Positions 1 to 64,000 of a stretch of 64,000 nucleotides of DNA are shown here, piece after piece. This DNA is from Flavobacteriales bacterium (GTDB lineage: Bacteria > Bacteroidota > Bacteroidia > Flavobacteriales_F > PHOS-HE28), in contig JAEUTA010000027.1 of the NCBI GenBank assembly GCA_016788205.1, positions 62,001 to 126,000 of the forward strand, read 5' to 3'. The translations under genes were made by a program, and so were the position numbers. Position 1 is the first letter of the stretch, and every line of letters begins with the position of its first letter. The notes under the pieces were generated by a model. It saw nothing but the letters and a program-made list of their open reading frames with translations, was not told the DNA's origin and did no database searches.

Positions 1-1762
1 AGAGCTCGACGGCGGCCAAGCTTGCCCCGTTATCCGGATCGAACGAGATGTCCACCGGTCCATCGAAGACGACCGCTCCGTTGGATATGATCAGCACTTC
101 AGCAATGCCCTCGCTGAGGAAGTCTGCCGAAGCGATCTGGAACTGAATGGGGATACAAGAAGAGCCACCGCAAGAGCCATCATCGCAATTGGCGAACGGG
201 TTAAAATTCCCGGCGGTCGGTGTTGTGCAACCGGCCACGATGTTCCCATGGCTGAACGCCACTGTTCCATCAGGTGAGGCACCATCGGCAAGGATGTTCT
301 CGTCCGCATCCGTCACTTCGTAGGTGCCGGCGATCGGGTCTCCATTGATGTCCGTGAAGATCGCCGTGTAGCAACCATCGTCGATGCAGGTCGAAAGCGT
401 GCCACTGCTGCCTGTTGCAACGCTCGTAGCGGTCCAGTCGATGATGCTCGAAACCGCTGGTGCGTTGCCGCTGCTGGAGAAGGTCACGGTGATCTCACGG
501 CAAGTGGGGACGCATTGTGCCATCAGGGCATCATAGGCGGCCTGTACGTTGAGCTTACCTCCAGTGATGGTGAGCGCACTGCCTCCCGGGAAGGGCGTGG
601 TATTGTTAAGGATGGCGTTCTTCACCATCGTGCGGGCGGCCTGCGGATCGTTCATCACCAAGGCGGCGAAGGAGGGGCAGGGGATGGAGTACAACAGCGC
701 CACCGCACCGGCCACCATGGGTATGGCGAACGAGTTGCCTTGCGATACGGTGTATGTGCTTGTAACAGTGGCCACATGGATCTGTAGCCCCGGCGCAAGC
801 AGATGTACAGTGTTCGGGCCGAATGCGAAGGGTGTTTCGTTGTTCGGGCCGTAGCTGGTCACTACTAGGTGTTCGGCCAGGGCGCAGTTCGCCGGGAAGT
901 CGCTTCCGTCTTCAATGCTCACATCATCGTTCGGCCCGCTGGCCACGAGGATGATCCCCGCATCCGCCATATCGCTGAACAAAGGGAATGCGAAACCGTT
1001 GCATGGAGATGAACCCGGGGAGCCCCACGATGCGGTGATACTTACCACGAGCAGTCCATCCAGTCCGTTCGATGCGTTGAACTCCTCGCGCAATTCAAGG
1101 GCGAATTCGAACTGTTCGATCGCGTCGGAAAGGTCATCGGTCTGGCCACTGGACACGATCTCCACGTCCCAGTTCACGCCGGCTATGCCGATGCCGTTGT
1201 TGCCGACGGCACCCAGCACACTGGCTACTTCAGTGCCGTGATCCGCACCCGCTCCCATGGCTGGCGAACCTTCCCAGATATTCCCTTGCAGATCGGGGTG
1301 GCTGGTTTGAATGGCTAGATCGGAGATGCCTACCCCGATGCGCACCCCGTTGGCCATGGTGCCACCTGTGGTGTGGTCCCACACGGATTCGACCCCGCTA
1401 TCCTCGATGTTCCATTGGCCGTCGTACTGCGTGTCGTTGGGCTCGATGAGATGTTCCAGCTTGTAGTTGAGCGAGGTGGCCTCTACGCCGGGCACGCGCG
1501 CTACGAGCTTTTCAAGATCCGCATCGCTCATGCTCGACACGGCAAAGGCGCAGTGAACGTAACGCGTCTTCTTGCCCAGCGTTCGTGCCTTGCTCAACGA
1601 TGCTCCTGCTGGCAGGGCGTTCGTGATCTCGCGGAGCACGTCTTTCTGGGTGGCATCCTTCTTCAGCAAGAGCAACACTTCACCCGGTCGCCAGGAAAGC
1701 TGTGCGAAGGCAGATGTGAGCAAGAGGATGGATACGAGCAGGAGGAGCGGCTTGCGGAACAT
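1..1762 (-). CDS. Secreted subtilisin-like serine protease (S8 family), C-terminus cut by window edge
   Basis: I translated this frame by hand from an ATG at 1762; it stays open to base 1, so the 3' end lies outside the window (about 587 codons seen). Residues 1-20 form a signal peptide (MFRKPLLLLV...AFA). A propeptide-like region reaches about residue 110. The S8 catalytic domain follows with Asp148 (GISDLAIQ), His175 (DHGTEVAS) and Ser344 (GNSFAIPMVAG), so the triad is complete, though the Asp and Ser motifs deviate from the usual DTG and GTSMA forms. After about residue 400 come cysteine-rich beta-type segments (TCREITV..., CDDGSCGG), typical of the long C-terminal parts of Bacteroidota secreted proteases; a T9SS sorting domain may lie beyond the edge. 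It probably degrades extracellular protein. It runs separately from the response regulator upstream (108-base gap). Confidence 0.85.
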   Translation of the reverse strand, partial: MFRKPLLLLVSILLLTSAFAQLSWRPGEVLLLLKKDATQKDVLREITNALPAGASLSKARTLGKKTRYVHCAFAVSSMSDADLEKLVARVPGVEATSLNYKLEHLIEPNDTQYDGQWNIEDSGVESVWDHTTGGTMANGVRIGVGISDLAIQTSHPDLQGNIWEGSPAMGAGADHGTEVASVLGAVGNNGIGIAGVNWDVEIVSSGQTDDLSDAIEQFEFALELREEFNASNGLDGLLVVSITASWGSPGSSPCNGFAFPLFSDMADAGIILVASGPNDDVSIEDGSDFPANCALAEHLVVTSYGPNNETPFAFGPNTVHLLAPGLQIHVATVTSTYTVSQGNSFAIPMVAGAVALLYSIPCPSFAALVMNDPQAARTMVKNAILNNTTPFPGGSALTITGGKLNVQAAYDALMAQCVPTCREITVTFSSSGNAPAVSSIIDWTATSVATGSSGTLSTCIDDGCYTAIFTDINGDPIAGTYEVTDADENILADGASPDGTVAFSHGNIVAGCTTPTAGNFNPFANCDDGSCGGSSCIPIQFQIASADFLSEGIAEVLIISNGAVVFDGPVDISFDPDNGASLAAVEL

Positions 1763-1832
1763 GGTGGTGCGGGCATTTCGGCCCATGCGACCAAGTTGCC
1801 GGATCCCTGGATCGCAGCGCGTGTCAAGAGGG

Positions 1833-1846
1833 GTAACCTTAGTTAC
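1833..1846. promoter_or_regulatory. Small palindrome GTAAC-N4-GTTAC upstream of the S8 protease
   Basis: The perfect 5-bp inverted repeat GTAAC CTTA GTTAC sits about 71 bases upstream of the protease ATG, in the short gap after the response regulator gene. The place and symmetry suit an operator, but a repeat this short may be chance. No promoter consensus was convincing beside it. Confidence 0.25.
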
Positions 1847-1870
1847 GTGTACCTACAAAGAGGGAGGTGC

Positions 1871-2509
1871 TCAGCGCCCGAAGAAGCGGTTCACCGCCTC
1901 GGTGCGGTTCTGCACGTGCAGCTTGGCGTACATCCGGTGGATGTGTTGCTTGATGGCCGCTTCGCTGATCCCCATGCGTAGGCTGATCTCCTTGTAAAGC
2001 AGGCCCTCGGCAAGATGCTTCAGGATGTCGTGCTCACGATCGGTGAGCTTTGCCTCCGACACGCTCGTTCCGGAAGCGGTGGGCCTTAGCTGAGCCACCA
2101 CGCGGCGTGCTATGGATGCGCTCATGGGACTGCCGCCTTGGATGAGGTCCCTTATGGCGTCGATGATCTCGAGCGGTTTGGCGCTTTTCAAGAGATACCC
2201 GTTGGCACCGGCCTTCAACGCATCGAAAACGCGTTGATCGTCGTCGTGCATGGTGTACATGAGGAACTGTGTTGCCGGCCAGCGTCGGGCCAGTTCACGC
2301 ACACAATCGATGCCACTGGCGCCAGGCAGGTTGATGTCCATGATCACTACATCCGGACATCCTTCCGTCCACCCCTGGATCGCATCCTCGGCATTGGACC
2401 AAGCCTGCGCCCGCACCATGTCCTTTGCGGACGCCAGCACGGCATCAAGCACTTCACGGATGCGGGCATCATCTTCAACAAGGCCCACTTGTGGCGTGGT
2501 GATCATCAT
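1871..2509 (-). CDS. Response regulator, NarL/FixJ (LuxR-type HTH) family
   Basis: 212 residues. An N-terminal receiver domain (about 5-125) has the acidic pair at E12-D13/D14, the phospho-acceptor Asp58 in DVVIMDINLPG, Thr86 and Lys108 (GYLLKSA). A C-terminal LuxR-type helix-turn-helix (about 150-210; LTDREHDILKHLAEG, then EISLRMGISEAAIKQHIHRM) binds DNA. It is the last gene of an operon: its start overlaps the stop of the TPR kinase upstream by 4 bases (2506-2509), so the two are probably translated together and form a cognate pair. Phosphorylation of Asp58 by one of the two upstream kinases is the expected activation step. Target genes cannot be read from sequence. Confidence 0.93.
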   Translation of the reverse strand: MMITTPQVGLVEDDARIREVLDAVLASAKDMVRAQAWSNAEDAIQGWTEGCPDVVIMDINLPGASGIDCVRELARRWPATQFLMYTMHDDDQRVFDALKAGANGYLLKSAKPLEIIDAIRDLIQGGSPMSASIARRVVAQLRPTASGTSVSEAKLTDREHDILKHLAEGLLYKEISLRMGISEAAIKQHIHRMYAKLHVQNRTEAVNRFFGR

Positions 2510-4560
2510 ACCGCTAAGGTCGTGCGATCACTGTTCCCGGGGTTGGAACTTTCGTTAGCCAAGGGCACGAAAAGGGTGACCCGCGTACCCGAGCTTCCAT
2601 CGATGCTGAGCTTGGCACCGAGGCTCGCAGCCCGCCGTTGCATGCTACGGATGCCGTTGCCCGTGGTGGCGGTGGGTCCATCGGGAATGCCGGTGCCGTC
2701 ATCGTGAAGGACAAGCAGCAGACCCATCTGCCAGGCCAGATTCAGGCGCAAGGTGGAGGCGTTCGCATGCACGGCAACGTTCTGCAATGCTTCTTTCATG
2801 ATAAGGAAAGTTTCTCGCCGCTGCCCGGTCGTCAGTTGGAGTTCAGGCCAATGACCGTTGTCTTCGATGATGGGGGTTAGTTCGTGCTGTGCACAGTACA
2901 GAAGCGTGTAGTCCGTGATGTAGGTGACGAGCTGGTCCAGTCGTGTTGCCGAACTGTTCAGTGTCCAGATGATCTGGCGCAGGTTCGCGATCAGGTCATC
3001 GGCCATGGTGCTCCGTTGCAAGAGTTGTTTTCTCTTCCACGGGTCCGTTTCTCCTTCGGCCGCCATATCGCTCCACAGTTTCAGGGCGCTTAATCCTGCA
3101 CCAAGATCTTCATGAAGATCATGGCTCACCTGATCGCGCATACGTAGCTCACGGATCATGTGTTCATGTTGAACGCGCTGAAGTTCGAACCGGGCTGTAA
3201 CGCGTTCCCGGATGCGTCTTTGCGCGAAGTACCAGGCTAGTGATCCGGTGAGCAGGGCCGTGATGACCACGAAAAGGAGAAGGATCCTTCCACGGCCACG
3301 TTCATGCTGCAAAGCCGTGCTGGTCTCGATAGTGGCTTGTTCGGTACGTTCAGCGTCGGCGATGCTATCGGTGAATTCGGCTATTCGAAGGTCGTGTCGG
3401 AGGATGGCATCTCGTGCCTCCATCCGCTGGACGGAATCCTTCCAATCGGCCCAGCGTTCCGTCATGCCAAGTGCCTTTTCGGTATTCCCTTCCCGTTTGT
3501 ATAGATCAGCGAGCAGTCTGGCCGCGTGTACCATGCTGCCTTCGTCACCGGTTTCGCGTGCCAGGCCGACATATCCCCACCTGGCGGCCGTGTCCAGTGC
3601 CTGTTGCAACGCTTCGCGTGCGGCTGTCGGGTGTCCTATTCCCGCCAGGGCTTCGCCCTCGATCGCCCTGCAGCCGCACCATGCAGCATCATCGCGGATA
3701 TGTGATGCTATGCCGGCGCATTCATGTGCGGCAAGAGCCGCTGCTTCCAGCCGCCCGCTCCGCAGTAGGAAGGAGGATAGTGGTTCTAGCACGGTCAACG
3801 CATCCCAGTGCGGTCTATCCGATCGTACCAGTTCACGCGCACGCAGCATGAGACCCAGCGCCGCCGGATGGTCACCTTGCGCTTCTTCGATCTCCGCTGC
3901 GACCATCAACGTCAGCGCATGGCAGCTCTTCTCCGTGGTGTCGCATTGTGACAGGCTGTTGCTGGCTTCGGCATAGCGACGCTGCATGAGGAGGGCGCGG
4001 GCGCGGTGCTGCAGGCCTCGGGCGAGGTCGCACCGGGGTGGCAAGGACAAGGAGCGCAGAAGGTATATCTCATCGATGAAGAGGTCCAGTGCTTTTTGCG
4101 GTAGCCCAAGGGCGAGGTAGGTCACGCCCAGTGCGTCCAGGCAGGTGGCCATCCGCATCGTATCGCCTAGCGCAGAGCCCAACTCGAACGCCTCTCGGAA
4201 GTCGCGTTGTGCAGCCAGCATTTCGCGGTGGAATTTGGCGTGGTAGCCGCGGTTGTAGAGCAATGTGGCGCGAATGCGCATGGCTTCTTCGTGCAGGCGC
4301 TCATCGGGATGTTCCATTAAGCGACGGGTGAGCACATCCCCTTGCTCGAGGTAGGGAAGTGCGCGGTCTGACATGAACCAGGCACCAGCGATCACATCGA
4401 TCGCCTGCAGCCTGGAGCGATCGTCCAATGAAGTGGCGAGCACATCATCTATGGAGTCGGAATCGATGGGATACCATTGCGCGCTGATCGCTCCGGGCAG
4501 CACAACGAGCATCATGATCGATAGCGTCTTGATCCAGCGTGGCATGCCGCAACATAACAT
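2506..4560 (-). CDS. TPR-containing membrane histidine kinase (HisKA_3/NarX-type)
   Basis: 684 residues. Signal peptide at 1-27 (ends AISAQ), a periplasmic helical TPR-like sensor at about 50-390, one membrane segment at about 426-445, a dimerisation/phospho-acceptor helix with His483 in SHDLHEDLGAGLSALKL, and a C-terminal HATPase_c domain. The ATPase motifs are intact: N-box around Asn594 (KEALQNVAVHAN), G1 at DDGTGIPD and G2 at GNGIRSM. It should autophosphorylate on His483 and pass phosphate to the regulator encoded by the overlapping downstream gene. Only 3 bases separate it from the fused double kinase upstream, which is clearly related, so three kinase modules share one operon. The ligand is unknown. 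Confidence 0.92.
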   Translation of the reverse strand: MLCCGMPRWIKTLSIMMLVVLPGAISAQWYPIDSDSIDDVLATSLDDRSRLQAIDVIAGAWFMSDRALPYLEQGDVLTRRLMEHPDERLHEEAMRIRATLLYNRGYHAKFHREMLAAQRDFREAFELGSALGDTMRMATCLDALGVTYLALGLPQKALDLFIDEIYLLRSLSLPPRCDLARGLQHRARALLMQRRYAEASNSLSQCDTTEKSCHALTLMVAAEIEEAQGDHPAALGLMLRARELVRSDRPHWDALTVLEPLSSFLLRSGRLEAAALAAHECAGIASHIRDDAAWCGCRAIEGEALAGIGHPTAAREALQQALDTAARWGYVGLARETGDEGSMVHAARLLADLYKREGNTEKALGMTERWADWKDSVQRMEARDAILRHDLRIAEFTDSIADAERTEQATIETSTALQHERGRGRILLLFVVITALLTGSLAWYFAQRRIRERVTARFELQRVQHEHMIRELRMRDQVSHDLHEDLGAGLSALKLWSDMAAEGETDPWKRKQLLQRSTMADDLIANLRQIIWTLNSSATRLDQLVTYITDYTLLYCAQHELTPIIEDNGHWPELQLTTGQRRETFLIMKEALQNVAVHANASTLRLNLAWQMGLLLVLHDDGTGIPDGPTATTGNGIRSMQRRAASLGAKLSIDGSSGTRVTLFVPLANESSNPGNSDRTTLAV

Positions 4561-4563
4561 GGT

Positions 4564-7500
4564 TCAGGCGGCGGAGGTGTTCATGGAACGTTCGTCACCT
4601 CTGATCATTTCTTCGGCTAGATGCACGATTATCGTCGTGCCCTGGGTGCGTGTCATTTGAAACGATCCGCCGAGGGTCGCTATGCGTTTCTGCATGTTCC
4701 GTAGGCCATTCCCTCCGAAGTGTCCTGTGGTGCCATCGAATCCTCGGCCATTGTCCCTGAGGATAAGTTGGAGTCCATGCTCCCACCTCAGGGAAAGCGC
4801 GACATGGGTGGCGTTCGCATGTTTGACGGTATTGTGCAGCCCCTCCTTCACCACCAGGAAGAGATTGCGGCGTTGCTCCATCGTCAATTGCCACTCGGGC
4901 CAATCGGCGTCCATGGTGATCGTCAATGCGATGTTATGTTCCGCGAGGTATGTACGAGCATGACCGGCCACATAGGCCATGCTATCCGCCAAGGAGGAGC
5001 GCCCGGCGTCGAGTGCCCATACGATATGGTGAAGTGTGGAGATGAGTTCTCTGCACAATAGCGCGCGACGTTGAAGCCGGTCATGCTTTGTCGCATCCGT
5101 CTCCGCTTGAAGGGCCACTTCGGTCCGAAGCTTCAAGGCGGTCAGGCCGGCTCCGAGGTCTTCATGCATCTCATCGCTTATTCGCTGCCGTGCGCGCAGT
5201 TCGTTCACTTCCTTGTCGGCGATGGAGCGTTCAAGATCGAGTTCTGAGATGATCGTCATGTCACGTCGCCGGGCCATGATGCCGATGACCAGGCCGGACA
5301 AGAGCACAACGAGCGATGCGATGATGATCGCGAGCAAATAGCGTTGACCGCGATCGAGTTCGAGTTGAAGGCGAAGACGTTCGTTCGCGACGCGTTCCTC
5401 TTGCAGCCGTTGATCGTCGTTCAATGCCGCTTGTAAGGTCATCAGCGTGGCGCGATCATCCTGTTCGCGGATGGAATGGTCCAGTTCCAACCATTCGTGC
5501 CATGCTTCCACAGCGTTCTTCTCGTCGCCCAGAACGGTGAAAAGTCCCGCCAGGGTCCGTTGGAATCCACGTCGGCTGCTCGGACTGATGGTCGTGTCAC
5601 CGATCAATTCATGGTGAGCGAGTAGAAGTCGGTTGATGCGCACCTGCGCGTTCGGTGTTCCGGAAAGTCCTCTTGCGCGCTCTGCAAGAACGGATAAGGC
5701 GACGTCCATGCTCCCGTGGCGTCGAGCATGGACGTCGGCCGTATCGAGATGGGCTTGGGCCTTTGCATTCTGGCCGTTGATGAGCGCGACACGTGCAAGG
5801 CCGAGATGAGCTAAGGCGGAAGCTCGCTGGTTGCCCGCATCACGTGCGGCGATCAGCGATCGTTCGTAGTGGTGTGCAGCGCTGTCCGTGCGACCGAGGT
5901 TGAAGAGGCATAGCGCAAGGTTGCCATGCACATGGTGAACCTTAAGTAGCGGGTAGTTGGAACGTGTGTCCAATGGAAGCCAGCGTGAAGCGGTGCGGAA
6001 CCAAGGAAGAGCGGCTTCATCATCGTGGATGTTCTCGTGCAACAATCCGATCATGTTGTACGCTGTTGCGATCAGCAGGCTGTCTTGTGCCTTTTGTGCG
6101 AGGCGCAGTGCTTCGGTGGCGTCGACTATACCGCGATCGTAGAGCCCGCGGTAGTAGAACTGGTTGGCGCGTGACATGAGCAGTTGGCTGACGAGCACCA
6201 GGTCCGTATCACCCTTCGTCCTGGTGAGGGCATGGTCGATGACCTGGATGTTGGCCGCCGTGTTGGTCGTTCCGCTCGTATTGTGCATGACACTGTCCAG
6301 CAGCGGGTGATGGTAAAGTGGCGCTTGTGCGAAGGAACCGTTCGCTGTGCAGAATAGTGCCAGCGGTAAGGCCATGGCCCTGATGGACGACGATGGTGCG
6401 GATGCCGCCACACTGTTATCTGGAAGGGATATGCGGATCATATGCCCTCCGTTGAAGGTCTGACGTAGCGCTCCTCCGTCAGGGGCTATCCGGGCCTGGA
6501 GAGGCAGCATTTGGTTGGCCAGTAGTGCTTGCTGGCTCTTGCTCATAGGCACATCGCCGTGGATGGTCGTCACCAAACCCTTATCCCAATTGAAACGAAC
6601 GTGGATGCGGCCGCCGCGCTGCAAGGGCGCCAGTGCGCGAAGGGCGTCGCGTAGCACGGCCCACACGTTCCTCCGGAGTTCAGCATCGGCTTTCCGCTCA
6701 GGGAGGTCATCGGCCACCTTCAGTTCGAGGGATATGTCATGTTCAGCACAGAAGGCGCGGGCTTTATCGGATGTATAGGTCACCAATTGTTCCAAGGACG
6801 CGTCGTTGTGTTCCAGTGTCCAGAGGATATGGCGCATGCTTGCTACCAGATCGCTGGCAAGGGTCGCGATATGCAAGGCACGTTCTCGCGCTTCCGGTCG
6901 GGTCTCCGTCCCGGCGACCAGTTCGCTCTCGAGTTTCAGCGCGGACAGACCGGCCCCCAGGTCGTCGTGCAGGTCCGCGCTGACCTGTTGGCGCACGCGC
7001 AGTTCAGCGAGCTGACGTTCATTTTTCGCGTTGGCAAGGTTCATCGCCGTGATGTGGTCACGTCGCCGGGCGCGGCTGAGATAGAGTCCGATGGACCCCG
7101 ATAGCAGCAACAGGCCTGTGCCGCCCCCGTATAGTACGATCGCTCGAGAACGTCGTTCAGCGAGTACTTGCGCATCGGTTAGCATGCGGGTGTCCCGTTC
7201 AGCTTCCAAGGCAGCATCGGTAGCGTTCTTGGTGCGAAGGATGTCCTGGGCGGTGCGGGCCTCTTTCTTGCGCAGTACGCTGTCCAGTTCGTGCCAACGA
7301 AGGAACGCCTTCAGTGCTTCGTTCGACCGTCCATGCTCGGCCAGTATGTTGGCCGAACTGGCATGGAAACGGATGATGCTTCGGGGAGCTATGTCCGAGC
7401 GTGACTTCATCATCTCTTCGCCCCGCTTCAGCAATGCGAGTCCCTCGGCGTATCCACCTTTCTTGAACAGGTCTTCCACTTTCGCAGGGATGATGTCCAG

Positions 7501-8175
7501 CGCGACATCCATGATATCGTTGCGTTCCACCACGTCCAGTGCACTGTCCAGGAAAGCGATGTCCTCGTCTCTTCCGAGCTGCCCCATTTGGAAGAGCGCC
7601 AAGGCTTCTCCCCGGGCTGAGCCGTAGGACCGGGCAAGTGTGATGGATCGTTGCAGGTGCCAGCGCGCACTATCCTTCTGCCCAAGACCGGCCCAACACA
7701 ACCCCATGTTGCCATGTATCTTGTAGAGATTGGCGATGGGGTAGATGCAACGTGCATCGGAGGGGAAGTGGTCCAGTGCCTGGCGTAGCAGTATCATGGC
7801 CGCACTGTCACCGCCCTGCTCTTCGCGGAGAACGGCGACCTGGTTCAGGGAAGAAGAGATGAGCAGGCTGTCACCGATGCGTTCAGCGATGCGCCGTGCC
7901 TTTTCGGCCTCCACCAGGGACGCATCGTACAAGCCTTGGTAATAGAGTTGTTCGCAGCGTATACGCCGAAGGAAATAGGTCGGTCTAGGGTCGGCATCGG
8001 CATACACCTTTCGCAAGGCACTATCGATGGTGATCAGGTTGGCCTCGTAGAACGTTGGCCTCAACCGGGCCTGCACATGGTCCAACAGGGGTGATCGGAA
8101 CGAAGCGAGGCCTTGTCCCTGTGAACGGGGGCAAGCCAGCAAAAGGAACAGGAATGGACCGCACCAGCGCCACAC
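4564..8175 (-). CDS. Tandem fusion of two TPR histidine kinases; first ATPase half degenerate
   Basis: 1203 residues from a GTG start. Module 1 (1-600): signal peptide, TPR-like sensor (70-310), membrane segment (about 346-367), DHp helix with His403 (DLHDDLGAGLSALKL), then an ATPase-like region in which the N-box Asn is missing (VLRDALRALAPL), G1 reads HGDVPMS and no G2 glycine loop is seen. Module 2 (601-1203) begins with Met601 and another signal-peptide-like stretch (MALPLALFCTANGSFAQ), repeats the same sensor order, has a membrane segment (about 948-967), His1004 (EMHEDLGAGLTALKL) and a full ATPase (KEGLHNTVKHAN, DNGRGFDG, GGNGLRNM). The modules align along their length, so this looks like a tandem duplication later fused in frame. 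Module 2 alone would be 4564-6375. A frameshift or assembly artefact at the junction is the main alternative. Confidence 0.88.
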   Translation of the reverse strand: MWRWCGPFLFLLLACPRSQGQGLASFRSPLLDHVQARLRPTFYEANLITIDSALRKVYADADPRPTYFLRRIRCEQLYYQGLYDASLVEAEKARRIAERIGDSLLISSSLNQVAVLREEQGGDSAAMILLRQALDHFPSDARCIYPIANLYKIHGNMGLCWAGLGQKDSARWHLQRSITLARSYGSARGEALALFQMGQLGRDEDIAFLDSALDVVERNDIMDVALDIIPAKVEDLFKKGGYAEGLALLKRGEEMMKSRSDIAPRSIIRFHASSANILAEHGRSNEALKAFLRWHELDSVLRKKEARTAQDILRTKNATDAALEAERDTRMLTDAQVLAERRSRAIVLYGGGTGLLLLSGSIGLYLSRARRRDHITAMNLANAKNERQLAELRVRQQVSADLHDDLGAGLSALKLESELVAGTETRPEARERALHIATLASDLVASMRHILWTLEHNDASLEQLVTYTSDKARAFCAEHDISLELKVADDLPERKADAELRRNVWAVLRDALRALAPLQRGGRIHVRFNWDKGLVTTIHGDVPMSKSQQALLANQMLPLQARIAPDGGALRQTFNGGHMIRISLPDNSVAASAPSSSIRAMALPLALFCTANGSFAQAPLYHHPLLDSVMHNTSGTTNTAANIQVIDHALTRTKGDTDLVLVSQLLMSRANQFYYRGLYDRGIVDATEALRLAQKAQDSLLIATAYNMIGLLHENIHDDEAALPWFRTASRWLPLDTRSNYPLLKVHHVHGNLALCLFNLGRTDSAAHHYERSLIAARDAGNQRASALAHLGLARVALINGQNAKAQAHLDTADVHARRHGSMDVALSVLAERARGLSGTPNAQVRINRLLLAHHELIGDTTISPSSRRGFQRTLAGLFTVLGDEKNAVEAWHEWLELDHSIREQDDRATLMTLQAALNDDQRLQEERVANERLRLQLELDRGQRYLLAIIIASLVVLLSGLVIGIMARRRDMTIISELDLERSIADKEVNELRARQRISDEMHEDLGAGLTALKLRTEVALQAETDATKHDRLQRRALLCRELISTLHHIVWALDAGRSSLADSMAYVAGHARTYLAEHNIALTITMDADWPEWQLTMEQRRNLFLVVKEGLHNTVKHANATHVALSLRWEHGLQLILRDNGRGFDGTTGHFGGNGLRNMQKRIATLGGSFQMTRTQGTTIIVHLAEEMIRGDERSMNTSAA

Positions 8176-8323
8176 AAGGGCAAGCTAAGGCATCGTTCGG
8201 GAACACCGCGCGAGCGATCATCATGGTGTTCCGGGCGAATGCTCCGTCATACGTGTGGGGTTCCGTTCGCTCTGGCACACCCATAAGGCGCCATCGCACT
8301 GCATGACGGTGGTCGAAGCTTTT

Positions 8324-9541
8324 TCAGCTTCTCCTGTTCGCCAGCAGCAACGGTGCCTGCCCATCGAAAGGGTTGTCCATTCGTCCGATGCTGTGCGCGT
8401 CCATACCTGCTGCCCGCATCACGGTGCGGTCGCCGAAGCGTTTGCGGATCTTGTCCATGGCTTGGTAGAGATCCATGGCCTCTTCCGTATCGGTGAAGGC
8501 ATCCATTTGATGGCCGCCGCCTACGAGATGCGAGAAACGTACACCGATCAGTCGGATGCGTTGCCGACGATCGTACAGCTTGCGGAAGAGGTCGTGTATG
8601 ATGGGTAATATGATGTGGTCGCAGGCCGTGTAGCCGATCCGTTGTTGCTGGGTGTGCGTGTCGAAGTCGGTATAGCGGATCTTCACAGCTACGCAACTGG
8701 TCAGTTTGCCGCCCTTGCGCAGTTGGAAAGCGAGGCTCTCGGCCATGGCGGTGAGCATGCCCTTCAACATCACCACATCGATGGTGTCGCGGCTGAAGGT
8801 GCGTTCGGTGCTTACGCTCTTGCGTTCGTGCCAGGCCATCACGGGGCTGTCATCGATCCCGTTCGCCTTTCGCCAAAGAACGGGGCCGTGCTCGCCCAGT
8901 GCGCGTTGCATCAGTTCGATCGGCAACTCCTGCATGGTATGGATCTTCGCCACGCCCATGCTGCGCAGGAGGTGCGCCGTTTTCTCGCCCACTCCGGGTA
9001 TACGCTCAATGGGCATGGGCGCGAGGAAGGGTTTCTCCGTGCCGTTTTCCACCTGTAGTTCGCCGATGCCGTTCTTGGCCTCGCCGGTGGCCACCTTGCT
9101 CACGGTCTTGTTCACGCTAAGGCCGAAACTGTTGGGTAGCCCTGTCTCTTTCAGGATACGTTGGCGCAGTTCCTTAGCCAGCTTCCAGGCGCCGAAGAAC
9201 TTCTCCGTGCCGCTGAAGTCCACGTAGAACTCGTCCACGCTGCTTTTCTCGAACAGCGGTACATGCGCGCGGATGATCTCCGTCACCTCATCGCTCTTTT
9301 TCATGTACGCTCCGCTGTTGCCGCGTATGATGATGGCCTCCGGGCACAACTGCTTCGCCATGCGCATGGGCATCGCACTGCGCACACCCATCGTGCGGGC
9401 CTCGTAGCTGCAACTGGCCACCACGCCGCGGTCGCTATCGGCACCGATCAGCACCGGCTTGCCGATCAGCGAGGGGTTGTCCAGTCGTTCCACGCTTACG
9501 AAGAAGGTGTTCAGGTCAAGGTGTTGGATGGTCCGTTTCAT
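8324..9541 (-). CDS. dinB: DNA polymerase IV (Y-family translesion polymerase)
   Basis: 405 residues from the ATG at 9541 (MKRTIQHLDLN). A longer frame reaches 9745 but its first 68 residues are low-complexity Arg/Gly/Ala sequence laid over a structured non-coding element, so I reject that start. The catalytic acidic residues are Asp9 (HLDLNTFFVSVE) and Asp103-Glu104 (SVDEFYVDFSG). The palm/finger region is followed by a helix-hairpin-helix thumb (ERIPGVGEKTAHLLRSMG) and a little-finger domain. It copies past damaged bases in an error-prone way. A LexA-like repressor and two ORF6N genes lie just upstream on the other strand, which fits damage control, although no LexA box of known type was confirmed. 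Confidence 0.93.
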   Translation of the reverse strand: MKRTIQHLDLNTFFVSVERLDNPSLIGKPVLIGADSDRGVVASCSYEARTMGVRSAMPMRMAKQLCPEAIIIRGNSGAYMKKSDEVTEIIRAHVPLFEKSSVDEFYVDFSGTEKFFGAWKLAKELRQRILKETGLPNSFGLSVNKTVSKVATGEAKNGIGELQVENGTEKPFLAPMPIERIPGVGEKTAHLLRSMGVAKIHTMQELPIELMQRALGEHGPVLWRKANGIDDSPVMAWHERKSVSTERTFSRDTIDVVMLKGMLTAMAESLAFQLRKGGKLTSCVAVKIRYTDFDTHTQQQRIGYTACDHIILPIIHDLFRKLYDRRQRIRLIGVRFSHLVGGGHQMDAFTDTEEAMDLYQAMDKIRKRFGDRTVMRAAGMDAHSIGRMDNPFDGQAPLLLANRRS

Positions 9542-9587
9542 GGCGTTCAGGAGGCAGGAGCAGGAGCAAGGGCAGGAGGGCGCCTTA

Positions 9588-9735
9588 ACGGGCTGTCCGC
9601 TATAGTCCCGTTTGGCCATGCCAGCGGTGGCGGCACTGCGGGGTCCCCTCGTTCCTCGGCGCCTCCTCGTTGCACGCCTCCGCAGGCCCGGCCAAACGGG
9701 AGCTGCCGCTTCCATCCCTGGCGCGGGTCCGCGTC
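9588..9735 (-). ncRNA. Structured RNA-like element upstream of dinB, possibly Flavo-1 type
   Basis: Read on the minus strand, two conserved-looking flanks (GGGATGGAAGCGGC at the 5' side, GACTATAGCGGACAGCCCG at the 3' side) enclose a long hairpin. Its base is a perfect 12-bp inverted repeat, TCCCGTTTGGCC at 9606-9617 and its complement at 9690-9701, with more pairing inside (CTGCGG/CCGCAG). From memory these flanks resemble a structured RNA recurring in Bacteroidota; Flavo-1 is the family I would test first, but I could not verify it. It ends about 47 bases before the dinB start, so it could be the dinB leader, a free small RNA or a dispersed repeat. Start and end are approximate. Confidence 0.5.
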
Positions 9736-9753
9736 CGGCCCACAAATTCTTGT

Positions 9754-9770
9754 TGACAAATAAACTGTCA
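9754..9770. promoter_or_regulatory. Palindrome TGACA-N7-TGTCA between dinB and the ORF6N genes
   Basis: A perfect 5-bp inverted repeat with a 7-base AT-rich spacer lies in the divergent region between dinB (minus) and the ORF6N gene (plus), about 60 bases before the plus-strand ATG and beyond the RNA-like element. Its position suits an operator, for example for the LexA-like repressor encoded at 11077. No second copy was found upstream of the repressor gene itself, so the assignment is speculative. Confidence 0.35.
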
Positions 9771-9830
9771 TATTGTGTCCGGTAATTTAGTCATTATGTT
9801 TGCGCCGTCGGAAATTTGATCTATGTGCTG

Positions 9831-10445
9831 ATGGGAACTTTGTCAATACAGCAGTTCGCTGGCCGGGACAAGCCGGTGTTGGAACCGCTTACCCGCATCG
9901 TGAACGAGCCGCCAGCCCGTTACACGCCCATCGCTCCGCCCGATGCGGCCATCACCGGTCGCATCCACCAAGTCCGTGGGCGGCGTGTTCTGTTGGACCG
10001 TGACCTCGCCGAACTCTACGGTGTGGAGACCAAACAGCTTAAGCGGCAGGTGCGAAGGAATCTGGGGCGCTTCCCCGAAGACTTCATGTTCGATCTCACG
10101 TTGGAGGAGGCCGAGCTTTCAAGGAGCCAAATTGGCACCTTGAAACAGGGGGAGAACATCAAGTACCTCCCCATGGCCTTCACCGAGCAGGGCGTGGCCA
10201 TGCTCTCCAGCGTACTGAACAGCGAGCAGGCCGTCCTGGTCAATATCCACATCATCCGCGTGTTCACCCGTATGCGCGAAGTGCTTCTTGCCCACCACGA
10301 GGTGCTTCAGAAGTTGGAGGAGCTGGAAGGCCGCCTGTCCACGCACGACGAAGAGATCCAGGCCATCTTCGATCATCTCACGGCCTTGGTGTCTCCGGCT
10401 GATCGTCAAAGCAAGCCTATAGGCTTCAAACCCTCCACCCACTGA
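9831..10445 (+). CDS. ORF6N-domain protein, phage antirepressor type (copy 1)
   Basis: 204 residues from the ATG at 9831; an in-frame TTG five codons upstream is possible. The central part (about 45-165) is an ORF6N domain: GRRVLLDRDLAELYGVETKQL, then RNLGRFPEDFMFDLT, LPMAFTEQGVAMLSSVLNSE and a helix with IHIIRVFTRMREVLL. A coiled-coil tail follows (LEELEGRLSTHDEEIQAIF). ORF6N proteins are known from phages as antirepressor-like DNA-binding proteins and are also common on Bacteroidota chromosomes, where their role is poorly known. It is followed after 18 bases by a paralogue and then by a LexA-like repressor on the same strand, so the three may form one unit. No other phage gene is present. 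Confidence 0.85.
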   Translation: MGTLSIQQFAGRDKPVLEPLTRIVNEPPARYTPIAPPDAAITGRIHQVRGRRVLLDRDLAELYGVETKQLKRQVRRNLGRFPEDFMFDLTLEEAELSRSQIGTLKQGENIKYLPMAFTEQGVAMLSSVLNSEQAVLVNIHIIRVFTRMREVLLAHHEVLQKLEELEGRLSTHDEEIQAIFDHLTALVSPADRQSKPIGFKPSTH

Positions 10446-10463
10446 TCATTAACCTTACGTTCC

Positions 10464-11006
10464 ATGTACGCCGCCACATCCATACTCGACCGTTCGCCAG
10501 CCTTGGTGCTGGAGCCGCCTTCCGGCTATGAAGCTTCGCCTTTCCCTGATGAACGCTTGGTGCGCAAGGCCCATGTGCTGCGCGGACAGTTCGTGGTGTT
10601 GGAGAACGATCTCGCCGAACTCTACGGTGTAACATCCGCACAACTCGGCAACCAAGCCGATCTGCACATGGCACGTTTCCCGGATCACCTGCTCTTTACG
10701 CTTTCCGCGGAAGAGTTGGAACAGTTACCAACCACCGTGCGAGGTATGGTCAGTGCTTCGCCGCGTGCCTTTACGGCTCCCGGCGTTCTCATGCTCGCTT
10801 GCATCCTCGGTAGCGAACAGGCCATCACTACCAGCGTCCGCATCATGGAACTCTTCGTGCGCATGCGCCGTCTGCTCATCAACGATCAGGATCTACTGCT
10901 GCGTCTGGAGAGGCTGGACCAACGCGCCACCGGCAACCGGGACGACATCGCATCCACGCTTCACGACCTTGATCAGCTCTTCGCCCCACCCACCATCGAG
11001 AATTGA
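10464..11006 (+). CDS. ORF6N-domain protein (copy 2, diverged paralogue)
   Basis: 180 residues. It follows copy 1 after 18 bases and shares its plan: RGQFVVLENDLAELYGVTSAQL, HMARFPDHLLFTLS, SPRAFTAPGVLMLACILGSE, VRIMELFVRMRRLLIN and a C-terminal coiled segment (LERLDQRATGNRDDIASTL). The middle is more diverged, with the PMAFTEQG segment reading PRAFTAPG and LGN in place of the LKR after the ELYGV turn. This suggests duplication followed by divergence, perhaps giving a heteromeric partner of copy 1. A role in regulating or binding the repressor encoded 70 bases downstream is plausible by analogy with phage antirepressors but is inference. Confidence 0.8.
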   Translation: MYAATSILDRSPALVLEPPSGYEASPFPDERLVRKAHVLRGQFVVLENDLAELYGVTSAQLGNQADLHMARFPDHLLFTLSAEELEQLPTTVRGMVSASPRAFTAPGVLMLACILGSEQAITTSVRIMELFVRMRRLLINDQDLLLRLERLDQRATGNRDDIASTLHDLDQLFAPPTIEN

Positions 11007-11076
11007 GTGCTCAGCGTCGTCGTTGAGACTGGACATTCGGTACTTGGACCAGACACTTTTTTGAAACTCCCTCGCC

Positions 11077-11904
11077 ATGGCAAACCCCGTATTCGGATCG
11101 AACATCAAGCTGCTGCGTACGCGCCGAGGCCGCTCGCAGGAAGAAACGGCCATCGCTCTCGAAGTGAAACGTTCCAGCTACAGCGGCTACGAGAACGGCA
11201 GTGCCGAACCCTCTTTCGACCTGCTCGTGCGCATGAGCGAGTACTTCAAGCTTAGCATTGACAAGTTGCTGCGCGATGACCTCACGGCGCTTAGCGATAA
11301 CCAGCTCGGCATCCTGGAGCGCGGTGGCGACATCGACCTCAGCGGCCGCCGATTGCGCGTGCTCGCCACCACCGTTGATCGTGAGGACCGCGAGAACGTG
11401 GAATTGGTGCCCGAGAAGGCCAAGGCAGGTTATGCACTGGGTTACGCCGATCCAGAGTACATCAGCATACTGCCTACGTTCCAGATGCCTTTCCTGGCGC
11501 GGGACCGCAAGTACCGAACGTTCCAGATCAGTGGCGACAGTATGCCACCGGTGAACGATGGATCATGGGTGACGGGTGAATATGTACAGAACTGGCAGAC
11601 CATCCGCGATGGGCAGCCGTACATCGTGGTCACCAAGGATGATGGCATCGTGTTTAAAGTGGTGTACAGCCAGGTGAAGGATAAAGGCACCTTGCTACTG
11701 TGCAGTACGAACCCGATCTATTCGCCTTACGAAGTGCAGGTGGCCAACGTGCTCGAGATCTGGAAGTTCGTGCATTTCATCAGCGCCGAACTGCCAGAGC
11801 CCAATCTTACGCGTGACGAACTGGCTCGCAGCGTGATGGACCTCCGCAAGGAAGTGGGCCAGCTACGACTGGCGATGGAGCAGCAAGGAAGGTTGTCGTT
11901 CTAG
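11077..11904 (+). CDS. LexA-like repressor: XRE helix-turn-helix plus S24 self-cleavage domain
   Basis: 275 residues. The N-terminal XRE-type helix-turn-helix (about 8-65; SQEETAIALEV, SSYSGYENG) binds DNA. The C-terminal S24 peptidase domain has an Ala117-Gly118 cleavage bond (KAKAGYALGY), nucleophile Ser155 (ISGDSMPPV) and general-base Lys194 (GIVFKVVY); the Ser-Lys spacing of 39 is near that of LexA. An acidic/coiled tail (about 245-275) is extra. Proteins of this type are cleaved after DNA damage, releasing their targets. Its neighbours (dinB and two ORF6N genes) make a small damage-response or former phage switch the most natural reading. It differs from classic LexA, which has a winged helix at the N-terminus. 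Confidence 0.9.
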   Translation: MANPVFGSNIKLLRTRRGRSQEETAIALEVKRSSYSGYENGSAEPSFDLLVRMSEYFKLSIDKLLRDDLTALSDNQLGILERGGDIDLSGRRLRVLATTVDREDRENVELVPEKAKAGYALGYADPEYISILPTFQMPFLARDRKYRTFQISGDSMPPVNDGSWVTGEYVQNWQTIRDGQPYIVVTKDDGIVFKVVYSQVKDKGTLLLCSTNPIYSPYEVQVANVLEIWKFVHFISAELPEPNLTRDELARSVMDLRKEVGQLRLAMEQQGRLSF

Positions 11905-11914
11905 TTGGTCGTGG

Positions 11915-13177
11915 TCATGCGTGTTCCTTGCGTCGCTGCGAAGCGATGAACAACGTGTTGAAGCACGCGAAAAGCACAACGCCCCATTGACGCGTCAATA
12001 GGTCCTCGGTACAACTGCACGCCAACATGAACAGCAGGAAGGCGAAGTGTAGATGATCCTTATGCAGCCAGGCTTCGCGCATGCTCCAGCCGAAAAGCAG
12101 CACGAAGGCGCCAAGCCCGGCCACGCCGAAGCAAAGCCACCAGTGGATGACCTGGTCGTGTGGCCCGTACCCGGCGTTCGCCATGTTGGGATGTCCCAGT
12201 TCGGTATAGCATGCATCCAATATCGGTTGCACGCCGTGTTGTCCTGCGCCCAGAAGCCACTGCTGCTCCAGCAGGCTGAAGGAGCAGTGCATGATCGGCG
12301 CGCGAACGGTGACTGAATTCACATCACTGGAAGTCTCCTGTCCCGATCCGGCAGAACGGATCTCTTGCACGCGCTGGCTGATACCCGGTGCGAAGAACGC
12401 AAGCCCCAGGATGACGAAGCAGGCCACGAACGCATAGCCGATCGCGCGCTGTCGCTTCAGCAGTCCGAAAAGCAGAGCCGTCAATGCGAGCCCGAATGCG
12501 AGCAAAGGCATACGTGATCCGATCACGGTGCCAGCGAGTGAACATATCACCGAACCGATGATCCATGTCCAGCGCGACGCTACCGTCTTGGCCCTTAGAT
12601 CACCAGCGAACCATTGATGCATACCGAACAACGCGGCTGTGAAGAACCAGTAAGCTGCATAGGGGGGATGAACGCCGGAGAATGAAGCGAACGCGCTGCG
12701 GTAGATCACATCGAACGGATCGCCGTCTTGTATTCCGACACGAACACGGTCAAGGATGCCGACGTTCACGATACTTGCGAACAGTGCCGAAGAGACCAGG
12801 AATACCTGTGTGATACGGTCCCGAACCGTTGCACCGCTCGGAGCGCCAAGGACGAGAAAACCCAGCGGGAGAACGAGAAGCGCCGAACTACGTTCCACCA
12901 AGCGCCAGGCCCCTTGGTCCATGGGGCCGCGTAGAAGATCCGCGAGCATCAAGAGGATGGGAGCGGAAAGGATGAGTGCCTCCTTGGTATGGACGATGCG
13001 CGGTGCAGGGCGCAGAAGAAAGTGCAAAAGAGCGGTGAGGAGCCACGCAAGAATGACCCAGACCATCGGTCGCGGATCCAGTAGTGGCATCACTCCAAGG
13101 GCGATCGTAGCGAAATACGATGCCAGCATCACGCGCGTGGACCAACTACCGCGCATGCTCCAGGATGACACGTTCAA
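11915..13177 (-). CDS. O-antigen ligase/polymerase family membrane protein (WaaL/Wzy type)
   Basis: 420 residues with about ten membrane segments and a large loop near 275-345 holding SVTVRAPIMHCSF, LLGAGQHG and the GPHDQVIHWW segment. That layout, with a conserved His in the late periplasmic loop, is seen in the O-antigen ligase family (Wzy_C). It would polymerise glycan repeats or attach them to a lipid carrier at the outer face of the inner membrane. Its first 32 bases overlap the end of the GT4 gene upstream; Met8 (13156) is an alternative start that cuts the overlap. It ends 10 bases from the LexA-like gene, which converges on it. Ligase and polymerase cannot be told apart by eye. Confidence 0.8.
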   Translation of the reverse strand: MNVSSWSMRGSWSTRVMLASYFATIALGVMPLLDPRPMVWVILAWLLTALLHFLLRPAPRIVHTKEALILSAPILLMLADLLRGPMDQGAWRLVERSSALLVLPLGFLVLGAPSGATVRDRITQVFLVSSALFASIVNVGILDRVRVGIQDGDPFDVIYRSAFASFSGVHPPYAAYWFFTAALFGMHQWFAGDLRAKTVASRWTWIIGSVICSLAGTVIGSRMPLLAFGLALTALLFGLLKRQRAIGYAFVACFVILGLAFFAPGISQRVQEIRSAGSGQETSSDVNSVTVRAPIMHCSFSLLEQQWLLGAGQHGVQPILDACYTELGHPNMANAGYGPHDQVIHWWLCFGVAGLGAFVLLFGWSMREAWLHKDHLHFAFLLFMLACSCTEDLLTRQWGVVLFACFNTLFIASQRRKEHA

Positions 13178-14258
13178 TGATCGACCTCATGCGCGCGCGG
13201 AACAGCGTACTGTCGTATCTCATCATTTCCGCACGAAGTTCGTTCGGCGCCGCCAGTGCCGCACCTTCTTCGAATCGCCGCACTGCCGCTGCGATCGCAG
13301 AAGGTTCATCCGTGTTGAAGAAGTGACCGCTGAAGCCTTCGGTCACCGTTTCCAGATAGCCTCCCTTACGCAATGCTAGCGTGGGCGTCCCACAAGCCTG
13401 AGCCTCCAGTGGGGTCAGGCCGAGGTCCTCATCTGCCGCTACGATCAGGGCTTTGGAGGTTTGTAGTACGCGCACGTGATCAGCAAGGGACGAATGTCCC
13501 AAGAAATGCACATTGGAAGGCGCCGAGCGCTCCAGCCGTTCCCGGTCCGGGCCATCGCCGGCGATCAGAAGTCGCTTGTCCGGCATGGATCGGAACGCTT
13601 CGATCACATGGTCGACACGCTTGTAGGGAACAAGGCGCGAAGCGGAAACGTAGTGCTTGCGCTCGCCTTCGTGCAGCGTGAAGAGCGCAGTATCCACCGG
13701 TGGTAAAAGCACATCCGAATCCCTGTCATAGATCCGCTTCACGCGTTGTGCGACGTTGGCACTGTTCGCTACAAAGCGATCGACGCTGCTGTTCGTTTTC
13801 AAGTCCCAGGTGCGCAAGCGCTGCAAGACACGCCGTATCGCCCAGGCCTTGAAGCCGGACATCTGATGGTCCTTCAGATAGTCATCCTCACGGACCCAGG
13901 CATAGCGCATGGGTGTGTGTATGTAACAGACGTGGACCTGTCCGGGATGTTTTCGCACACCCTTGGCCACGGCATAAGAGGCGGAGATGATGAGGTCGTA
14001 TCCGCTCAGGTCCAATCGTTCGATGGCCAACGGGAAAAGGGGCAGGAAATAGCGGTAGTGCTTACGAGCGAACGGGAGGTGTTGGATGAAGGTCGTTTTC
14101 GCTCTTTTCCCTCCCAGGATGAACGCACGGTCCTCGTCGCTCAGGAAGTCGATGATGGAGAATACGTCCGCATCGAAGGTTCTGAGGATCTCGCGCGTCA
14201 CCTTCTCGGCACCGCCGCTTACCACCAGCCAATCGTGTACGAAGGCGACGCGCATCAC
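13146..14258 (-). CDS. Glycosyltransferase family 4 (WbaZ-like)
   Basis: 370 residues with a GT-B fold layout. The N-terminal domain has the acceptor-side loop VSGGAEKV (about 13-20), and CYIHTPMRYAW is typical of the WbaZ/mannosyltransferase branch. The C-terminal nucleotide-sugar domain has SASRLVPYKRVDHVIEAF, LLIAGDGP and the retaining EX7E motif, Glu277 to Glu285 (EDLGLTPLEAQACGTP). It would add one sugar from a nucleotide donor on the cytoplasmic side. Its start overlaps the stop of the second GT4 gene by 4 bases (14255-14258), so the three minus-strand genes 15304-11915 form one operon for glycan synthesis. The sugar transferred is unknown. Confidence 0.88.
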   Translation of the reverse strand: MMRVAFVHDWLVVSGGAEKVTREILRTFDADVFSIIDFLSDEDRAFILGGKRAKTTFIQHLPFARKHYRYFLPLFPLAIERLDLSGYDLIISASYAVAKGVRKHPGQVHVCYIHTPMRYAWVREDDYLKDHQMSGFKAWAIRRVLQRLRTWDLKTNSSVDRFVANSANVAQRVKRIYDRDSDVLLPPVDTALFTLHEGERKHYVSASRLVPYKRVDHVIEAFRSMPDKRLLIAGDGPDRERLERSAPSNVHFLGHSSLADHVRVLQTSKALIVAADEDLGLTPLEAQACGTPTLALRKGGYLETVTEGFSGHFFNTDEPSAIAAAVRRFEEGAALAAPNELRAEMMRYDSTLFRARMRSIIERVILEHAR

Positions 14259-15304
14259 GGGTTCAACAGTGGGTCAAGGGCTTGATGCAACGCTATGGCC
14301 ATCCGCTCCTGGGTGAATTGGGCGGCCCGAAGCTTTCCGCGCATGGCGAAATGTGCGCGGCGGTTCGGAACGCGTAGACCGTCCATGTATGCGGATAGGC
14401 CATCGGAATTCATGCCCGACAGATAGAATAGCGAGCCCCCGAAGTTCTTCTTGAATACGGGCAGGTCGGAGGCGATCACCGGGCAACCCCATTCCAATGC
14501 CTCCAGGATCGGCAGACCGAAACCTTCCATGCGCGAAAGGTTGACCAACGCGATGGCATGGCTGTACAGGGCGTGAAGGTCTTCGTCATCGGCATCGGTG
14601 CGGTATACGATACCACGATACTTGGGGGCGGCAGGACGGGAAATGGGGAACGCAGGGAACGGACCCTGACTGCGTCCGACAACGACCAGTTTGAAGTCGG
14701 GGTTCTTCAAAGACGCATACCAAGCGACGATCTGGTTCAGTCCTTTCCGCGGATCACGGCCCGCTACGACCAGGACGAACGGTCCATCGATAGGGGAATG
14801 CGGAAGCGGCGTTCGTTCGATGGCGAAGGGCGGAACAACGACGACCTTGGATCCAGGCATCTTCAAGGTGTTCATGATATCCTCGGCAGAGGTCGATGAA
14901 ACCGTGATCACTCGTGCTGCGTTATGGGCCAACCTCGGCAGCAGGAACCGATACCAAGCCGCGAACCGGCGGTCGAACCACTCGGGGTGATGGATCACCG
15001 CCAGGTCGTGGATCACTACGGCCTGACGTTTAACCCGAAGTGGTCCGGTGTTGGCGGGGCAGATCAGAACATCGCTAGGCCCGACCGCTCGGGGTAGTGA
15101 GAGTTGTTCCCACATGTGCCCGCGGAACATACCCGTGGGCACTACTTCAAGACCGTGGATATGAGAGAAGTCTTTTAGGTTCCTTGGGACCAGGATCCGG
15201 GAATCGGGCCATTCGCGGGCCACCACCCGAACCAGCATATCACTATAGCGTTCCACGCCGGTGACCGGTCGGGTCAGGTATCGGCCGTTGATCAGGAGCG
15301 CCAC
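14255..15304 (-). CDS. Glycosyltransferase family 4
   Basis: 349 residues. It opens with MALLINGRYLTRPVTGVERYSDML-type sequence (the TGVERY loop is typical of GT4 mannosyl/galactosyl transferases). VIHDLAVIHHPEWF lies near residue 100, and the donor-binding half has VLVVAGRDPRKGLNQIV and the EX7E motif EGFGLPILEALEWGCPV. It is first in the minus-strand operon with a second GT4 and the O-antigen ligase-like gene. The divergent ABC exporter begins about 47 bases away on the other strand, so the two transcripts share one compact promoter region. Expected role: sugar addition during surface polysaccharide assembly. Confidence 0.88.
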   Translation of the reverse strand: MALLINGRYLTRPVTGVERYSDMLVRVVAREWPDSRILVPRNLKDFSHIHGLEVVPTGMFRGHMWEQLSLPRAVGPSDVLICPANTGPLRVKRQAVVIHDLAVIHHPEWFDRRFAAWYRFLLPRLAHNAARVITVSSTSAEDIMNTLKMPGSKVVVVPPFAIERTPLPHSPIDGPFVLVVAGRDPRKGLNQIVAWYASLKNPDFKLVVVGRSQGPFPAFPISRPAAPKYRGIVYRTDADDEDLHALYSHAIALVNLSRMEGFGLPILEALEWGCPVIASDLPVFKKNFGGSLFYLSGMNSDGLSAYMDGLRVPNRRAHFAMRGKLRAAQFTQERMAIALHQALDPLLNP

Positions 15305-15351
15305 CGGCGCAAGTTAACCGGACGGCCGCCGCTAACTTGCCGCCATTCGTG

Positions 15352-16143
15352 ATGACACGGTCCGCCCTCCCGATCGCAAGTACCCGTCTTACCAAGGCCA
15401 ACTGGCCGGTGGTGCGTGCCGTAGCCTGGCGGAATGTGCGGCTGCGTTACAAAAGCTCGTTGCTAGGCTTCGTATGGACCCTGTTGAACCCATTGTTGTT
15501 CCTGCTGATCTTCCTGCTGATCTTCAGTGAAGCCTTCCCCCAGGTACCGAACTATCCGGTATTCGCCCTTAGCGGGCTCATCTTCTGGTCGTTCTTCGCC
15601 ACCACCAGTGCGCACATCATGGGGGCTTTGGTGGAGAATTCAGCTGTGTTGCGTTCGCTGGCCGTACCACCGATGGTATTTCCGCTCGGGCAGTTGCTGG
15701 CTGGGCTCTTCAACCTGTGCATGTCCTTCATCCCGTTCGCGCTCATCCTGCACCTGTTCGGTCGTGAGCCGCACATCACGGATCTTCTCGTGATCCCCGT
15801 CGTTCTTTGTTATGCGGCGTTCGTCATGGGCATCTCGGTGGCACTGGCCGCCTTGAACGTTTATTTCCGCGACATCGGTATCCTGTGGAACGCTCTGCTA
15901 CCGGCTTTCTTCTATGTCACCCCCATCGCTTATCCTGCTGATCTTATACCTGATCGTCTGCGCTGGATCGTGGAGTTGAACCCGCTCTATCACTTCATAG
16001 CAGCGTTCAGAACGGTGTTGGTGGAAGGTATGATGCCGCGATCGGAAGCGTGGCTGGTGTTGCTCGGGCTGGCGGTGCTGGCCAGCTTGCTCGGTTCATG
16101 GCTTTACAGGATGTTGCGTCCGGGATTCATCGCGAATTATTGA
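15352..16143 (+). CDS. ABC-2 type polysaccharide export permease (Wzm-like)
   Basis: 263 residues from the ATG at 15352; a TTG at 15337 would add five residues. The N-terminal amphipathic segment (VAWRNVRLRYKSSLLGFVW) and six membrane spans are the layout of ABC-2 permeases that export lipid-linked polysaccharides (Wzm, TagG, KpsM). The motif LNVYFRDIGILWNALLPAFFY before the last spans is typical. It pairs with the ATPase gene 3 bases downstream to move a finished glycan across the inner membrane. Together with the O-antigen ligase-like gene this points to O-antigen or capsule-like polymer export. Confidence 0.9.
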   Translation: MTRSALPIASTRLTKANWPVVRAVAWRNVRLRYKSSLLGFVWTLLNPLLFLLIFLLIFSEAFPQVPNYPVFALSGLIFWSFFATTSAHIMGALVENSAVLRSLAVPPMVFPLGQLLAGLFNLCMSFIPFALILHLFGREPHITDLLVIPVVLCYAAFVMGISVALAALNVYFRDIGILWNALLPAFFYVTPIAYPADLIPDRLRWIVELNPLYHFIAAFRTVLVEGMMPRSEAWLVLLGLAVLASLLGSWLYRMLRPGFIANY

Positions 16144-16146
16144 AGC

Positions 16147-16899
16147 ATGGGATCCATTGGGCCGATGATCGAACTGAAGGGCGTAGCGGTGGATTACTTC
16201 GTGCAACGCCACGGGTTCCGATCCATCAAATCGTACATCACCTCCTTCGGGTCCAAGCGCCTGCTGGAACGCAAGAGGATCCTGCATGATATAGACCTGT
16301 CCATCGGGCGAGGTGAGTGTTTCGGGATCATCGGTCGCAACGGTTCGGGGAAGAGTACGTTGCTACGGCTGCTTGCAGGGATACTGGAGCCAACGGAGGG
16401 CACCGCTGACATAAGGGGCCGCGTGGCACCGATGCTTGCATTGGGCGTGGGCCTGGAACCTGAACTGAGCGGCTGGGAGAATGTGCACCTATGCCGTTTG
16501 TTGATGGGGCACGATGCAAGTTCGCAACCCCGTGTGAAGGCTTACGTGCGTTCCTTCTCGGGTCTTTCCGATGAAGAACTCGCCATGCAGGTAAAGCGGT
16601 ATTCCACGGGCATGATGGCTCGCTTGGGTTTCGCCATCGCCACGGCCACCGACCCCGAGGTCCTCTTGATCGATGAGGTGCTTGCAGTGGGTGATGTCGC
16701 TTTCCAACAGAAATGCTACGAGCGCATCGGTGAATTGAAGCGCAATGGATGCACCATCATCTTCGTCACCCATTTCCTCAGTGAGATCCAGCGGATCTGC
16801 GACCGCGCGGCGTGCATGGAACTGGGCACCATCGTTAAGGTCGGGTCAACGCACGAGGTCGGACTGTATTATCACGGCATTCTGGGCATATCCGCATGA
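16147..16899 (+). CDS. ABC transporter ATPase for polysaccharide export (Wzt-like, short form)
   Basis: 250 residues. Walker A is at 63-70 (GRNGSGKS), the signature is the Wzt-type YSTGM at 152-156 in place of LSGGQ, Walker B is at 172-177 (VLLIDE) and the switch His is at 209 (VTHF). The N-terminal stretch (VDYFVQRHGFRSIKSYI) matches exporters of this subfamily. The C-terminal carbohydrate-binding domain of long Wzt proteins is absent, so the protein resembles the short TagH/KpsT-like form and should not need a terminal sugar modification for recognition. It sits 3 bases after the permease and overlaps the next glycosyltransferase by 4 bases. A second possible start is Met7. Confidence 0.9.
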   Translation: MGSIGPMIELKGVAVDYFVQRHGFRSIKSYITSFGSKRLLERKRILHDIDLSIGRGECFGIIGRNGSGKSTLLRLLAGILEPTEGTADIRGRVAPMLALGVGLEPELSGWENVHLCRLLMGHDASSQPRVKAYVRSFSGLSDEELAMQVKRYSTGMMARLGFAIATATDPEVLLIDEVLAVGDVAFQQKCYERIGELKRNGCTIIFVTHFLSEIQRICDRAACMELGTIVKVGSTHEVGLYYHGILGISA

Positions 16900-19800
16900 A
16901 GCGCGAGCCTACACTGGACGTCATCATCCCCTGTTTCAACGATGGGGTGTACCTCGAGGAGGCCGTCGCAAGCGTAGATACCCGTGTCGCGGGGATCATC
17001 GTGGTGAACGATGGCTCTACGGATGTCCGGACATTGAACGTGCTCTCATCCTTGCGCGAACGTGGGTTGCGTGTATTGGATACACCGAACCAGGGCCTTG
17101 GAGCAGCCCGTAATTCCGGCTGGCGGGCATCGATAGCGACACATGTGCTCTTTCTGGATGCCGACAATCGCCTCGAACCGGACTTCGCGCGGAAAGCGGT
17201 CGATGCACTCCTACAGGACGGACAAGTGGCCGTGGTCTATGGGGATCGAGCGGAGTTCGGATTGCGTGAAGGCGTAGTGCGACAACCACCGCCGGATCTG
17301 TTGGATGAACTTGTGGGGAACCGTATCGATGCATGTGCGGTGGTGCGCCGAACCGTGTTGGAGGAGGTTGGGGGCTACGATGAAGCCATGCGGGATGGTT
17401 ACGAGGACTGGGAATTGTGGCTACGGTTGATGATCGCCGGGCATCGGTTCCTGCACATACCGGAGGTGTCCTTCCACTATCGCGTGCGCGAAGGGTCGTT
17501 GGTGAGCCGTGCGGTCGATGAACGCGTGCGGGAACGCATCGTGCGCCACATCGTCGCTCGGCACCGCGAGACCTATGCCGAGCACTGGCCGGATGTGATC
17601 GCCGAACTGCACCGGATCCAAGCGAATGATCTGGTGCGCGTGGAACAGGAACAACGGGCACTGGCCGAGACCACACGCCTGCTCCATGTCGCCGATACGG
17701 ATTTGAAAGCGGCCGAGGCCGAGCTACTGGAGCGCGAAGCACAGCGCACCGCATTGCTGCGCGCCCACGAAGCGGAACGCAATGAACAGCAGCGAGGGTT
17801 GCGTGAGATGCATCAACGTTGGACGAAGGCGTTGGATGATCTGGACTTCAGCCACAGGGAGGTCGAGGCGGCTCGTAAGCGCGTAGTTGAGCTGGACAAG
17901 GAGAAACGAACGCTCTCCGCGGAAGCGCACAGGCTCGTTGGCGAAGCGGATAAGCTGATGCAGGCCCTGAACGTTCACCGTGAGCACGCCCGCGGGCTAC
18001 AGGCGCTGATCGGTCAGTACGAGGAGCGTATCGAAGCCATTGAAAGCAGCAAACTGTGGCGCCTGCGAAAGGGCTACAACAAGATGCGAGCCTTGCTTCG
18101 GACATCAAGCGGGTCCTCGCGTGCCGGTTTCCGCTGGGTCAAACGCATCATGTTCCTCGTGTCGCAGAAAGGACGACGGATCGTGCGGAAGTTCCTGGCC
18201 AAAGTGTTCAGGGCACTATACCTGATGGCCGAAGAGCAGCCCGTGCGCATCCTCGTGGGCGATGAGCAGCTGCAAGACGCCATGGTCCATCATGATGATC
18301 CGTACCATCAATGGATGATGCGTCACTTCCCAAGGGCTTCCGACATCGCCGACCAGCGTGAGCGGATCGCTTTGTTCAAGCACCGTCCCCTGGTGAGCGT
18401 GGTGATGCCGGTCTATGCACCGCCTATCCATCTCCTGGATGCGGCCATCCGATCCGTGGTGGACCAGTCCTACGGTAACTGGGAGCTCTGTATCGCCGAC
18501 GACCTATCGCCCGGGAGGGAGGTGCGCGAATGCCTGGAACGGTGGATGAAACTCGATGAACGTATCAAGGTGGTCTTCCGCAAGGAGAATGGGCACATCA
18601 GCAAGGCCAGTAACAGTGCCTTGGAACTCGTCTCCGGTGATCTGGTCGCCTTCATGGATCATGATGACCTGCTTTCACCTGATGCGTTATACCATGTCGT
18701 CACGCGCATCAACTTGAAACCGGAAGCGGACATTCTGTATACCGATGAGGATAAGATAGACGAGCAAGGCAAGCACGCTGACGCGCACTTCAAGCCACAG
18801 TGGTGCCCGGACCACCTGCTTTCGCGTAACTACTTCGGCCATCTGGTGGTCATGCGGACCACGCTCGTGCACGCGGTCGGTGGTTTCCGCGAAGGTTTCG
18901 AGGGTAGTCAGGACTATGACCTGATGCTGCGGGCCGTGGAGCGGACCGACCGGATCGAGCACATTCCTCGGGTTCTTTACCATTGGCGGATCCATGCGGC
19001 GAGCGCGGCGTTGAGCGAGGATGTGAAGCCGTATGCCTACGTGGCGGCGCGCACAGCGCTGACCGAGGCCTTGGAACGCCGCCATGAACCTGCAAACGTG
19101 GATTTCCTACACGGTCATCGTGGCTATCGCATCGCCTTCAAAGCACCGCTGCGTGGCAAAGTGAGCGTGGTGATCCCGACCAAGGACAAGACGGAAGTAC
19201 TGGCCACGTGCGTGCATTCCATCTTCAACAAGACCGACCATCCGGACTTTGAGGTGATCGTGGTGAGCAACAACAGCAAAGAGCCGGCTTTCTTCGCCTT
19301 CATGAAGGAGATGGAGCGCTTGCAACCCGAACGGTTCCGATGGTACGAGAACAACGAGCCGTTCAACTTCAGCGCGCTCATGAACTTCGGTGCGGGGAAG
19401 GCGACAGGCGCACACATCCTGTTCCTCAACAACGACACCGAGGTCATTCACGGAGACTGGATGCGGATCATGCACGGTTGGTCACAGCGCCCGAGCATCG
19501 GAGCGGTCGGTGTTAAGCTGCTCTATCACAACGACACCATTCAGCATGCGGGCGTCGTCATCGGTCTGGGCGGCGTTGCGGGCCATACGTTCGTGGGCTA
19601 CCACAAGGATGGTCCGGGATACTTCAACTATGTGAACACCGTGAACAACAACAGCGCTGTGACCGCGGCATGTATGATGGTGGAGCGGACCAAGTTGGAG
19701 CGTATCGGTGGATGGGAGGAACTGTTCACCGTGGAATACAACGATGTGGACCTCTGTCTGCGTTTGCGCGAAGCGGGATTCAATAACGTTTACGTACCCG

Positions 19801-19985
19801 ATGTCACCTTGTACCATTTCGAATCCCTCACGCGCGGGCATCCGCACATGACCAAGGAAAGCTACGAGCGACACCTTCGCGAGGTGGGACTATTCAAGGA
19901 GCGCTGGGCCGGATACATCGAGGACGATCCGTGCTACAACCCCAATTTGTCAAGGGGAGTGCACGATTGGCAGCTTGCGACCTAG
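16896..19985 (+). CDS. Three-domain GT2 glycosyltransferase with internal coiled coil
   Basis: 1029 residues. GT2 domain 1 (about 7-225) starts with LDVIIPCFNDG and has DAD at 88-90. A long coiled coil with many Glu/Arg/Leu heptads spans about 235-385, then a basic linker (385-445). GT2 domain 2 (about 497-700) has VSVVMPVYAPP and DHD at 588-590. GT2 domain 3 (about 755-1005) has VSVVIPTKDK, an NND triplet at 845-847 in place of DxD, and a conserved EYNDVDLCLRLREAG segment. Such fused GT2 proteins extend O-antigen or capsule chains; the coil may set chain length, as in WbdA/WbdD-type systems (analogy only). It overlaps the ABC ATPase by 4 bases and converges on the AlgX-like gene with overlapping stops. 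Confidence 0.9.
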   Translation: MKREPTLDVIIPCFNDGVYLEEAVASVDTRVAGIIVVNDGSTDVRTLNVLSSLRERGLRVLDTPNQGLGAARNSGWRASIATHVLFLDADNRLEPDFARKAVDALLQDGQVAVVYGDRAEFGLREGVVRQPPPDLLDELVGNRIDACAVVRRTVLEEVGGYDEAMRDGYEDWELWLRLMIAGHRFLHIPEVSFHYRVREGSLVSRAVDERVRERIVRHIVARHRETYAEHWPDVIAELHRIQANDLVRVEQEQRALAETTRLLHVADTDLKAAEAELLEREAQRTALLRAHEAERNEQQRGLREMHQRWTKALDDLDFSHREVEAARKRVVELDKEKRTLSAEAHRLVGEADKLMQALNVHREHARGLQALIGQYEERIEAIESSKLWRLRKGYNKMRALLRTSSGSSRAGFRWVKRIMFLVSQKGRRIVRKFLAKVFRALYLMAEEQPVRILVGDEQLQDAMVHHDDPYHQWMMRHFPRASDIADQRERIALFKHRPLVSVVMPVYAPPIHLLDAAIRSVVDQSYGNWELCIADDLSPGREVRECLERWMKLDERIKVVFRKENGHISKASNSALELVSGDLVAFMDHDDLLSPDALYHVVTRINLKPEADILYTDEDKIDEQGKHADAHFKPQWCPDHLLSRNYFGHLVVMRTTLVHAVGGFREGFEGSQDYDLMLRAVERTDRIEHIPRVLYHWRIHAASAALSEDVKPYAYVAARTALTEALERRHEPANVDFLHGHRGYRIAFKAPLRGKVSVVIPTKDKTEVLATCVHSIFNKTDHPDFEVIVVSNNSKEPAFFAFMKEMERLQPERFRWYENNEPFNFSALMNFGAGKATGAHILFLNNDTEVIHGDWMRIMHGWSQRPSIGAVGVKLLYHNDTIQHAGVVIGLGGVAGHTFVGYHKDGPGYFNYVNTVNNNSAVTAACMMVERTKLERIGGWEELFTVEYNDVDLCLRLREAGFNNVYVPDVTLYHFESLTRGHPHMTKESYERHLREVGLFKERWAGYIEDDPCYNPNLSRGVHDWQLAT

Positions 19986-22369
19986 GGTGCTGTCGGCAGC
20001 GGAGGTAGAGGGAGGTCATCTTGCAGCAGGTCGGACAGGTAGAATTCCATCACCTCGTGAACGACGATGTCCGGTCTTTCTTCGGCCACTATCTGGGGGA
20101 TGAACACGGGCGTCCATACGTAAGCGCTCCGGCTGAAATGCTCGCTCAATGAGGGGATCATGTACACGCCGAAAGAATCCCTGAACATGAGGAGACGCGG
20201 GGCTTTGCTGCCCTGTACTTCCTTTACCACCGGTGGGTATTTCAGGAAGCCGCTACTTGCGTACGAACCAGGCTGCGCTTCCTCCGCACGAAGGGAATCG
20301 TGCGGCACGAGCAAGGGGGTCACACGCGTGTACACATCGTTCAACCCGATCAAGGTGCTCAAGTCGCCCTGGTCGTTGGTGTCAACATGCATGTCGTAGC
20401 GCTGGAAGGGCACGGGTGGAGACACATCGGGTGTTCGTTCCCGGATGGCGTTGATCAGCGCCGCGTACCCATACCAGGCCCCGACCGGGTTCCAATGCGT
20501 ATCGGTCGTGTAGTAGACATCGCCGAACGCGCGTGCATCCTTCAGTTCCCTGCGCACGTCCACCATAGGGACCTGCGTGCGTTCGGTGAGCAGGCTGATG
20601 AACTGATCGAGGCAGGAAGGCTCGTTCAAGCGCTGGATGCGCGAAGGCAGTTTATCAGGATAGATCGCGGATTTCTCGGGCGGGATCATGAGCACGTACT
20701 CGATCCCTTGAGCGGCCAACCAGCGCCGCCGAACTTCCAGACGATCCGTTATGGCGATGAGTTGTGCTTCGGTCAGTGTGCAAATACCTTCATAGCGAGG
20801 TATGGCATCCTCGCGCATGTAGAACATCCAGCCGTCCTTTCCGAAGATGTTCCTTTCCGGGAGCGGAGATGTGTTGAGCGCCTTAGAGATGAAGAATGAG
20901 TTCCATCGGAAGAAGAGCTTTCGCAATCCGAAATTCTCCTCGTAGTAGGTCGTGAACTCCGTGGGATAGGCAAGGGTGCGTTCCAATTCATAGACAGGTC
21001 GTTCGGCCAGTGCACGTTTTTCGGTGTTCTTCAGAACGGGCTCGGTTCCAGTGGTCGCCGTAAGGAGAGGAGCCACCACGATGGAGACGAAAGCGATGAT
21101 CAGAACCTTGTCTCGCGCAGGCATGTCCGGTCGTTCGATCCAGGAACTGAAGGCGCGAGCGCTTCCAAGCAGGAAGAACACGGCGAGAATGAAGGCGATG
21201 AGCGTAGGCAGGGGGCCATTACCGGAGCGATGGCGCATCGCGGCGAAGACGGGGGAGAGGTCCTCATCCACGGTGAAGAAGGGGTCGTTGCCACGGGTTA
21301 TGATCCGCAGGCGGCCGTTGATCGTATCCATGGAAGCGACATGGTCGTTCGGCACGAACCGATGGAGAAGGGAGTCCGCGTCCCATGTTAGATGTTCGCT
21401 GCCTACGCACAGAAGTAGACTGTCCAACCAGAGCGTGTCCTGGAACATTCCCGGGTCGAATCGGAGGTAACGTGGATCCGTGCGGGGTGGGAGTGCGAAG
21501 CTTGCCAATTGCGGGTAGGTGTTCCCGGCTATCGGGAATTGGACCAGCGCATCGCGCGTGAATCCGTTCGCTTTTTCGGCATGGAACACCTGCACATCGT
21601 CGTTCTCCGGAAAGCTGCCTGCGATGGCTACAGAAGAGGTATGTTCCTCGAAACGGATATGATCCAGCAAGGATCGTGCGAAGTAGAAGATGGCCAACGC
21701 GGCGAGGAGGCTCATCAGTGCCCCGAACATGGGGACGCGCCTCGGTCTCCACCGTAAGTCCGGTATGCGGATACGCAGGATACTACGCACGAGCAGGCCG
21801 GACACGAGCGCGATGAACACGGCCCACAAGAAGGGCATCATCACAGGTCGTAAAGGGTCGAGCGCCTCGCGTAGGAGTGGTGCAAGATCCGTACTGGATG
21901 CAAGGAAAGGGTCCGTGCCAGTGCACCTTAGGACGAGACTGCTTTCATGCGGTATCGTACGCAGGCTATCCAGATCGTGGAGTATGGTGAAGTGGGTCGC
22001 AACATCCTGTGCGTTCCATTGTATGCTGCGGAACGGTCCATCGAGGCGCAGGTGATGAAGAAGAATACTCGTTCGATGATCCCCGGGATCGAGCCGCAGC
22101 CCATGGATGCGCGGAAGAGCGGGCAATTCGAAACGCACTTCCTGCGCTGCAAGACCGGGGTGTACAGTAGCGGTGGCAACGCACGGTGGTGCGAAGCCCT
22201 GTCCCACGGTGTCGTAGAAGAGCTGGTACTGACCGCTCATGGACGTGGTGACCGAGAGCGTCACGCGCACACCTTCACGACCCTCTGCCGGCATACGGGT
22301 CCATTGCCACGCTAGACCGAAACAGAACAGACCTGCGATCCAAGGGACAACGCGCTTCACGCTGTTCAT
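19982..22369 (-). CDS. AlgX/AlgJ-like SGNH acetyltransferase-type protein with duplicated membrane-anchored N-half
   Basis: 795 residues from the ATG at 22369, which abuts the MBOAT stop; the longer frame to 22591 overlaps the MBOAT gene and is not used. Membrane segments lie near 8-24, 180-197, 213-232, 388-404 and 421-438. Between them are two related beta-rich outer segments (about 35-160 and 245-370), each containing a GTDPF or GNDPF turn. The C-terminal half is AlgX/AlgJ-like: GKDGWMFYMRED near 511, the Asp623-x-His625 pair (TTDTHWNPVGAW) and Ser732 (FRDSFGVYM) make the SGNH triad. It would place acetyl groups on a polysaccharide in the periplasm, fed by the AlgI-like protein encoded just upstream. 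The substrate is presumably the glycan made by this cluster. Confidence 0.85.
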   Translation of the reverse strand: MNSVKRVVPWIAGLFCFGLAWQWTRMPAEGREGVRVTLSVTTSMSGQYQLFYDTVGQGFAPPCVATATVHPGLAAQEVRFELPALPRIHGLRLDPGDHRTSILLHHLRLDGPFRSIQWNAQDVATHFTILHDLDSLRTIPHESSLVLRCTGTDPFLASSTDLAPLLREALDPLRPVMMPFLWAVFIALVSGLLVRSILRIRIPDLRWRPRRVPMFGALMSLLAALAIFYFARSLLDHIRFEEHTSSVAIAGSFPENDDVQVFHAEKANGFTRDALVQFPIAGNTYPQLASFALPPRTDPRYLRFDPGMFQDTLWLDSLLLCVGSEHLTWDADSLLHRFVPNDHVASMDTINGRLRIITRGNDPFFTVDEDLSPVFAAMRHRSGNGPLPTLIAFILAVFFLLGSARAFSSWIERPDMPARDKVLIIAFVSIVVAPLLTATTGTEPVLKNTEKRALAERPVYELERTLAYPTEFTTYYEENFGLRKLFFRWNSFFISKALNTSPLPERNIFGKDGWMFYMREDAIPRYEGICTLTEAQLIAITDRLEVRRRWLAAQGIEYVLMIPPEKSAIYPDKLPSRIQRLNEPSCLDQFISLLTERTQVPMVDVRRELKDARAFGDVYYTTDTHWNPVGAWYGYAALINAIRERTPDVSPPVPFQRYDMHVDTNDQGDLSTLIGLNDVYTRVTPLLVPHDSLRAEEAQPGSYASSGFLKYPPVVKEVQGSKAPRLLMFRDSFGVYMIPSLSEHFSRSAYVWTPVFIPQIVAEERPDIVVHEVMEFYLSDLLQDDLPLPPLPTAP

Positions 22370-22371
22370 GG

Positions 22372-23823
22372 TCAGAAGCGGAAGTAGATGAAGGGGTCGT
22401 ACGTGCTGCTCGCCATGTGCATCACACAGAGCAACAGGATGCCGATGTGTGCAGAGACATCGGCGAGGCCGTATGCACCGCTTGCGAATGAACGGGTGCG
22501 GACATTCCAGCTGTTGGCTTTGGCCCGGAGCCAGGTGAGCGCCGTTCGCAACAAGGGTGTGCTCGCAAAGGCGCCGATGACAAGCGCACACAGCACATCA
22601 TTGCTCAGGTATACCGAGGCGTACAAGTGCCCGATGTAGCTGCTTTGTCCGAACAAACTGCGGGTGAAATTCCATGCGAGTTCGAGCGTGTCGGTATGGA
22701 ACAATGCCCAGGACAGATTCCAGATGAACAAGGTGTAGACAACACCGAACAAATAAGGTAGGCGCCTCAGTACTTTTTCCAGGCCGAGTCGTTCCAGAAC
22801 AAGGAATAAGCCATGGAAAACACCCCATAAGATGAAGTTCCAACTCGCCCCATGCCAGAGACCGGTAAGTAGGAAGACGATCAACAAATTGCGGTAGGTG
22901 CTGACTGTATTCCCTCGGCTACCGCCAAGTGGGATGTACACATAGTCACGGAACCATGTTGTGAGGCTTATATGCCAGCGCTGCCAGAGTTCTCTCACAC
23001 TCCTGGCGATGTACGGGAAGTTGAAGTTCTCTAAAAAGTGGAAACCGAACATGCGGCCCATTCCGATGGCCATGTCGCTGTAGCCGGAGAAATCGAAGTA
23101 GATCTGAATTGAGTATGCAATCACGCCGAGCCACGCTAGGCTGGCGGGCATGGATGCATCGGGTACGGCGAAAGCGGCATCAGCGACACGCGCGCAGCTA
23201 TCCGCGATCAAGAGCTTCTTTCCCAAACCGATGATGAAGCGACGGATTCCGGCGGCGAAAGCGCTGGGATCCATGGTGCGTCGATCGATCTCTGCCGCTA
23301 CGTCCTGGTAACGGACGATGGGACCCGCTATGAGTTGGGGGAAAAGTGCGATGTAGAGCGCGATGTGCCCTGGCTTGCGTTGAGCAGGCACCTCGCGTCG
23401 ATAGACATCGATAACATAACTCAATCCTTGGAATGTGAAGAAGGAAATGCCGATGGGAAGATGCACGGGATCGAATGAGATTAAATCCATACCGAAGCCG
23501 TGGAAGAAGAGATCAAGGTTCTCTCCGATGAAGTTGGCGTACTTGAACCAACCGAGCATGCCCAAGTTCGCAATGACGGCAATGGCCATTACCAACTTCC
23601 TTCGGGCAGTTGTGCGAGCGCCTTCCAGCCAGCGCCCCATCCCATAGTTGAGGAGGATGCTGGCCAACATCACCCATGCATAAAGCACCTCCCCCCATGC
23701 GTAGAAAAATAGGCTTGCTATGGTCAGCACCGTGTTCCTCGCTTTCAACGATCCAACGCAAATGACCAGTAGCAGCACTACTGGCAGGAAAAGGAACAGG
23801 AAGACCGGCGAGGAGAATACCAT
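22372..23823 (-). CDS. MBOAT-family O-acyltransferase (AlgI/PatA-like)
   Basis: 483 residues from the ATG at 23823 (MVFSSPVFLFLFLPVV), the usual start of AlgI-like proteins; the 28 extra residues of the longer frame are rejected. About ten membrane helices; the MBOAT His324 lies in GLWHGASWNFILWG, and RELWQRWHISLTTWFRDYVYIPLGG is the typical cytosolic motif. It transfers acetyl groups from a cytosolic donor across the membrane to a periplasmic SGNH partner. The AlgX-like gene directly follows with no gap worth noting, so they work as a pair for polysaccharide O-acetylation. The first bases face the divergent YwqK-like gene. Confidence 0.92.
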   Translation of the reverse strand: MVFSSPVFLFLFLPVVLLLVICVGSLKARNTVLTIASLFFYAWGEVLYAWVMLASILLNYGMGRWLEGARTTARRKLVMAIAVIANLGMLGWFKYANFIGENLDLFFHGFGMDLISFDPVHLPIGISFFTFQGLSYVIDVYRREVPAQRKPGHIALYIALFPQLIAGPIVRYQDVAAEIDRRTMDPSAFAAGIRRFIIGLGKKLLIADSCARVADAAFAVPDASMPASLAWLGVIAYSIQIYFDFSGYSDMAIGMGRMFGFHFLENFNFPYIARSVRELWQRWHISLTTWFRDYVYIPLGGSRGNTVSTYRNLLIVFLLTGLWHGASWNFILWGVFHGLFLVLERLGLEKVLRRLPYLFGVVYTLFIWNLSWALFHTDTLELAWNFTRSLFGQSSYIGHLYASVYLSNDVLCALVIGAFASTPLLRTALTWLRAKANSWNVRTRSFASGAYGLADVSAHIGILLLCVMHMASSTYDPFIYFRF

Positions 23824-23962
23824 TGTGCGGTGAAGGCGGCTAATGTACCCAGACGCCACGAAGCGCCTTTGACGCCTTGCGAGTGCCATTCGGGATAGAA
23901 CGGTCACCGATCCGGTGTCGGTGCAGTGTTAATTCAATGTAAAGAAGATGTGAAATGGATGC

Positions 23963-23970
23963 TATATTTG
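23963..23970 (+). promoter_or_regulatory. Possible Bacteroidota -7 box (TATATTTG)
   Basis: TATATTTG fits the TAnnTTTG -7 element of the Bacteroidota housekeeping sigma factor and lies 12 bases before the ATG of the YwqK-like gene. No clear TTG-type -33 box sits at the usual distance upstream, so this is tentative. Confidence 0.35.
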
Positions 23971-23982
23971 AGCATTCAGTTC

Positions 23983-24393
23983 ATGCGCGGCCTAAGCATC
24001 ACCTTTCTTTTCGCACTGGTCATCGGTGTCAGTGTGTGTGACCTTGCTGCACAAGAGTTGATCAGCCAGGAACACTGGCCGGATGGCACTTTGCGAGCGA
24101 CGCGCTACACTGAGGGCGGAAGGATACATTTCATCACGTACCATGAGAATGGTCGGGTAAAAGAGCTGGGCAGCTTCTTGCATGGCCGTCGAGATGGCGT
24201 GTGGAAGCAGTACAACGATACCGGTGTGTTGCTGGCCCGTGCCGGTTTTCGCAACGGCGAACGTCAAGGTGTGTGGGAGTTCCGCAACGACGCGGATTCA
24301 CCCATGGGCAGGCTCACTTATGCCGCAGGAAGATTGTCGCGCGGTGAGCAGCAGGATGCGGATGGGGCCTTGGTGGCGCATCGCACGTATTGA
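23983..24393 (+). CDS. Secreted MORN/YwqK-like repeat protein
   Basis: 136 residues from the ATG at 23983; an earlier in-frame start would place 19 extra residues before an obvious signal peptide (MRGLSITFLFALVIGVSVCD...AAQ). After the signal come about four short repeats of the MORN_2/YwqK kind: GTLRATRYTEGGRI, NGRVKELGSFLHGRRDGVW, YNDTGVLLARAGFRNGERQGVW and ADSPMGRLTYAAGRLSRG. These beta-hairpin repeats are common in Bacteroidota; the toxin-antitoxin label often attached to YwqK has little support. It is divergent from the AlgI-like gene and converges on the small membrane gene. Function unknown, export likely. Confidence 0.75.
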   Translation: MRGLSITFLFALVIGVSVCDLAAQELISQEHWPDGTLRATRYTEGGRIHFITYHENGRVKELGSFLHGRRDGVWKQYNDTGVLLARAGFRNGERQGVWEFRNDADSPMGRLTYAAGRLSRGEQQDADGALVAHRTY

Positions 24394-24416
24394 GCGGGCT
24401 TAACGTTCCACGAACT

Positions 24417-24614
24417 TCAGCTATCGAGGAAGTCCTTGAAGCCGGGATAGCGCAGGATCTTGTAGAGCAGTAGAAAGAAGCCAAGCGCCTCTAGTGGAAG
24501 CCCGAACACGAAAAGTGCGCTGGCTCCAGGCCAATGTTGGATCTTGAAAAGCCCTCCCAAGAAACTGAGACACATGCCGAGCGCGAGAAGGATCAAGGCG
24601 TAGCGTGTTCTCAT
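24417..24614 (-). CDS. Small two-helix membrane protein, GldL N-terminus-like
   Basis: 65 residues with two membrane segments (about 6-24 and 34-52). The sequence FLGGLFKIQHWPGASALFV between them resembles the start of GldL, the T9SS motor protein (FKIxHWPGA-type motif), but the long cytoplasmic part of GldL is absent. It overlaps the VOC gene by 4 bases, so it is translated after it. It may be a stand-alone GldL-related family of small membrane proteins; a motor role is not implied. Confidence 0.6.
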   Translation of the reverse strand: MRTRYALILLALGMCLSFLGGLFKIQHWPGASALFVFGLPLEALGFFLLLYKILRYPGFKDFLDS

Positions 24615-25027
24615 GCTGTTCTGAACAGATCACTTCCGTTCTCGAACGCCTTGAATTCGATGGCATGCCCATCAGGATCCTCGATGAACATGCTCACCTG
24701 TTCGCCCACCTGGCCTTTCATCACCGTTTGCGGTTCGATGAAGAAGGTGTAGCCCACTTTCATCAGCTTGTCGCGGAGCTTGGTCCAGTCGTCCATGCTC
24801 AGCACGATACCCCAATGGTCGCTGGGCACGCTGCTTTTGGGGTTGTAGATGCGCGCAGTCTTGTAGGTCACCGGCACTTCCTGTATGGTGAGTTGGTGGC
24901 CGAAGAAGTCGAAGTCCACCCAGGTCTCAGCGCTTCGGCCTTCCTTGCATCCGAGGAACTTGCCGTAGAACGCCTTGATGCGTTTCAGGTCCGTGGTGGC
25001 GAAGGCGAGGTGAAAGGTGCCGTTCAT
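24611..25027 (-). CDS. VOC (glyoxalase/bleomycin-resistance/dioxygenase) superfamily protein
   Basis: 138 residues from the ATG at 25027; the longer frame runs back through a terminator hairpin and is rejected. Two beta-alpha-beta-beta-beta units are visible: FHLAFATTDLKRIKAFYGKFLG with His6, then HWGIVLSMDDWTKLRDKLMKVG, and the closing IEDPDGHAIEFKAFE carrying the metal-binding Glu. These positions match the VOC metal site. The family covers glyoxalases, dioxygenases and isomerases, so the substrate is open. The downstream small membrane gene overlaps by 4 bases. Confidence 0.85.
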   Translation of the reverse strand: MNGTFHLAFATTDLKRIKAFYGKFLGCKEGRSAETWVDFDFFGHQLTIQEVPVTYKTARIYNPKSSVPSDHWGIVLSMDDWTKLRDKLMKVGYTFFIEPQTVMKGQVGEQVSMFIEDPDGHAIEFKAFENGSDLFRTA

Positions 25028-25050
25028 CGGGTTGGTATTGTGGTAAGCCG

Positions 25051-25086
25051 AAAATAAGAACGCCCCCGGAAGTTCCGGAGGCGTTC
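25051..25086 (-). terminator. Rho-independent terminator after the Asp-rich protein gene
   Basis: The inverted repeat at 25058-25086 (GAACGCC...GGCGTTC outer arms, CCGGAA/TTCCGG inner arms) is followed on the minus strand by TTATTTT. It lies 57 bases after the stop of the 25143-25541 gene and ends the minus-strand run from the polyamine genes before the VOC gene. Confidence 0.85.
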
Positions 25087-25142
25087 GTTCATTCAGGTAT
25101 TCAGGGTCACATGTGCAAATGGTCACATGTCCATATGTTCAT

Positions 25143-25541
25143 CTAGTCTTCGTCATCATCCCCACCGTCGTCATCACCGCCTGCGTCGTCCGTGTCATCG
25201 TCGTCGCCACCATCATCATCGGCGTCGTCCGCGTCATCGGTGTCCTCATCATCACCGCCTTCGGCGCCTTCCAACTCGGGCGCATCTTCGCCATCCTCAC
25301 CTGGGGTGGATCCCCCTTCCTCCTGGTCGAGGAACTGCTCGATCTCCTCGCGGCTTTCCGGGTTGATCTTGATCAGGTAGAGCGCATCCGGCGTGCGGAG
25401 CTCGATCACGCGCAGCATATCCCCTTTGGCGGTGGGTATGGCTTTGATGTGCGTGGTGTCGATACCATCGGGATACTGTTCCTGAAGGGTTTCCTTCAGT
25501 TCGTCGGTAAGGGTGTTGAACGAGCGGATCAGGCGTTGCAT
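25143..25541 (-). CDS. Small protein with long Asp/Gly-rich acidic tail
   Basis: 132 residues. Residues 1-75 look folded: LIRSFNTLTDELKETLQEQYPDGID, KGDMLRVIELRTPDALYLIKI, a helix-beta-beta pattern. From about residue 76 the chain becomes almost pure Glu, Asp, Gly and Thr (runs of DDD), a strongly negative, disordered tail of about 55 residues. I do not recognise the family. Similar small Bacteroidota proteins with a DNA-mimic-like or ribosome-binding acidic tail exist, but no function is claimed. It ends the run with the deoxyhypusine synthase-like gene (18 bases upstream) and is followed by a clear terminator. Confidence 0.75.
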   Translation of the reverse strand: MQRLIRSFNTLTDELKETLQEQYPDGIDTTHIKAIPTAKGDMLRVIELRTPDALYLIKINPESREEIEQFLDQEEGGSTPGEDGEDAPELEGAEGGDDEDTDDADDADDDGGDDDDTDDAGGDDDGGDDDED

Positions 25542-25559
25542 TGCTTCAGGGCGTTGCGA

Positions 25560-26534
25560 TCACATATCGAGGACGTAGGCAAAGATGAGGGGCGCTACAA
25601 TAGTAGCATCACTTTCGATGATGAACTTAGGGGTATCGATGTCGAGTTTTCCCCAGGTGATCTTCTCGTTCGGCACGGCACCGCTATAACTGCCGTAGCT
25701 GGTGGTGCTATCGCTGATCTGGCAGAAGTAGCTCCAGAAGGGTATGCTGTCGCGCTGCAGGTCCTGGTGTAGCATGGGCACCACACAGATGGGGAAATCG
25801 CCCGCGATGCCGCCACCGATCTGGAAGAACCCGATACCGTCCGTACCGCTGTTCTTCGTATACCAATCGGCCAGGAAGATCATGTACTCGATGCCGCTCT
25901 TCATCATGCCGGGCTTGCAGTCTCCACTGATGCAGTGGCCGGCAAAGATGTTGCCGAGGGTGCTGTCCTCCCAACCGGGACAGATGATGGGCAGGTTGCG
26001 CTCGGCAGCAGCCACCATCCAGCTGTCCTTCGGGTCGATCTGGTAGTACTGCTCCAGCACACCGCTCCGGATCATCTCGTAGAAGTATTCGTGCGGGAAG
26101 CGCCGGTTGCCGCTCTTGTCGTCGGCCGTCCACAGGTCGGTCACGTGCTTCTCCAATCGGCGGAAGGCCTCGTGCTCGGGTATGCAGGTGTCCGTCACGC
26201 GGTTCATCCCGCGGTCCAGCAGCTCGCGCTCTTGTTGCGGGGTGAGGTCACGGTAGTTGGGCACGCGTTCGTAGTGGTCGTGCGCCACCAGGTTCATCAC
26301 ATCCTCCTCCAAGTTCGCGCCGGTGCAGCTGATGATGTCCACCTTGCCCTGGCGGATCATCTCCGCGAAGATCTTGCCCAGTTCGGCCGTGCTCATGGCG
26401 CCGGCGAGGGTCACCATCATCTTACGGCCTTTGCCCAGGTGTTCCTTATAACCCTTCGCGGCATCCACCAAGGCGGCGGCGTTGAAGTGCAGGTAATGCT
26501 TCTCGAGGAAGCTGCTGATCGGTCGATTGCTCAT
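25560..26534 (-). CDS. Deoxyhypusine synthase-like enzyme (polyamine-transferring)
   Basis: 324 residues from the ATG at 26534. The fold is recognisable by FLEKHYLHFNAAALVDAA, VTLAGAMSTAELGKIF, IISCTGANLEED, LPIICPGWEDSTLGN, FQIGGGIAGDF and Lys296 in KITWGKLDID, the equivalent of the eukaryotic catalytic lysine (SWGK). True deoxyhypusine synthase modifies eIF5A, which bacteria lack. Bacterial members are thought to act on free polyamines, as in homospermidine formation from putrescine or spermidine with NAD. The gene follows arginine decarboxylase on the same strand after 125 bases, which supports a polyamine role. The exact product cannot be told from sequence. Confidence 0.88.
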   Translation of the reverse strand: MSNRPISSFLEKHYLHFNAAALVDAAKGYKEHLGKGRKMMVTLAGAMSTAELGKIFAEMIRQGKVDIISCTGANLEEDVMNLVAHDHYERVPNYRDLTPQQERELLDRGMNRVTDTCIPEHEAFRRLEKHVTDLWTADDKSGNRRFPHEYFYEMIRSGVLEQYYQIDPKDSWMVAAAERNLPIICPGWEDSTLGNIFAGHCISGDCKPGMMKSGIEYMIFLADWYTKNSGTDGIGFFQIGGGIAGDFPICVVPMLHQDLQRDSIPFWSYFCQISDSTTSYGSYSGAVPNEKITWGKLDIDTPKFIIESDATIVAPLIFAYVLDM

Positions 26535-26659
26535 TGCTCTGCTAACGGGGGCGAAAGATAGAGGCACGGAACAAATGCCAGTGACGGGTCCCAAGTTGCA
26601 GGCGGCAAGTCGAACGCCTGGTCCTGTTCACTTGTAACTCGCCACTGGCCGCTCGCCAT

Positions 26660-28075
26660 TCACTTGCTCACGGGTTCTTCCATCGGGAGATAACCCAGCA
26701 GCTGCAGCATGCGTTCGGCGCTTTGCTGTTCGGCGAAGACCTTGTCCGTGAGGGTGCCGTCGGGCAGGCGATCGATGAGCACGTGCTTGGGTTTCGGGAT
26801 CAGGCAATGCTGGATCCCGCCGAAGCCGCCCAATGTGTCCTGGTAGGCGCCGGTGTTGAAGTAGCCGATGTACTGCTTGCGGTCATCGCGGTATTTGGGC
26901 AGGTAGATGGCGTTGATATGCTGTTCGCTGTTGTAGTAGTCGTCGCTGTCGCAGGTCATGCCGCCCAGGAAAACGCGTTCGTACTCATCCGTCCAGTTGT
27001 TCACCGGGAGCATGATGAAGCGTTTGCTGATGGCCCAGGTATCAGGCAGCGTGGTCATGAAGCTCCCGTCGATCATGTTCCAGCGCTCCTTCTCGTTCTG
27101 CTTTTTCTGGTATACGATGCTGAAGAAGGTGGCCCCGCTGTCGCTCACGGTGAAGCTGCCGAACTCCGAGAAGATGTGCGGCTCGTGCACTTTGTTCTCC
27201 TCGCAGATGTCCTTGATGCGGCCCACGATCTCGCTGATCATGTAGTCCGTATCGAAGCTGAAGTTGAGGCTGTTCTTGATGGGTAGGCCACCGCCGATGT
27301 CCAGCGTGTCCAGCGTGCGGCAGAGTTTCCACAGGTCACAGTACACGTTCACGCACTTGCCCAATTCGTTCCAGTAATAGGCCGTATCGGTGATACCGGT
27401 ATTGATGAAGAAGTGCATCAGCTTCAAGCGGAATTTCTTCTGTTTGCTGATGTTGCGCATGTAGAACGGGATGATGTCCTTGTAGCCGATGCCCAGGCGG
27501 CTGGTGTAGAACTCGAACTTGGGTGCTTCCTCCGCCGCGATGCGGATACCGATGTCGCAGTTGCCCTCGATCACCTCGTCGAGATGGTAGATCTCGGCCA
27601 TGTTATCGATGATGGGCACCACGTTGAAGCCGCGGTTGGCCAGTCGGCCGATGCCTTTGATGTAGCGCTCATCCTTGAACCCGTTGCACAGGATGGTGCT
27701 GTCCTTCGTGATGCGGCCACGCTCGATCAGGAGCTCGATCATCTCCAGATCATATGCGCTACTGGTTTCCAAGTTGACCCCCTTATCCAGCACCTTGTCG
27801 ATCACGTAATGGAAGTGGTTGCTCTTCGTACAGTAGAAGTACTCGTAGCTGCCTGTGTAACCATGCGTCTCGAAAGCCTTTGCGAAGCTGTTGCGGGCCA
27901 TCTCGATCTTCTCGCCGATCTTGGGCAGGTAACTGATGCGGAGCGGGGTGCCGTGTTTCTGGAGCAGTTCCGTCAGCGGCAGGTCGTTCCAGAGTAACTG
28001 GTCATCATCCAGTTTGAACTCGTCCTTCGGAAAGTCGAACGTTTGCTCGATCAGGTCGACGTAGCGTGTCTTCAT
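26660..28075 (-). CDS. speA: Biosynthetic arginine decarboxylase-like, PLP fold III
   Basis: 471 residues. PLP binds Lys84 in FYCTKSNHFHY; DIGGGLP at about 259-265 is the phosphate-binding glycine loop, HIFSEFGSF follows, and Cys375 in GMTCDSDDYY is the second active-site element of the alanine racemase-like decarboxylases. Bacteroidota relatives of this length are usually called arginine decarboxylase, which converts arginine to agmatine for polyamine synthesis. At 471 residues it lacks the extra domains of the E. coli SpeA (about 630), so diaminopimelate- or carboxynorspermidine-type activity cannot be excluded. It leads the run with the deoxyhypusine synthase-like gene. Confidence 0.85.
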   Translation of the reverse strand: MKTRYVDLIEQTFDFPKDEFKLDDDQLLWNDLPLTELLQKHGTPLRISYLPKIGEKIEMARNSFAKAFETHGYTGSYEYFYCTKSNHFHYVIDKVLDKGVNLETSSAYDLEMIELLIERGRITKDSTILCNGFKDERYIKGIGRLANRGFNVVPIIDNMAEIYHLDEVIEGNCDIGIRIAAEEAPKFEFYTSRLGIGYKDIIPFYMRNISKQKKFRLKLMHFFINTGITDTAYYWNELGKCVNVYCDLWKLCRTLDTLDIGGGLPIKNSLNFSFDTDYMISEIVGRIKDICEENKVHEPHIFSEFGSFTVSDSGATFFSIVYQKKQNEKERWNMIDGSFMTTLPDTWAISKRFIMLPVNNWTDEYERVFLGGMTCDSDDYYNSEQHINAIYLPKYRDDRKQYIGYFNTGAYQDTLGGFGGIQHCLIPKPKHVLIDRLPDGTLTDKVFAEQQSAERMLQLLGYLPMEEPVSK

Positions 28076-28445
28076 TGCTTGGTAAGAAGCCGGGAGATGG
28101 TAATGGGCGGTTGGCAGCCTACAGTCCGCAGCAATGGGATAGGAGTTCCATGGCCTATTGCCAGTTGCTTGGTACAGACCGTTCGGACGGAAAAGAGCGG
28201 AAACCCTTGCGCGTGGGTGGCTGAATTAAGCCGATTCACGGATAGGGCACGCACGTTCATCAACGGAATGGGGGTGGGTAGGTACGAACGCGACGCATGC
28301 CACTCCGACGAGCGTGCATTTGAGGGAGGTGGAACTGAGCGTTCATCCTGACGAGGTCAAAAGTAGGATCTGGAAGGATCGAGTGATCGACGCGTGCAAA
28401 AGTCCGATCCGGCTGTTGCTGGTCAGTTCGTTGCCACATTCAAGG

Positions 28446-28476
28446 AAGAACGGCGCCCACCTCGGACGCCGCTCTT
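28446..28476 (-). terminator. Terminator-like hairpin
   Basis: Arms at 28446-28458 and 28464-28476 with a 5-base loop. Read as RNA from the minus strand, all 13 pairs form if two G-U pairs are allowed, while the plus-strand transcript has two mismatches there, so the minus strand is favoured. The 3' arm ends in UUCUU; the following bases are only mildly U-rich. It lies about 20 bases after the stop of the possible 50-aa gene. Confidence 0.5.
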
Positions 28477-28494
28477 TTCAGCTCTATTGGGCGA

Positions 28495-28647
28495 TCACTG
28501 ATGTATCATCGATCGTTCGGTGTTGATCCTGCCGCCTCCGGTGACATTGACCGGATAGGCACCATCGGCACGATCTCGACCCAGGTCTATGGGCTTCTTC
28601 GCGGCGCACGCACGTACTGCCGTGGCTATGAAACGTTTGCTGGTCAT
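28495..28647 (-). CDS. Possible small basic protein, 50 residues
   Basis: A short minus-strand frame missed by length cut-offs. From the ATG at 28647 it reads MTSKRFIATAVRACAAKK and ends GGGRINTERSMIHQ. It is basic at the start and has no membrane segment. A 20-residue frame upstream ends in a TGA that overlaps this ATG (ATGA), as coupled genes do here. Support is indirect: position 20 bases before a terminator-like hairpin and the overlap. No family recognised; it may be chance or a remnant. Confidence 0.3.
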   Translation of the reverse strand: MTSKRFIATAVRACAAKKPIDLGRDRADGAYPVNVTGGGRINTERSMIHQ

Positions 28648-28816
28648 GTTGCGGATGACCAGGTCACGGTGTGCGAGCCGGTCTTTCTGTTGGTCATGTT
28701 GAACATCAGCTAATGACTGCCGGTGGGTAGGGCAAAGTGGTGATCCAAGGTACGTTCCGTAGTGTTACATTGAATGAGCCGCAAGACGCCGATAGTTCTC
28801 CACGTTCGTGTGCCGC

Positions 28817-29452
28817 CTATCCATCGACCCTCGTGATGGCAGGCTTCGGAGCGTTCAGGCTATCACATTCGGTTCGCCACCACCAATGGTTGTTGTTCGG
28901 CAGGGGATCAGGCATGCCGCTTGTCACGAAAACGCCGAAGGCCGCCTGGCAGCGCGGATGAGGGAATTTCGAGCGCTCAACGACCACCACGATACGATCG
29001 CAGCGAGTGGGAATGCTTGTCGTATCGGGACAAAGCCAGGAAAGCTTGACCTCGATGTTCGCGTTGCACTGGGTCCACGAAAGTGCGCGATCATCGGGGT
29101 CGGTAGCATGCACGCTCTTAACGATGCTGTTCTGCGGCAGGGAGATGATCGCTTTCGTATTGCTGCTGTCGGAGCAGTTGTTCCCGGTAGCGTTGCAGAT
29201 GTAGGTGTGAAGGATGAGCGAGTCGGTTCTTTCCTCCACGTTGGTCTTTGGCAAGTAGATGCCGAGGTCAGCAACGGAAGGCTTCACCGAATCAGGAGGT
29301 TCTACGACGTCCACAAGGCTGGTAAGGTCGGGTGTTCGCTCGGATACGTGGCAGCGCGATGGCGGGGCGGTGCTAGTACAGTTCGAGCAGGGATCCGGGC
29401 AACAACTTTGGAGGGCGGCGAGCAGTAGCAAGGCAAGTGTCTGGGATCGCAT
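28817..29452 (-). CDS. Putative lipoprotein of unknown function
   Basis: 211 residues from the ATG at 29452; the longer frame to 29578 overlaps the upstream kinase gene and hides the signal peptide. MRSQTLALLLLAALQSCC gives a short hydrophobic segment and a lipobox-like LQSC with Cys17 or Cys18 as the likely lipidated residue. The rest is a Cys- and Pro-rich secreted domain with a run of Trp (NHWWWRTECDSL) near the C-terminus; no family recognised. It is last in the run regulator, 99-aa protein, TPR kinase, lipoprotein, and has its own copy of a 17-base upstream motif also found before the regulator, which suggests shared control. It could be a sensor accessory protein. Confidence 0.65.
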   Translation of the reverse strand: MRSQTLALLLLAALQSCCPDPCSNCTSTAPPSRCHVSERTPDLTSLVDVVEPPDSVKPSVADLGIYLPKTNVEERTDSLILHTYICNATGNNCSDSSNTKAIISLPQNSIVKSVHATDPDDRALSWTQCNANIEVKLSWLCPDTTSIPTRCDRIVVVVERSKFPHPRCQAAFGVFVTSGMPDPLPNNNHWWWRTECDSLNAPKPAITRVDG

Positions 29453-29512
29453 GGTGTGGGGTTTAGCCGGGACATTACCGGTGATGCGAAGCAGCGACCA
29501 TCCAACACCGTG

Positions 29513-29529
29513 TACAATACTGGAAAACC
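29513..29529 (-). promoter_or_regulatory. 17-base motif GGTTTTCCAGTATTGTA, copy A
   Basis: This sequence on the minus strand lies 61-77 bases upstream of the lipoprotein ATG. An exact copy occurs at 32658-32674 upstream of the response regulator of the same run. Two identical 17-mers in the same orientation, each before a gene start, suggest a shared promoter or binding site. Confidence 0.5.
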
Positions 29530-29559
29530 TTGAATTAGCTGAGGTCCTTGGACCAATGC

Positions 29560-31644
29560 TCATTCCACCACCGGACATTCAATACTTACCGTGGTGCCTT
29601 TACCGGGTGTGCTGTCCACATGTACAGAAGCGCTCAAGGCAGCAGCGCGCGAACGTACGTTGCTCAGCCCAATGCCTTCGTTCGGCACCGAGGTGTCGAA
29701 GCCTATGCCATCATCGGCCACCACGAGACTTAATCGACCCGGGCTGCGTGTCACCGCGATCGACAGTTCACGTGCCTTGGCGTGTTTCAGCACGTTGCTC
29801 ACCAGTTCCTGCACCATACGGTACAAGGCGAGTTCAACGGATCGTTCAAGCCGATCATCCAGACCGAAGGTGTTCAGTTCCACGTTCAATCGGCCATTGA
29901 TGTGCAAGGTCTCGCGCAGGTCCTTCAACGCTTTCTCAAGACCGAAGCGGTTCAGTGTGGCGGCCGCCATGTCGTGGCTGATCTGGCGCAGTTCACCAAC
30001 GGCGTGATCCAGCAGGCGGTTCACCTTCTGGTATTGCTGGTCCTGGCGCATCTCCTCCACGCGATCCTCCAATGCGGCCATGTTGGCTTTGATGCCACCG
30101 AGCATGCTACCAAGCCTGTCGTGCAGGTCTTTGGACATACGGTCACGTTCTTTTTCCTGGCCTTCGAGCATGGCGTTGATGCTCTTGATCTCCTGCTGGC
30201 TGAGAAGTTGATCGACCTGTTCGTGGTGGAGTTCGGTTTCTTTTTGGGCAAGACGTTGCCGTGACCTGATCGTTCTTGTGAGCAACAGGGCGATGATCCC
30301 GAGTAGAAGTGTGGAACCGATGAGGATGTTCCGCTGCAATGCACGTCGTTCGCCTTCCGCCCGTGTTCGCTCCAAGGCTTGTTGTTGCTGGACGATGCGA
30401 CGTTCCTTCTCGGCCGTTTCGAAGCGCACTTGTGCCTTGCCTACTCCATCGCTGTACTTGCGTCGAGCCAGGCTGTCGGCCAATTGGGAATGTTCGGCCA
30501 GCATTCCATACGCTTCAGCCGGGCGCCCCATGGCTTGTAGGTACCGTGCTGCTTTTTGCGCGGCGCGTGCTTGAAGATGTGTTTCCGCTGTTCGGGATCG
30601 AGCTAGCATCACTTGTTCCAAGGCTTGATCCCTAAGTCCGAGCTCCCAGAGCGCGGTGGCCTTGAAGAGATTGGCTCCGGCCATGCTCGCTGTGTCGTGC
30701 TTTCCGGCATAGATGGCGAGGGCTTCGTCGATCACGGCGTTGGCTTGTGCATGTTCATCGATATCACTGTACATGCTGGCCAGGTTGGTCAGCAGATCGG
30801 CTCGCAGTGAAGTATGCATGCCTGGGCCAGCGGTATCCAATACGGCGCGGTAGAGCGCGATCGCAGCTTCGGATCCCTGGGTGTATGTAAGCGCCGCGCC
30901 GATGTTGTGAATGGCGCCGATCATTAGTTCCGGCTCGGAATGGGCTTGGGCGGTATCGAGCGTTCGCTGGTAAAAGCCCAGCGCTATGGAGTCCTGTTCC
31001 TGATGGTAGTATGTATTGCCCATACCTGTGAGCGCGCGACAGATGCCCTCGGTGTGGTGAAGTGCGGTGGCACGTTCGAGAAGCCGGTCGAATCCGTGCA
31101 AGGCCCGTTCGAACTCGTCGTTGTGCAGGTCGATCTCGCTGATCAACAGGTCCATCTCCAACGCCTCATCCAGCATCTTCATTCCTTCGGCCGCACGCCT
31201 GGCCTTCTGCGCTTCAACACGGGCCATGTCGAAGACTTCCATCGCCTTCAACGTTTTCGCATGCTGGTAGTGCCGCAGATAGATGAGGAAGAGCGGGAGC
31301 CGCAGTGTGTCGACGGCAATGGTGTCGAACAGGTGATGTGCATCCAGGTTGCGCCCTGTATGTCGCATCCAGCGGGCATCCAGCAGGTGGAAGAGCACCC
31401 TGTCGGTCTCGGAACGGTCACGGTAGTTGCGCAGACTGTCCAGAAAGGTGCCCATGGCCACCTTGTCGTTGCGCTCCACCAGATCCGTGGAACGCGCGTA
31501 GGTCCTCTGCAACGCGGTTGATTGGGCAACAGCTTCGCAGGTGTGCAAACCTAGAAGCACGAAAAGTCCGATACGGCATCTGGTTAGGACCACGTTGATC
31601 GTGATCCTAACGAGGAATATGGTGTAACGGTCCGCGATGTCCAA
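29560..31644 (-). CDS. TPR-containing histidine kinase (HisKA_3 type), second system
   Basis: 694 residues. Hydrophobic signal/anchor at about 12-40, TPR repeats at about 80-395 (for example MGNTYYHQEQDSIALGFYQRTL), membrane segment at about 439-458, coiled coil at 460-500, His508 in MSKDLHDRLGSMLGGIKA, and an intact HATPase with Asn617 (QELVSNVLKHAKA), DDGIGFD at 644-650 and GIGLSNVRSR. This layout is typical of Bacteroidota kinases partnered with LuxR-type regulators, and such a regulator is encoded two genes upstream in the same run. It differs in sequence from the kinases at 2506-8175. The signal is unknown; TPR sensors often bind peptides or partner proteins. Confidence 0.92.
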   Translation of the reverse strand: MDIADRYTIFLVRITINVVLTRCRIGLFVLLGLHTCEAVAQSTALQRTYARSTDLVERNDKVAMGTFLDSLRNYRDRSETDRVLFHLLDARWMRHTGRNLDAHHLFDTIAVDTLRLPLFLIYLRHYQHAKTLKAMEVFDMARVEAQKARRAAEGMKMLDEALEMDLLISEIDLHNDEFERALHGFDRLLERATALHHTEGICRALTGMGNTYYHQEQDSIALGFYQRTLDTAQAHSEPELMIGAIHNIGAALTYTQGSEAAIALYRAVLDTAGPGMHTSLRADLLTNLASMYSDIDEHAQANAVIDEALAIYAGKHDTASMAGANLFKATALWELGLRDQALEQVMLARSRTAETHLQARAAQKAARYLQAMGRPAEAYGMLAEHSQLADSLARRKYSDGVGKAQVRFETAEKERRIVQQQQALERTRAEGERRALQRNILIGSTLLLGIIALLLTRTIRSRQRLAQKETELHHEQVDQLLSQQEIKSINAMLEGQEKERDRMSKDLHDRLGSMLGGIKANMAALEDRVEEMRQDQQYQKVNRLLDHAVGELRQISHDMAAATLNRFGLEKALKDLRETLHINGRLNVELNTFGLDDRLERSVELALYRMVQELVSNVLKHAKARELSIAVTRSPGRLSLVVADDGIGFDTSVPNEGIGLSNVRSRAAALSASVHVDSTPGKGTTVSIECPVVE

Positions 31645-31654
31645 GTTGGAACGT

Positions 31655-31954
31655 TCAATTCATCCCTTCACCGACAAGGTCCTTCACCAGTTTGCGGTCT
31701 TTATGAACGACCTTGTTGCCAATGACCGCGATAGCGATCAACGAATGTTCTCCGTAACCCTTCGGATCGGTGGGTGAGTCGAACGAGCGGGTGCCGGCTT
31801 TTGCGCCCGGAGATGCCACGAAGAACGCGATATGGAATCTGTTCCAATCAGTGTCCATGTGCGAATCGACCAAGATGAATCCCTCTTGCCAAGTATACTC
31901 GATGGTTACAGGGTTGCCATTTCCGGGGTCGACGACTTCAGCAAATACTGACAT
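31655..31954 (-). CDS. Conserved-looking hypothetical protein, 99 residues
   Basis: No signal peptide or membrane segment. Beta-rich start (SVFAEVVDPGNGNPVTIEYTWQ), a middle containing NRFHIAFFVASPGAKAGTRSF, and a basic helical end (NKVVHKDRKLVKDLVGEG). I do not recognise a family. Its place between the response regulator (18 bases upstream) and the kinase (10 bases downstream) argues that it is a real gene, co-transcribed and perhaps modulating phosphotransfer; that role is a guess from position only. Confidence 0.65.
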   Translation of the reverse strand: MSVFAEVVDPGNGNPVTIEYTWQEGFILVDSHMDTDWNRFHIAFFVASPGAKAGTRSFDSPTDPKGYGEHSLIAIAVIGNKVVHKDRKLVKDLVGEGMN

Positions 31955-31972
31955 TTGGTTGTGTGTTGGTGG

Positions 31973-32623
31973 TTATGCGCCCCATCCCCGTTCCATCGCG
32001 TACTTCACGAGGCCGGCGGTGTTGCGCACGTCTAGTTTATGCATAATGTTCCGGCGGTGTGTCTCCACCGTGGCGATGCTCAGGAAGAGCTGGTCGGCGA
32101 TCTCCTGGGTGGTGCGTTCCTGCATGATCAATTTCACCACCTGTACTTCCCGCTTGGTGAGTGCGCCGTAGCTCAGCTCGCCTTCACGGTCCGTGTGCTT
32201 GTCGCTGATGGCGGCAAGATCGCGGAGCTCCTGTGCGATGTACTGTCCGCCTCTGGCAACGGTGATCAGGGCTTCGGTCAATTCGTTCTTGCCGGTCGAT
32301 TTCAACAAATAGCCACCCACCCCGCCGTCCAGAAGTTCGAGCACGAATTCGCGATGACCGTACATGCTCAACACGATCACACGGGTTCCGGGACAGGTCT
32401 TGCGGATCCGCTTACAGGCCTCGATGCCGTCCATGTGCGGCATATTGATGTCCATGAGCACCAGATTGGGTTTCAATTCAGAGGCCAGCCGCACGGCGTC
32501 CTGCCCGTTGTGCGCCTTGCCTACCACGCAGACTTCGGGCATGCGTTCCAGGAGGCTTTCGATACCATCCAGGAAGATGGTCTGGTCGTCAACGAGAAGC
32601 AGGGAATACGGTGGTTGGTCCAT
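31973..32623 (-). CDS. Response regulator, NarL/FixJ (LuxR-type HTH) family, second system
   Basis: 216 residues from the ATG at 32623 (MDQPPYSLLLVDDQ); the longer frame adds 21 unlike residues and covers the upstream motif. The receiver domain has the acidic pair D12-D13, phospho-acceptor Asp58 (LVLMDINMPHMDG), Ser in VIVLSMYGH and Lys in GGYLLKSTG. The C-terminal LuxR helix-turn-helix reads LTKREVQVVKLIMQERTTQEIA and SIATVETHRRNIMHKL. It heads a minus-strand run with a 99-aa protein, the TPR kinase and a lipoprotein and is the expected target of that kinase. Its start is preceded by copy B of a 17-base motif. Confidence 0.94.
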   Translation of the reverse strand: MDQPPYSLLLVDDQTIFLDGIESLLERMPEVCVVGKAHNGQDAVRLASELKPNLVLMDINMPHMDGIEACKRIRKTCPGTRVIVLSMYGHREFVLELLDGGVGGYLLKSTGKNELTEALITVARGGQYIAQELRDLAAISDKHTDREGELSYGALTKREVQVVKLIMQERTTQEIADQLFLSIATVETHRRNIMHKLDVRNTAGLVKYAMERGWGA

Positions 32624-32657
32624 CGGTGGCAAAAATGCCTGCATGCAGAGTGAAGCT

Positions 32658-32674
32658 ACAATACTGGAAAACCA
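32658..32674 (-). promoter_or_regulatory. 17-base motif GGTTTTCCAGTATTGTA, copy B
   Basis: Identical to the copy at 29513-29529 and in the same orientation, 35-51 bases before the regulator ATG. It does not fit the usual TAnnTTTG promoter consensus well, so an operator for the regulator itself is as likely as a promoter. Confidence 0.5.
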
Positions 32675-32701
32675 TGAGTTCGCCACCTTGGGCGAACGGA
32701 C

Positions 32702-33763
32702 CTAGATCCACCGTTTCCGGCGGAACCAGATCAGCATGATCAATGCGATCACGGCCATGGAGCCCATCACCATGAAGTAGCCGTACTTCCAGCGGAGCTC
32801 CGGCATGTTGTCGAAGTTCATGCCGAACACACCCACGATGAAGGTGAGCGGGATGAAGATGGTGCTGATCACGGTGAGGAGTTTCATCACCTGCGTCATG
32901 CGCGCGTTCTGGCCGGCGTGGTAGGTGTTCTCCAAACTGGTGAGGATCTCTCGGTCGGTGTTGATCGTTTCGGCGATGTACACCGTGTGGTCCTGCAGGT
33001 CGTTGATGTAGCGTCGTGTGCTCTTGTCGATGAGTACGCTTTGCAGGGTGTTCAAGCGACCGGCGAGTTCGCGTGTCGGTGTCACATACCGGTTCACGCC
33101 AATGAGCAGGCTGCGCAGTTCCTGGATGGTGAGCAGGTCCTCGTTGCCGGGCTTCAGCATGATCTTGCGCTCGAGTGCTTCGATGCGTTCGCCCAGATCC
33201 TCCACGATCAGGAAGTAGTTGTCCACGATCACATCCAGGAGCGCGTAGAGCAGGTAATCCGCACCGGCTCTACGCACACGACCCGTGTCCTTGCGTAGTC
33301 GTTCACGGATCGGATCGAGCACATCTCCTGGGCGTTCCTGAAAGGAGATCACAAGGCCTTTGCGTAGCACGAAACAGATCTGCTCACTATGGATGCCACC
33401 GGTCTCTTCATCCAGACCGAGCATCTTGGCCACTACGAAGAGCGTGTCCTGGTATTCCTCCACCTTGGGGCGGTGATCGGTGTTCAGCACGTCCTCCATC
33501 AGCAGCGGGTGCAGGTTGAAGCGCTCGCCGATCGAGAGCAGTACCTTTTCATTGTTCAACCCATCGATGTCGATCCAGGCATTCTCGCAACCACTCTGGT
33601 TCTCGATGTATTCGTTGATGGAGGTCAACTGGCGTTCCACCACACGTTCAGTGTTGTATTCGAAGAGGCGAATGGTCGTGCTCGCACCGGAGCTGTCATC
33701 AACACCAACGAACGAACCCGGCGGCAACCCGGCCTTGGCGGAGCGTGTGCGGACTTTCTTCAT
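32702..33763 (-). CDS. corA: CorA-family magnesium/cobalt channel
   Basis: 353 residues. A long cytoplasmic N-terminal domain, the stalk helix, and two C-terminal membrane helices (about 296-315 and 326-346) with the signature GMN at 314-316 (VFGMNFDNMPEL) between them. The periplasmic loop after GMN (DNMPELRWKYGYF) has the acidic residue and aromatic pattern of the family. It forms a pentameric channel for Mg2+ uptake, gated by intracellular Mg2+. It is followed by an mscS gene 29 bases downstream; the two channels may be co-transcribed but need not be related in function. Confidence 0.95.
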   Translation of the reverse strand: MKKVRTRSAKAGLPPGSFVGVDDSSGASTTIRLFEYNTERVVERQLTSINEYIENQSGCENAWIDIDGLNNEKVLLSIGERFNLHPLLMEDVLNTDHRPKVEEYQDTLFVVAKMLGLDEETGGIHSEQICFVLRKGLVISFQERPGDVLDPIRERLRKDTGRVRRAGADYLLYALLDVIVDNYFLIVEDLGERIEALERKIMLKPGNEDLLTIQELRSLLIGVNRYVTPTRELAGRLNTLQSVLIDKSTRRYINDLQDHTVYIAETINTDREILTSLENTYHAGQNARMTQVMKLLTVISTIFIPLTFIVGVFGMNFDNMPELRWKYGYFMVMGSMAVIALIMLIWFRRKRWI

Positions 33764-33792
33764 GGCGTGCCGTGTGTTGAAGGGGTGCTCGG

Positions 33793-34725
33793 TCAGTCCG
33801 CGGAGGTGGAGACCTGTTCAGCGAGCGTGGTACGGTAGGGGTTCTGTTGCACGAAGTGACGCATGGGCACCGCCACCGGGATGTGTTCCTTCACGAACTG
33901 GCGGAGGATCCGTTCATACAGATCGTAGCGCATCAAGCGGGCATTCACGGGATCCGCAGCCCATACGTAGGCACGCAGGGTCACCATGCCATCTCGGATA
34001 TCCACGAGGCGCACGGGTACTTCCGGTTCACCGGCGGCTTTTTCCTCGGTGGTGCGTTTATCGAACTGCGCGGGATGGTCCTTGCACTCCTGCTGCATGA
34101 TCTTTCTCGCCTTGCTGATGTCGGCATCCACGGCAACCGGGATCTCCACATACTGGCAAGTGGCTTCCTCTTTGATGCTGCTGTTCACGATCCGCTCTTC
34201 GCCTATGATGGAGTTGGGGATCACGACACGACGGTTCTCGAAGGTGAGGATGGTGGTGTGGCGCAGGTTGATGTCTTCCACCGTACCGAAGAGGCCCTGC
34301 TGTCCCACCTGGATCACGTCGCCCACGCGGAACGGTTTGAAGGCAACGATGAAGATGCCACTGATGATGTCGCTGAACGCTTTCTGTGCCGCAAAGCCGA
34401 GGATGGCTACCAACAGGCCGGCACCCGCGAACAAGGTGAACGCGAAGGAGCGCAGCGAAGGGATGGCATAGACCACCGCGAAGAAGGCGCAAACCACAAC
34501 CACGGTGCGCACGGCATTCCGCAGAAAGCGGTACTGCGTGAATTCATCGCGCCCCTTCGCCTTGCGCCGCGCGTAGCCGCGACGCAGGATCAGGTAGATG
34601 ATGCGCTCCACCAACCAGGCTGCCGCAATGATCGCGCAAATCTTCAGCAGGATCAACAGGTCCATGCCGAGCACGCGCAGGAACGATACGAAGGCTCCGG
34701 TTTCTTCTACGGGTGTGGCAGGCAT
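33793..34725 (-). CDS. mscS: MscS-family mechanosensitive channel
   Basis: 310 residues. Three N-terminal membrane segments (about 20-45, 75-95, 98-120); the third continues into VAILGFAAQKAFSDIISGIFI, the pore-lining TM3 sequence typical of MscS. The beta domain follows (FRVGDVIQVGQQGLFGTVEDINLRHTTI, VVIPNSIIGEERIVN) and an alpha/beta C-terminal domain. It opens when membrane tension rises and protects the cell from osmotic down-shock. The length is near that of E. coli MscS (286). Confidence 0.94.
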   Translation of the reverse strand: MPATPVEETGAFVSFLRVLGMDLLILLKICAIIAAAWLVERIIYLILRRGYARRKAKGRDEFTQYRFLRNAVRTVVVVCAFFAVVYAIPSLRSFAFTLFAGAGLLVAILGFAAQKAFSDIISGIFIVAFKPFRVGDVIQVGQQGLFGTVEDINLRHTTILTFENRRVVIPNSIIGEERIVNSSIKEEATCQYVEIPVAVDADISKARKIMQQECKDHPAQFDKRTTEEKAAGEPEVPVRLVDIRDGMVTLRAYVWAADPVNARLMRYDLYERILRQFVKEHIPVAVPMRHFVQQNPYRTTLAEQVSTSAD

Positions 34726-34822
34726 GGCTCTTCACCTCGTGCCGAAGCACGAACACCACAAAGATCCGAAGCCGTACAGGCGCGGATCAGGGCCGGGAAT
34801 GCGAGTTGTGAAGGGCCGACTG

Positions 34823-35539
34823 TCAGTGCGCGTTGACCGACCTTAGGTCCGATCGGAGCATGGTCCCGTCCGCCACCACTTCCGCTTCGGTACCGGCCCG
34901 GAACAACTTCATGTCCTTGCCACGCAGAGCGAGTTGGCCATCGCGCAAATGCAGCAGCGAACCTTCGCGCAGGCCCACCACCTTCATCTGCGGGTTCAGC
35001 GCGAGGTATTCAGCGATACGCTGATCGCGGCTTTCACCGCCGTGGCCGGGAATGGTGGCCTCCGTATAATGCGGATTGATCTGGAACGGGATCAGGTGCA
35101 TGGCCTTCATTGAGGGCGGCTCCACGATGGGCATATCATTCGTGGTCATGATCGTGGGGCAGGTCACGTTGCTGCCTGCGCTCCAGCCGAGGTAGGGCAT
35201 GCCGTCCTTCACGCGGTTGGCGATCGCTTTGATCAGGCCTGTGCGGTAGAGCGAGCGGAGCAGCAGGAACGAATTGCCGCCACCGATCGCCACCACATCG
35301 CAAGAAGCAAGTGCCAGTGCCGGGTCACTTTCCTTGTGAAGGCTCACGACCTCGCAACCCATTTCACCGAAGATGGGCGTAACGCGCTCCACGTAGGTGT
35401 CCAGGTAGTCCTCCGTCGCGGCGAAAGGCACGAAGGCCATGCGCTTCTTCCCTTGAAGGAACGGGGCGACATGCGGCTTCGGCCATTGGAAGAACGGCTC
35501 GCCGGGCAGGGTGGAGTTGGAAAGGAGCAGGAGTTCCAT
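34823..35539 (-). CDS. pepE: Peptidase E, alpha-aspartyl dipeptidase (S51)
   Basis: 238 residues from the ATG at 35539 (MELLLLSNSTLPGE), chosen because this N-terminus and the numbering match E. coli PepE: nucleophile Ser120 in GWSAGSN and His157 in QINPHY. An ATG two codons earlier (35545) overlaps the upstream stop as ATGA and may be used for coupling. GGGNSFLLL (about 86-94) and PTIMTTNDMPIVEPP are further family signatures. It cleaves Asp-X dipeptides in the cytoplasm. It is the last gene of the adhesin block, which is an odd partner, but Asp-X hydrolysis would suit the Asp/Glu-type dipeptidyl peptidase encoded at 56351. Confidence 0.95.
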   Translation of the reverse strand: MELLLLSNSTLPGEPFFQWPKPHVAPFLQGKKRMAFVPFAATEDYLDTYVERVTPIFGEMGCEVVSLHKESDPALALASCDVVAIGGGNSFLLLRSLYRTGLIKAIANRVKDGMPYLGWSAGSNVTCPTIMTTNDMPIVEPPSMKAMHLIPFQINPHYTEATIPGHGGESRDQRIAEYLALNPQMKVVGLREGSLLHLRDGQLALRGKDMKLFRAGTEAEVVADGTMLRSDLRSVNAH

Positions 35540-35541
35540 GG

Positions 35542-37764
35542 TCATTCGATCACATCACCGTGGATGGTCAATTCGAAAGGCGAAGATGCACCATTGATCT
35601 CCAGTTGGATAACCCGTTCGAGTGGTCCGGGGCGAGAGCGGCCGGAATAGTGGAGAAGCATGGTGCCTGTTCCTCCGGGCGGTATCGCTTCTGGAACGCG
35701 TTCCACCTGAACACAATCGCATGATGAGAGGCCACGGATGATCTCCAGTGGGATCGTGCCCGTGTTCGCTAAGGCTATTTCGAAGTCCTGGGGTATGCCT
35801 TGCCGCACGGTTCCGATGGAAAATGTCATCGTGCGGCCCAAGGGGATCGCGGCCTCTTCCACGTGGAAGCGCTCCACTTCGATACGGCGTTCGCGCGCGG
35901 CTTCTGCGCTATATACCGAACGCTTCAGGTCTTTGATGTCGTCGCTCACACCGTTGGCAGAACGCTCTTCGCCGAAGGGCAGAACGCGCAAGCGAAGCAA
36001 GCCGCCATTGGTGGCCGTGCTGTCCATGTAGTTACGCAATTTCCCGTTCTCGGCGGTCCGCAGGTGGTTGCGCAGGCTCTCGATACGGCGCATGCTCAGG
36101 TGCTGGTTGTAATCATTCACCGCGAGCGGACTGGCATGGCCGCGCACATCGAGCGTGATGCGTTCACCACTTTCCAAAGCCGGGATCAGCGCCTGAACAA
36201 GCGCGTCCAGTTTCATTCGGCCCTTCTCCGCTTCATCTCGAAAGAACGCATCGATGGCCGCAGTGTCGCTGTTCTCGTCGTGGTAGGTGGGGAACAGCGC
36301 TTTGTATGCATCGTATGTGGTTCCGTAGGTTTTCGGTGTGCTCGTAAGCCGCGTTCGAGGCTCGGGCTCGTCGTTGTGGAAATAGAGCTTCAGCGGGAAA
36401 TCGGCGCGCATGCGCATCAACAAAGCCGACGGATCATGGCTTGTTATGGGCAGGCTGTCCACAACCACCACGATCGCGGTATCCTTGGTCGGCTGCGTTG
36501 GAATGCCTTGCAAACGGTAGATGTCGTTGCAGCACGTTTCACCTTTCGCCGCGAACGAACCTTTGCGGTTGCTGGTGAACCAACCTTTGCCGGTCGCTGC
36601 ATCGTAGACCGGGTAGAGGTCGTTGGCCGGGGAGTTCAGTGCACGAACGTTCTCGATACCATCGGGATCGTTCTTCCAATCGACACGGAACACGTCGTAC
36701 CCACCCAGCCCCGCATGGAAGTCACTGCTGAACCAAAGCATGCCCGTAGTGGGGTCGTAAGAAGGGGAGACTTCATTGCCCGGCGAATTGACGAATTGAC
36801 CTGCATTCTGGATGTTGGATACTGCCTCCCCGTTCAGGTCGCCGTACCAGAGGTCGCTGCCGCCTTCACCACCGCTGGCTGCGAACAAAAGCATGGCGTT
36901 GCCATTGATCACGGTGCCCCAGGGTTGTGTCGCGTCGGGGTGTGCTTCCAGACCGGTCAATAGTTGTGCAGGGCTGTTCGGTGTGCGCGTCGCGATGTGT
37001 TTGGTGCCATCCGCATCGATCATGGTGAAGTACATCCGATCACCCTCTTCGGTCCACATCAGGTTCGCGTTGGAATGCCCCATGGCATCTGGCTGTGCTT
37101 CTTCGGCCATTGGCTCGTTCCAACCTTGCGGTGCCGGTCGGCTGCTGTAGATACCGACGCGATAAGAGGAAGTGTCCTGCACTTCATCGTCATCGTTCAA
37201 CTCCCCACGCAAGCTGGTGAACCAGAGCAGGCTGTCGGGCCCGGTGCGCGCGCCGAACTCGCTGTCGTTGGTGTTGACCGGTCCGGGGAGGTGTGCCACT
37301 TCGAATTCGCTCGTCCTCTCTTCCCCGGCAAGAGAGCACCCCGCGATCGCGTTGTGCGCACGAAGCGCGGTAGCGGAACTCTTGTCCTTTTCTTTTTGGA
37401 GCACCTTGTTCCAGGTGGTCCGGGCATCGTTGTATCGGCCATCGCACAACTGCATCTCGCCGAGCCATCGCAGCGCATCACGGTAAGTACGTCCGGCATC
37501 CTTGTGGTACACACGTTCGTAGAGGTCGATCGCCTGCGGGTATTGGTTGCTCAGTCGGTATGCTTCGGCCTGTTTCCATTGCAGGCTCATGCGGCCGGGT
37601 TCTAGGGCCAGTGCACCTGCGTAGAACCGCGAGGCACCGTAGTATTCTTCGTTTGCGAATGCCGCATCGCCCCACGCAGTCCATTGTTCTAAGGATTGCG
37701 CAGTGCTATCAACAACGCTGCACAACGTGATGAGCAGGACGATATGCCGGATAGCGCGAAGCAT
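35542..37764 (-). CDS. TPR-PD40-OmpA protein with C-terminal DUF1573 domain (PorE-like chimera)
   Basis: 740 residues. Signal peptide 1-22; TPR repeats at about 25-145; PD40 (WD40-like) blades at about 155-400 (NSEFGARTGPDSLLWFTS, MLWFSSDFHAGLGGYDVF); an OmpA-type peptidoglycan-binding region at about 510-600 (LDVRGHASPLAVNDYNQHLS, MRRIESLRNHL); and at about 640-735 a DUF1573-like Ig fold (FEIALANTGTIPLEII, SSCDCVQVE, IPPGGTG). TPR, PD40 and OmpA domains together are the plan of PorE, a T9SS protein that ties the secretion complex to peptidoglycan; the DUF1573 end is not standard. It follows a PorP/SprF-like gene by 2 bases and the upstream type B adhesin, so it probably helps secrete or anchor that adhesin. 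Confidence 0.85.
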   Translation of the reverse strand: MLRAIRHIVLLITLCSVVDSTAQSLEQWTAWGDAAFANEEYYGASRFYAGALALEPGRMSLQWKQAEAYRLSNQYPQAIDLYERVYHKDAGRTYRDALRWLGEMQLCDGRYNDARTTWNKVLQKEKDKSSATALRAHNAIAGCSLAGEERTSEFEVAHLPGPVNTNDSEFGARTGPDSLLWFTSLRGELNDDDEVQDTSSYRVGIYSSRPAPQGWNEPMAEEAQPDAMGHSNANLMWTEEGDRMYFTMIDADGTKHIATRTPNSPAQLLTGLEAHPDATQPWGTVINGNAMLLFAASGGEGGSDLWYGDLNGEAVSNIQNAGQFVNSPGNEVSPSYDPTTGMLWFSSDFHAGLGGYDVFRVDWKNDPDGIENVRALNSPANDLYPVYDAATGKGWFTSNRKGSFAAKGETCCNDIYRLQGIPTQPTKDTAIVVVVDSLPITSHDPSALLMRMRADFPLKLYFHNDEPEPRTRLTSTPKTYGTTYDAYKALFPTYHDENSDTAAIDAFFRDEAEKGRMKLDALVQALIPALESGERITLDVRGHASPLAVNDYNQHLSMRRIESLRNHLRTAENGKLRNYMDSTATNGGLLRLRVLPFGEERSANGVSDDIKDLKRSVYSAEAARERRIEVERFHVEEAAIPLGRTMTFSIGTVRQGIPQDFEIALANTGTIPLEIIRGLSSCDCVQVERVPEAIPPGGTGTMLLHYSGRSRPGPLERVIQLEINGASSPFELTIHGDVIE

Positions 37765-37766
37765 GT

Positions 37767-38789
37767 TCAGATCTGCGCCGGGCAGGCTTTGAAGTGGACG
37801 GGTATAGCAGGTCGCTTGCGAAGGATGCGGATGGCTGTCAGTTCGATGGCACCACGGTTACGACTGGCGGGAACAAGATCGCTGGTGTTGATGTCGTAGC
37901 TCATTCCGAAGGTCCAGTCATCATGCTCAAGCCCGGCGTAGAGGTAGCCCGCATCGGCAGCGCGGTAGTGTGCGCCGAAGAGAAGCGCACGCTTCAGCCC
38001 ATACCGGTCCAGTAGGATGTAGCGCACGTTGCTGCCAAGGTCCAGTTCCTGGAATTCGCCTTGCGCCATGAACTGCACCATGGGAAGCAGATCCAGTTTT
38101 TCCGCAACGGGGAACTGCACCATCACATGGCTGCTGGTGCGCAGGTCCAATGCTGTCACCGGGCCTCCGAGGAAATCGATCTCCGGCCGGGTGAGGTTGA
38201 AGATCCCGATGCCCACTTGCAGCCTCGTCCGGTCATCGGCTTGGTAGCGGTAAGTAGCGCCCAGGTGGATGTCCGGATGGGTTGTGGCGTTGCGCGCGAA
38301 CTGTTCACCGGTGGCCAGGTTCGGGTCGTAGTAGTATCCGTTGTACTGGTTGTCGAAGGATAGTGCGCCCGGATCCAGCGAGAGTGATGTGAAACCGAAC
38401 TGAACACCACCCGTAAGCGCATGGTCGTTCGATGCACCGAAACGTCCGGTCCAACTTGCCCCAAGGCTGAGGTGGAACTGGTTCAAACGGCTATCCCCGG
38501 CCTTGTCGTTGAAGATCCAGGCGCCGAGGCTCAGTCCTTGCACACCGCCAACGTGTGCTGCTTCACCGCCGAAAGCGAAGGTTCGATAGGGGATGGTGAC
38601 CGCACGCCACTGTTGCCTGAATATGCCGTTGAAACGGTAGTCCCCATCGAACGCGCCGATCGTTCCTGGTCCCGAAGCCAGCGGTGCATTGAAGAACTGC
38701 GAGAAGTGGATGTCCTGGGTCGTACCGCGGACACAGGTCATCAGAAGTAGGAAGACCAGCGCTGCTCGATACTCACTACCGGATCTCAT
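37767..38789 (-). CDS. PorP/SprF-family T9SS outer-membrane protein (copy 1)
   Basis: 340 residues: signal peptide, then DIHFSQFFNAPLASGPGTIGAFDGDYRFNGIFRQQW, the hallmark of the PorP/SprF family, followed by beta-strand repeats of an outer-membrane barrel ending near HFKACPAQI. PorP/SprF-like proteins are known to be encoded beside T9SS adhesins with type B C-terminal domains and to be needed for their secretion or attachment. Here the start overlaps the stop of the 1245-aa adhesin gene by 4 bases, so this is very probably that adhesin's dedicated partner. Confidence 0.92.
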   Translation of the reverse strand: MRSGSEYRAALVFLLLMTCVRGTTQDIHFSQFFNAPLASGPGTIGAFDGDYRFNGIFRQQWRAVTIPYRTFAFGGEAAHVGGVQGLSLGAWIFNDKAGDSRLNQFHLSLGASWTGRFGASNDHALTGGVQFGFTSLSLDPGALSFDNQYNGYYYDPNLATGEQFARNATTHPDIHLGATYRYQADDRTRLQVGIGIFNLTRPEIDFLGGPVTALDLRTSSHVMVQFPVAEKLDLLPMVQFMAQGEFQELDLGSNVRYILLDRYGLKRALLFGAHYRAADAGYLYAGLEHDDWTFGMSYDINTSDLVPASRNRGAIELTAIRILRKRPAIPVHFKACPAQI

Positions 38790-41700
38790 CGTACAACGGT
38801 CACATTACCCTTCGTGAAGTAGCGCTGACCATCCACGCAATCCGCCGTGAGATGATATACGAAGACGGCAGGGTCCACGGGTTCGCCCTTGTAGGTACCA
38901 TCCCATCCATGGTTGATGTTCGTCGTCTCGAACACTTTCTCTCCCCAGCGATCGAAGACCAAGAATTCCAAGGTGCTCACATTGCGGCCACGCACGTAGA
39001 GCACGTCGTTCTGCCCATCGCCGTTCGGGGTGAAGGTGTTGGGTACGAAGATGTCCGGCCCTTCACAGAGCAACTCGCGCACCTCCACCAGTACACTGGC
39101 ATCCTTTGCACAGATGCCGTCGGAAACACGAACGGTGAACAGGGTCGTCGCGCTGATCGTGGCGATCGGTGAGTCGATGTTCGGGTCGTTCAAAGGCTGC
39201 TGTGGCGTCCAGGAATAGGAGAGGCCATTGGGGAAGGCCTGAAGCTGTGCGGTGCCTCCGGAAATGAGCAGGGGTGGGTTGGCGCTAGCCTGTATGCTGG
39301 CAGCGGTGAGCGGGGATACCACTTGCTGTGCCGAGCCGCTCCAGGTACACCCGGAAGGAGAGGTCACCTCCACGGTATAGGTCATGCTCGTAGGCGCCCG
39401 TGTGAAGATCCGGAACGTGCCCTGACCGGACGTGATGAATTCTTCGGGATACCAGTAGAACGTTGATCCAGGGTCGGCGCCTGAGACGTGAATGATACCC
39501 GTATCACCCGTGCAGATCGCTTCCACAGGGTCCAGAGCGATGCCACCGTTAGATACCTCAATGAAGACGCTGTCGATGGCTATGCAAGCATTATCCGTCT
39601 GCCGCACGAAGAGCCAGGCATCGGTGATGAGTTGCACACTTGCCGTGCTATCCTGCGGAGCCGCATTCAGCATGTCGGTGAAAGCGAGTGATGTCGACCA
39701 TTGGAAATCGGTGATCGCGCCAAAGCCTGTGGCGACCACTTGTGCGGTCGCATTGGGACCGCAGAGGGCTTGGCCGGGACCTGCATCGATGACGGCGGAG
39801 TTGACGACGACCACCTGCTCGGCGGTGGTGCTACACACCCCGTTGCTGATGGTGAGCGTGTAGGTGATACTGCTGGCAGGGGAGGCGATGGGGTTGGGGA
39901 CCTGCGTACTGCTCAACCCTTGGGGCGGCGCCCATTGGTAGGTGATGTTGGGCGCTGCGATCGGTAACAAGCCGATCTGTGCGCTCGATCCCACGCAGAG
40001 GCTCGTATCAGGTAAGTCGTAAGAGCCGATGCCGAGCACCACCACTTGCCGATATGTGGTGTCGTTCACGTTGCAGGTGACCGGATTGCTGGCCACTAGT
40101 CGGACCGTATAGATGCCGGGCGCGGAGTAAGTGTGGCTGGGTGAAGTTGCAGTACTGCTGGTATTGTCCCCGAAAGACCAAGCGTATGCTGTTGCGCCGT
40201 AGCTCATATTCGTGAAGTCCACTGGGTCAGGGAGACAGTTCACGGTGCTGTTGAAGTCGGCCACCACGATCGGGAAGTTCATGTCGAACTTGAACACCGC
40301 ATTATTGCATAGGCCACTATTGTTCGTTGCACTGACCGCATCGCTCGGGAGGATGGGGAAGTCGGAATTACCCTGGCATCCAGCACAAACGCTTTGGTAG
40401 ATCCGTCCGCGTCGGTCGAATCGACTTGTGCCGCCGTCCACGTGCTCGTTACTGATGTCCCCGCCGAAGAAAGTGGCGTAGTAGAGATCGGTGAAATCCA
40501 GGTCGAACACGGCCAGGTAGAAATCACCGCCTGTGGTGGTGCCTTGGTAGGCATCCGGTGTAACAGCCAACCCGGTGGTGCTCAGTCCTCCTCCGGTCGC
40601 CCCACCCCAACCGCTCACGTAGACCTTGTTGCAATAGTCCACGAGGAAGGCAGTGGGTGAGATGTCGGGTTGCCCATCGCCCTGACCGAATCGTGTGCTC
40701 ACGAGGATGGTGCTCAGGTCGGGGTCGACCTTGGTGATGAATTGTCCGGCATTCGGAACGTTGTAAGGTGCGTTCACGATCAATGCATCGGTGGGGTCTT
40801 GTGTCTGGCCGAACACATAGATGTCACCGGCTTGGTCCAGATCGGCGAAGTAGCACTGGTCGTAGGCTGAGCTGCCGAAGTAGGTACACGCGATGATATC
40901 GTTGCCGTCATTGCTGATGTCCGCCACGAAGCCATCTGCAAGCCCCCCTTGGAAGGTGGCATGCAATGCGTTCGCGCTCACGGGCAGGTCCGTGCTGCGC
41001 GTTCCACCGGCGATGTAGATGCCACCGTCATCATCAAGTTCGATATTGTAGACGGCATCGGCTTGCGACCCGCCGAAATAGGTACTCCAGATCAGGGTGG
41101 TCAGCGATGCATCCATTTTGAGCAGCACCCCATCCTGTAACCCGCCTCCGTATGAACCTTGCGCGGCGAGCGCCGTCAGTGGGAGGTCGGCACTCGCCGT
41201 GCTGCTGGCCACATAGACATTGTCATTCGCATCGATAAGCACTTCCCCTCGGATCTCGTCGGCATAGTTGAATTTCAAGCCGGGGGCGGTATTCAATCCA
41301 TCATTCCCCGTTCCTCCGAAGAAGGTCGATGCGAGAAGATCATCTCCATCGGCGTTCAGCCGGGCCACAATGATGTCCGTTCCGTTGGGGAAGTTCGCGC
41401 CCAGCCCGTTGGTGAGGTTCAAAGCGGGACCTCCATTGAAGCTGATGTCGAAGGCGTTCGCCGTCGTTGGGAAATCGGCCGAACTCGTGGTGCCGTAGAC
41501 GAAGAGCTCGTCGTTGGCGTTCACGATCAAACTATGCGGAAGCTCGTCGCTGCTACCGCCGAGGAACGTGCTCCAGACCAGGAAGGTCCCGGTGGTATCA
41601 TACTTGGTAAGTGCCATATCGATCCCCGAACCTGAGCCATCACCGCCGGCGTGTGTGGTCTGGTAGGCTCCGGGTGTCGTCGGATAGCCTTGGCCGAAGG

Positions 41701-42523
41701 CCGAGCTTCCGCTGTACAGGAAGCCGTCACGGTCGAACGATGCCGTGTAACCGAAGTTGTTCGCGAACGAACCCGAATAGGTACTGAATACCAGTGTCGG
41801 GTCGATGATCAGCGGCAGGGTGTGGTCGTAGTCGCCTACATCGAAACCGTAGCCCTCACCCACTTGTCGATAATGACATTCTACGATAAGGCGTTGACCA
41901 TCCTTTTCCTGGTAGGCGAGTGGAATGCTCTCGGTGATCTCGCCGAGTGATGTTCCGATCCTGATGATCCTTGGGTCGAACAGGATGTCTTCGCTTCCCT
42001 CGTAGGAGAAGATCACGTTGGACGGGTCGGCTCCCGCTGCGACGATCACGTCATACTTCACCCCATTCGCTCCAGCGCGTGTGCGTAGGTCGATACCGGG
42101 GTATATGTCCCGTTGCGATACGGCGGAGAATCCGTGGCAGTTCCTTCCCCAACGGGCAGGGTCATTGCCGAGCAGGAAGTTGTAAGCACCTGGTCGAACA
42201 CCGATGTGTTCGATGGAGGGGGATTCGTTCACGCCAACGAAACGCAAGCGCAGCGCGTGATGTCGGATGTTCTTCTCAGGGAACCGTTCACCCGGGTGGA
42301 TATGCGCATGTATCAGTGCATCAACGGCACTACCATCATAGCGGTCTATCAGGATGGCGCCACGCTCGATCCATACGGTGGCTCCGGCCAGTTCCGCGCG
42401 ATGTGTAACTGTGGCAGGCCATTGGCCCCGGTTCTGGATGAAGGATGCACCTGTCTGCGCCTGAACGAAGGATCGTGAAAGGCAAGTGACGAAGAGGATA
42501 ACGGTCCACCGCAGCGCGCGCAT
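38786..42523 (-). CDS. Large surface protein with beta-propeller (SBBP) repeats, PKD domain and T9SS type B C-terminus
   Basis: 1245 residues. Signal peptide 1-22; an N-terminal domain typical of SBBP proteins (about 25-240; GASFIQNRGQWPATVTHRAEL, YPGIDLRTR); SBBP-type beta-propeller repeats at about 255-690 (WSTFLGGSSDELPHSL, STYFGGSQADAVYNI); a PKD domain at about 753-820 (YAWSFGDNTSSTATSPSHTY); further Ig-like segments; and a CHU_C/type B sorting domain from about 1155 (FVPNTFTPNGDGQND, VFDRWGEKVFET). It should be exported by T9SS and held at the surface. The next gene, a PorP/SprF-like barrel, overlaps its stop by 4 bases. The ligand is unknown. Confidence 0.92.
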   Translation of the reverse strand: MRALRWTVILFVTCLSRSFVQAQTGASFIQNRGQWPATVTHRAELAGATVWIERGAILIDRYDGSAVDALIHAHIHPGERFPEKNIRHHALRLRFVGVNESPSIEHIGVRPGAYNFLLGNDPARWGRNCHGFSAVSQRDIYPGIDLRTRAGANGVKYDVIVAAGADPSNVIFSYEGSEDILFDPRIIRIGTSLGEITESIPLAYQEKDGQRLIVECHYRQVGEGYGFDVGDYDHTLPLIIDPTLVFSTYSGSFANNFGYTASFDRDGFLYSGSSAFGQGYPTTPGAYQTTHAGGDGSGSGIDMALTKYDTTGTFLVWSTFLGGSSDELPHSLIVNANDELFVYGTTSSADFPTTANAFDISFNGGPALNLTNGLGANFPNGTDIIVARLNADGDDLLASTFFGGTGNDGLNTAPGLKFNYADEIRGEVLIDANDNVYVASSTASADLPLTALAAQGSYGGGLQDGVLLKMDASLTTLIWSTYFGGSQADAVYNIELDDDGGIYIAGGTRSTDLPVSANALHATFQGGLADGFVADISNDGNDIIACTYFGSSAYDQCYFADLDQAGDIYVFGQTQDPTDALIVNAPYNVPNAGQFITKVDPDLSTILVSTRFGQGDGQPDISPTAFLVDYCNKVYVSGWGGATGGGLSTTGLAVTPDAYQGTTTGGDFYLAVFDLDFTDLYYATFFGGDISNEHVDGGTSRFDRRGRIYQSVCAGCQGNSDFPILPSDAVSATNNSGLCNNAVFKFDMNFPIVVADFNSTVNCLPDPVDFTNMSYGATAYAWSFGDNTSSTATSPSHTYSAPGIYTVRLVASNPVTCNVNDTTYRQVVVLGIGSYDLPDTSLCVGSSAQIGLLPIAAPNITYQWAPPQGLSSTQVPNPIASPASSITYTLTISNGVCSTTAEQVVVVNSAVIDAGPGQALCGPNATAQVVATGFGAITDFQWSTSLAFTDMLNAAPQDSTASVQLITDAWLFVRQTDNACIAIDSVFIEVSNGGIALDPVEAICTGDTGIIHVSGADPGSTFYWYPEEFITSGQGTFRIFTRAPTSMTYTVEVTSPSGCTWSGSAQQVVSPLTAASIQASANPPLLISGGTAQLQAFPNGLSYSWTPQQPLNDPNIDSPIATISATTLFTVRVSDGICAKDASVLVEVRELLCEGPDIFVPNTFTPNGDGQNDVLYVRGRNVSTLEFLVFDRWGEKVFETTNINHGWDGTYKGEPVDPAVFVYHLTADCVDGQRYFTKGNVTVVR

Positions 42524-42601
42524 GGAGACGAATGTACCGCAACAGGGTGATGCGCACGAGCCTCAGCTCGAACCGTTCAAGGAAGCTCAGGGCTTCGCCG
42601 G

Positions 42602-44794
42602 TCAGCGCGTCTTTTCGAAAGCCTGCTGTTCCCCCCTCACCGTCATGCGGAATTCCACGCGACGGTTCTGGCTGCGACCTTCTTCGGTCTTGTTGCTGGC
42701 GATGGGCTGGTTCTTGCCGTGGCCCACGGGGATCAACCGTTCGGAAGCGATGCCGTTCTGCAGGAGATAGGCCTGTACGCTTTGCGCACGTTGCTGGGAA
42801 AGGTCGATGTTGTAGTCGCGACTTCCGATATCATCCGTATGTGCTTCTATCACCAGCTGCACTTCAGGGTGCTGGCGCAAGAGGCCAAGGATCTGTTCCA
42901 GCACGGGTTCCGAACCTTCGCCCATATCAGCGCTCTTGAAGGCGAAGTGTATGGCGTTCGTCCGCAGCTTGGCATGGTTCAATTCCTGAATGGACGCGAA
43001 GTCCAGTTTGCTCAGGTCCATGAGCTTCTCGATCTGGAGCATAAGCACTTCCGCGTCCAGGAACTGAAGTTCTTTCACCTTCTTGAAGACCTCGTACAGC
43101 TCCTCCATGTTCTTGGCTTCGCCCACCGAGTAGGTGTACACGCCACGCTCTGGATCGAAGCGTTCAACCACCCGGTAGTGCTTCTTGATCTCGGTGAACT
43201 TCGGATCGTCCAGGCTTACACGGTCCTTGGAGGCGAAGAGTTCCACGGCGAATGCCACGTCGGACATGTCGTCGGATGACATCGCCAATTGGTCGAAAGG
43301 CAGTTCCTGGAATTCGAAGCTGTGCGTTTTACCCAAGGCATCCTGATACACGGCCACAACGGTAAGGTCTTCGTGGTCCCGGAAGCGATCGATAACGATC
43401 ACTTTGCGGCTATTGCACTTGTTGTTGATCACGCCGTTCGCATCGGGTACGGCCAGGATATCGAGTTTGACTTCATATTCTCCTGGGACCTTGAACGCGT
43501 GCAGGACCTTGTCACCGGTGAAACTCGTGCCATCACCCATGTCCCAGTGGAACTCCGCAGCCGCGAACTCAGGCAGGTAGCTGCTCTTCGCGTCCAGCGC
43601 CATGGTTCTCCCGGTTCGAACGGTGTCTGGCGCAGAGATCCATGCTTGATGGACATCTTCCACCACCAGGTCATGCGAGCGCAACGTGTGGAAAATGGCC
43701 CCCGTCTTTCGGTCCACAAGAAGGGAGCGAACGGTGAACGTACCCGGTCGCTGGTAGCAGTGGTCCACTTTCAAGCTGGTCACACGCGTACCATCGCCCA
43801 ACTCCCAAACATGGTCCAGTGGTAGGGAACTCGTGGCGGCATGCGGCTTCGCCTTGAACGAATAGCAGTAGTTGTTCAACTGCTGTGGACTGCAATCCCT
43901 GAACTTGGGAACCGTATGCTTGAATGAGAAGATCCGATCCGTGCCGGTGCGATCACTGCTGAAGTAGCCCTGGCGTCCGGTGGCACTGAACGTGATGCCC
44001 ATGTCCCTTCCTGTGGAATTGAACGGTTCTGGCAGGGCTTCAGCGTCGTTCCAGCCCGATGCGCTCGGCGAAGCTCTGTAGATGTCCAGTGCACCGGCAC
44101 CACCGTCGCGATCACTGGAGAAGTAGAGGGCGTCATCCGGTCCGAAGGAAGGGAAAGCATCGTTTCCAGTGCCATTGATGTTCGCTCCCAGGTTGATCGG
44201 CATGCTCCAGCCAGTGCTCGTCCGTTCGCACCGGTAGAGATCAACACCGCCTTGCCCACCATCCATGTCGCTGGCGAAGATCAGTGTACTACCATCAGCG
44301 CTTAGCGCCGGGTGCATGATCGAATACTTCGGAGAGTTGTGCGCGAAGGGTAGAGGTTGAGACCAGACCCCGTTCTCAAGTCGTGAAACGAACAACCCCA
44401 GCTGTCCATTGGAGGCCCGCAGGTTGGCGAGTTTCTTCGGCAATACCTGATTGCGCGTGAAGTAGATGGTGCGGCCGTCCTTACTGAAGGCTGCGGGACC
44501 TTCATTCACCGGCGTAGTCAAGTTTTGGCTGAACAACACGGCCGTTCCAGTCTGCCCGTTCTTTAGCGGCACCCAATACAGGTCCGTGAGCGGCTTTCCG
44601 GTCTCGGCATCCTTGAAGGCGATCGTTGCGTTGGTCTCACGGATGGAACACATCACAAGTCCCGAATCCAAAAGCACGGGCGCATAGTCCTCCGTCAAGG
44701 TGCCCAGTTCCAACGGTTCGATCTCCACGATGCTTTGAGCCGTGCAGAGTTGCGACAGTGCGAGCGGGAGAGCTATGAACGGGACGCGGGTCAT
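42602..44794 (-). CDS. PD40-PKD-OmpA family outer-membrane-associated protein (PorE-like)
   Basis: 730 residues. Signal peptide (ends CTAQ); PD40 blades at about 80-290 (AAFSKDGRTIYFTRNQ, PALSADGSTLIFASDMDGGQGGVDLYR, FGPDDALYFSSDRDGG); PKD-like Ig domains at about 315-470 (VWELGDGTRV, FHWDMGDGTSFTGDKVLHAF); and a C-terminal OmpA domain from about 610 with the peptidoglycan-binding pattern EAHTDDIGSRDYNIDLSQQRA and GHGKNQPIASNKTEEGRSQNRRV. Its start shares one base with the stop of the PorP/SprF gene upstream (TAATG), so both follow the 3010-aa adhesin in one transcript. It probably anchors the secretion or attachment machinery to peptidoglycan. Confidence 0.9.
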   Translation of the reverse strand: MTRVPFIALPLALSQLCTAQSIVEIEPLELGTLTEDYAPVLLDSGLVMCSIRETNATIAFKDAETGKPLTDLYWVPLKNGQTGTAVLFSQNLTTPVNEGPAAFSKDGRTIYFTRNQVLPKKLANLRASNGQLGLFVSRLENGVWSQPLPFAHNSPKYSIMHPALSADGSTLIFASDMDGGQGGVDLYRCERTSTGWSMPINLGANINGTGNDAFPSFGPDDALYFSSDRDGGAGALDIYRASPSASGWNDAEALPEPFNSTGRDMGITFSATGRQGYFSSDRTGTDRIFSFKHTVPKFRDCSPQQLNNYCYSFKAKPHAATSSLPLDHVWELGDGTRVTSLKVDHCYQRPGTFTVRSLLVDRKTGAIFHTLRSHDLVVEDVHQAWISAPDTVRTGRTMALDAKSSYLPEFAAAEFHWDMGDGTSFTGDKVLHAFKVPGEYEVKLDILAVPDANGVINNKCNSRKVIVIDRFRDHEDLTVVAVYQDALGKTHSFEFQELPFDQLAMSSDDMSDVAFAVELFASKDRVSLDDPKFTEIKKHYRVVERFDPERGVYTYSVGEAKNMEELYEVFKKVKELQFLDAEVLMLQIEKLMDLSKLDFASIQELNHAKLRTNAIHFAFKSADMGEGSEPVLEQILGLLRQHPEVQLVIEAHTDDIGSRDYNIDLSQQRAQSVQAYLLQNGIASERLIPVGHGKNQPIASNKTEEGRSQNRRVEFRMTVRGEQQAFEKTR

Positions 44795-45717
44795 TAGAAG
44801 TAGCGTGGATCCTTCACACGGATCCTGTAGCCGAATTCGTATTGCACCATGATGCCGTGCGAGCCTTGGTGGTAGGCTGCGAGGCGGGAGAGCCCAAGGT
44901 CATACGCGTAGCCGATACGCCATTGCGCGGTGGGTAGTACTTCCAACGAGGCGATGAATGCATCACCCGTGCGGTACGATGCACCGACCCAGATCCTGTC
45001 CTTCAGGATCAAGTTCGTACTGATGTCAGCCTGAACCCCATTGGATGTGCGGTAACGGATCAACGTGGAAGGTTTCAGTTTGGCATCCCGCGTGAGTTCG
45101 AACACATAGCCGCCAGTGACCATCGGTTGCAGGTCGCCTTTGCTTTGCGAGATGTTCCACCCCTCATTCCCCACGGTGTACCGGTGCAGGATGAGGAAGG
45201 GTGTGGAGATCCCTGCGAACCACTTCTTGTGGTGGTAGAAGACCCCTGAACTGAAGTTGGGGCGAAAGGCGCTACGCGTGTCCGCGGCAAAGGACTGGTC
45301 GTTGGACTGCTGCAGTGCCACCGAACTCCATTGGCTGCGTAGCATGGTAAAGCCCGCGCCGATGCCGAAAGCGAGCTTTCCCTTACGAAAGCGTATGCGG
45401 TACGCATAGTTGCTGAAGAGTCCGGTTTCCTGGCTTACGCCGATGCGGTCGTTGTATACGAGCAAACCCAGTCCGAGTTTCCTTCGACCCATGGGGGCAT
45501 GTACGCTCAGCATCTGGGTAACTGGAGCTCCATCGAAACCGACCCATTGATGCCGATAGGTGAGATTCGCCGCCAACGCATCCCTACTGCCCGCGTAGGC
45601 CGGATTGATGACCAGGCCATTGAAGAGGTACTGGCTGGTCAACGGCGTATGCTGCCCCTGAGCGCAGAACGCAGAGAAGAAGGCTGAAAGTAACAGGGTA
45701 TATCGAACGCTACTCAC
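44794..45717 (-). CDS. PorP/SprF-family T9SS outer-membrane protein (copy 2)
   Basis: 307 residues. Signal peptide (FFSAFCAQGQ) then the family hallmark LTSQYLFNGLVINPAYAGSRDALAANLTYRHQWVG and a barrel of alternating strands (KLGLGLLVYNDRIGVSQETGLF). The sequence is distinct from copy 1, fitting a partner with its own client. Its start overlaps the stop of the 3010-aa adhesin gene by 4 bases and its stop touches the OmpA-type gene, so the order adhesin, PorP/SprF, OmpA-type repeats that seen at 35542-42523. Confidence 0.93.
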   Translation of the reverse strand: MSSVRYTLLLSAFFSAFCAQGQHTPLTSQYLFNGLVINPAYAGSRDALAANLTYRHQWVGFDGAPVTQMLSVHAPMGRRKLGLGLLVYNDRIGVSQETGLFSNYAYRIRFRKGKLAFGIGAGFTMLRSQWSSVALQQSNDQSFAADTRSAFRPNFSSGVFYHHKKWFAGISTPFLILHRYTVGNEGWNISQSKGDLQPMVTGGYVFELTRDAKLKPSTLIRYRTSNGVQADISTNLILKDRIWVGASYRTGDAFIASLEVLPTAQWRIGYAYDLGLSRLAAYHQGSHGIMVQYEFGYRIRVKDPRYF

Positions 45718-48700
45718 CGTTTGATCACGACGAAACCGTTGTACGCACGGTCCCCGGATAAGTTCAACACGAAGAAGTACGTGTCGTTGGGTAGCTCTTG
45801 ACCCGAGTGGGACCGTCCTTCCCAGTCGTTCATGTACGAGTCATTCTCATACACCTTCTGGCCCCAACGGTTGAAGACGCTAAGCTGACTTCCGGGGTAT
45901 GCCAGCATGCCGGTCACCTCGAAACGGTCATTATCTCCATCGCCGTTCGGAGAGAATCCTTGTGGGATGAAGAGGTCTTCGACCACGATGCGCAGCGTGT
46001 CCGAAGTACCGATGCACTGCCCAAGTGATACCGTGGCGACGAGCGTGTTGGTCCCCAGTTCCAACCCCGTCACCGAGGTGAATGGTTGATGGGGTTCCGC
46101 GATCTGGCCGGAGCCGGAAACCAAGCTCCATTCCACCGTAGCACCTGGAGAGGCCTGGGCGCTGACCTCGGTGTTCGTGACGACTTCCAAGAGTTGATCC
46201 ACACCGGCCCATAGTTCCAACGCATCGGCAGGGTCATGTAGGATCAGTTGTGCGGTGTCCGTTGCAGAACATCCCTCGTCACTGACCATCCAGACAAGTC
46301 CATAGCTACCAGCCACCGTGCCCGATACCAAGGCGTTGGGGAGGTTCGGTTGTGCTGTAGTCAAAAGCGGCGCAATGGTCCAGCTTCCCTGGCCGCTGGT
46401 AAGCTCAGCGGCCATCATGGTCTCGTATCCGCATACGGCGACATCCGGTCCGGCATTGGCGATCGGAGCTTCTTGCACCATGATCGTAGCAGGAGCAGAG
46501 CTCGTGCATGCCCCCCATGTGATGGAGCGTGTGATGAGAGTGGATCCGGATACGACACTCGGGTCGAACACGGTGCCGGTGACGCCATCACCACTCCAAG
46601 TCCCATTCGGATCGCCGGTTACCGAACCGCTCAGATCCATAAGCTCATCGTTGGAACATACCGTCGCAGGCGCGTTCCAAGCGGCGTTCGGTGAAGGAGC
46701 GATGACAATGGTGAGATCAGAACTCGTAGGGCATGCACCACTGATGGTGTGCGTGATGACGTGACTTCCTGGTATGCTGCTTCCCGGAGTGATGGTTCCG
46801 GTGGTCGGGGCTACGGAAATTCCGGTCGCCGATGTGAACGTTCCCATGGAGGAAGCTGCGACCGGTTCCACGCTTTCATGATCCTGACAGAAGGCGGAAG
46901 CGGGGTAGGTGAAGGAAGCATCATGCTGTTCGTTCAACACGATGGTCACCATATCGGTTGAGGTGCATCCCGGAATGGTCACGGTCCAAGCCAGTTCATA
47001 TGACCCTGGTGCAGCAATGTCGATCGAAGAATTCGGTGAATTCGAGGAGGAGAACACCACTTCGGTAGGACCACTCCAGCTCCCTGTTCCCGATGCCGCC
47101 AACGTTGTGTGTGGCGAGCAAAGTGTCTGGTCTGGACCAGCGTCGCTAGAGCACGTCATTACCGTTCCAACGCAGTTGCAGTCGTTGGTCCAGGTGTCAC
47201 CGGTGGTGTTGGCGTTGTTGTCGTCGCAGGCGGTGCCTGGCAGGCTTGTTCCGTTGGGTACACCAGCACAGTCGAAGCTCACGGTTGTTCCAACGCAGTT
47301 GCAGTCGTTGGTCCAGGTATCACCGGTGGTGTTGGCGTTGTTATCGTCACAGGCTGTCCCCGGCAGGCTTGTTCCGTTGGGTACACCCGCACAGTCGAAG
47401 CTCACGGTTGTTCCAACGCAGTTGCAGTCGTTGGTCCAGGTATCACCGGTGGTGTTGGCGTTGTTGTCGTCGCAGGCGGTGCCTGGCAGGCTTGTTCCGT
47501 TGGGTATACCAGCACAGTCGAGGCAAGTGCTATTGGGCGTGATGCCGGTAGTTCCGCCCGTGCAGGTTCCGCAAGCGTCGATGCTAGCTGTTCCATTAAC
47601 GACACCCGCGCAATCGGTGCAGGTGGCGTTAGGCGTGATACCCGTTGTTCCCCCCGCGCAGGTTCCGCAAGCGTCGATGGTGGCCGTTCCGTTGACCACA
47701 CCTGCGCAATCGGTGCAGGTGGCGTTAGGTGTGATGCCGGTAGTTCCGCCCGTGCAGGTCCCGCAAGCGTCGATGCTAGCTGTTCCATTAACGACACCTG
47801 CGCAATCGGTGCAGGTGGCGTTAGGCGTGATGCCCGTTGTTCCACCTACGCAGGTTCCGCAAGCGTCGATGGTGGCTGTTCCGTTGACCACCCCCGCGCA
47901 ATCGGTGCAGGTGGCGTTGGGTGTGATGCCCGTTGTTCCACCCGCGCAGGTTCCGCAAGCGTCGATGGTGGCCGTTCCATTGACCACCCCCGCGCAATCT
48001 GTGCAGGCGGCATTCGGTGTGATGCCCGTTGTACCGCCCGCGCAAGTTCCGCAAGCGTCGATGGTGGCCGTTCCATTGACCACACCTGCGCAATCGGTGC
48101 AGGTGGCGTTGGGTGTGATGCCCGTTGTTCCACCCGTGCAGGTTCCGCAAGCGTCGATGGTGGCCGTCCCGTTGACCACACCTGCACAGTCGAGAGGTTG
48201 TCCGACGCACTGGCACGTGCCGTTGTAAGCGTCATTGCCGGTTGTCGGGTCACCATCGTCGCAAGGATCGCCAGCTGCCGCGTCCGGCACGATGGGGCAC
48301 GGATCGATACAATCAGGCACACCGTCTCCGTCGGAGTCGGCCTCAGGTAATCCACATCCGCACATCCCAGGATCGATCTTGTTGGGATCGGTGGGACATT
48401 GATCGTGTGAAGACAGCACATACCCGGCCGGTTGTGAGCAACTCATCATCGCGCTACCGGATCCGACATCGTCGCCATCGATATCAGCGTACCAAGAGAG
48501 CGCTGGGGTCTCGCTCACATGAACGGTGGCTGATCCTGCCGCACAAGGGCTGGTCGCTGCGATCGTGTAGGTGTAATCTCCTGGAGCATTGATTGATGGG
48601 TCGTAGTTCCCACCTGCAAGTGATGATGGGCCGTTCCAAGTGCCTCCTGTGGAAGGTGAACCTGTGAGATATGCGAAGAGGGAGGTAGCGTTGCTGAGTT

Positions 48701-51700
48701 CACAGATGGTCAGTGCTCCATCATTGCCTGCATTCGCTGGTTGCGCTACGGTGACGTTCACCGTGTCCGTGGCTCCAGGGCATGCTGCGTGACCGGTTAC
48801 GGAGTAGTTATATGCCTGGTCGCTGGTCGGGAAGACAGTTCCGCTAATTACTTGATCGGCTGAATTACGCCAGGTACCTCCCGGTGTTTCGCCGCTAAGT
48901 AGATCGGTAAGCATGACGCCCGTTCCATTGCAGACCGTCATGGGAGACGATGTGCCAGTGGTGGGCGCCGAGACGTAGCTCACTGTGAAAAGCGCGCTAT
49001 CAGCTGGGCAGGGCGACGGACTTGCCACGACATAGCGATAGACGAACGTTCCGGTTCCGTAGTAGCTGGGGTCAACAATGCCACTGAAGATCGTATTGGT
49101 CCCTTTCTTCCAAATACCTCCACTGTCAGCGTTCCGTTCCAGTGTGGCCAGGTTGAACGAGGTGATGTTCGAACAGATGGTCAAGGAAGAGTCCGCTCCA
49201 GCGTTGGCGTGTGCGTTGATCGTGATCGATGTGGTTCTCGTGTAAAGTCCACAACCGCCATTGGCTGGAATGGTGTAGGTAACTGTATAGGTCCCTGGTG
49301 TGCTAGTTCCGAGAGCTACGGTTCCGTTCGAACCATTTATGGTAAGACCTGCGGTAGAACTGTAGAACCCTCCAGCGAGACCGGACCTGTTGACTAATGC
49401 ACTGCCTGGAACTGAACAGTATGGAGAGCCTGTATAGGCGATAGTGGCGATCGGTGCCGGTGACACTGTGATGGATGCCGTGGTTTGGAATTGGGCGCAT
49501 CCAGCCGTGGCGGCGAGCGTATACGTGACGGTATAAGTACCCGGAACGCTCGACGCCAGATCAACTGTTCCGGTGCTGGCATTGAGCGACAGCCCTGCTG
49601 GAGCGTTGTAGGTGCCGCCGACCGTTCCTGTAAGGGTACTGGTCGCAGTACCCGCATTTCCGCAGTATGGTGATCCGCTATACGAGATGCTCGCGGAAGG
49701 AGCACCGGTAATGGTGACCGGAGCCGTTGTTTGGAACAGCGCGCAACCACCGCTAGCTGCGATGACATAGGTGACGGCATGGTTACCTGGCGTGCTCAAT
49801 GCCGGGTCAACTACCCCTGTGGATGGGTCAACGGAAAGACCGGATGTACCGCTGAACGTACCGCCATTCGTTCCGGTCATCACCACCGACCGTTGGCCCA
49901 TGTCCGTACAGAATGGACTATCGGGGTAGGAGATGTTCGCCGTCTGGGCAGGTGTTATCGTCACCGAGGTGCTCGCCGTGTTATTACAAGTTCCCGGAGT
50001 GGTGTAAACGACGGTATAAGTACCCGGAGATGATGCTTGCGGATCGATGGCTCCAGAGGAAGCATCGATCATGAGGCCCGCTGAAGAACTGAATGTCCCG
50101 GTCGGAGAGGATGGCTGAGAAGGGTGTGTAAGAGGCGAAGATCCGCACAGCGTGCTGTTCGAATAGCTCAGGACAGGTGCTGTGCCGATCACCTCGATAG
50201 TGAACGAACATCCGGTGCTGTGCACACCGTCGCTCGCTGCACAGGAAACGGTGTTCACCCCTTCTGGGAAAAGGGAATTCGGTGGAGCGGAGTAGGTGAT
50301 CGTCGGGAAGGTGCATTCATCGTCAGCGGATGCTGCGAAGGCTACGTTCCTGGAGCATTCCCCAGGAAGTAATGAAATGATGGTGTCACTTGGGCAAAGT
50401 ATCGTGGGGGCGGTGCCGTCCACCACGATCAGATCGAAGATGCAGGTGGTGGAATCATCGGGTGTCCGGATCAGATAGGTCACTTCCGTAGTTCCCAACG
50501 GCACGGAGTTCCAGGCAGTGGGCCCGGCGGTCTCACTCCAGCTTTCACATGCACCGAGTCCACTGGTCGCATCCAGTCCGGGCCTGTTGATGACGGCCGT
50601 GCACGTACCGCTGCTCGTGCTCGCAGAGATGGACGTTGGGCAGACTACGCTCGGGGGAGGAGGGGCGAGATGGATGTCTACGATGTGCGTGGTGATATTA
50701 CCTGAGCTATCGACCGCACTTATGGTGACCGTGGTGTCGCTTATGATGATCTCACCTGCAGCCGGTGTCTGCTGCAGATGTGGCGTGCAGCAGTTATCGG
50801 AGGCGTCCGTGATCAACGCGACGAGGTCCGGGACCAGCCCGGTGCAAGATGAACTGTCCCATATCGCGTTCCTTGAGGAAGGAGCGGTAAAGGTGGGTGG
50901 GTCCATATCCACAACGCGGATGGAGTGTTCGTTCCATCGTCCGTTGCCAAGCGCATCCGCGATCCACATGCGCATGACTAAGGCAGTATCACTTTGGAAT
51001 GTGCTGTTCGGGGCAGGTGTCATGGAATTGCTCCATGGGCTGCAATCCGTCACGGTGACCGAATCGCGCAGATCCGGGAAGGAGAGGCGGCAGGTCCCGT
51101 CCAAGCGGAGCGGGTAATCATCATACAGCGGACAGGTGAAGCTGGGGGCAGAAGTATCCGCTACGATCACGACCCATGAGCAGGAACTCACATTCCCTGC
51201 ATCATCAGTACGTTCATCGGTGAAGTGATGGATGCCCTTGCCCAGTGTCAGGTTATTCCATCCCGTGATATCCGTGCGTTGCAGACTATCGGAACCCAGG
51301 AAACTGATACGACTGCCTTCTTCCGTATCCGGGTCGCAATCATCGGTCGAATTGAGCAGGGGTAGAACGTAGGCGATAGAGCAGTCGGTCGCCTCCAAGG
51401 CCATGCGCACCGTATCGGGGCAATTGATGAAGACCGGACCGCTCTGATCGATCACGGAAATGACGAAGGCGCAGGAGGAACTATTACCGAAAGCATCCGA
51501 GGTTTGGAACTGGATGGTGCTATTGCCCGCAGGGAACCAAGCACCGCTCGCAGGACCGGCGGTCAAAGTCGGGCTCAACGGGCCGCAGGGTACTTCGATG
51601 ATGTACAGCGCCTGAGACCCAACGGATTCATCGTGCCAGAGGCCATCGGAAGAAAGACGGACCGCATCCTGATCCCCGCCATTGTCCGGTTGGGATGGTG

Positions 51701-54700
51701 CCCAAGAAGTCGTCGTGAGGGTGGACCCATCGGACCAAACGAAATCGCCTTCAGCAATTTCGTCGCTCAATCCGATCCAGGCATCGGTGATCCCGTTCGA
51801 GGCCAGAAGTTGTGACAGATTCAGATTCTCTTGAGCCGAATTCACGATCGCTAATCGATATCCCATGTTCGCCGCAGCGGTTCGGGCTTCGTCATAGGTG
51901 ACAGGAGAACTGGATGCGTAGTAGGTGTGTCCCTTCCAGGCACCGAGCGAATGATGGCTGGCAAGGCCCGGGTGAGTGTGGCACACATCGCATTCATCAG
52001 TGATCGTCGGCTCAGGATAGTTCACCACCGATCCGCAGGAGGTTGCGTCCGTCGGGACGACCATGTTCGCCGGACAGTTGATCCTGGGCACGATGGTATC
52101 TCGCACCGTGATGCGATAAGAACACACGGCCTTGTTATGAGCCGCATCGAACACGGTATCCACGAATTGATATTGACCGGGAGCCAGTTCTGCGGTCGTT
52201 CCGGGTGGTAATCGTACGATCGAAGTCCCAGCGCTGCTAATTGGAATGGCAACGATGTTCGGAGCTACTGCTACCACTGGTGTTATGGAACAATTGTCCG
52301 AATAGCTCAAGGCGGGAACGGTCCATTCAGCCGCACAGCGCCCCAATTGAACGAAAAGCGTACGATCGCCTGGGCAGTTGGTTATCACAGGAGACGTCAC
52401 GTCCTTCACGTTCACAAGTGCTACCGTGCTGATCGCGTCAGCACAAGGCCCGTTGCGGAGTACCACCCTGAAATGGTTGGTGGACGTTAGTCCGCTCCAG
52501 GTGAAGGTGGACGCGTTGTTAGCGAAGTTGGACCAGTTGATACCATCCGAACTACGTTCCCATTGCACGATGGTTCCCGAATGGCCGCTCAAGGACAAGG
52601 TTCCTGTGGACCCCGGGCAGTACGTTCCTCCTCCGCTGAGCGTGCCGCCCTGTGGTGCTGCTACGATGTTGATGTTCTTGGTCGTGGTGTAGGTGCATGG
52701 GGCATTACCGACCGTATATGTGATGCTGGTGGATCCGCTCAGCGCAGATGGGTTGAACGATGTGCCGGTAACGCCAGCCCCGCTCCAGGAACCACCATTC
52801 AACGTCCCTTGCAAGTATTGGAGTGCATCGATGTCCACCGTTCCGCCCGCGGAGGTGGCTTGTATGCGTACATAACGTGTGGCTGCGGTCGTGGTGAGCG
52901 AACTGAGCAGGTAACTGCTTCTTGATGCACTGATACTGGTCGTCAGGGTGGTCCACGCACTATTGTCCGGCGAGGTCTGTATGGTGAGCGTCGGTGTGTT
53001 GGCGGCCGCTGTGTTCCTACGCCAGCGTAGTCGTAGGAATTCTCCCGCCGAGACGGTCGTTCCAAGGTCGAGTGTAAGCGCACCTGTACCACCGGTGAGC
53101 GTTGATGCCACGTTGTCTGGCAGGCCAAGCGCACTGGAGGTGTTCAACGAAGCGGTCGCGGTGATGACGGCTGTGGCAGCTCCCCGAGAGACCGCCGTCA
53201 TCCATGTCGTCAGGTCCACCATGCCGGATGCGGCACAGATGGAAGCGGGCGGATTGAAATTGGACGGAGCACGTAGTTCACCTTCGCGTGTTCCGTACTG
53301 CGAGAAGGCGACGAAACCGTTGTCATTCCCTGCGCCGGTAAGTGGGAACCCGGGGATGTTCAAGGAGGTCTGGTAGGAACCCGCTATCACAACACCCCCG
53401 AACGCGTCCGCCGCTATGCTGCTGAGGTATTCGTTCGAGGTGCTGTTGATCGGCAGTAGCGTGTTCAGGGTACCATCGGGGCGCAGGGCCATGACGAACA
53501 TGTCCGTGCCGTTCGAGGAGGTCATCGAACTCGTGCCGAATGTGGCCGTCCCTTTGTACGTGCCACCGATATGTACCGTGCCATACTTCCCAATGGAGAT
53601 ATCTCTGCCGTTGAATTCGTCTCCTCCACTTAACGTTCCGCCAACTTTCGCCCATTCGGTGGAACCTGTGGTCGTACTCAACCGTGCAGCATAGAAATAT
53701 TGGTTGCCGCTGGATCCTGTAGCGGTGATGCCGTTCGGGAACGAGCTTCCGGAGTTCAGCGCGCCGGAGATGTACAAACCGCCGCACCCAACAGCTACAT
53801 TGGGGTATCCGGCAAGATTGCTGGAAGGGTCCGTGATACCCGTTGACCACAGCCACGCTCCGGTGGTGGAGAATGCAGCGTACTGGTGATCGTTGCGTGA
53901 AAGATTATGCGTGGCGATAACGGTATTGGCCGAGTTGAACCAACGGAAGAGCGAATTGCCGTGGATCAGGCCGACATAGATCCTTGAACCGTCGCTGGCA
54001 ACGGACGAAACGAAATCTTCCTGTGAGCTACCACCGGTCACCATCCATTGAAATGTGCCGTTCAGGTCGAAGTGTGCAAGTGCAACATGATAGACACTTG
54101 AAGAGAGCGTCGACGCCGAGGTGGACGAGCCCATCGTGAACGTCCCTAGGTATCGGGCTACCAAAGCGATGCCCGTGGCATCCACGGCGATGTCCGGCAT
54201 CGATTCATCATTCCCGTTGCCGAACTGCTGAGCCCAGAGGAACTGGCCACTGGAGTTGAACGCAGCCAGGTAGATGTCCTTGGATCCGCTGAATGAGACC
54301 AGTGAACCAGCGGAAACGGAACTGCCCGCATTGTAGAAGTAGCACGCGCCCTCGAACGCTCCCGATACGTAAACGTTCCCATTGGGACCTACAGCGATAT
54401 TCTCAGCGGTCTCCTGATCAGAGCCGCCGATCGGGACGTACCACAGTGTATTGCCCCAGCTGTCATACTTCACGATGAGTCCTTGGTCCTCATCCAGCAG
54501 ATTGAGGGGGCCAATGGTCAGATTGGTGTTCTCGGCATCGCCAACTGCATAGATCGAGGCATCGGCCTCGTCCACGGCAAGCGAGTTGAATCGCTCGGGG
54601 TCACTTGAATTGAGCCCGTATGACCAATTCCAAGTGTGAGTTTGAGCGTTCAGATCGTGGCCAACGCCGAACAGGACCGCGAAGGCCCATGCCAACACCA

Positions 54701-54746
54701 CCTGTACGGGTGCCTGCCTGCTACGATCTTGCGTGTCTTGGTTCAA
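45714..54746 (-). CDS. Giant T9SS adhesin with HYR, C-type lectin, Ig-like and Cys repeat domains
   Basis: 3010 residues. Signal peptide to about 35 (VVLAWAFAVLFGVGHDLNAQ). 40-500: propeller-like repeats. 690-800: Ig-like domain. HYR-type domains at about 800-900 and from 1080 to about 1470. A C-type lectin-like domain at about 930-1050 lies between them (DEARTAAANMGYRLAIVNS, DAWIGLSDE, DNGGDQDAVRL). 1480-1850: Ig-like repeats of about 70 residues. A thrombospondin type 3-like Ca-binding stretch (DSDGDGVPDC) near 2150. Seven 32-residue and three 41-residue Cys-rich repeats (2186-2532), each opening DCAG. A CHU_C type B sorting domain covers the last 85 residues (IPQGFSPNGDGDNDRF). It is probably a long surface filament for adhesion or gliding, exported by T9SS with the overlapping PorP/SprF-like partner. 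Confidence 0.92.
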   Translation of the reverse strand: MNQDTQDRSRQAPVQVVLAWAFAVLFGVGHDLNAQTHTWNWSYGLNSSDPERFNSLAVDEADASIYAVGDAENTNLTIGPLNLLDEDQGLIVKYDSWGNTLWYVPIGGSDQETAENIAVGPNGNVYVSGAFEGACYFYNAGSSVSAGSLVSFSGSKDIYLAAFNSSGQFLWAQQFGNGNDESMPDIAVDATGIALVARYLGTFTMGSSTSASTLSSSVYHVALAHFDLNGTFQWMVTGGSSQEDFVSSVASDGSRIYVGLIHGNSLFRWFNSANTVIATHNLSRNDHQYAAFSTTGAWLWSTGITDPSSNLAGYPNVAVGCGGLYISGALNSGSSFPNGITATGSSGNQYFYAARLSTTTGSTEWAKVGGTLSGGDEFNGRDISIGKYGTVHIGGTYKGTATFGTSSMTSSNGTDMFVMALRPDGTLNTLLPINSTSNEYLSSIAADAFGGVVIAGSYQTSLNIPGFPLTGAGNDNGFVAFSQYGTREGELRAPSNFNPPASICAASGMVDLTTWMTAVSRGAATAVITATASLNTSSALGLPDNVASTLTGGTGALTLDLGTTVSAGEFLRLRWRRNTAAANTPTLTIQTSPDNSAWTTLTTSISASRSSYLLSSLTTTAATRYVRIQATSAGGTVDIDALQYLQGTLNGGSWSGAGVTGTSFNPSALSGSTSITYTVGNAPCTYTTTKNINIVAAPQGGTLSGGGTYCPGSTGTLSLSGHSGTIVQWERSSDGINWSNFANNASTFTWSGLTSTNHFRVVLRNGPCADAISTVALVNVKDVTSPVITNCPGDRTLFVQLGRCAAEWTVPALSYSDNCSITPVVAVAPNIVAIPISSAGTSIVRLPPGTTAELAPGQYQFVDTVFDAAHNKAVCSYRITVRDTIVPRINCPANMVVPTDATSCGSVVNYPEPTITDECDVCHTHPGLASHHSLGAWKGHTYYASSSPVTYDEARTAAANMGYRLAIVNSAQENLNLSQLLASNGITDAWIGLSDEIAEGDFVWSDGSTLTTTSWAPSQPDNGGDQDAVRLSSDGLWHDESVGSQALYIIEVPCGPLSPTLTAGPASGAWFPAGNSTIQFQTSDAFGNSSSCAFVISVIDQSGPVFINCPDTVRMALEATDCSIAYVLPLLNSTDDCDPDTEEGSRISFLGSDSLQRTDITGWNNLTLGKGIHHFTDERTDDAGNVSSCSWVVIVADTSAPSFTCPLYDDYPLRLDGTCRLSFPDLRDSVTVTDCSPWSNSMTPAPNSTFQSDTALVMRMWIADALGNGRWNEHSIRVVDMDPPTFTAPSSRNAIWDSSSCTGLVPDLVALITDASDNCCTPHLQQTPAAGEIIISDTTVTISAVDSSGNITTHIVDIHLAPPPPSVVCPTSISASTSSGTCTAVINRPGLDATSGLGACESWSETAGPTAWNSVPLGTTEVTYLIRTPDDSTTCIFDLIVVDGTAPTILCPSDTIISLLPGECSRNVAFAASADDECTFPTITYSAPPNSLFPEGVNTVSCAASDGVHSTGCSFTIEVIGTAPVLSYSNSTLCGSSPLTHPSQPSSPTGTFSSSAGLMIDASSGAIDPQASSPGTYTVVYTTPGTCNNTASTSVTITPAQTANISYPDSPFCTDMGQRSVVMTGTNGGTFSGTSGLSVDPSTGVVDPALSTPGNHAVTYVIAASGGCALFQTTAPVTITGAPSASISYSGSPYCGNAGTATSTLTGTVGGTYNAPAGLSLNASTGTVDLASSVPGTYTVTYTLAATAGCAQFQTTASITVSPAPIATIAYTGSPYCSVPGSALVNRSGLAGGFYSSTAGLTINGSNGTVALGTSTPGTYTVTYTIPANGGCGLYTRTTSITINAHANAGADSSLTICSNITSFNLATLERNADSGGIWKKGTNTIFSGIVDPSYYGTGTFVYRYVVASPSPCPADSALFTVSYVSAPTTGTSSPMTVCNGTGVMLTDLLSGETPGGTWRNSADQVISGTVFPTSDQAYNYSVTGHAACPGATDTVNVTVAQPANAGNDGALTICELSNATSLFAYLTGSPSTGGTWNGPSSLAGGNYDPSINAPGDYTYTIAATSPCAAGSATVHVSETPALSWYADIDGDDVGSGSAMMSCSQPAGYVLSSHDQCPTDPNKIDPGMCGCGLPEADSDGDGVPDCIDPCPIVPDAAAGDPCDDGDPTTGNDAYNGTCQCVGQPLDCAGVVNGTATIDACGTCTGGTTGITPNATCTDCAGVVNGTATIDACGTCAGGTTGITPNAACTDCAGVVNGTATIDACGTCAGGTTGITPNATCTDCAGVVNGTATIDACGTCVGGTTGITPNATCTDCAGVVNGTASIDACGTCTGGTTGITPNATCTDCAGVVNGTATIDACGTCAGGTTGITPNATCTDCAGVVNGTASIDACGTCTGGTTGITPNSTCLDCAGIPNGTSLPGTACDDNNANTTGDTWTNDCNCVGTTVSFDCAGVPNGTSLPGTACDDNNANTTGDTWTNDCNCVGTTVSFDCAGVPNGTSLPGTACDDNNANTTGDTWTNDCNCVGTVMTCSSDAGPDQTLCSPHTTLAASGTGSWSGPTEVVFSSSNSPNSSIDIAAPGSYELAWTVTIPGCTSTDMVTIVLNEQHDASFTYPASAFCQDHESVEPVAASSMGTFTSATGISVAPTTGTITPGSSIPGSHVITHTISGACPTSSDLTIVIAPSPNAAWNAPATVCSNDELMDLSGSVTGDPNGTWSGDGVTGTVFDPSVVSGSTLITRSITWGACTSSAPATIMVQEAPIANAGPDVAVCGYETMMAAELTSGQGSWTIAPLLTTAQPNLPNALVSGTVAGSYGLVWMVSDEGCSATDTAQLILHDPADALELWAGVDQLLEVVTNTEVSAQASPGATVEWSLVSGSGQIAEPHQPFTSVTGLELGTNTLVATVSLGQCIGTSDTLRIVVEDLFIPQGFSPNGDGDNDRFEVTGMLAYPGSQLSVFNRWGQKVYENDSYMNDWEGRSHSGQELPNDTYFFVLNLSGDRAYNGFVVIKR
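47151..47519 (-). repeat. Tandem repeat, 3 x 123 bp, within the giant adhesin gene
   Basis: Three nearly identical units, each encoding 41 residues that start DCAG(I/V)PNGTSLPGTAC. Differences are mostly single third-position changes, so the copies are recent or kept alike by gene conversion. The third copy is altered at its end. Confidence 0.9.
47520..48191 (-). repeat. Tandem repeat, 7 x 96 bp, within the giant adhesin gene
   Basis: Seven units of 32 residues (DCAGVVNGTATIDACGTC then GGTTGITPN...) with only a few substitutions (A/T/V before GG; T/S in NGTA(T/S)ID). Unit length is a multiple of three, so gain or loss of copies keeps the frame. Four Cys per unit could form a disulphide-locked rod. 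Confidence 0.92.
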
Positions 54747-54850
54747 AGCCGGATCTGGAGTCCGGTTTGTACGGGTGTGCCACGCGTTAAGTTCCTAGAG
54801 GGAGGGATATTGTCCTTATGAACGGGTCATTATCGTCGACGAACGTGTCG

Positions 54851-55297
54851 TTAGCGCGGTTTTGGCGTCACCAGTAAGTCGCTCATCGGGCTGCGGGTAG
54901 CTTCTAGTGGTATGATCTGCACATCGTGTCCATGGAACAGCCAAATGAGGAGGTCACAATCGCGCATCAACTCCATTTTCTCCTGACGTTCAGGATGGAA
55001 GTATCCGATGAACCACTGCCCGCTCGCTGCGGTTTGCATGCCATAGAAGTGCCCTTGCATGTGCCCGAACATGCCTTGTGCATTGGACAGCGTGGGTTCT
55101 ACCTTATCCTTCATGACCTGGTCCAGATGAAGCTTCTCTTGCACCAAAGGGCCTACTCGGATCACGTAGACCTTGCCTGGAATGTGGTCCGTAGTCCCTT
55201 GACCCATAGAAGGAAAGGCCGGGGCAAGGAAGAGCATCAGCGGAAGACGGAACAGCGCGTTCAGGCGCCGTGTAAAGGGTGGACGTTCGTTGAGCAT
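54851..55297 (-). CDS. Secreted protein of unknown function, 148 residues
   Basis: A basic start and hydrophobic segment (LNALFRLPLMLFLAPAFPSMGQG) suggest a signal peptide cleaved near residue 33. The mature part is alpha/beta with MFGHMQGHFYGMQTAASGQWFIGYFHPERQEKM and DCDLLIWLFHGHDVQIIPLE. I do not recognise a family. It lies alone between the giant adhesin start (104 bases) and the divergent sigma factor gene. A His/Met-rich middle could bind metal, but this is a guess. Confidence 0.6.
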   Translation of the reverse strand: MLNERPPFTRRLNALFRLPLMLFLAPAFPSMGQGTTDHIPGKVYVIRVGPLVQEKLHLDQVMKDKVEPTLSNAQGMFGHMQGHFYGMQTAASGQWFIGYFHPERQEKMELMRDCDLLIWLFHGHDVQIIPLEATRSPMSDLLVTPKPR

Positions 55298-55477
55298 GAG
55301 AAGGGAGGTTTCTCGGCTCTTCGAAGGTCGGGCCTTGCTCAGGCTATCTCCAAGAGGTAGGCATTAGTACTTTATACCACCCCTTTGGACCATTTTCACG
55401 GAATCGGCAAAAATCGATTTTGGGATCCTACCGTTACTTTCATCGCGGGTGGGCATTTGAACGATGCCATCCAAGGA

Positions 55478-56017
55478 ATGAACCCGGCCGAAAAGGACCA
55501 CCACGATATCGCCGCCGCGAAAACGGACCCGGCGTGCTTCGCGCCGCTCTATGAGCGGTATTTCGGCGATATTTTCCGGTTCATAGACCGGCGTACTTCC
55601 GATCGGGATCTTACCGCGGACCTTACCCAACAATCTTTCCTGAAGGCGATGCTAGGGTTGGAACGCTACGAGCCACGTGGTCTTCCATTCAGGGCTTGGC
55701 TTTATCGAATAGCCCTGAACGAGTTGCGAATGCACTGGCGAAAGAAGAAGGAGGTGCTCATCGACATGAGCTATGCCGAAGTGCGTGGGATGACCGAAGA
55801 AATGGGGCTCCAGATGGATGAGACCGAGATGCAGAGGCTCTCGGTCGCGTTGAGCCGGTTGGATGAAGAACGTGCCAGACTGATCGAACTACGCTACATG
55901 GATGGATTGAGCTTTGCTGAGTTGGGACAAGTGCTCGGCGTAGGGGAGGATGCGGCCAAGATGCGCACCCATCGGGTATTGGGCCTATTACGGACCTACC
56001 TTGTTCCGCGGTCATGA
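55478..56017 (+). CDS. RNA polymerase sigma factor, ECF (sigma-70 group 4) family
   Basis: 179 residues from the ATG at 55478 (MNPAEKDHHD); the longer frame from 55385 adds residues unlike the family. Region 2 (about 20-85) reads FAPLYERYFGDIFRFIDRR, DLTQQSFLKAM and FRAWLYRIALNELRMHWRKK. Region 4 (about 122-172) reads LSRLDEERARLIELRYMDGLSFAELGQVLGVGEDAAKMRTHRVLG, a helix-turn-helix for the -35 region. It directs RNA polymerase to a stress- or surface-related set of genes. Its stop overlaps the next gene by 4 bases; that gene encodes a small membrane protein, where an anti-sigma factor would be expected. Confidence 0.92.
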   Translation: MNPAEKDHHDIAAAKTDPACFAPLYERYFGDIFRFIDRRTSDRDLTADLTQQSFLKAMLGLERYEPRGLPFRAWLYRIALNELRMHWRKKKEVLIDMSYAEVRGMTEEMGLQMDETEMQRLSVALSRLDEERARLIELRYMDGLSFAELGQVLGVGEDAAKMRTHRVLGLLRTYLVPRS

Positions 56018-56280
56018 AACGTAGGTATCGCATAACGCCGGAGGGGGCCGGACAGGAGCCTACCGATGCGGAGATCGCGCGGTACCGTGATCCGAAGCGA
56101 CTGATCTATAATTACACCAAGGCCGTACAGCGCCCCAAGCGTCCTTTGTACAAGGATCCTAAGGCGTTCCTCTTACTGGTGCTCATCGTCCTATTCGCCA
56201 TTTTCATGAGCGAACTGGCCGAAGACCGTCAGCCTGCCGAACCATCCGGAGGAACAGAAGGCGCCCCCCCGCCGAGGTAG
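56014..56280 (+). CDS. Small single-span membrane protein, possible partner of the ECF sigma factor
   Basis: 88 residues: a basic, charged cytoplasmic N-terminus (about 1-50), one membrane helix (about 51-67; AFLLLVLIVLFAIFMSEL) and a short Pro/Gly-rich outer tail. It overlaps the sigma factor stop by 4 bases (ATGA), as anti-sigma factors often do. But there is no zinc-finger (HxxxCxxC) or FecR-like domain, and the N-terminus is short for a classic anti-sigma domain. I infer a regulatory link from position only. Confidence 0.65.
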   Translation: MKRRYRITPEGAGQEPTDAEIARYRDPKRLIYNYTKAVQRPKRPLYKDPKAFLLLVLIVLFAIFMSELAEDRQPAEPSGGTEGAPPPR

Positions 56281-56350
56281 GAGGTGCATCGGGCTTCTGT
56301 TAGTGGGCCGCGCTCCGTTCATTGCCACATCTTTGTGTAAATCAAAGACC

Positions 56351-58537
56351 ATGCGTTCAGTCCTTTCGCTGCTCGTACTTTTCAGTTTCCATGTACGTGC
56401 CCATGAGGGCATGTGGGTGCCAACGCTTCTCAAGAGCATAGAGGGCGATATGCAAAGCGCAGGTCTGAAGCTCAGCGCCGAGGATATCTATAGCATCAAC
56501 AACGGCAGCATCAAGGATGCCATCGTGCTATTCGGTGGCGGCTGCACGGCAGAGGTCATCAGCCGGGAGGGTCTGATCCTGACCAACCATCATTGCGGCT
56601 TCAGCGCCATACAGGAACAAAGCAGCCTGGAGCATGACTACCTCAAGGATGGTTTCTGGGCCAGGGACCGTTCGTCGGAATTGAAGAACGCTGGTCTCAC
56701 CGCGACGTTCATCATTCGTATGGAGGATGTGACCGAGCAGGTCCTTTCGAAGATAACTCCGGAGGCGAGCATCAACGAAGGTCAGCGCCGTGAACTGGTC
56801 GGGAAATTGGGAGAGATCATCGCCAAGGAGGCCGTGGTTGGCACACACTACCAAGCCGTGGTACGTCCATTCAACTTCGGTAATTCCTACTACCTGATCG
56901 TCACCGAGACTTTCCGGGATGTGCGGTTGGTGGGTGCACCGCCCAGCAGCATCGGTAAGTTCGGAGGCGATACGGACAATTGGATGTGGCCAAGACACAA
57001 CGCGGACTTCAGTCTGTTCCGGATCTATGCCGGTGCGGATAATGAACCAGCAGAGGCCTCCGAAGCGAATGTTCCTTTCGTTCCGCGTCACTCCCTGCCC
57101 ATCAGCATGGAAGGCGTCAAGGAAGGCGACTTCGCCATGATCTTCGGATTCCCCGGCAGCACACAGCGCTATCTGAGTTCGTATGCGGTGGACTATGTGA
57201 TGAACACGGCCGATCCTTTGCGGATCAAGATGCGTTCTGCGAGCCTTGGCGTGATAGATGCTGCCATGCGCGGGAGTGACAAGACCCGGATCCAATATGC
57301 GGACAAGCAGTCCAGCATCAGCAACGCTTACAAGAAATGGATCGGCGAGGTACGCGGATTGAAAGAGCTTAGAACGCTGGAAAGGAAACGCGAGCAGGAG
57401 GAGGTCTATCAACTGAAAGCCCGGGAGCTCGGTCGGTCCGACATGGAAGCTGTCCTACCGGCCATGAAGGACCTGTACGCTCAATACGTTCCGCTCGCCA
57501 CGGCACGCGACCTGTTCGTTGAAATGGTCTATTATGGTCCGGAGATCCTGCGCTTTGCGGACGGGTTCCGTGAACTCACTGAAGAGCATCAGCGTCTTGT
57601 TGCGGAGAATAAGTTCACTGCCAAGGCCGAAGAACGGATCGGCTTACTACCAGGATATTTCAAGGATTACGACGTGGAGGTTGACAAGCGCGTCTTCAAA
57701 GCGTTGTTGCCCATCTACCGAGCCAGCGTTCCGCCCAGCGCACAGCCCGATATCTTGCGGGAGATCGATACCAAGTTCAAGGGCGATATGAACGCTTGGG
57801 TGGATCATCTTTATGCGCACAGCGTTCTGGGGGACCAAAGCCGATCGACCGCAACCTTGGGACTAAAGCCCAAGAAGTATCTGAAGGTGATGAGCAACGA
57901 TCCGGCCTATCGTGCTTCGCGGAGCTTTTTCAAGACTTTCCTGGAACAGGTGCGCCCGGAGCATGGTGCTTTGAGCGACCGTATCGAGACCAACATGCGC
58001 ACGTACGTCAAGGGCATGATGGACATGGACCCGGCGCGTACCTTCTGGCCGGATGCGAACAGCACGCTGCGTCTTTCGTATGGGAAGGTGGAGGGAAGTC
58101 TGCCGCACGATGGTGTGGTGTACAACGCTTTCAGTACGTTGGATGGGGTCCTGGAGAAATACGTTCCTGCTGATGTTGAGTTCGATGTTCCGCAGCGTTT
58201 GTTAGAGTTGCACGCTGCGAAGGACTATGGCGAGTATGGTGTGAACGGTACAATGCCTGTTTGTTTCACATCCTCCCTGCACACCACGGGTGGGAACAGT
58301 GGCAGTCCGGTGTTGAATGGACGTGGAGAGCTCATCGGGTTGAACTTCGACCGCACATGGGAGAGCACGATGAGCGATATCCAATTCGACCCTGATAAAT
58401 GCCGGAACATCTGCGTGGATGCGCGCTATCTGTTGTTCATCATAGACAAGTTCGCCGGGGCCGGGCATCTACTCGCTGAGATGGAGTTGGTGCGAGCTGC
58501 GGAACCAACGATGATCCAACTCCCCATTCACCGATGA
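56351..58537 (+). CDS. S46 dipeptidyl peptidase, probably Asp/Glu-specific (DPP11-like)
   Basis: 728 residues from the ATG at 56351, giving a signal peptide ([17 protein letters not shown]). The chymotrypsin-like fold is split by a helical domain (about 280-570). The triad is His81 ([10 protein letters not shown]), Asp219 (RHNADFSLF) and Ser650 ([13 protein letters not shown]). Eighteen residues after the Ser, in GLNFDRTWE, stands Arg668; the equivalent residue (Arg673 in Porphyromonas DPP11, Gly in DPP7) sets preference for Asp/Glu at P1, so acidic dipeptide release is predicted. It works in the periplasm on peptides. The pterin dehydratase gene overlaps its stop by 4 bases. Confidence 0.92.
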
Positions 58538-58782
58538 GCGACAACGGTTGGGTCATCGATAACGGTGCACTTTGCCGCACATTCAAGTTCAAGGACTTCA
58601 GTGCGGCCTTCGCCTTCATGGCGCGTGTGGCCATGCTTGCGGAAAAGCGGGACCATCACCCGGATTGGTCGAATGCCTATGGCACGGTGCACATCGCACT
58701 GAGCACACATGATGCAGGTGGAACGGTAACGGCGAAGGATCACGAACTGGCAGCGGCTATCGACCGGCTCCTGATACCCTGA
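58534..58782 (+). CDS. phhB: Pterin-4a-carbinolamine dehydratase
   Basis: 82 residues, slightly short of the usual 95-105 at the N-terminus. The active-site motif is complete: [27 protein letters not shown] with His41-His42, Pro43, Trp45, His59-Asp60 and GG, then a helix with KDHELA. It dehydrates 4a-hydroxytetrahydropterin, regenerating the cofactor of aromatic amino acid hydroxylases; no hydroxylase gene is visible here. Its ATG overlaps the S46 peptidase stop and its own TGA directly abuts the stop of the converging surface-protein gene. Confidence 0.92.
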
Positions 58783-61700
58783 TCAACGCACCAGGGTGAT
58801 GGATCCCATTACCTCGTGGTGTTCCTGGTACGGCAGTGTATAGCCGAGACGATAGGCGTAAACACCAGGTGGAGTAGGCTTGCCAGCATACGTGCCGTCC
58901 CAGGACAGGGAAGGGTCGGTGGTGCTGTAGATAACCTCACCGAACCGGTCGAAAATGTTCATGGAGAATTTCGCGGGTCTGCAATCGCCCTCCCAAGTCC
59001 ACGCTTCATTCCACCCATCTCCGTTCGGTGTAAAGGCAGAAGGGACCCACACATGACACCGTTGCGAACAATCCTCCAGTTCAAGGACATGTTCCACTGC
59101 GAAGCTGCCACAAGCGAGTTCGACCTGCAATAGGACGGGCACACTTCCGGCGGAAGCGAAGGCCACGGAAGGATGCAGCACATGCGACGGAAGGGCCGCG
59201 TCACCGAACGTCCAATGTGCACCGAGTACTTCTCGGTCCGTGATCAAAGTGAACTGAACCGGATCTTGGGCGCACTGCGCGTCGTGTGTGAAATCGGCCA
59301 TACATGCACAGGCTATCGTATCCACCAGTGCGATGGCCGTATCAGAACAACCGTAGGTATTCCGTGCGACGATCTGGTACGTGCCGGCTTCGCCTGCGTT
59401 GTATGGATCAAGTACTTCGTTCCCGTTCAATATGAAGGACAATGTGGCGCCGGGTACGTGGAAAGTGGAGCTGAGATCAACCGTCTCCCATGGGCACAGG
59501 ATGAACGAAAGGTCATCGCCAAGGTCCGGTGGCGCGATGGTACCCAAGTGCACGACCGCCGTATCCCGGCACTCCGAGGCGTTCGTGACCACGAGCATGT
59601 AGGAGCCAGCGGCAACAACGGTGCTTGGTGCGTTCACCGGCATGCCGCTCATCGACCATAGCGTGTTCAACGCAGAGGTATCGTAGAGTTCGGATAGGTC
59701 GAACAAGGCGCCATCGCACACCTGTACAGCCAGATCCTCTCCCAAAATGGGTGACGCCAAAAGGCTTATGGAGACCATGGCCATGGCCGAACAACCAGCG
59801 TCGTTCGTGCTTGTGAGTTGATACAAGCCCGGCTGGCTCACGTGTTCAGGATCGCCAACGATCTGGCCATCCGAACTCCAGACATTCTGGTTCGAACCCG
59901 TTTGCACCAAACCGTCGAGATCGATATGTAAGCCGTCACATAGCGTTAGTGTCTGATCCTCGCCCAAGCTGGGAGTCTGGTCGACGGTCAGTTGAACATA
60001 GGCCGTATCAGAACACCCTTCAACGTTCATCGCGACGATTCGGTAGGATCCTTCTTGTGTAGCAGCGCCTGCATCTGGAACCGGTTCGCCGGAGAGCGTC
60101 CATTCCGCGACAAGGTTCGATAGGTTGAAGTAACTCACAAGGTCTTCAGCGTCGCCTTCGCAGACCGATGCGAACATGTCCGGGGCCAGGACGGGGCTCA
60201 AGTTCACCACGGCATCCACATGGACCGTGTCCATGCAAGCTGTTCCATACGAAGCGACCAATCGGTACAAGCCTGCGTTCGTGATGGCCGATGGATCGTT
60301 GACAATGGCTCCCAGTCTCGTCCATTCGGTGGTCAACCCTGCGGTGGCGTACAAGGTGTTAAGGTCGAACGTGGTGTTCCCGCAGAACGTGATGGCGGCA
60401 TCCGCGCCCAGATCCGGTTGAGCATCATTGGCCACTTGAACCTGGGCACTATCGGAGCAACCGGCCGCATTGCTCGCCACAAGAAGATATGTGCCAGCTT
60501 CGGAAGCACTGGTCGGTGTTGCCATCACCATCCCCTCGTACCACCACGTCGCCAAAAGTCCGGAGGTGAAATAGAAGGAGGTCAGATCCACCGTACTACC
60601 TGAACAAACGTTCGCCGTCACGTCAGCACCCAAGGTGGGCTGTGCGCCTATATTGAGCGTCACTTGCGCCACATCGGAGCACGTGGCAGGGTCACCAGCG
60701 ATCACCATATAGGTTCCTGCATCCGTGACAGCGGTGGGTGAGGGGATAACGGCATTCTCCAAGTACCATGTAGTGGAGAAACCCATGGGATCGAAAAGTT
60801 CGGTCAGATCGATGGCGCTACCCTCACACAAGGTCTCGGTTCGATCCGGTCCCAGGTCAGGCTGCGGTCCAATGTTCAACGTCACCAGAGCTTCGTTCAC
60901 GCATCCATCCGCAGAAGTGGCTACGATACCGTATGAACCAGGCGCCGAAGCAGCGGTCGGTTCTGGGATCGGTACACCGGTTTGGACCCATTGAGAGGTA
61001 AGACCGGCGGTATTGAAGGCCGTGGTCAGGTCTACAGAGGTCCCGGCACAGATCGTCAGGTCTTGGTCAGGCCCGAGATCCGGAGCGCTTGACACTGTTA
61101 AGTGGACGAATGCGGTATCGTTACAAGCAGCGCTTGAGCCAGCGACGATCCTGTATTCACCAGGTAGCGCAACAGCGCTGGCAGCGCTTGAACTGATCGG
61201 GGTACCATCATGCCACCAAGCTGCATTGCCGCCGGACGCCGGGAAGAGGTCGTTCAAGTCCATGGGACCTTGATCGCTACAACGCACGATCTCCTGGTCG
61301 GGTCCAAGGTCCACTACCACAGCGGCGATGATCTCGAAGGTTGCCGAGTACCAACAGCCGTCCCAAGGGTCAGTAGCGTCTATGGAATAGACCCCGGGTT
61401 GGTCCACTGCCGTGGGATCGGAGATGGGCACACTCCAAGATGTGATCGTGTAGCTGTACCAGGGTATTTGCTCGGTGTAGTAAGCAAGTATGTCCACGGT
61501 CTCTCCGGGGCAAATGGTTTGCTGTCCCCAAGGGATCCCTCCCATGCATGGTGGTGGTCCGGAGAACCCGAAGGAGAAACCGCCGGATCCACCTCCATTG
61601 AACCAGCCGGGTGTCCATGTACCTCCAGGACCGATGCCTCCATTGGCGCATGCGGTATCAACAACGGAGATGGTCCAGGTACCGTCAGCGAATTCGTTGT

Positions 61701-62118
61701 CGAACGCTGCGAACGATCCGCCTTGCGCAGCCCAGTTGGAGCCTGTGAACGGCGCGGTACCGGAGGAGATGGCGTTCCATCCCCCATAGGTGAAAGTCGT
61801 TCCCGTATAGTTCTGCCCACCAGCACCGTTGAACTGGGAAAGAAGCAATGTCGTGCCTGAAGGGGAAGTGAGAGAGATGCTCAGTGTCTGCGGATGATCG
61901 GAAGTGATATCGATGGTGAGCGCTTCCAACCAGGATGACCATGGGTTCCACGGCGATCCCAGCCATCCGATGCCGCTGACATTCGCTGTGAAGGTGGTGG
62001 AATCGCACAACGGTATCGGGCCGCTCGTGAAAGGGATCACCTGTGCGGTGCTTCGGTCACCCATCGCCAAGCCCAAGGACAGGCCGAGGATGAGACGCGC
62101 CCAAGGTGATGTATTCAT
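58783..62118 (-). CDS. T9SS type B surface protein with P-domain-like N-terminus and nine Ig-like repeats
   Basis: 1111 residues from the ATG at 62118 (MNTSPWARLILGLSLGLAMG, signal peptide); an ATG 30 bases upstream is less likely. About 30-180: a beta-jelly-roll like the proprotein convertase P-domain (SISLTSPSGTTLLLSQFNG, DNEFADGTWTISVVDTA). Then nine repeats of about 75 residues, each opening like PDLGPDQDLTICAGTSVDLTT and holding GxYxIVAxxxxGC. A PKD-like segment (AHWTFGDAALPSHVLHPSVAF) and a CHU_C sorting domain (WVPSAFTPNGDGWNEAW, NIFDRFGEVIYST) close the chain. Exported by T9SS, probably a stalked adhesin. Unlike the other two adhesins here it has no PorP/SprF-like gene next to it. Confidence 0.9.
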   Translation of the reverse strand: MNTSPWARLILGLSLGLAMGDRSTAQVIPFTSGPIPLCDSTTFTANVSGIGWLGSPWNPWSSWLEALTIDITSDHPQTLSISLTSPSGTTLLLSQFNGAGGQNYTGTTFTYGGWNAISSGTAPFTGSNWAAQGGSFAAFDNEFADGTWTISVVDTACANGGIGPGGTWTPGWFNGGGSGGFSFGFSGPPPCMGGIPWGQQTICPGETVDILAYYTEQIPWYSYTITSWSVPISDPTAVDQPGVYSIDATDPWDGCWYSATFEIIAAVVVDLGPDQEIVRCSDQGPMDLNDLFPASGGNAAWWHDGTPISSSAASAVALPGEYRIVAGSSAACNDTAFVHLTVSSAPDLGPDQDLTICAGTSVDLTTAFNTAGLTSQWVQTGVPIPEPTAASAPGSYGIVATSADGCVNEALVTLNIGPQPDLGPDRTETLCEGSAIDLTELFDPMGFSTTWYLENAVIPSPTAVTDAGTYMVIAGDPATCSDVAQVTLNIGAQPTLGADVTANVCSGSTVDLTSFYFTSGLLATWWYEGMVMATPTSASEAGTYLLVASNAAGCSDSAQVQVANDAQPDLGADAAITFCGNTTFDLNTLYATAGLTTEWTRLGAIVNDPSAITNAGLYRLVASYGTACMDTVHVDAVVNLSPVLAPDMFASVCEGDAEDLVSYFNLSNLVAEWTLSGEPVPDAGAATQEGSYRIVAMNVEGCSDTAYVQLTVDQTPSLGEDQTLTLCDGLHIDLDGLVQTGSNQNVWSSDGQIVGDPEHVSQPGLYQLTSTNDAGCSAMAMVSISLLASPILGEDLAVQVCDGALFDLSELYDTSALNTLWSMSGMPVNAPSTVVAAGSYMLVVTNASECRDTAVVHLGTIAPPDLGDDLSFILCPWETVDLSSTFHVPGATLSFILNGNEVLDPYNAGEAGTYQIVARNTYGCSDTAIALVDTIACACMADFTHDAQCAQDPVQFTLITDREVLGAHWTFGDAALPSHVLHPSVAFASAGSVPVLLQVELACGSFAVEHVLELEDCSQRCHVWVPSAFTPNGDGWNEAWTWEGDCRPAKFSMNIFDRFGEVIYSTTDPSLSWDGTYAGKPTPPGVYAYRLGYTLPYQEHHEVMGSITLVR

Positions 62119-62209
62119 GAGTGAAGCTGAAGAAGGTTCAGTGGGCATTGGGATGACGCCCTTCGGATCTTTCGGTTGCCCGGAGAAGAAGGATCCGACC
62201 CGATGGTTC

Positions 62210-62244
62210 CGAAAAGAGAAAGCCGCCCTTTACAAGGGCGGCTT
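62210..62244 (-). terminator. Rho-independent terminator after the DUF1573 gene
   Basis: Perfect 11-bp inverted repeat AAGCCGCCCTT / AAGGGCGGCTT (62220-62230 and 62234-62244), 3-base loop, followed on the minus strand by TCTCTTTT. It lies 24 bases after the DUF1573 stop and insulates the surface-protein gene downstream. Confidence 0.9.
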
Positions 62245-62268
62245 TCCGAAGGGGGTGAAAGACCAGGC

Positions 62269-62790
62269 TTATCCGACCTTTTGCACGTTTGCGGTAATGC
62301 GCAAGGTGGTCTCCTTGGGCTCCGTGTTGGCGATAACGGTCACGGTCTTGGTCTGTGCGTTCTCCTGCTTGCCAGGCTTGTACTCCACTTCGATCTCACC
62401 GGTACCTCCGGGAGGGATGGGAGCCTTGGGATAGTTCGGTACGGTGCACCCACAAGATCCGTTGGCCGTTTCGATGATCAGCGGTTCGGTTCCCGTGTTG
62501 GTGAACTTGAAAACGTGTTTGTTCTCACTGTCTTGCTTGATGTTCCCGAAATCATGCTCGTACTCGCCGAAATTCACCGTCGTCTTCGGTGTATTGTCCA
62601 CCGGAGCCGCGTTGGCCATCGGGTCGAACGTATCTGCGGGTTTCGCTGGGTCAATGGTCGCAGCCACGGTGTTGTTGGCGGCTACGGTGTTGTTCGCAGT
62701 GTCGCTCTTTCCACTGAACTGGGATACGGCCAGTGCCACCAAGGCTATGGCGATCACACTGAGCAACGCGATCTGGATCTTGTCTTTCAT
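62269..62790 (-). CDS. DUF1573 membrane-anchored protein
   Basis: 173 residues. Uncleaved N-terminal anchor (IQIALLSVIAIALVALAVSQF), a low-complexity Asn/Ala/Thr linker (about 30-68), then a DUF1573 Ig-like domain (about 72-173): FGEYEHDFGNIKQDSENKHVFKF, NTGTEPLIIETANGSCGCTVP, PPGGTGEIEVEYKPGK. The GSCGC turn is the family's hallmark. The role of DUF1573 is not established; it is abundant in Bacteroidota and sometimes forms part of surface proteins, as at the end of the 35542 protein here. It forms a single-gene unit with its own terminator. Confidence 0.88.
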   Translation of the reverse strand: MKDKIQIALLSVIAIALVALAVSQFSGKSDTANNTVAANNTVAATIDPAKPADTFDPMANAAPVDNTPKTTVNFGEYEHDFGNIKQDSENKHVFKFTNTGTEPLIIETANGSCGCTVPNYPKAPIPPGGTGEIEVEYKPGKQENAQTKTVTVIANTEPKETTLRITANVQKVG

Positions 62791-62848
62791 CGGTTTTCGG
62801 GTCGATTAGTGGCGCGAATTTAGGGGAACGCGCCGCCAATTCGACCTG

Positions 62849-62866
62849 TTAACAGCGCATTAACAG
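62849..62866. repeat. Direct repeat TTAACAG-N4-TTAACAG upstream of the DUF1573 gene
   Basis: Two 7-base copies one helical turn apart (11-base period), 59-76 bases before the DUF1573 ATG. Spacing of this sort is typical of regulators binding as head-to-tail dimers. No regulator can be named; it may be chance. Confidence 0.35.
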
Positions 62867-62887
62867 GGGCTTGGTCGGCTGGGGCCG

Positions 62888-64000
62888 CTACCGGGCCATG
62901 CCCAAACGCTGGAAAGTGTCATTGTTCAGACTTTCGAGCGCGCGCTGGAAGCTACGGTCAACCGGGTTCCCGGAGTTGATGACCTGCCAGTAGGCAGAGG
63001 TGTTCCAGACATCGCGCGCAATGAGCGCTTTGAGCCGCAGGTCGATCAACTCTTTGGATCGTTCCATTCCCTGAGGATCCTCTTCAACACCTTCTTCCAT
63101 AGCTGCGTTCCGCAATCCGTTCCTCAGGGCATCCGTGATCACGAACCTGGAATTGAACGCTGCCGGTCCGTCGTAGGCCGCCACCAGTTCCGATCGGTGC
63201 TCGTCCACATAGGCCAGGGCGAATGTGTTCAAGATCCCTTTGCGCACCAGCTGACCGAAGTAAGCGCTGCTCTGTGCGGTATCGATCGGTACGAAAACAT
63301 CGGGCATGATCCCGCCTCCGCCGTACACCACACGTTTATTCATGGTGAAGAATTTCACGGTATCAGCAGCGTGTATGCTATCCGCCGTGGTGAGCTCGCC
63401 TTTCACCAGTCGCTCGGATTTCTCGCGTTGGTAGGCCTCGATACCATCCTCGTACGACTTTTGGATGGAGCGTCCGGAAGGGGTGTAATAGCGGGAGACC
63501 GTGAGGCGTACTGCGGATCCATCACTTAGCATCACAGGACGCTGTACTAGGCCCTTGCCGAAGCTCCGTCGACCGACGATCAATCCGCGGTCCCAGTCCT
63601 GTATGGCGCCGCTTACGATCTCGCTCGCGCTGGCGGACCCTTCATCGACCAGGACCACGAGGCGACCCTTTTCGAAGAGACCCTCCTTCGTGGAGTACGT
63701 GTCCTCACGCGGTGAAGTGCGCCCTTCCGTGTACACCACGAGTTTGCGATCACCAAGGAACTCATCGGCCATTTCGATGGCCGTGCGCAGATATCCACCA
63801 CCGTTGCCTTGAAGATCCAGGATCAGGTCCTTCATCCCCGCGTTCTTCAATTCGGTCAGTTTTTCCCTGAACTCCTTCATGGTCGTGGCGCTGAAACGAC
63901 TCACCTTGATGTACCCGACGCCCGGCTCGGCGATGTAACTGGCCTCCACGCTGTAGATCGGGATCTTGTCGCGCGTGATCGTGAAGTCCAGCGCTTCTGT
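62888..64000 (-). CDS. S41 C-terminal processing peptidase, N-terminus cut by window edge
   Basis: About 370 residues seen; the frame is open to base 64000 (TEALDFTITRDKIPIYS precedes GVGYIKVSRF), so the signal peptide and most of the PDZ domain lie outside. A GTG at 63949 is in frame but falls inside the domain and is not the start. The protease domain has DLILDLQGNGGGYL, the nucleophile Ser in DEGSASASEIVSGA and Lys in RRSFGKGLVQ, with SDGSAVRLTVSRYYTPSGRSIQ after it. S41 peptidases of this kind trim or degrade proteins in the periplasm. A C-terminal helical extension (about 150 residues) is usual in Bacteroidota copies. Confidence 0.92.
   Translation of the reverse strand, partial: TEALDFTITRDKIPIYSVEASYIAEPGVGYIKVSRFSATTMKEFREKLTELKNAGMKDLILDLQGNGGGYLRTAIEMADEFLGDRKLVVYTEGRTSPREDTYSTKEGLFEKGRLVVLVDEGSASASEIVSGAIQDWDRGLIVGRRSFGKGLVQRPVMLSDGSAVRLTVSRYYTPSGRSIQKSYEDGIEAYQREKSERLVKGELTTADSIHAADTVKFFTMNKRVVYGGGGIMPDVFVPIDTAQSSAYFGQLVRKGILNTFALAYVDEHRSELVAAYDGPAAFNSRFVITDALRNGLRNAAMEEGVEEDPQGMERSKELIDLRLKALIARDVWNTSAYWQVINSGNPVDRSFQRALESLNNDTFQRLGMAR

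Follow-up and report, generated by a model that had tools for sequence, protein, structure and literature searches.

The window, a 64,000-nucleotide stretch of a Flavobacteriales contig, encodes a double sensor histidine kinase in which two full modules share one reading frame (Table 1). Both halves are TPR sensor histidine kinases of the HisKA_3 class. Each has a signal-peptide-like start, a TPR region, a membrane helix, a DHp histidine (H403 and H1004), and a CA region. We read the protein, on the evidence of its sequence, as a true split histidine kinase whose covalently linked arrangement is conserved and which derives from a tandem duplicate, and we put the probability of this reading at about 0.45.

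The open reading frame runs for 1203 codons from its GTG without an internal stop, and an in-frame TAG lies just 5' of the GTG. As the original prediction had it, two kinases are fused in frame; the fusion is genuine and not an assembly error. A homologue with the same architecture, of the kind that the prediction proposed to search for, is present in the Flavobacteriales bacterium SJ97 MAG (G015; contig JADZGG010000296.1), where the fused frame is also 1203 residues long, has no stop, and is 44% identical end to end. Two assemblies so diverged could not share a missing stop by error. An assembly or sequencing artefact, whether frameshift or lost stop, is thus scarcely credible and is in practice ruled out by this independent genome.

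Table 1. Features of the fused kinase and its operon-mates in the window.
Feature	Position	Strand	Basis and remarks
Fused double sensor histidine kinase, 1203 aa	4564..8175	-	GTG start, stop 4564-4566; equal-length homologue L033:790-4401
Module 1 N-terminal signal peptide, residues 1-21	8113..8175	-	Hydropathy
Module 1 TPR sensor region, probably periplasmic, residues 22-345	7141..8112	-	TPR_12 just under cut-off; 44% identity to G015
Module 1 transmembrane helix, residues 346-364	7084..7140	-	Hydropathy
Module 1 DHp (HisKA_3), intact; His403 at 6967-6969	6709..7002	-	38.4 bits; 51% identity to G015
Module 1 CA domain, N/G1/G2 boxes lost, ATPase fold kept in model	6415..6708	-	Alignment and predicted structure
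Junction resembling an internal signal peptide, residues 598-617; candidate SPase I site SFA/Q between 616 and 617	6325..6384	-	Alignment, hydropathy
Module 2 TPR sensor region, probably periplasmic, residues 618-946	5338..6324	-	TPR_12 and TPR_1; Foldseek TPR and Rap matches
Module 2 transmembrane helix, residues 948-966	5278..5334	-	Hydropathy
Module 2 DHp; His1004 at 5164-5166	4906..5202	-	HisKA_3 24.4 bits, under single-module relatives (32.1-44.7)
Module 2 CA domain, predicted intact ATPase	4609..4905	-	HATPase_c 36.2 bits; all of N, G1 and G2 present
Third TPR histidine kinase (HK3), intact boxes	2506..4560	-	Operon-mate of the fused gene, 3-base gap after it; order kept in G015
LuxR/NarL-type response regulator, probable target	1871..2509	-	Response_reg and GerE; overlaps HK3 by 4 bases; 76% identity to G015 regulator

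Among 45 congeneric genomes, the fusion occurs in one other, G015. A first contig scan with a single-protein query gave no match, and an alignment-based contig scan returned the G015 contig as its sole match. No further fused protein was found in a class-wide scan of 395 genomes (an evenly drawn sample; E cut-off 1e-60). Candidates in G027 (a 1420-aa frame) and G028 (1268) were rejected as adjacent kinases, each with its own stop. A single-module relative stands beside a regulator in 18 other congeners, one per genome (the G031 copy ends at the contig edge, with its neighbour out of view), and G104, a genome of another family, likewise has one next to a regulator. The HisKA_3 kinases of the congeners (for example in G060, G003, and G010) have the same order of signal peptide, TPR, membrane helix, DHp, and CA and the same LuxR type of regulator, and they are about 28–39% identical to each fused module. 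They differ in having one module, an intact ATPase, and a separate genomic slot. The original prediction had reasoned that two separate genes in all close relatives would point to two ordinary kinases. The close relatives have one single-module kinase instead, and the only other genome with the double module has it fused.

The ATP site of module 1 is lost in both species, and in this the prediction of a broken ATPase was correct. The N-box asparagine is replaced by A or V, and the glycines of G1 and G2 are missing; in the window protein the N-box residue is A, G1 reads HGDVP, and G2 reads LANQM. In neither species does Pfam match module 1 to HATPase_c, even with the threshold relaxed to E=1. 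These residues are kept in 26 comparison kinase modules (18 single-module kinases, four upstream kinases, two HK3, and two module 2), with gaps only in one that is truncated by a contig end. The phosphoacceptor domain of module 1 is retained, as had been proposed with the correct numbering of His403. It matches HisKA_3, and both His403 and the acidic residue that follows it are kept in the two species. In the AlphaFold model, the module 1 core forms a full alpha/beta sandwich with a mean pLDDT of 87.7. This is a model of one chain with an overall pTM of 0.46, and it is uninformative on DHp pairing. Foldseek matches the core to those of histidine kinases including DesK, RetS, the RetS-GacS complex, and DivL. 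The TM-scores are modest, probably because the DHp-CA angle differs.

Module 2 keeps its N, G1, and G2 boxes (NTVKHA, DNGRG, and GNGLRNM), and the original description of it as intact holds for the ATPase. By these boxes and by its Pfam scores it is a HisKA_3 sensor kinase (HPK7/DesK-NarX class): 24.4 bits for HisKA_3 and 36.2 bits for HATPase_c exceed the respective cut-offs of 24 and 26.4, although the former falls to 21.6 bits, just below the cut-off, when a longer query is scanned. In G015, the module 2 DHp motif (L033 3703-4398) reads HEALGAGLEALK and deviates from the HDDLGAGLSALK consensus right after the histidine, which is consistent with wear of this domain. The DxxxQ phosphatase motif of HisKA_3 kinases places a glutamine five residues after the DHp histidine. 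Both modules and many relatives have alanine there, and the remaining relatives have valine.

The two halves show complementary wear, which is our main ground for preferring the split-kinase reading. Between the host and G015, identity is 51% in both DHp domains, 28% in the module 1 CA domain, and 53% in the module 2 CA domain (Fisher p=0.0004); these values come from one pairwise comparison, since only two genomes carry the fusion. The CA domain of HK3 is 40% identical between the same genomes. The first DHp helix is identical at 24/30 positions in module 1 versus 22/30 in module 2. In HisKA_3 score, module 1 (38.4 and 34.8 bits) lies inside the range of 14 single-module kinases scanned, 32.1–44.7 bits, and module 2 (24.4 and 28.4 bits) lies under it; the DHp of HK3 is likewise low (25.3 and 19.2 bits). 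HATPase_c scores of module 2 are normal (36.2 and 48.3 bits). The good phosphoacceptor is in the half that lacks an ATPase, and the half whose DHp is more worn has the good ATPase; this fits the pattern of a split kinase.

According to the mechanism we propose, tandem duplication of a single-module TPR kinase gave two copies that came to share one reading frame. The first copy would then have lost ATP binding and kept its phosphoacceptor DHp, and the second would have kept its ATPase. The two DHp domains would pair as in an ordinary dimer of the DesK/NarX class, and the module 2 CA domain would phosphorylate His403 of module 1, besides or in place of His1004. The phosphate may then go from module 1, and perhaps also from HK3, to the presumed partner, the LuxR-type regulator two genes downstream. 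The output would then be set by two different TPR sensors at a fixed 1:1 ratio.

The original prediction offered that the dead half might accept phosphate from the live half or restrain it. This was the right shortlist, and the domain conservation appears to favor acceptance. Conservation of the module 1 DHp could instead reflect dimerization or docking of the regulator. In one alternative, which we consider rather unlikely, module 1 is an allosteric pseudokinase whose dead core pairs with module 2 and tunes it, or docks the regulator, and His403 carries no phosphate. DivL, RetS, and evolved ChrS offer a likeness, as a histidine kinase core that lacks or does not use kinase activity tunes an active paralogue (PMC4211667, PMC9491836). 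They are separate proteins, whereas module 1 is covalently fused to its active partner. DivL and ChrS work without a phosphorylatable residue of their own (PMC9491836, PMC4211667), and that the evolved ChrS pseudokinase functions without its own histidine (PMC9491836) calls for caution with the split-kinase reading. The Foldseek matches to RetS, the RetS-GacS complex, and DivL, and a CA fold that is predicted intact although its ATP sites are gone, also suit this alternative. Against it stand the retention of His403 and its acidic neighbor in both species and the higher HisKA_3 score of the first DHp. DivL, unlike module 1, has lost its phosphoacceptor histidine.

It is improbable that the module 1 CA domain is merely decaying, with module 1 having no role beyond its sensor and the fusion being a neutral accident. 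This CA domain is the fastest-changing of the domains, and the distribution of the fusion is patchy, as decay would have it. However, the frame and the first DHp have stayed intact across a divergence that leaves just 44% identity, neither species has a stop or frameshift, and the CA fold is predicted with high confidence.

The module 1 core is cytoplasmic and the second sensor follows it, so the chain must cross the membrane again. The signal-peptide-like stretch reported at the junction was numbered correctly, spanning M601–Q617, and hydropathy agrees with it. This segment may be retained as an anchor, or signal peptidase may cleave it, and either fate is compatible with the split-kinase mechanism. 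We regard it as a serious possibility, somewhat short of even odds, that signal peptidase I cuts at SFA/Q (APA/Q in G015) to give two membrane kinase subunits in a 1:1 ratio that form a heterodimer. Such a cut is a matter of processing and could hold alongside the split-kinase explanation. In both species, the junction resembles the N-terminal signal peptide (KD-19 of 1.23 and 1.89, against 0.95 and 1.85 for SP1) and is less hydrophobic than the membrane helices, though only slightly so with respect to TM1 of the window protein (1.58). An ending of the form small-x-A/Q falls at the aligned place in both species and is seen in many single-module signal peptides. On the other side, the comparison comprises two sequences, the junction is poorly conserved (28% identity to G015), and a signal anchor that stays uncut would suit the topology just as well. 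A precedent is the FbcH cytochrome b/c1 precursor of Bradyrhizobium, in which an internal signal peptide follows a membrane-bound first half and cleavage is proven. FbcH is a respiratory protein, whereas cleavage in the fused kinase is a guess. A literature search for the FbcH precedent found nothing. The original prediction, which envisaged one receptor of ~130 kDa, did not include cleavage; a signal peptidase cut might give two subunits instead.

Module 2 might also be started internally, at an ATG at residue 601 in the window protein and at one of several candidates in G015, giving two separate proteins. In-frame start codons at the junction in both species speak for this, but we think it distinctly unlikely. 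The start positions in the two species do not match, the ATG in the window would yield a signal peptide that lacks a positive n-region, and separate initiation would not require the stop to be missing.

The original prediction described the fused kinase and missed its operon-mates, HK3 and the regulator. The order is the same in G015, with a third TPR kinase and then a LuxR-type regulator after the fused gene. A subtilase-family (S8) protein with a signal peptide is encoded 84 bases downstream of the regulator (window 1-1786, minus strand) and was not found there in G015. The fused operon of the host (G000) adjoins, on its upstream side, a gene for a DinB/UmuC-type polymerase of the IMS family (window 8324-9745, minus strand), which is conserved in relatives, where it adjoins other genes. 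Two tandem ORF6N-domain genes (window 9816-11006, plus strand) follow, and then a regulator with HTH and S24-peptidase domains (11077-11904). The ORF6N pair and this regulator are conserved close to the polymerase gene in several congeners. Elsewhere in the host, locus L072 (1405-8624; G000:C9) has three separate, unfused TPR kinases and one regulator in a similar layout and is a natural comparison. Alternating kinase-regulator-kinase-regulator arrays occur at L044 (3290-9563, in G010) and also at L038, L045, and L047, with one kinase of >1000 aa and one TPR kinase.

In a tree, HK3 and the upstream kinases fall outside a group (100/99) that contains module 1, module 2, and the single-module kinases. 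The clade of module 1 with module 2 is weakly supported (70/40). The duplication likely took place just before the fusion. By an rpoB fragment, the host is nearest to G003, G060, and G067 (97–98%), and G015 is at 91%; those three nevertheless carry the single form. In G060 and G067, the single kinase separates two genes that are immediate neighbors in the host, where the slot is empty. In G015, the polymerase gene has a different neighbor, and the fused operon lies on another contig. Because the close relatives have the single form only and the neighborhoods in the host and G015 differ, we suggest, as the best account of the patchy spread, that the operon was transferred horizontally or lost differentially. 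G019 has a second rpoB fragment with 98% identity to that of the host alongside its own 92% copy and is probably contaminated. The full combination, a signalling polyprotein that signal peptidase cuts at the internal signal peptide into a phosphoacceptor kinase whose ATPase is dead and the catalytic partner of that kinase, acting as an obligate 1:1 heterodimeric two-sensor split kinase whose operon moves between genomes, is in our view unlikely.

Non-hybrid kinases that carry two transmitter domains are very rare (2/15,704; PMC3018481). TodS and TmoS share with the fused protein two transmitter modules and two sensors per polypeptide. TodS is soluble, has a receiver between the kinases, uses a His-Asp-His-Asp relay, and has autokinase activity in both modules (PMC4321377). 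Pfam finds no Response_reg in the fused protein, which thus differs from the TodS type in having no receiver between its transmitters, and its module 1 has no ATP site. In CheA3/CheA4 of Rhodobacter sphaeroides, kinase and phosphoacceptor are on separate chains (PMC3591291). The likeness is that ATPase and phosphoacceptor belong to different units; for the fused kinase, trans-phosphorylation is proposed, and the sequence pattern is compatible with it. CheA3 and CheA4 are two separate soluble proteins of the CheA class, whereas here one precursor of the HisKA_3 class has two membrane sensors. A natural pair whose two halves show complementary loss or wear of ATPase and phosphoacceptor would provide direct evidence of split-kinase evolution from a tandem duplicate. 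The fused kinase would also offer a simple single-gene system for pseudokinase function and obligate heterodimer signalling.
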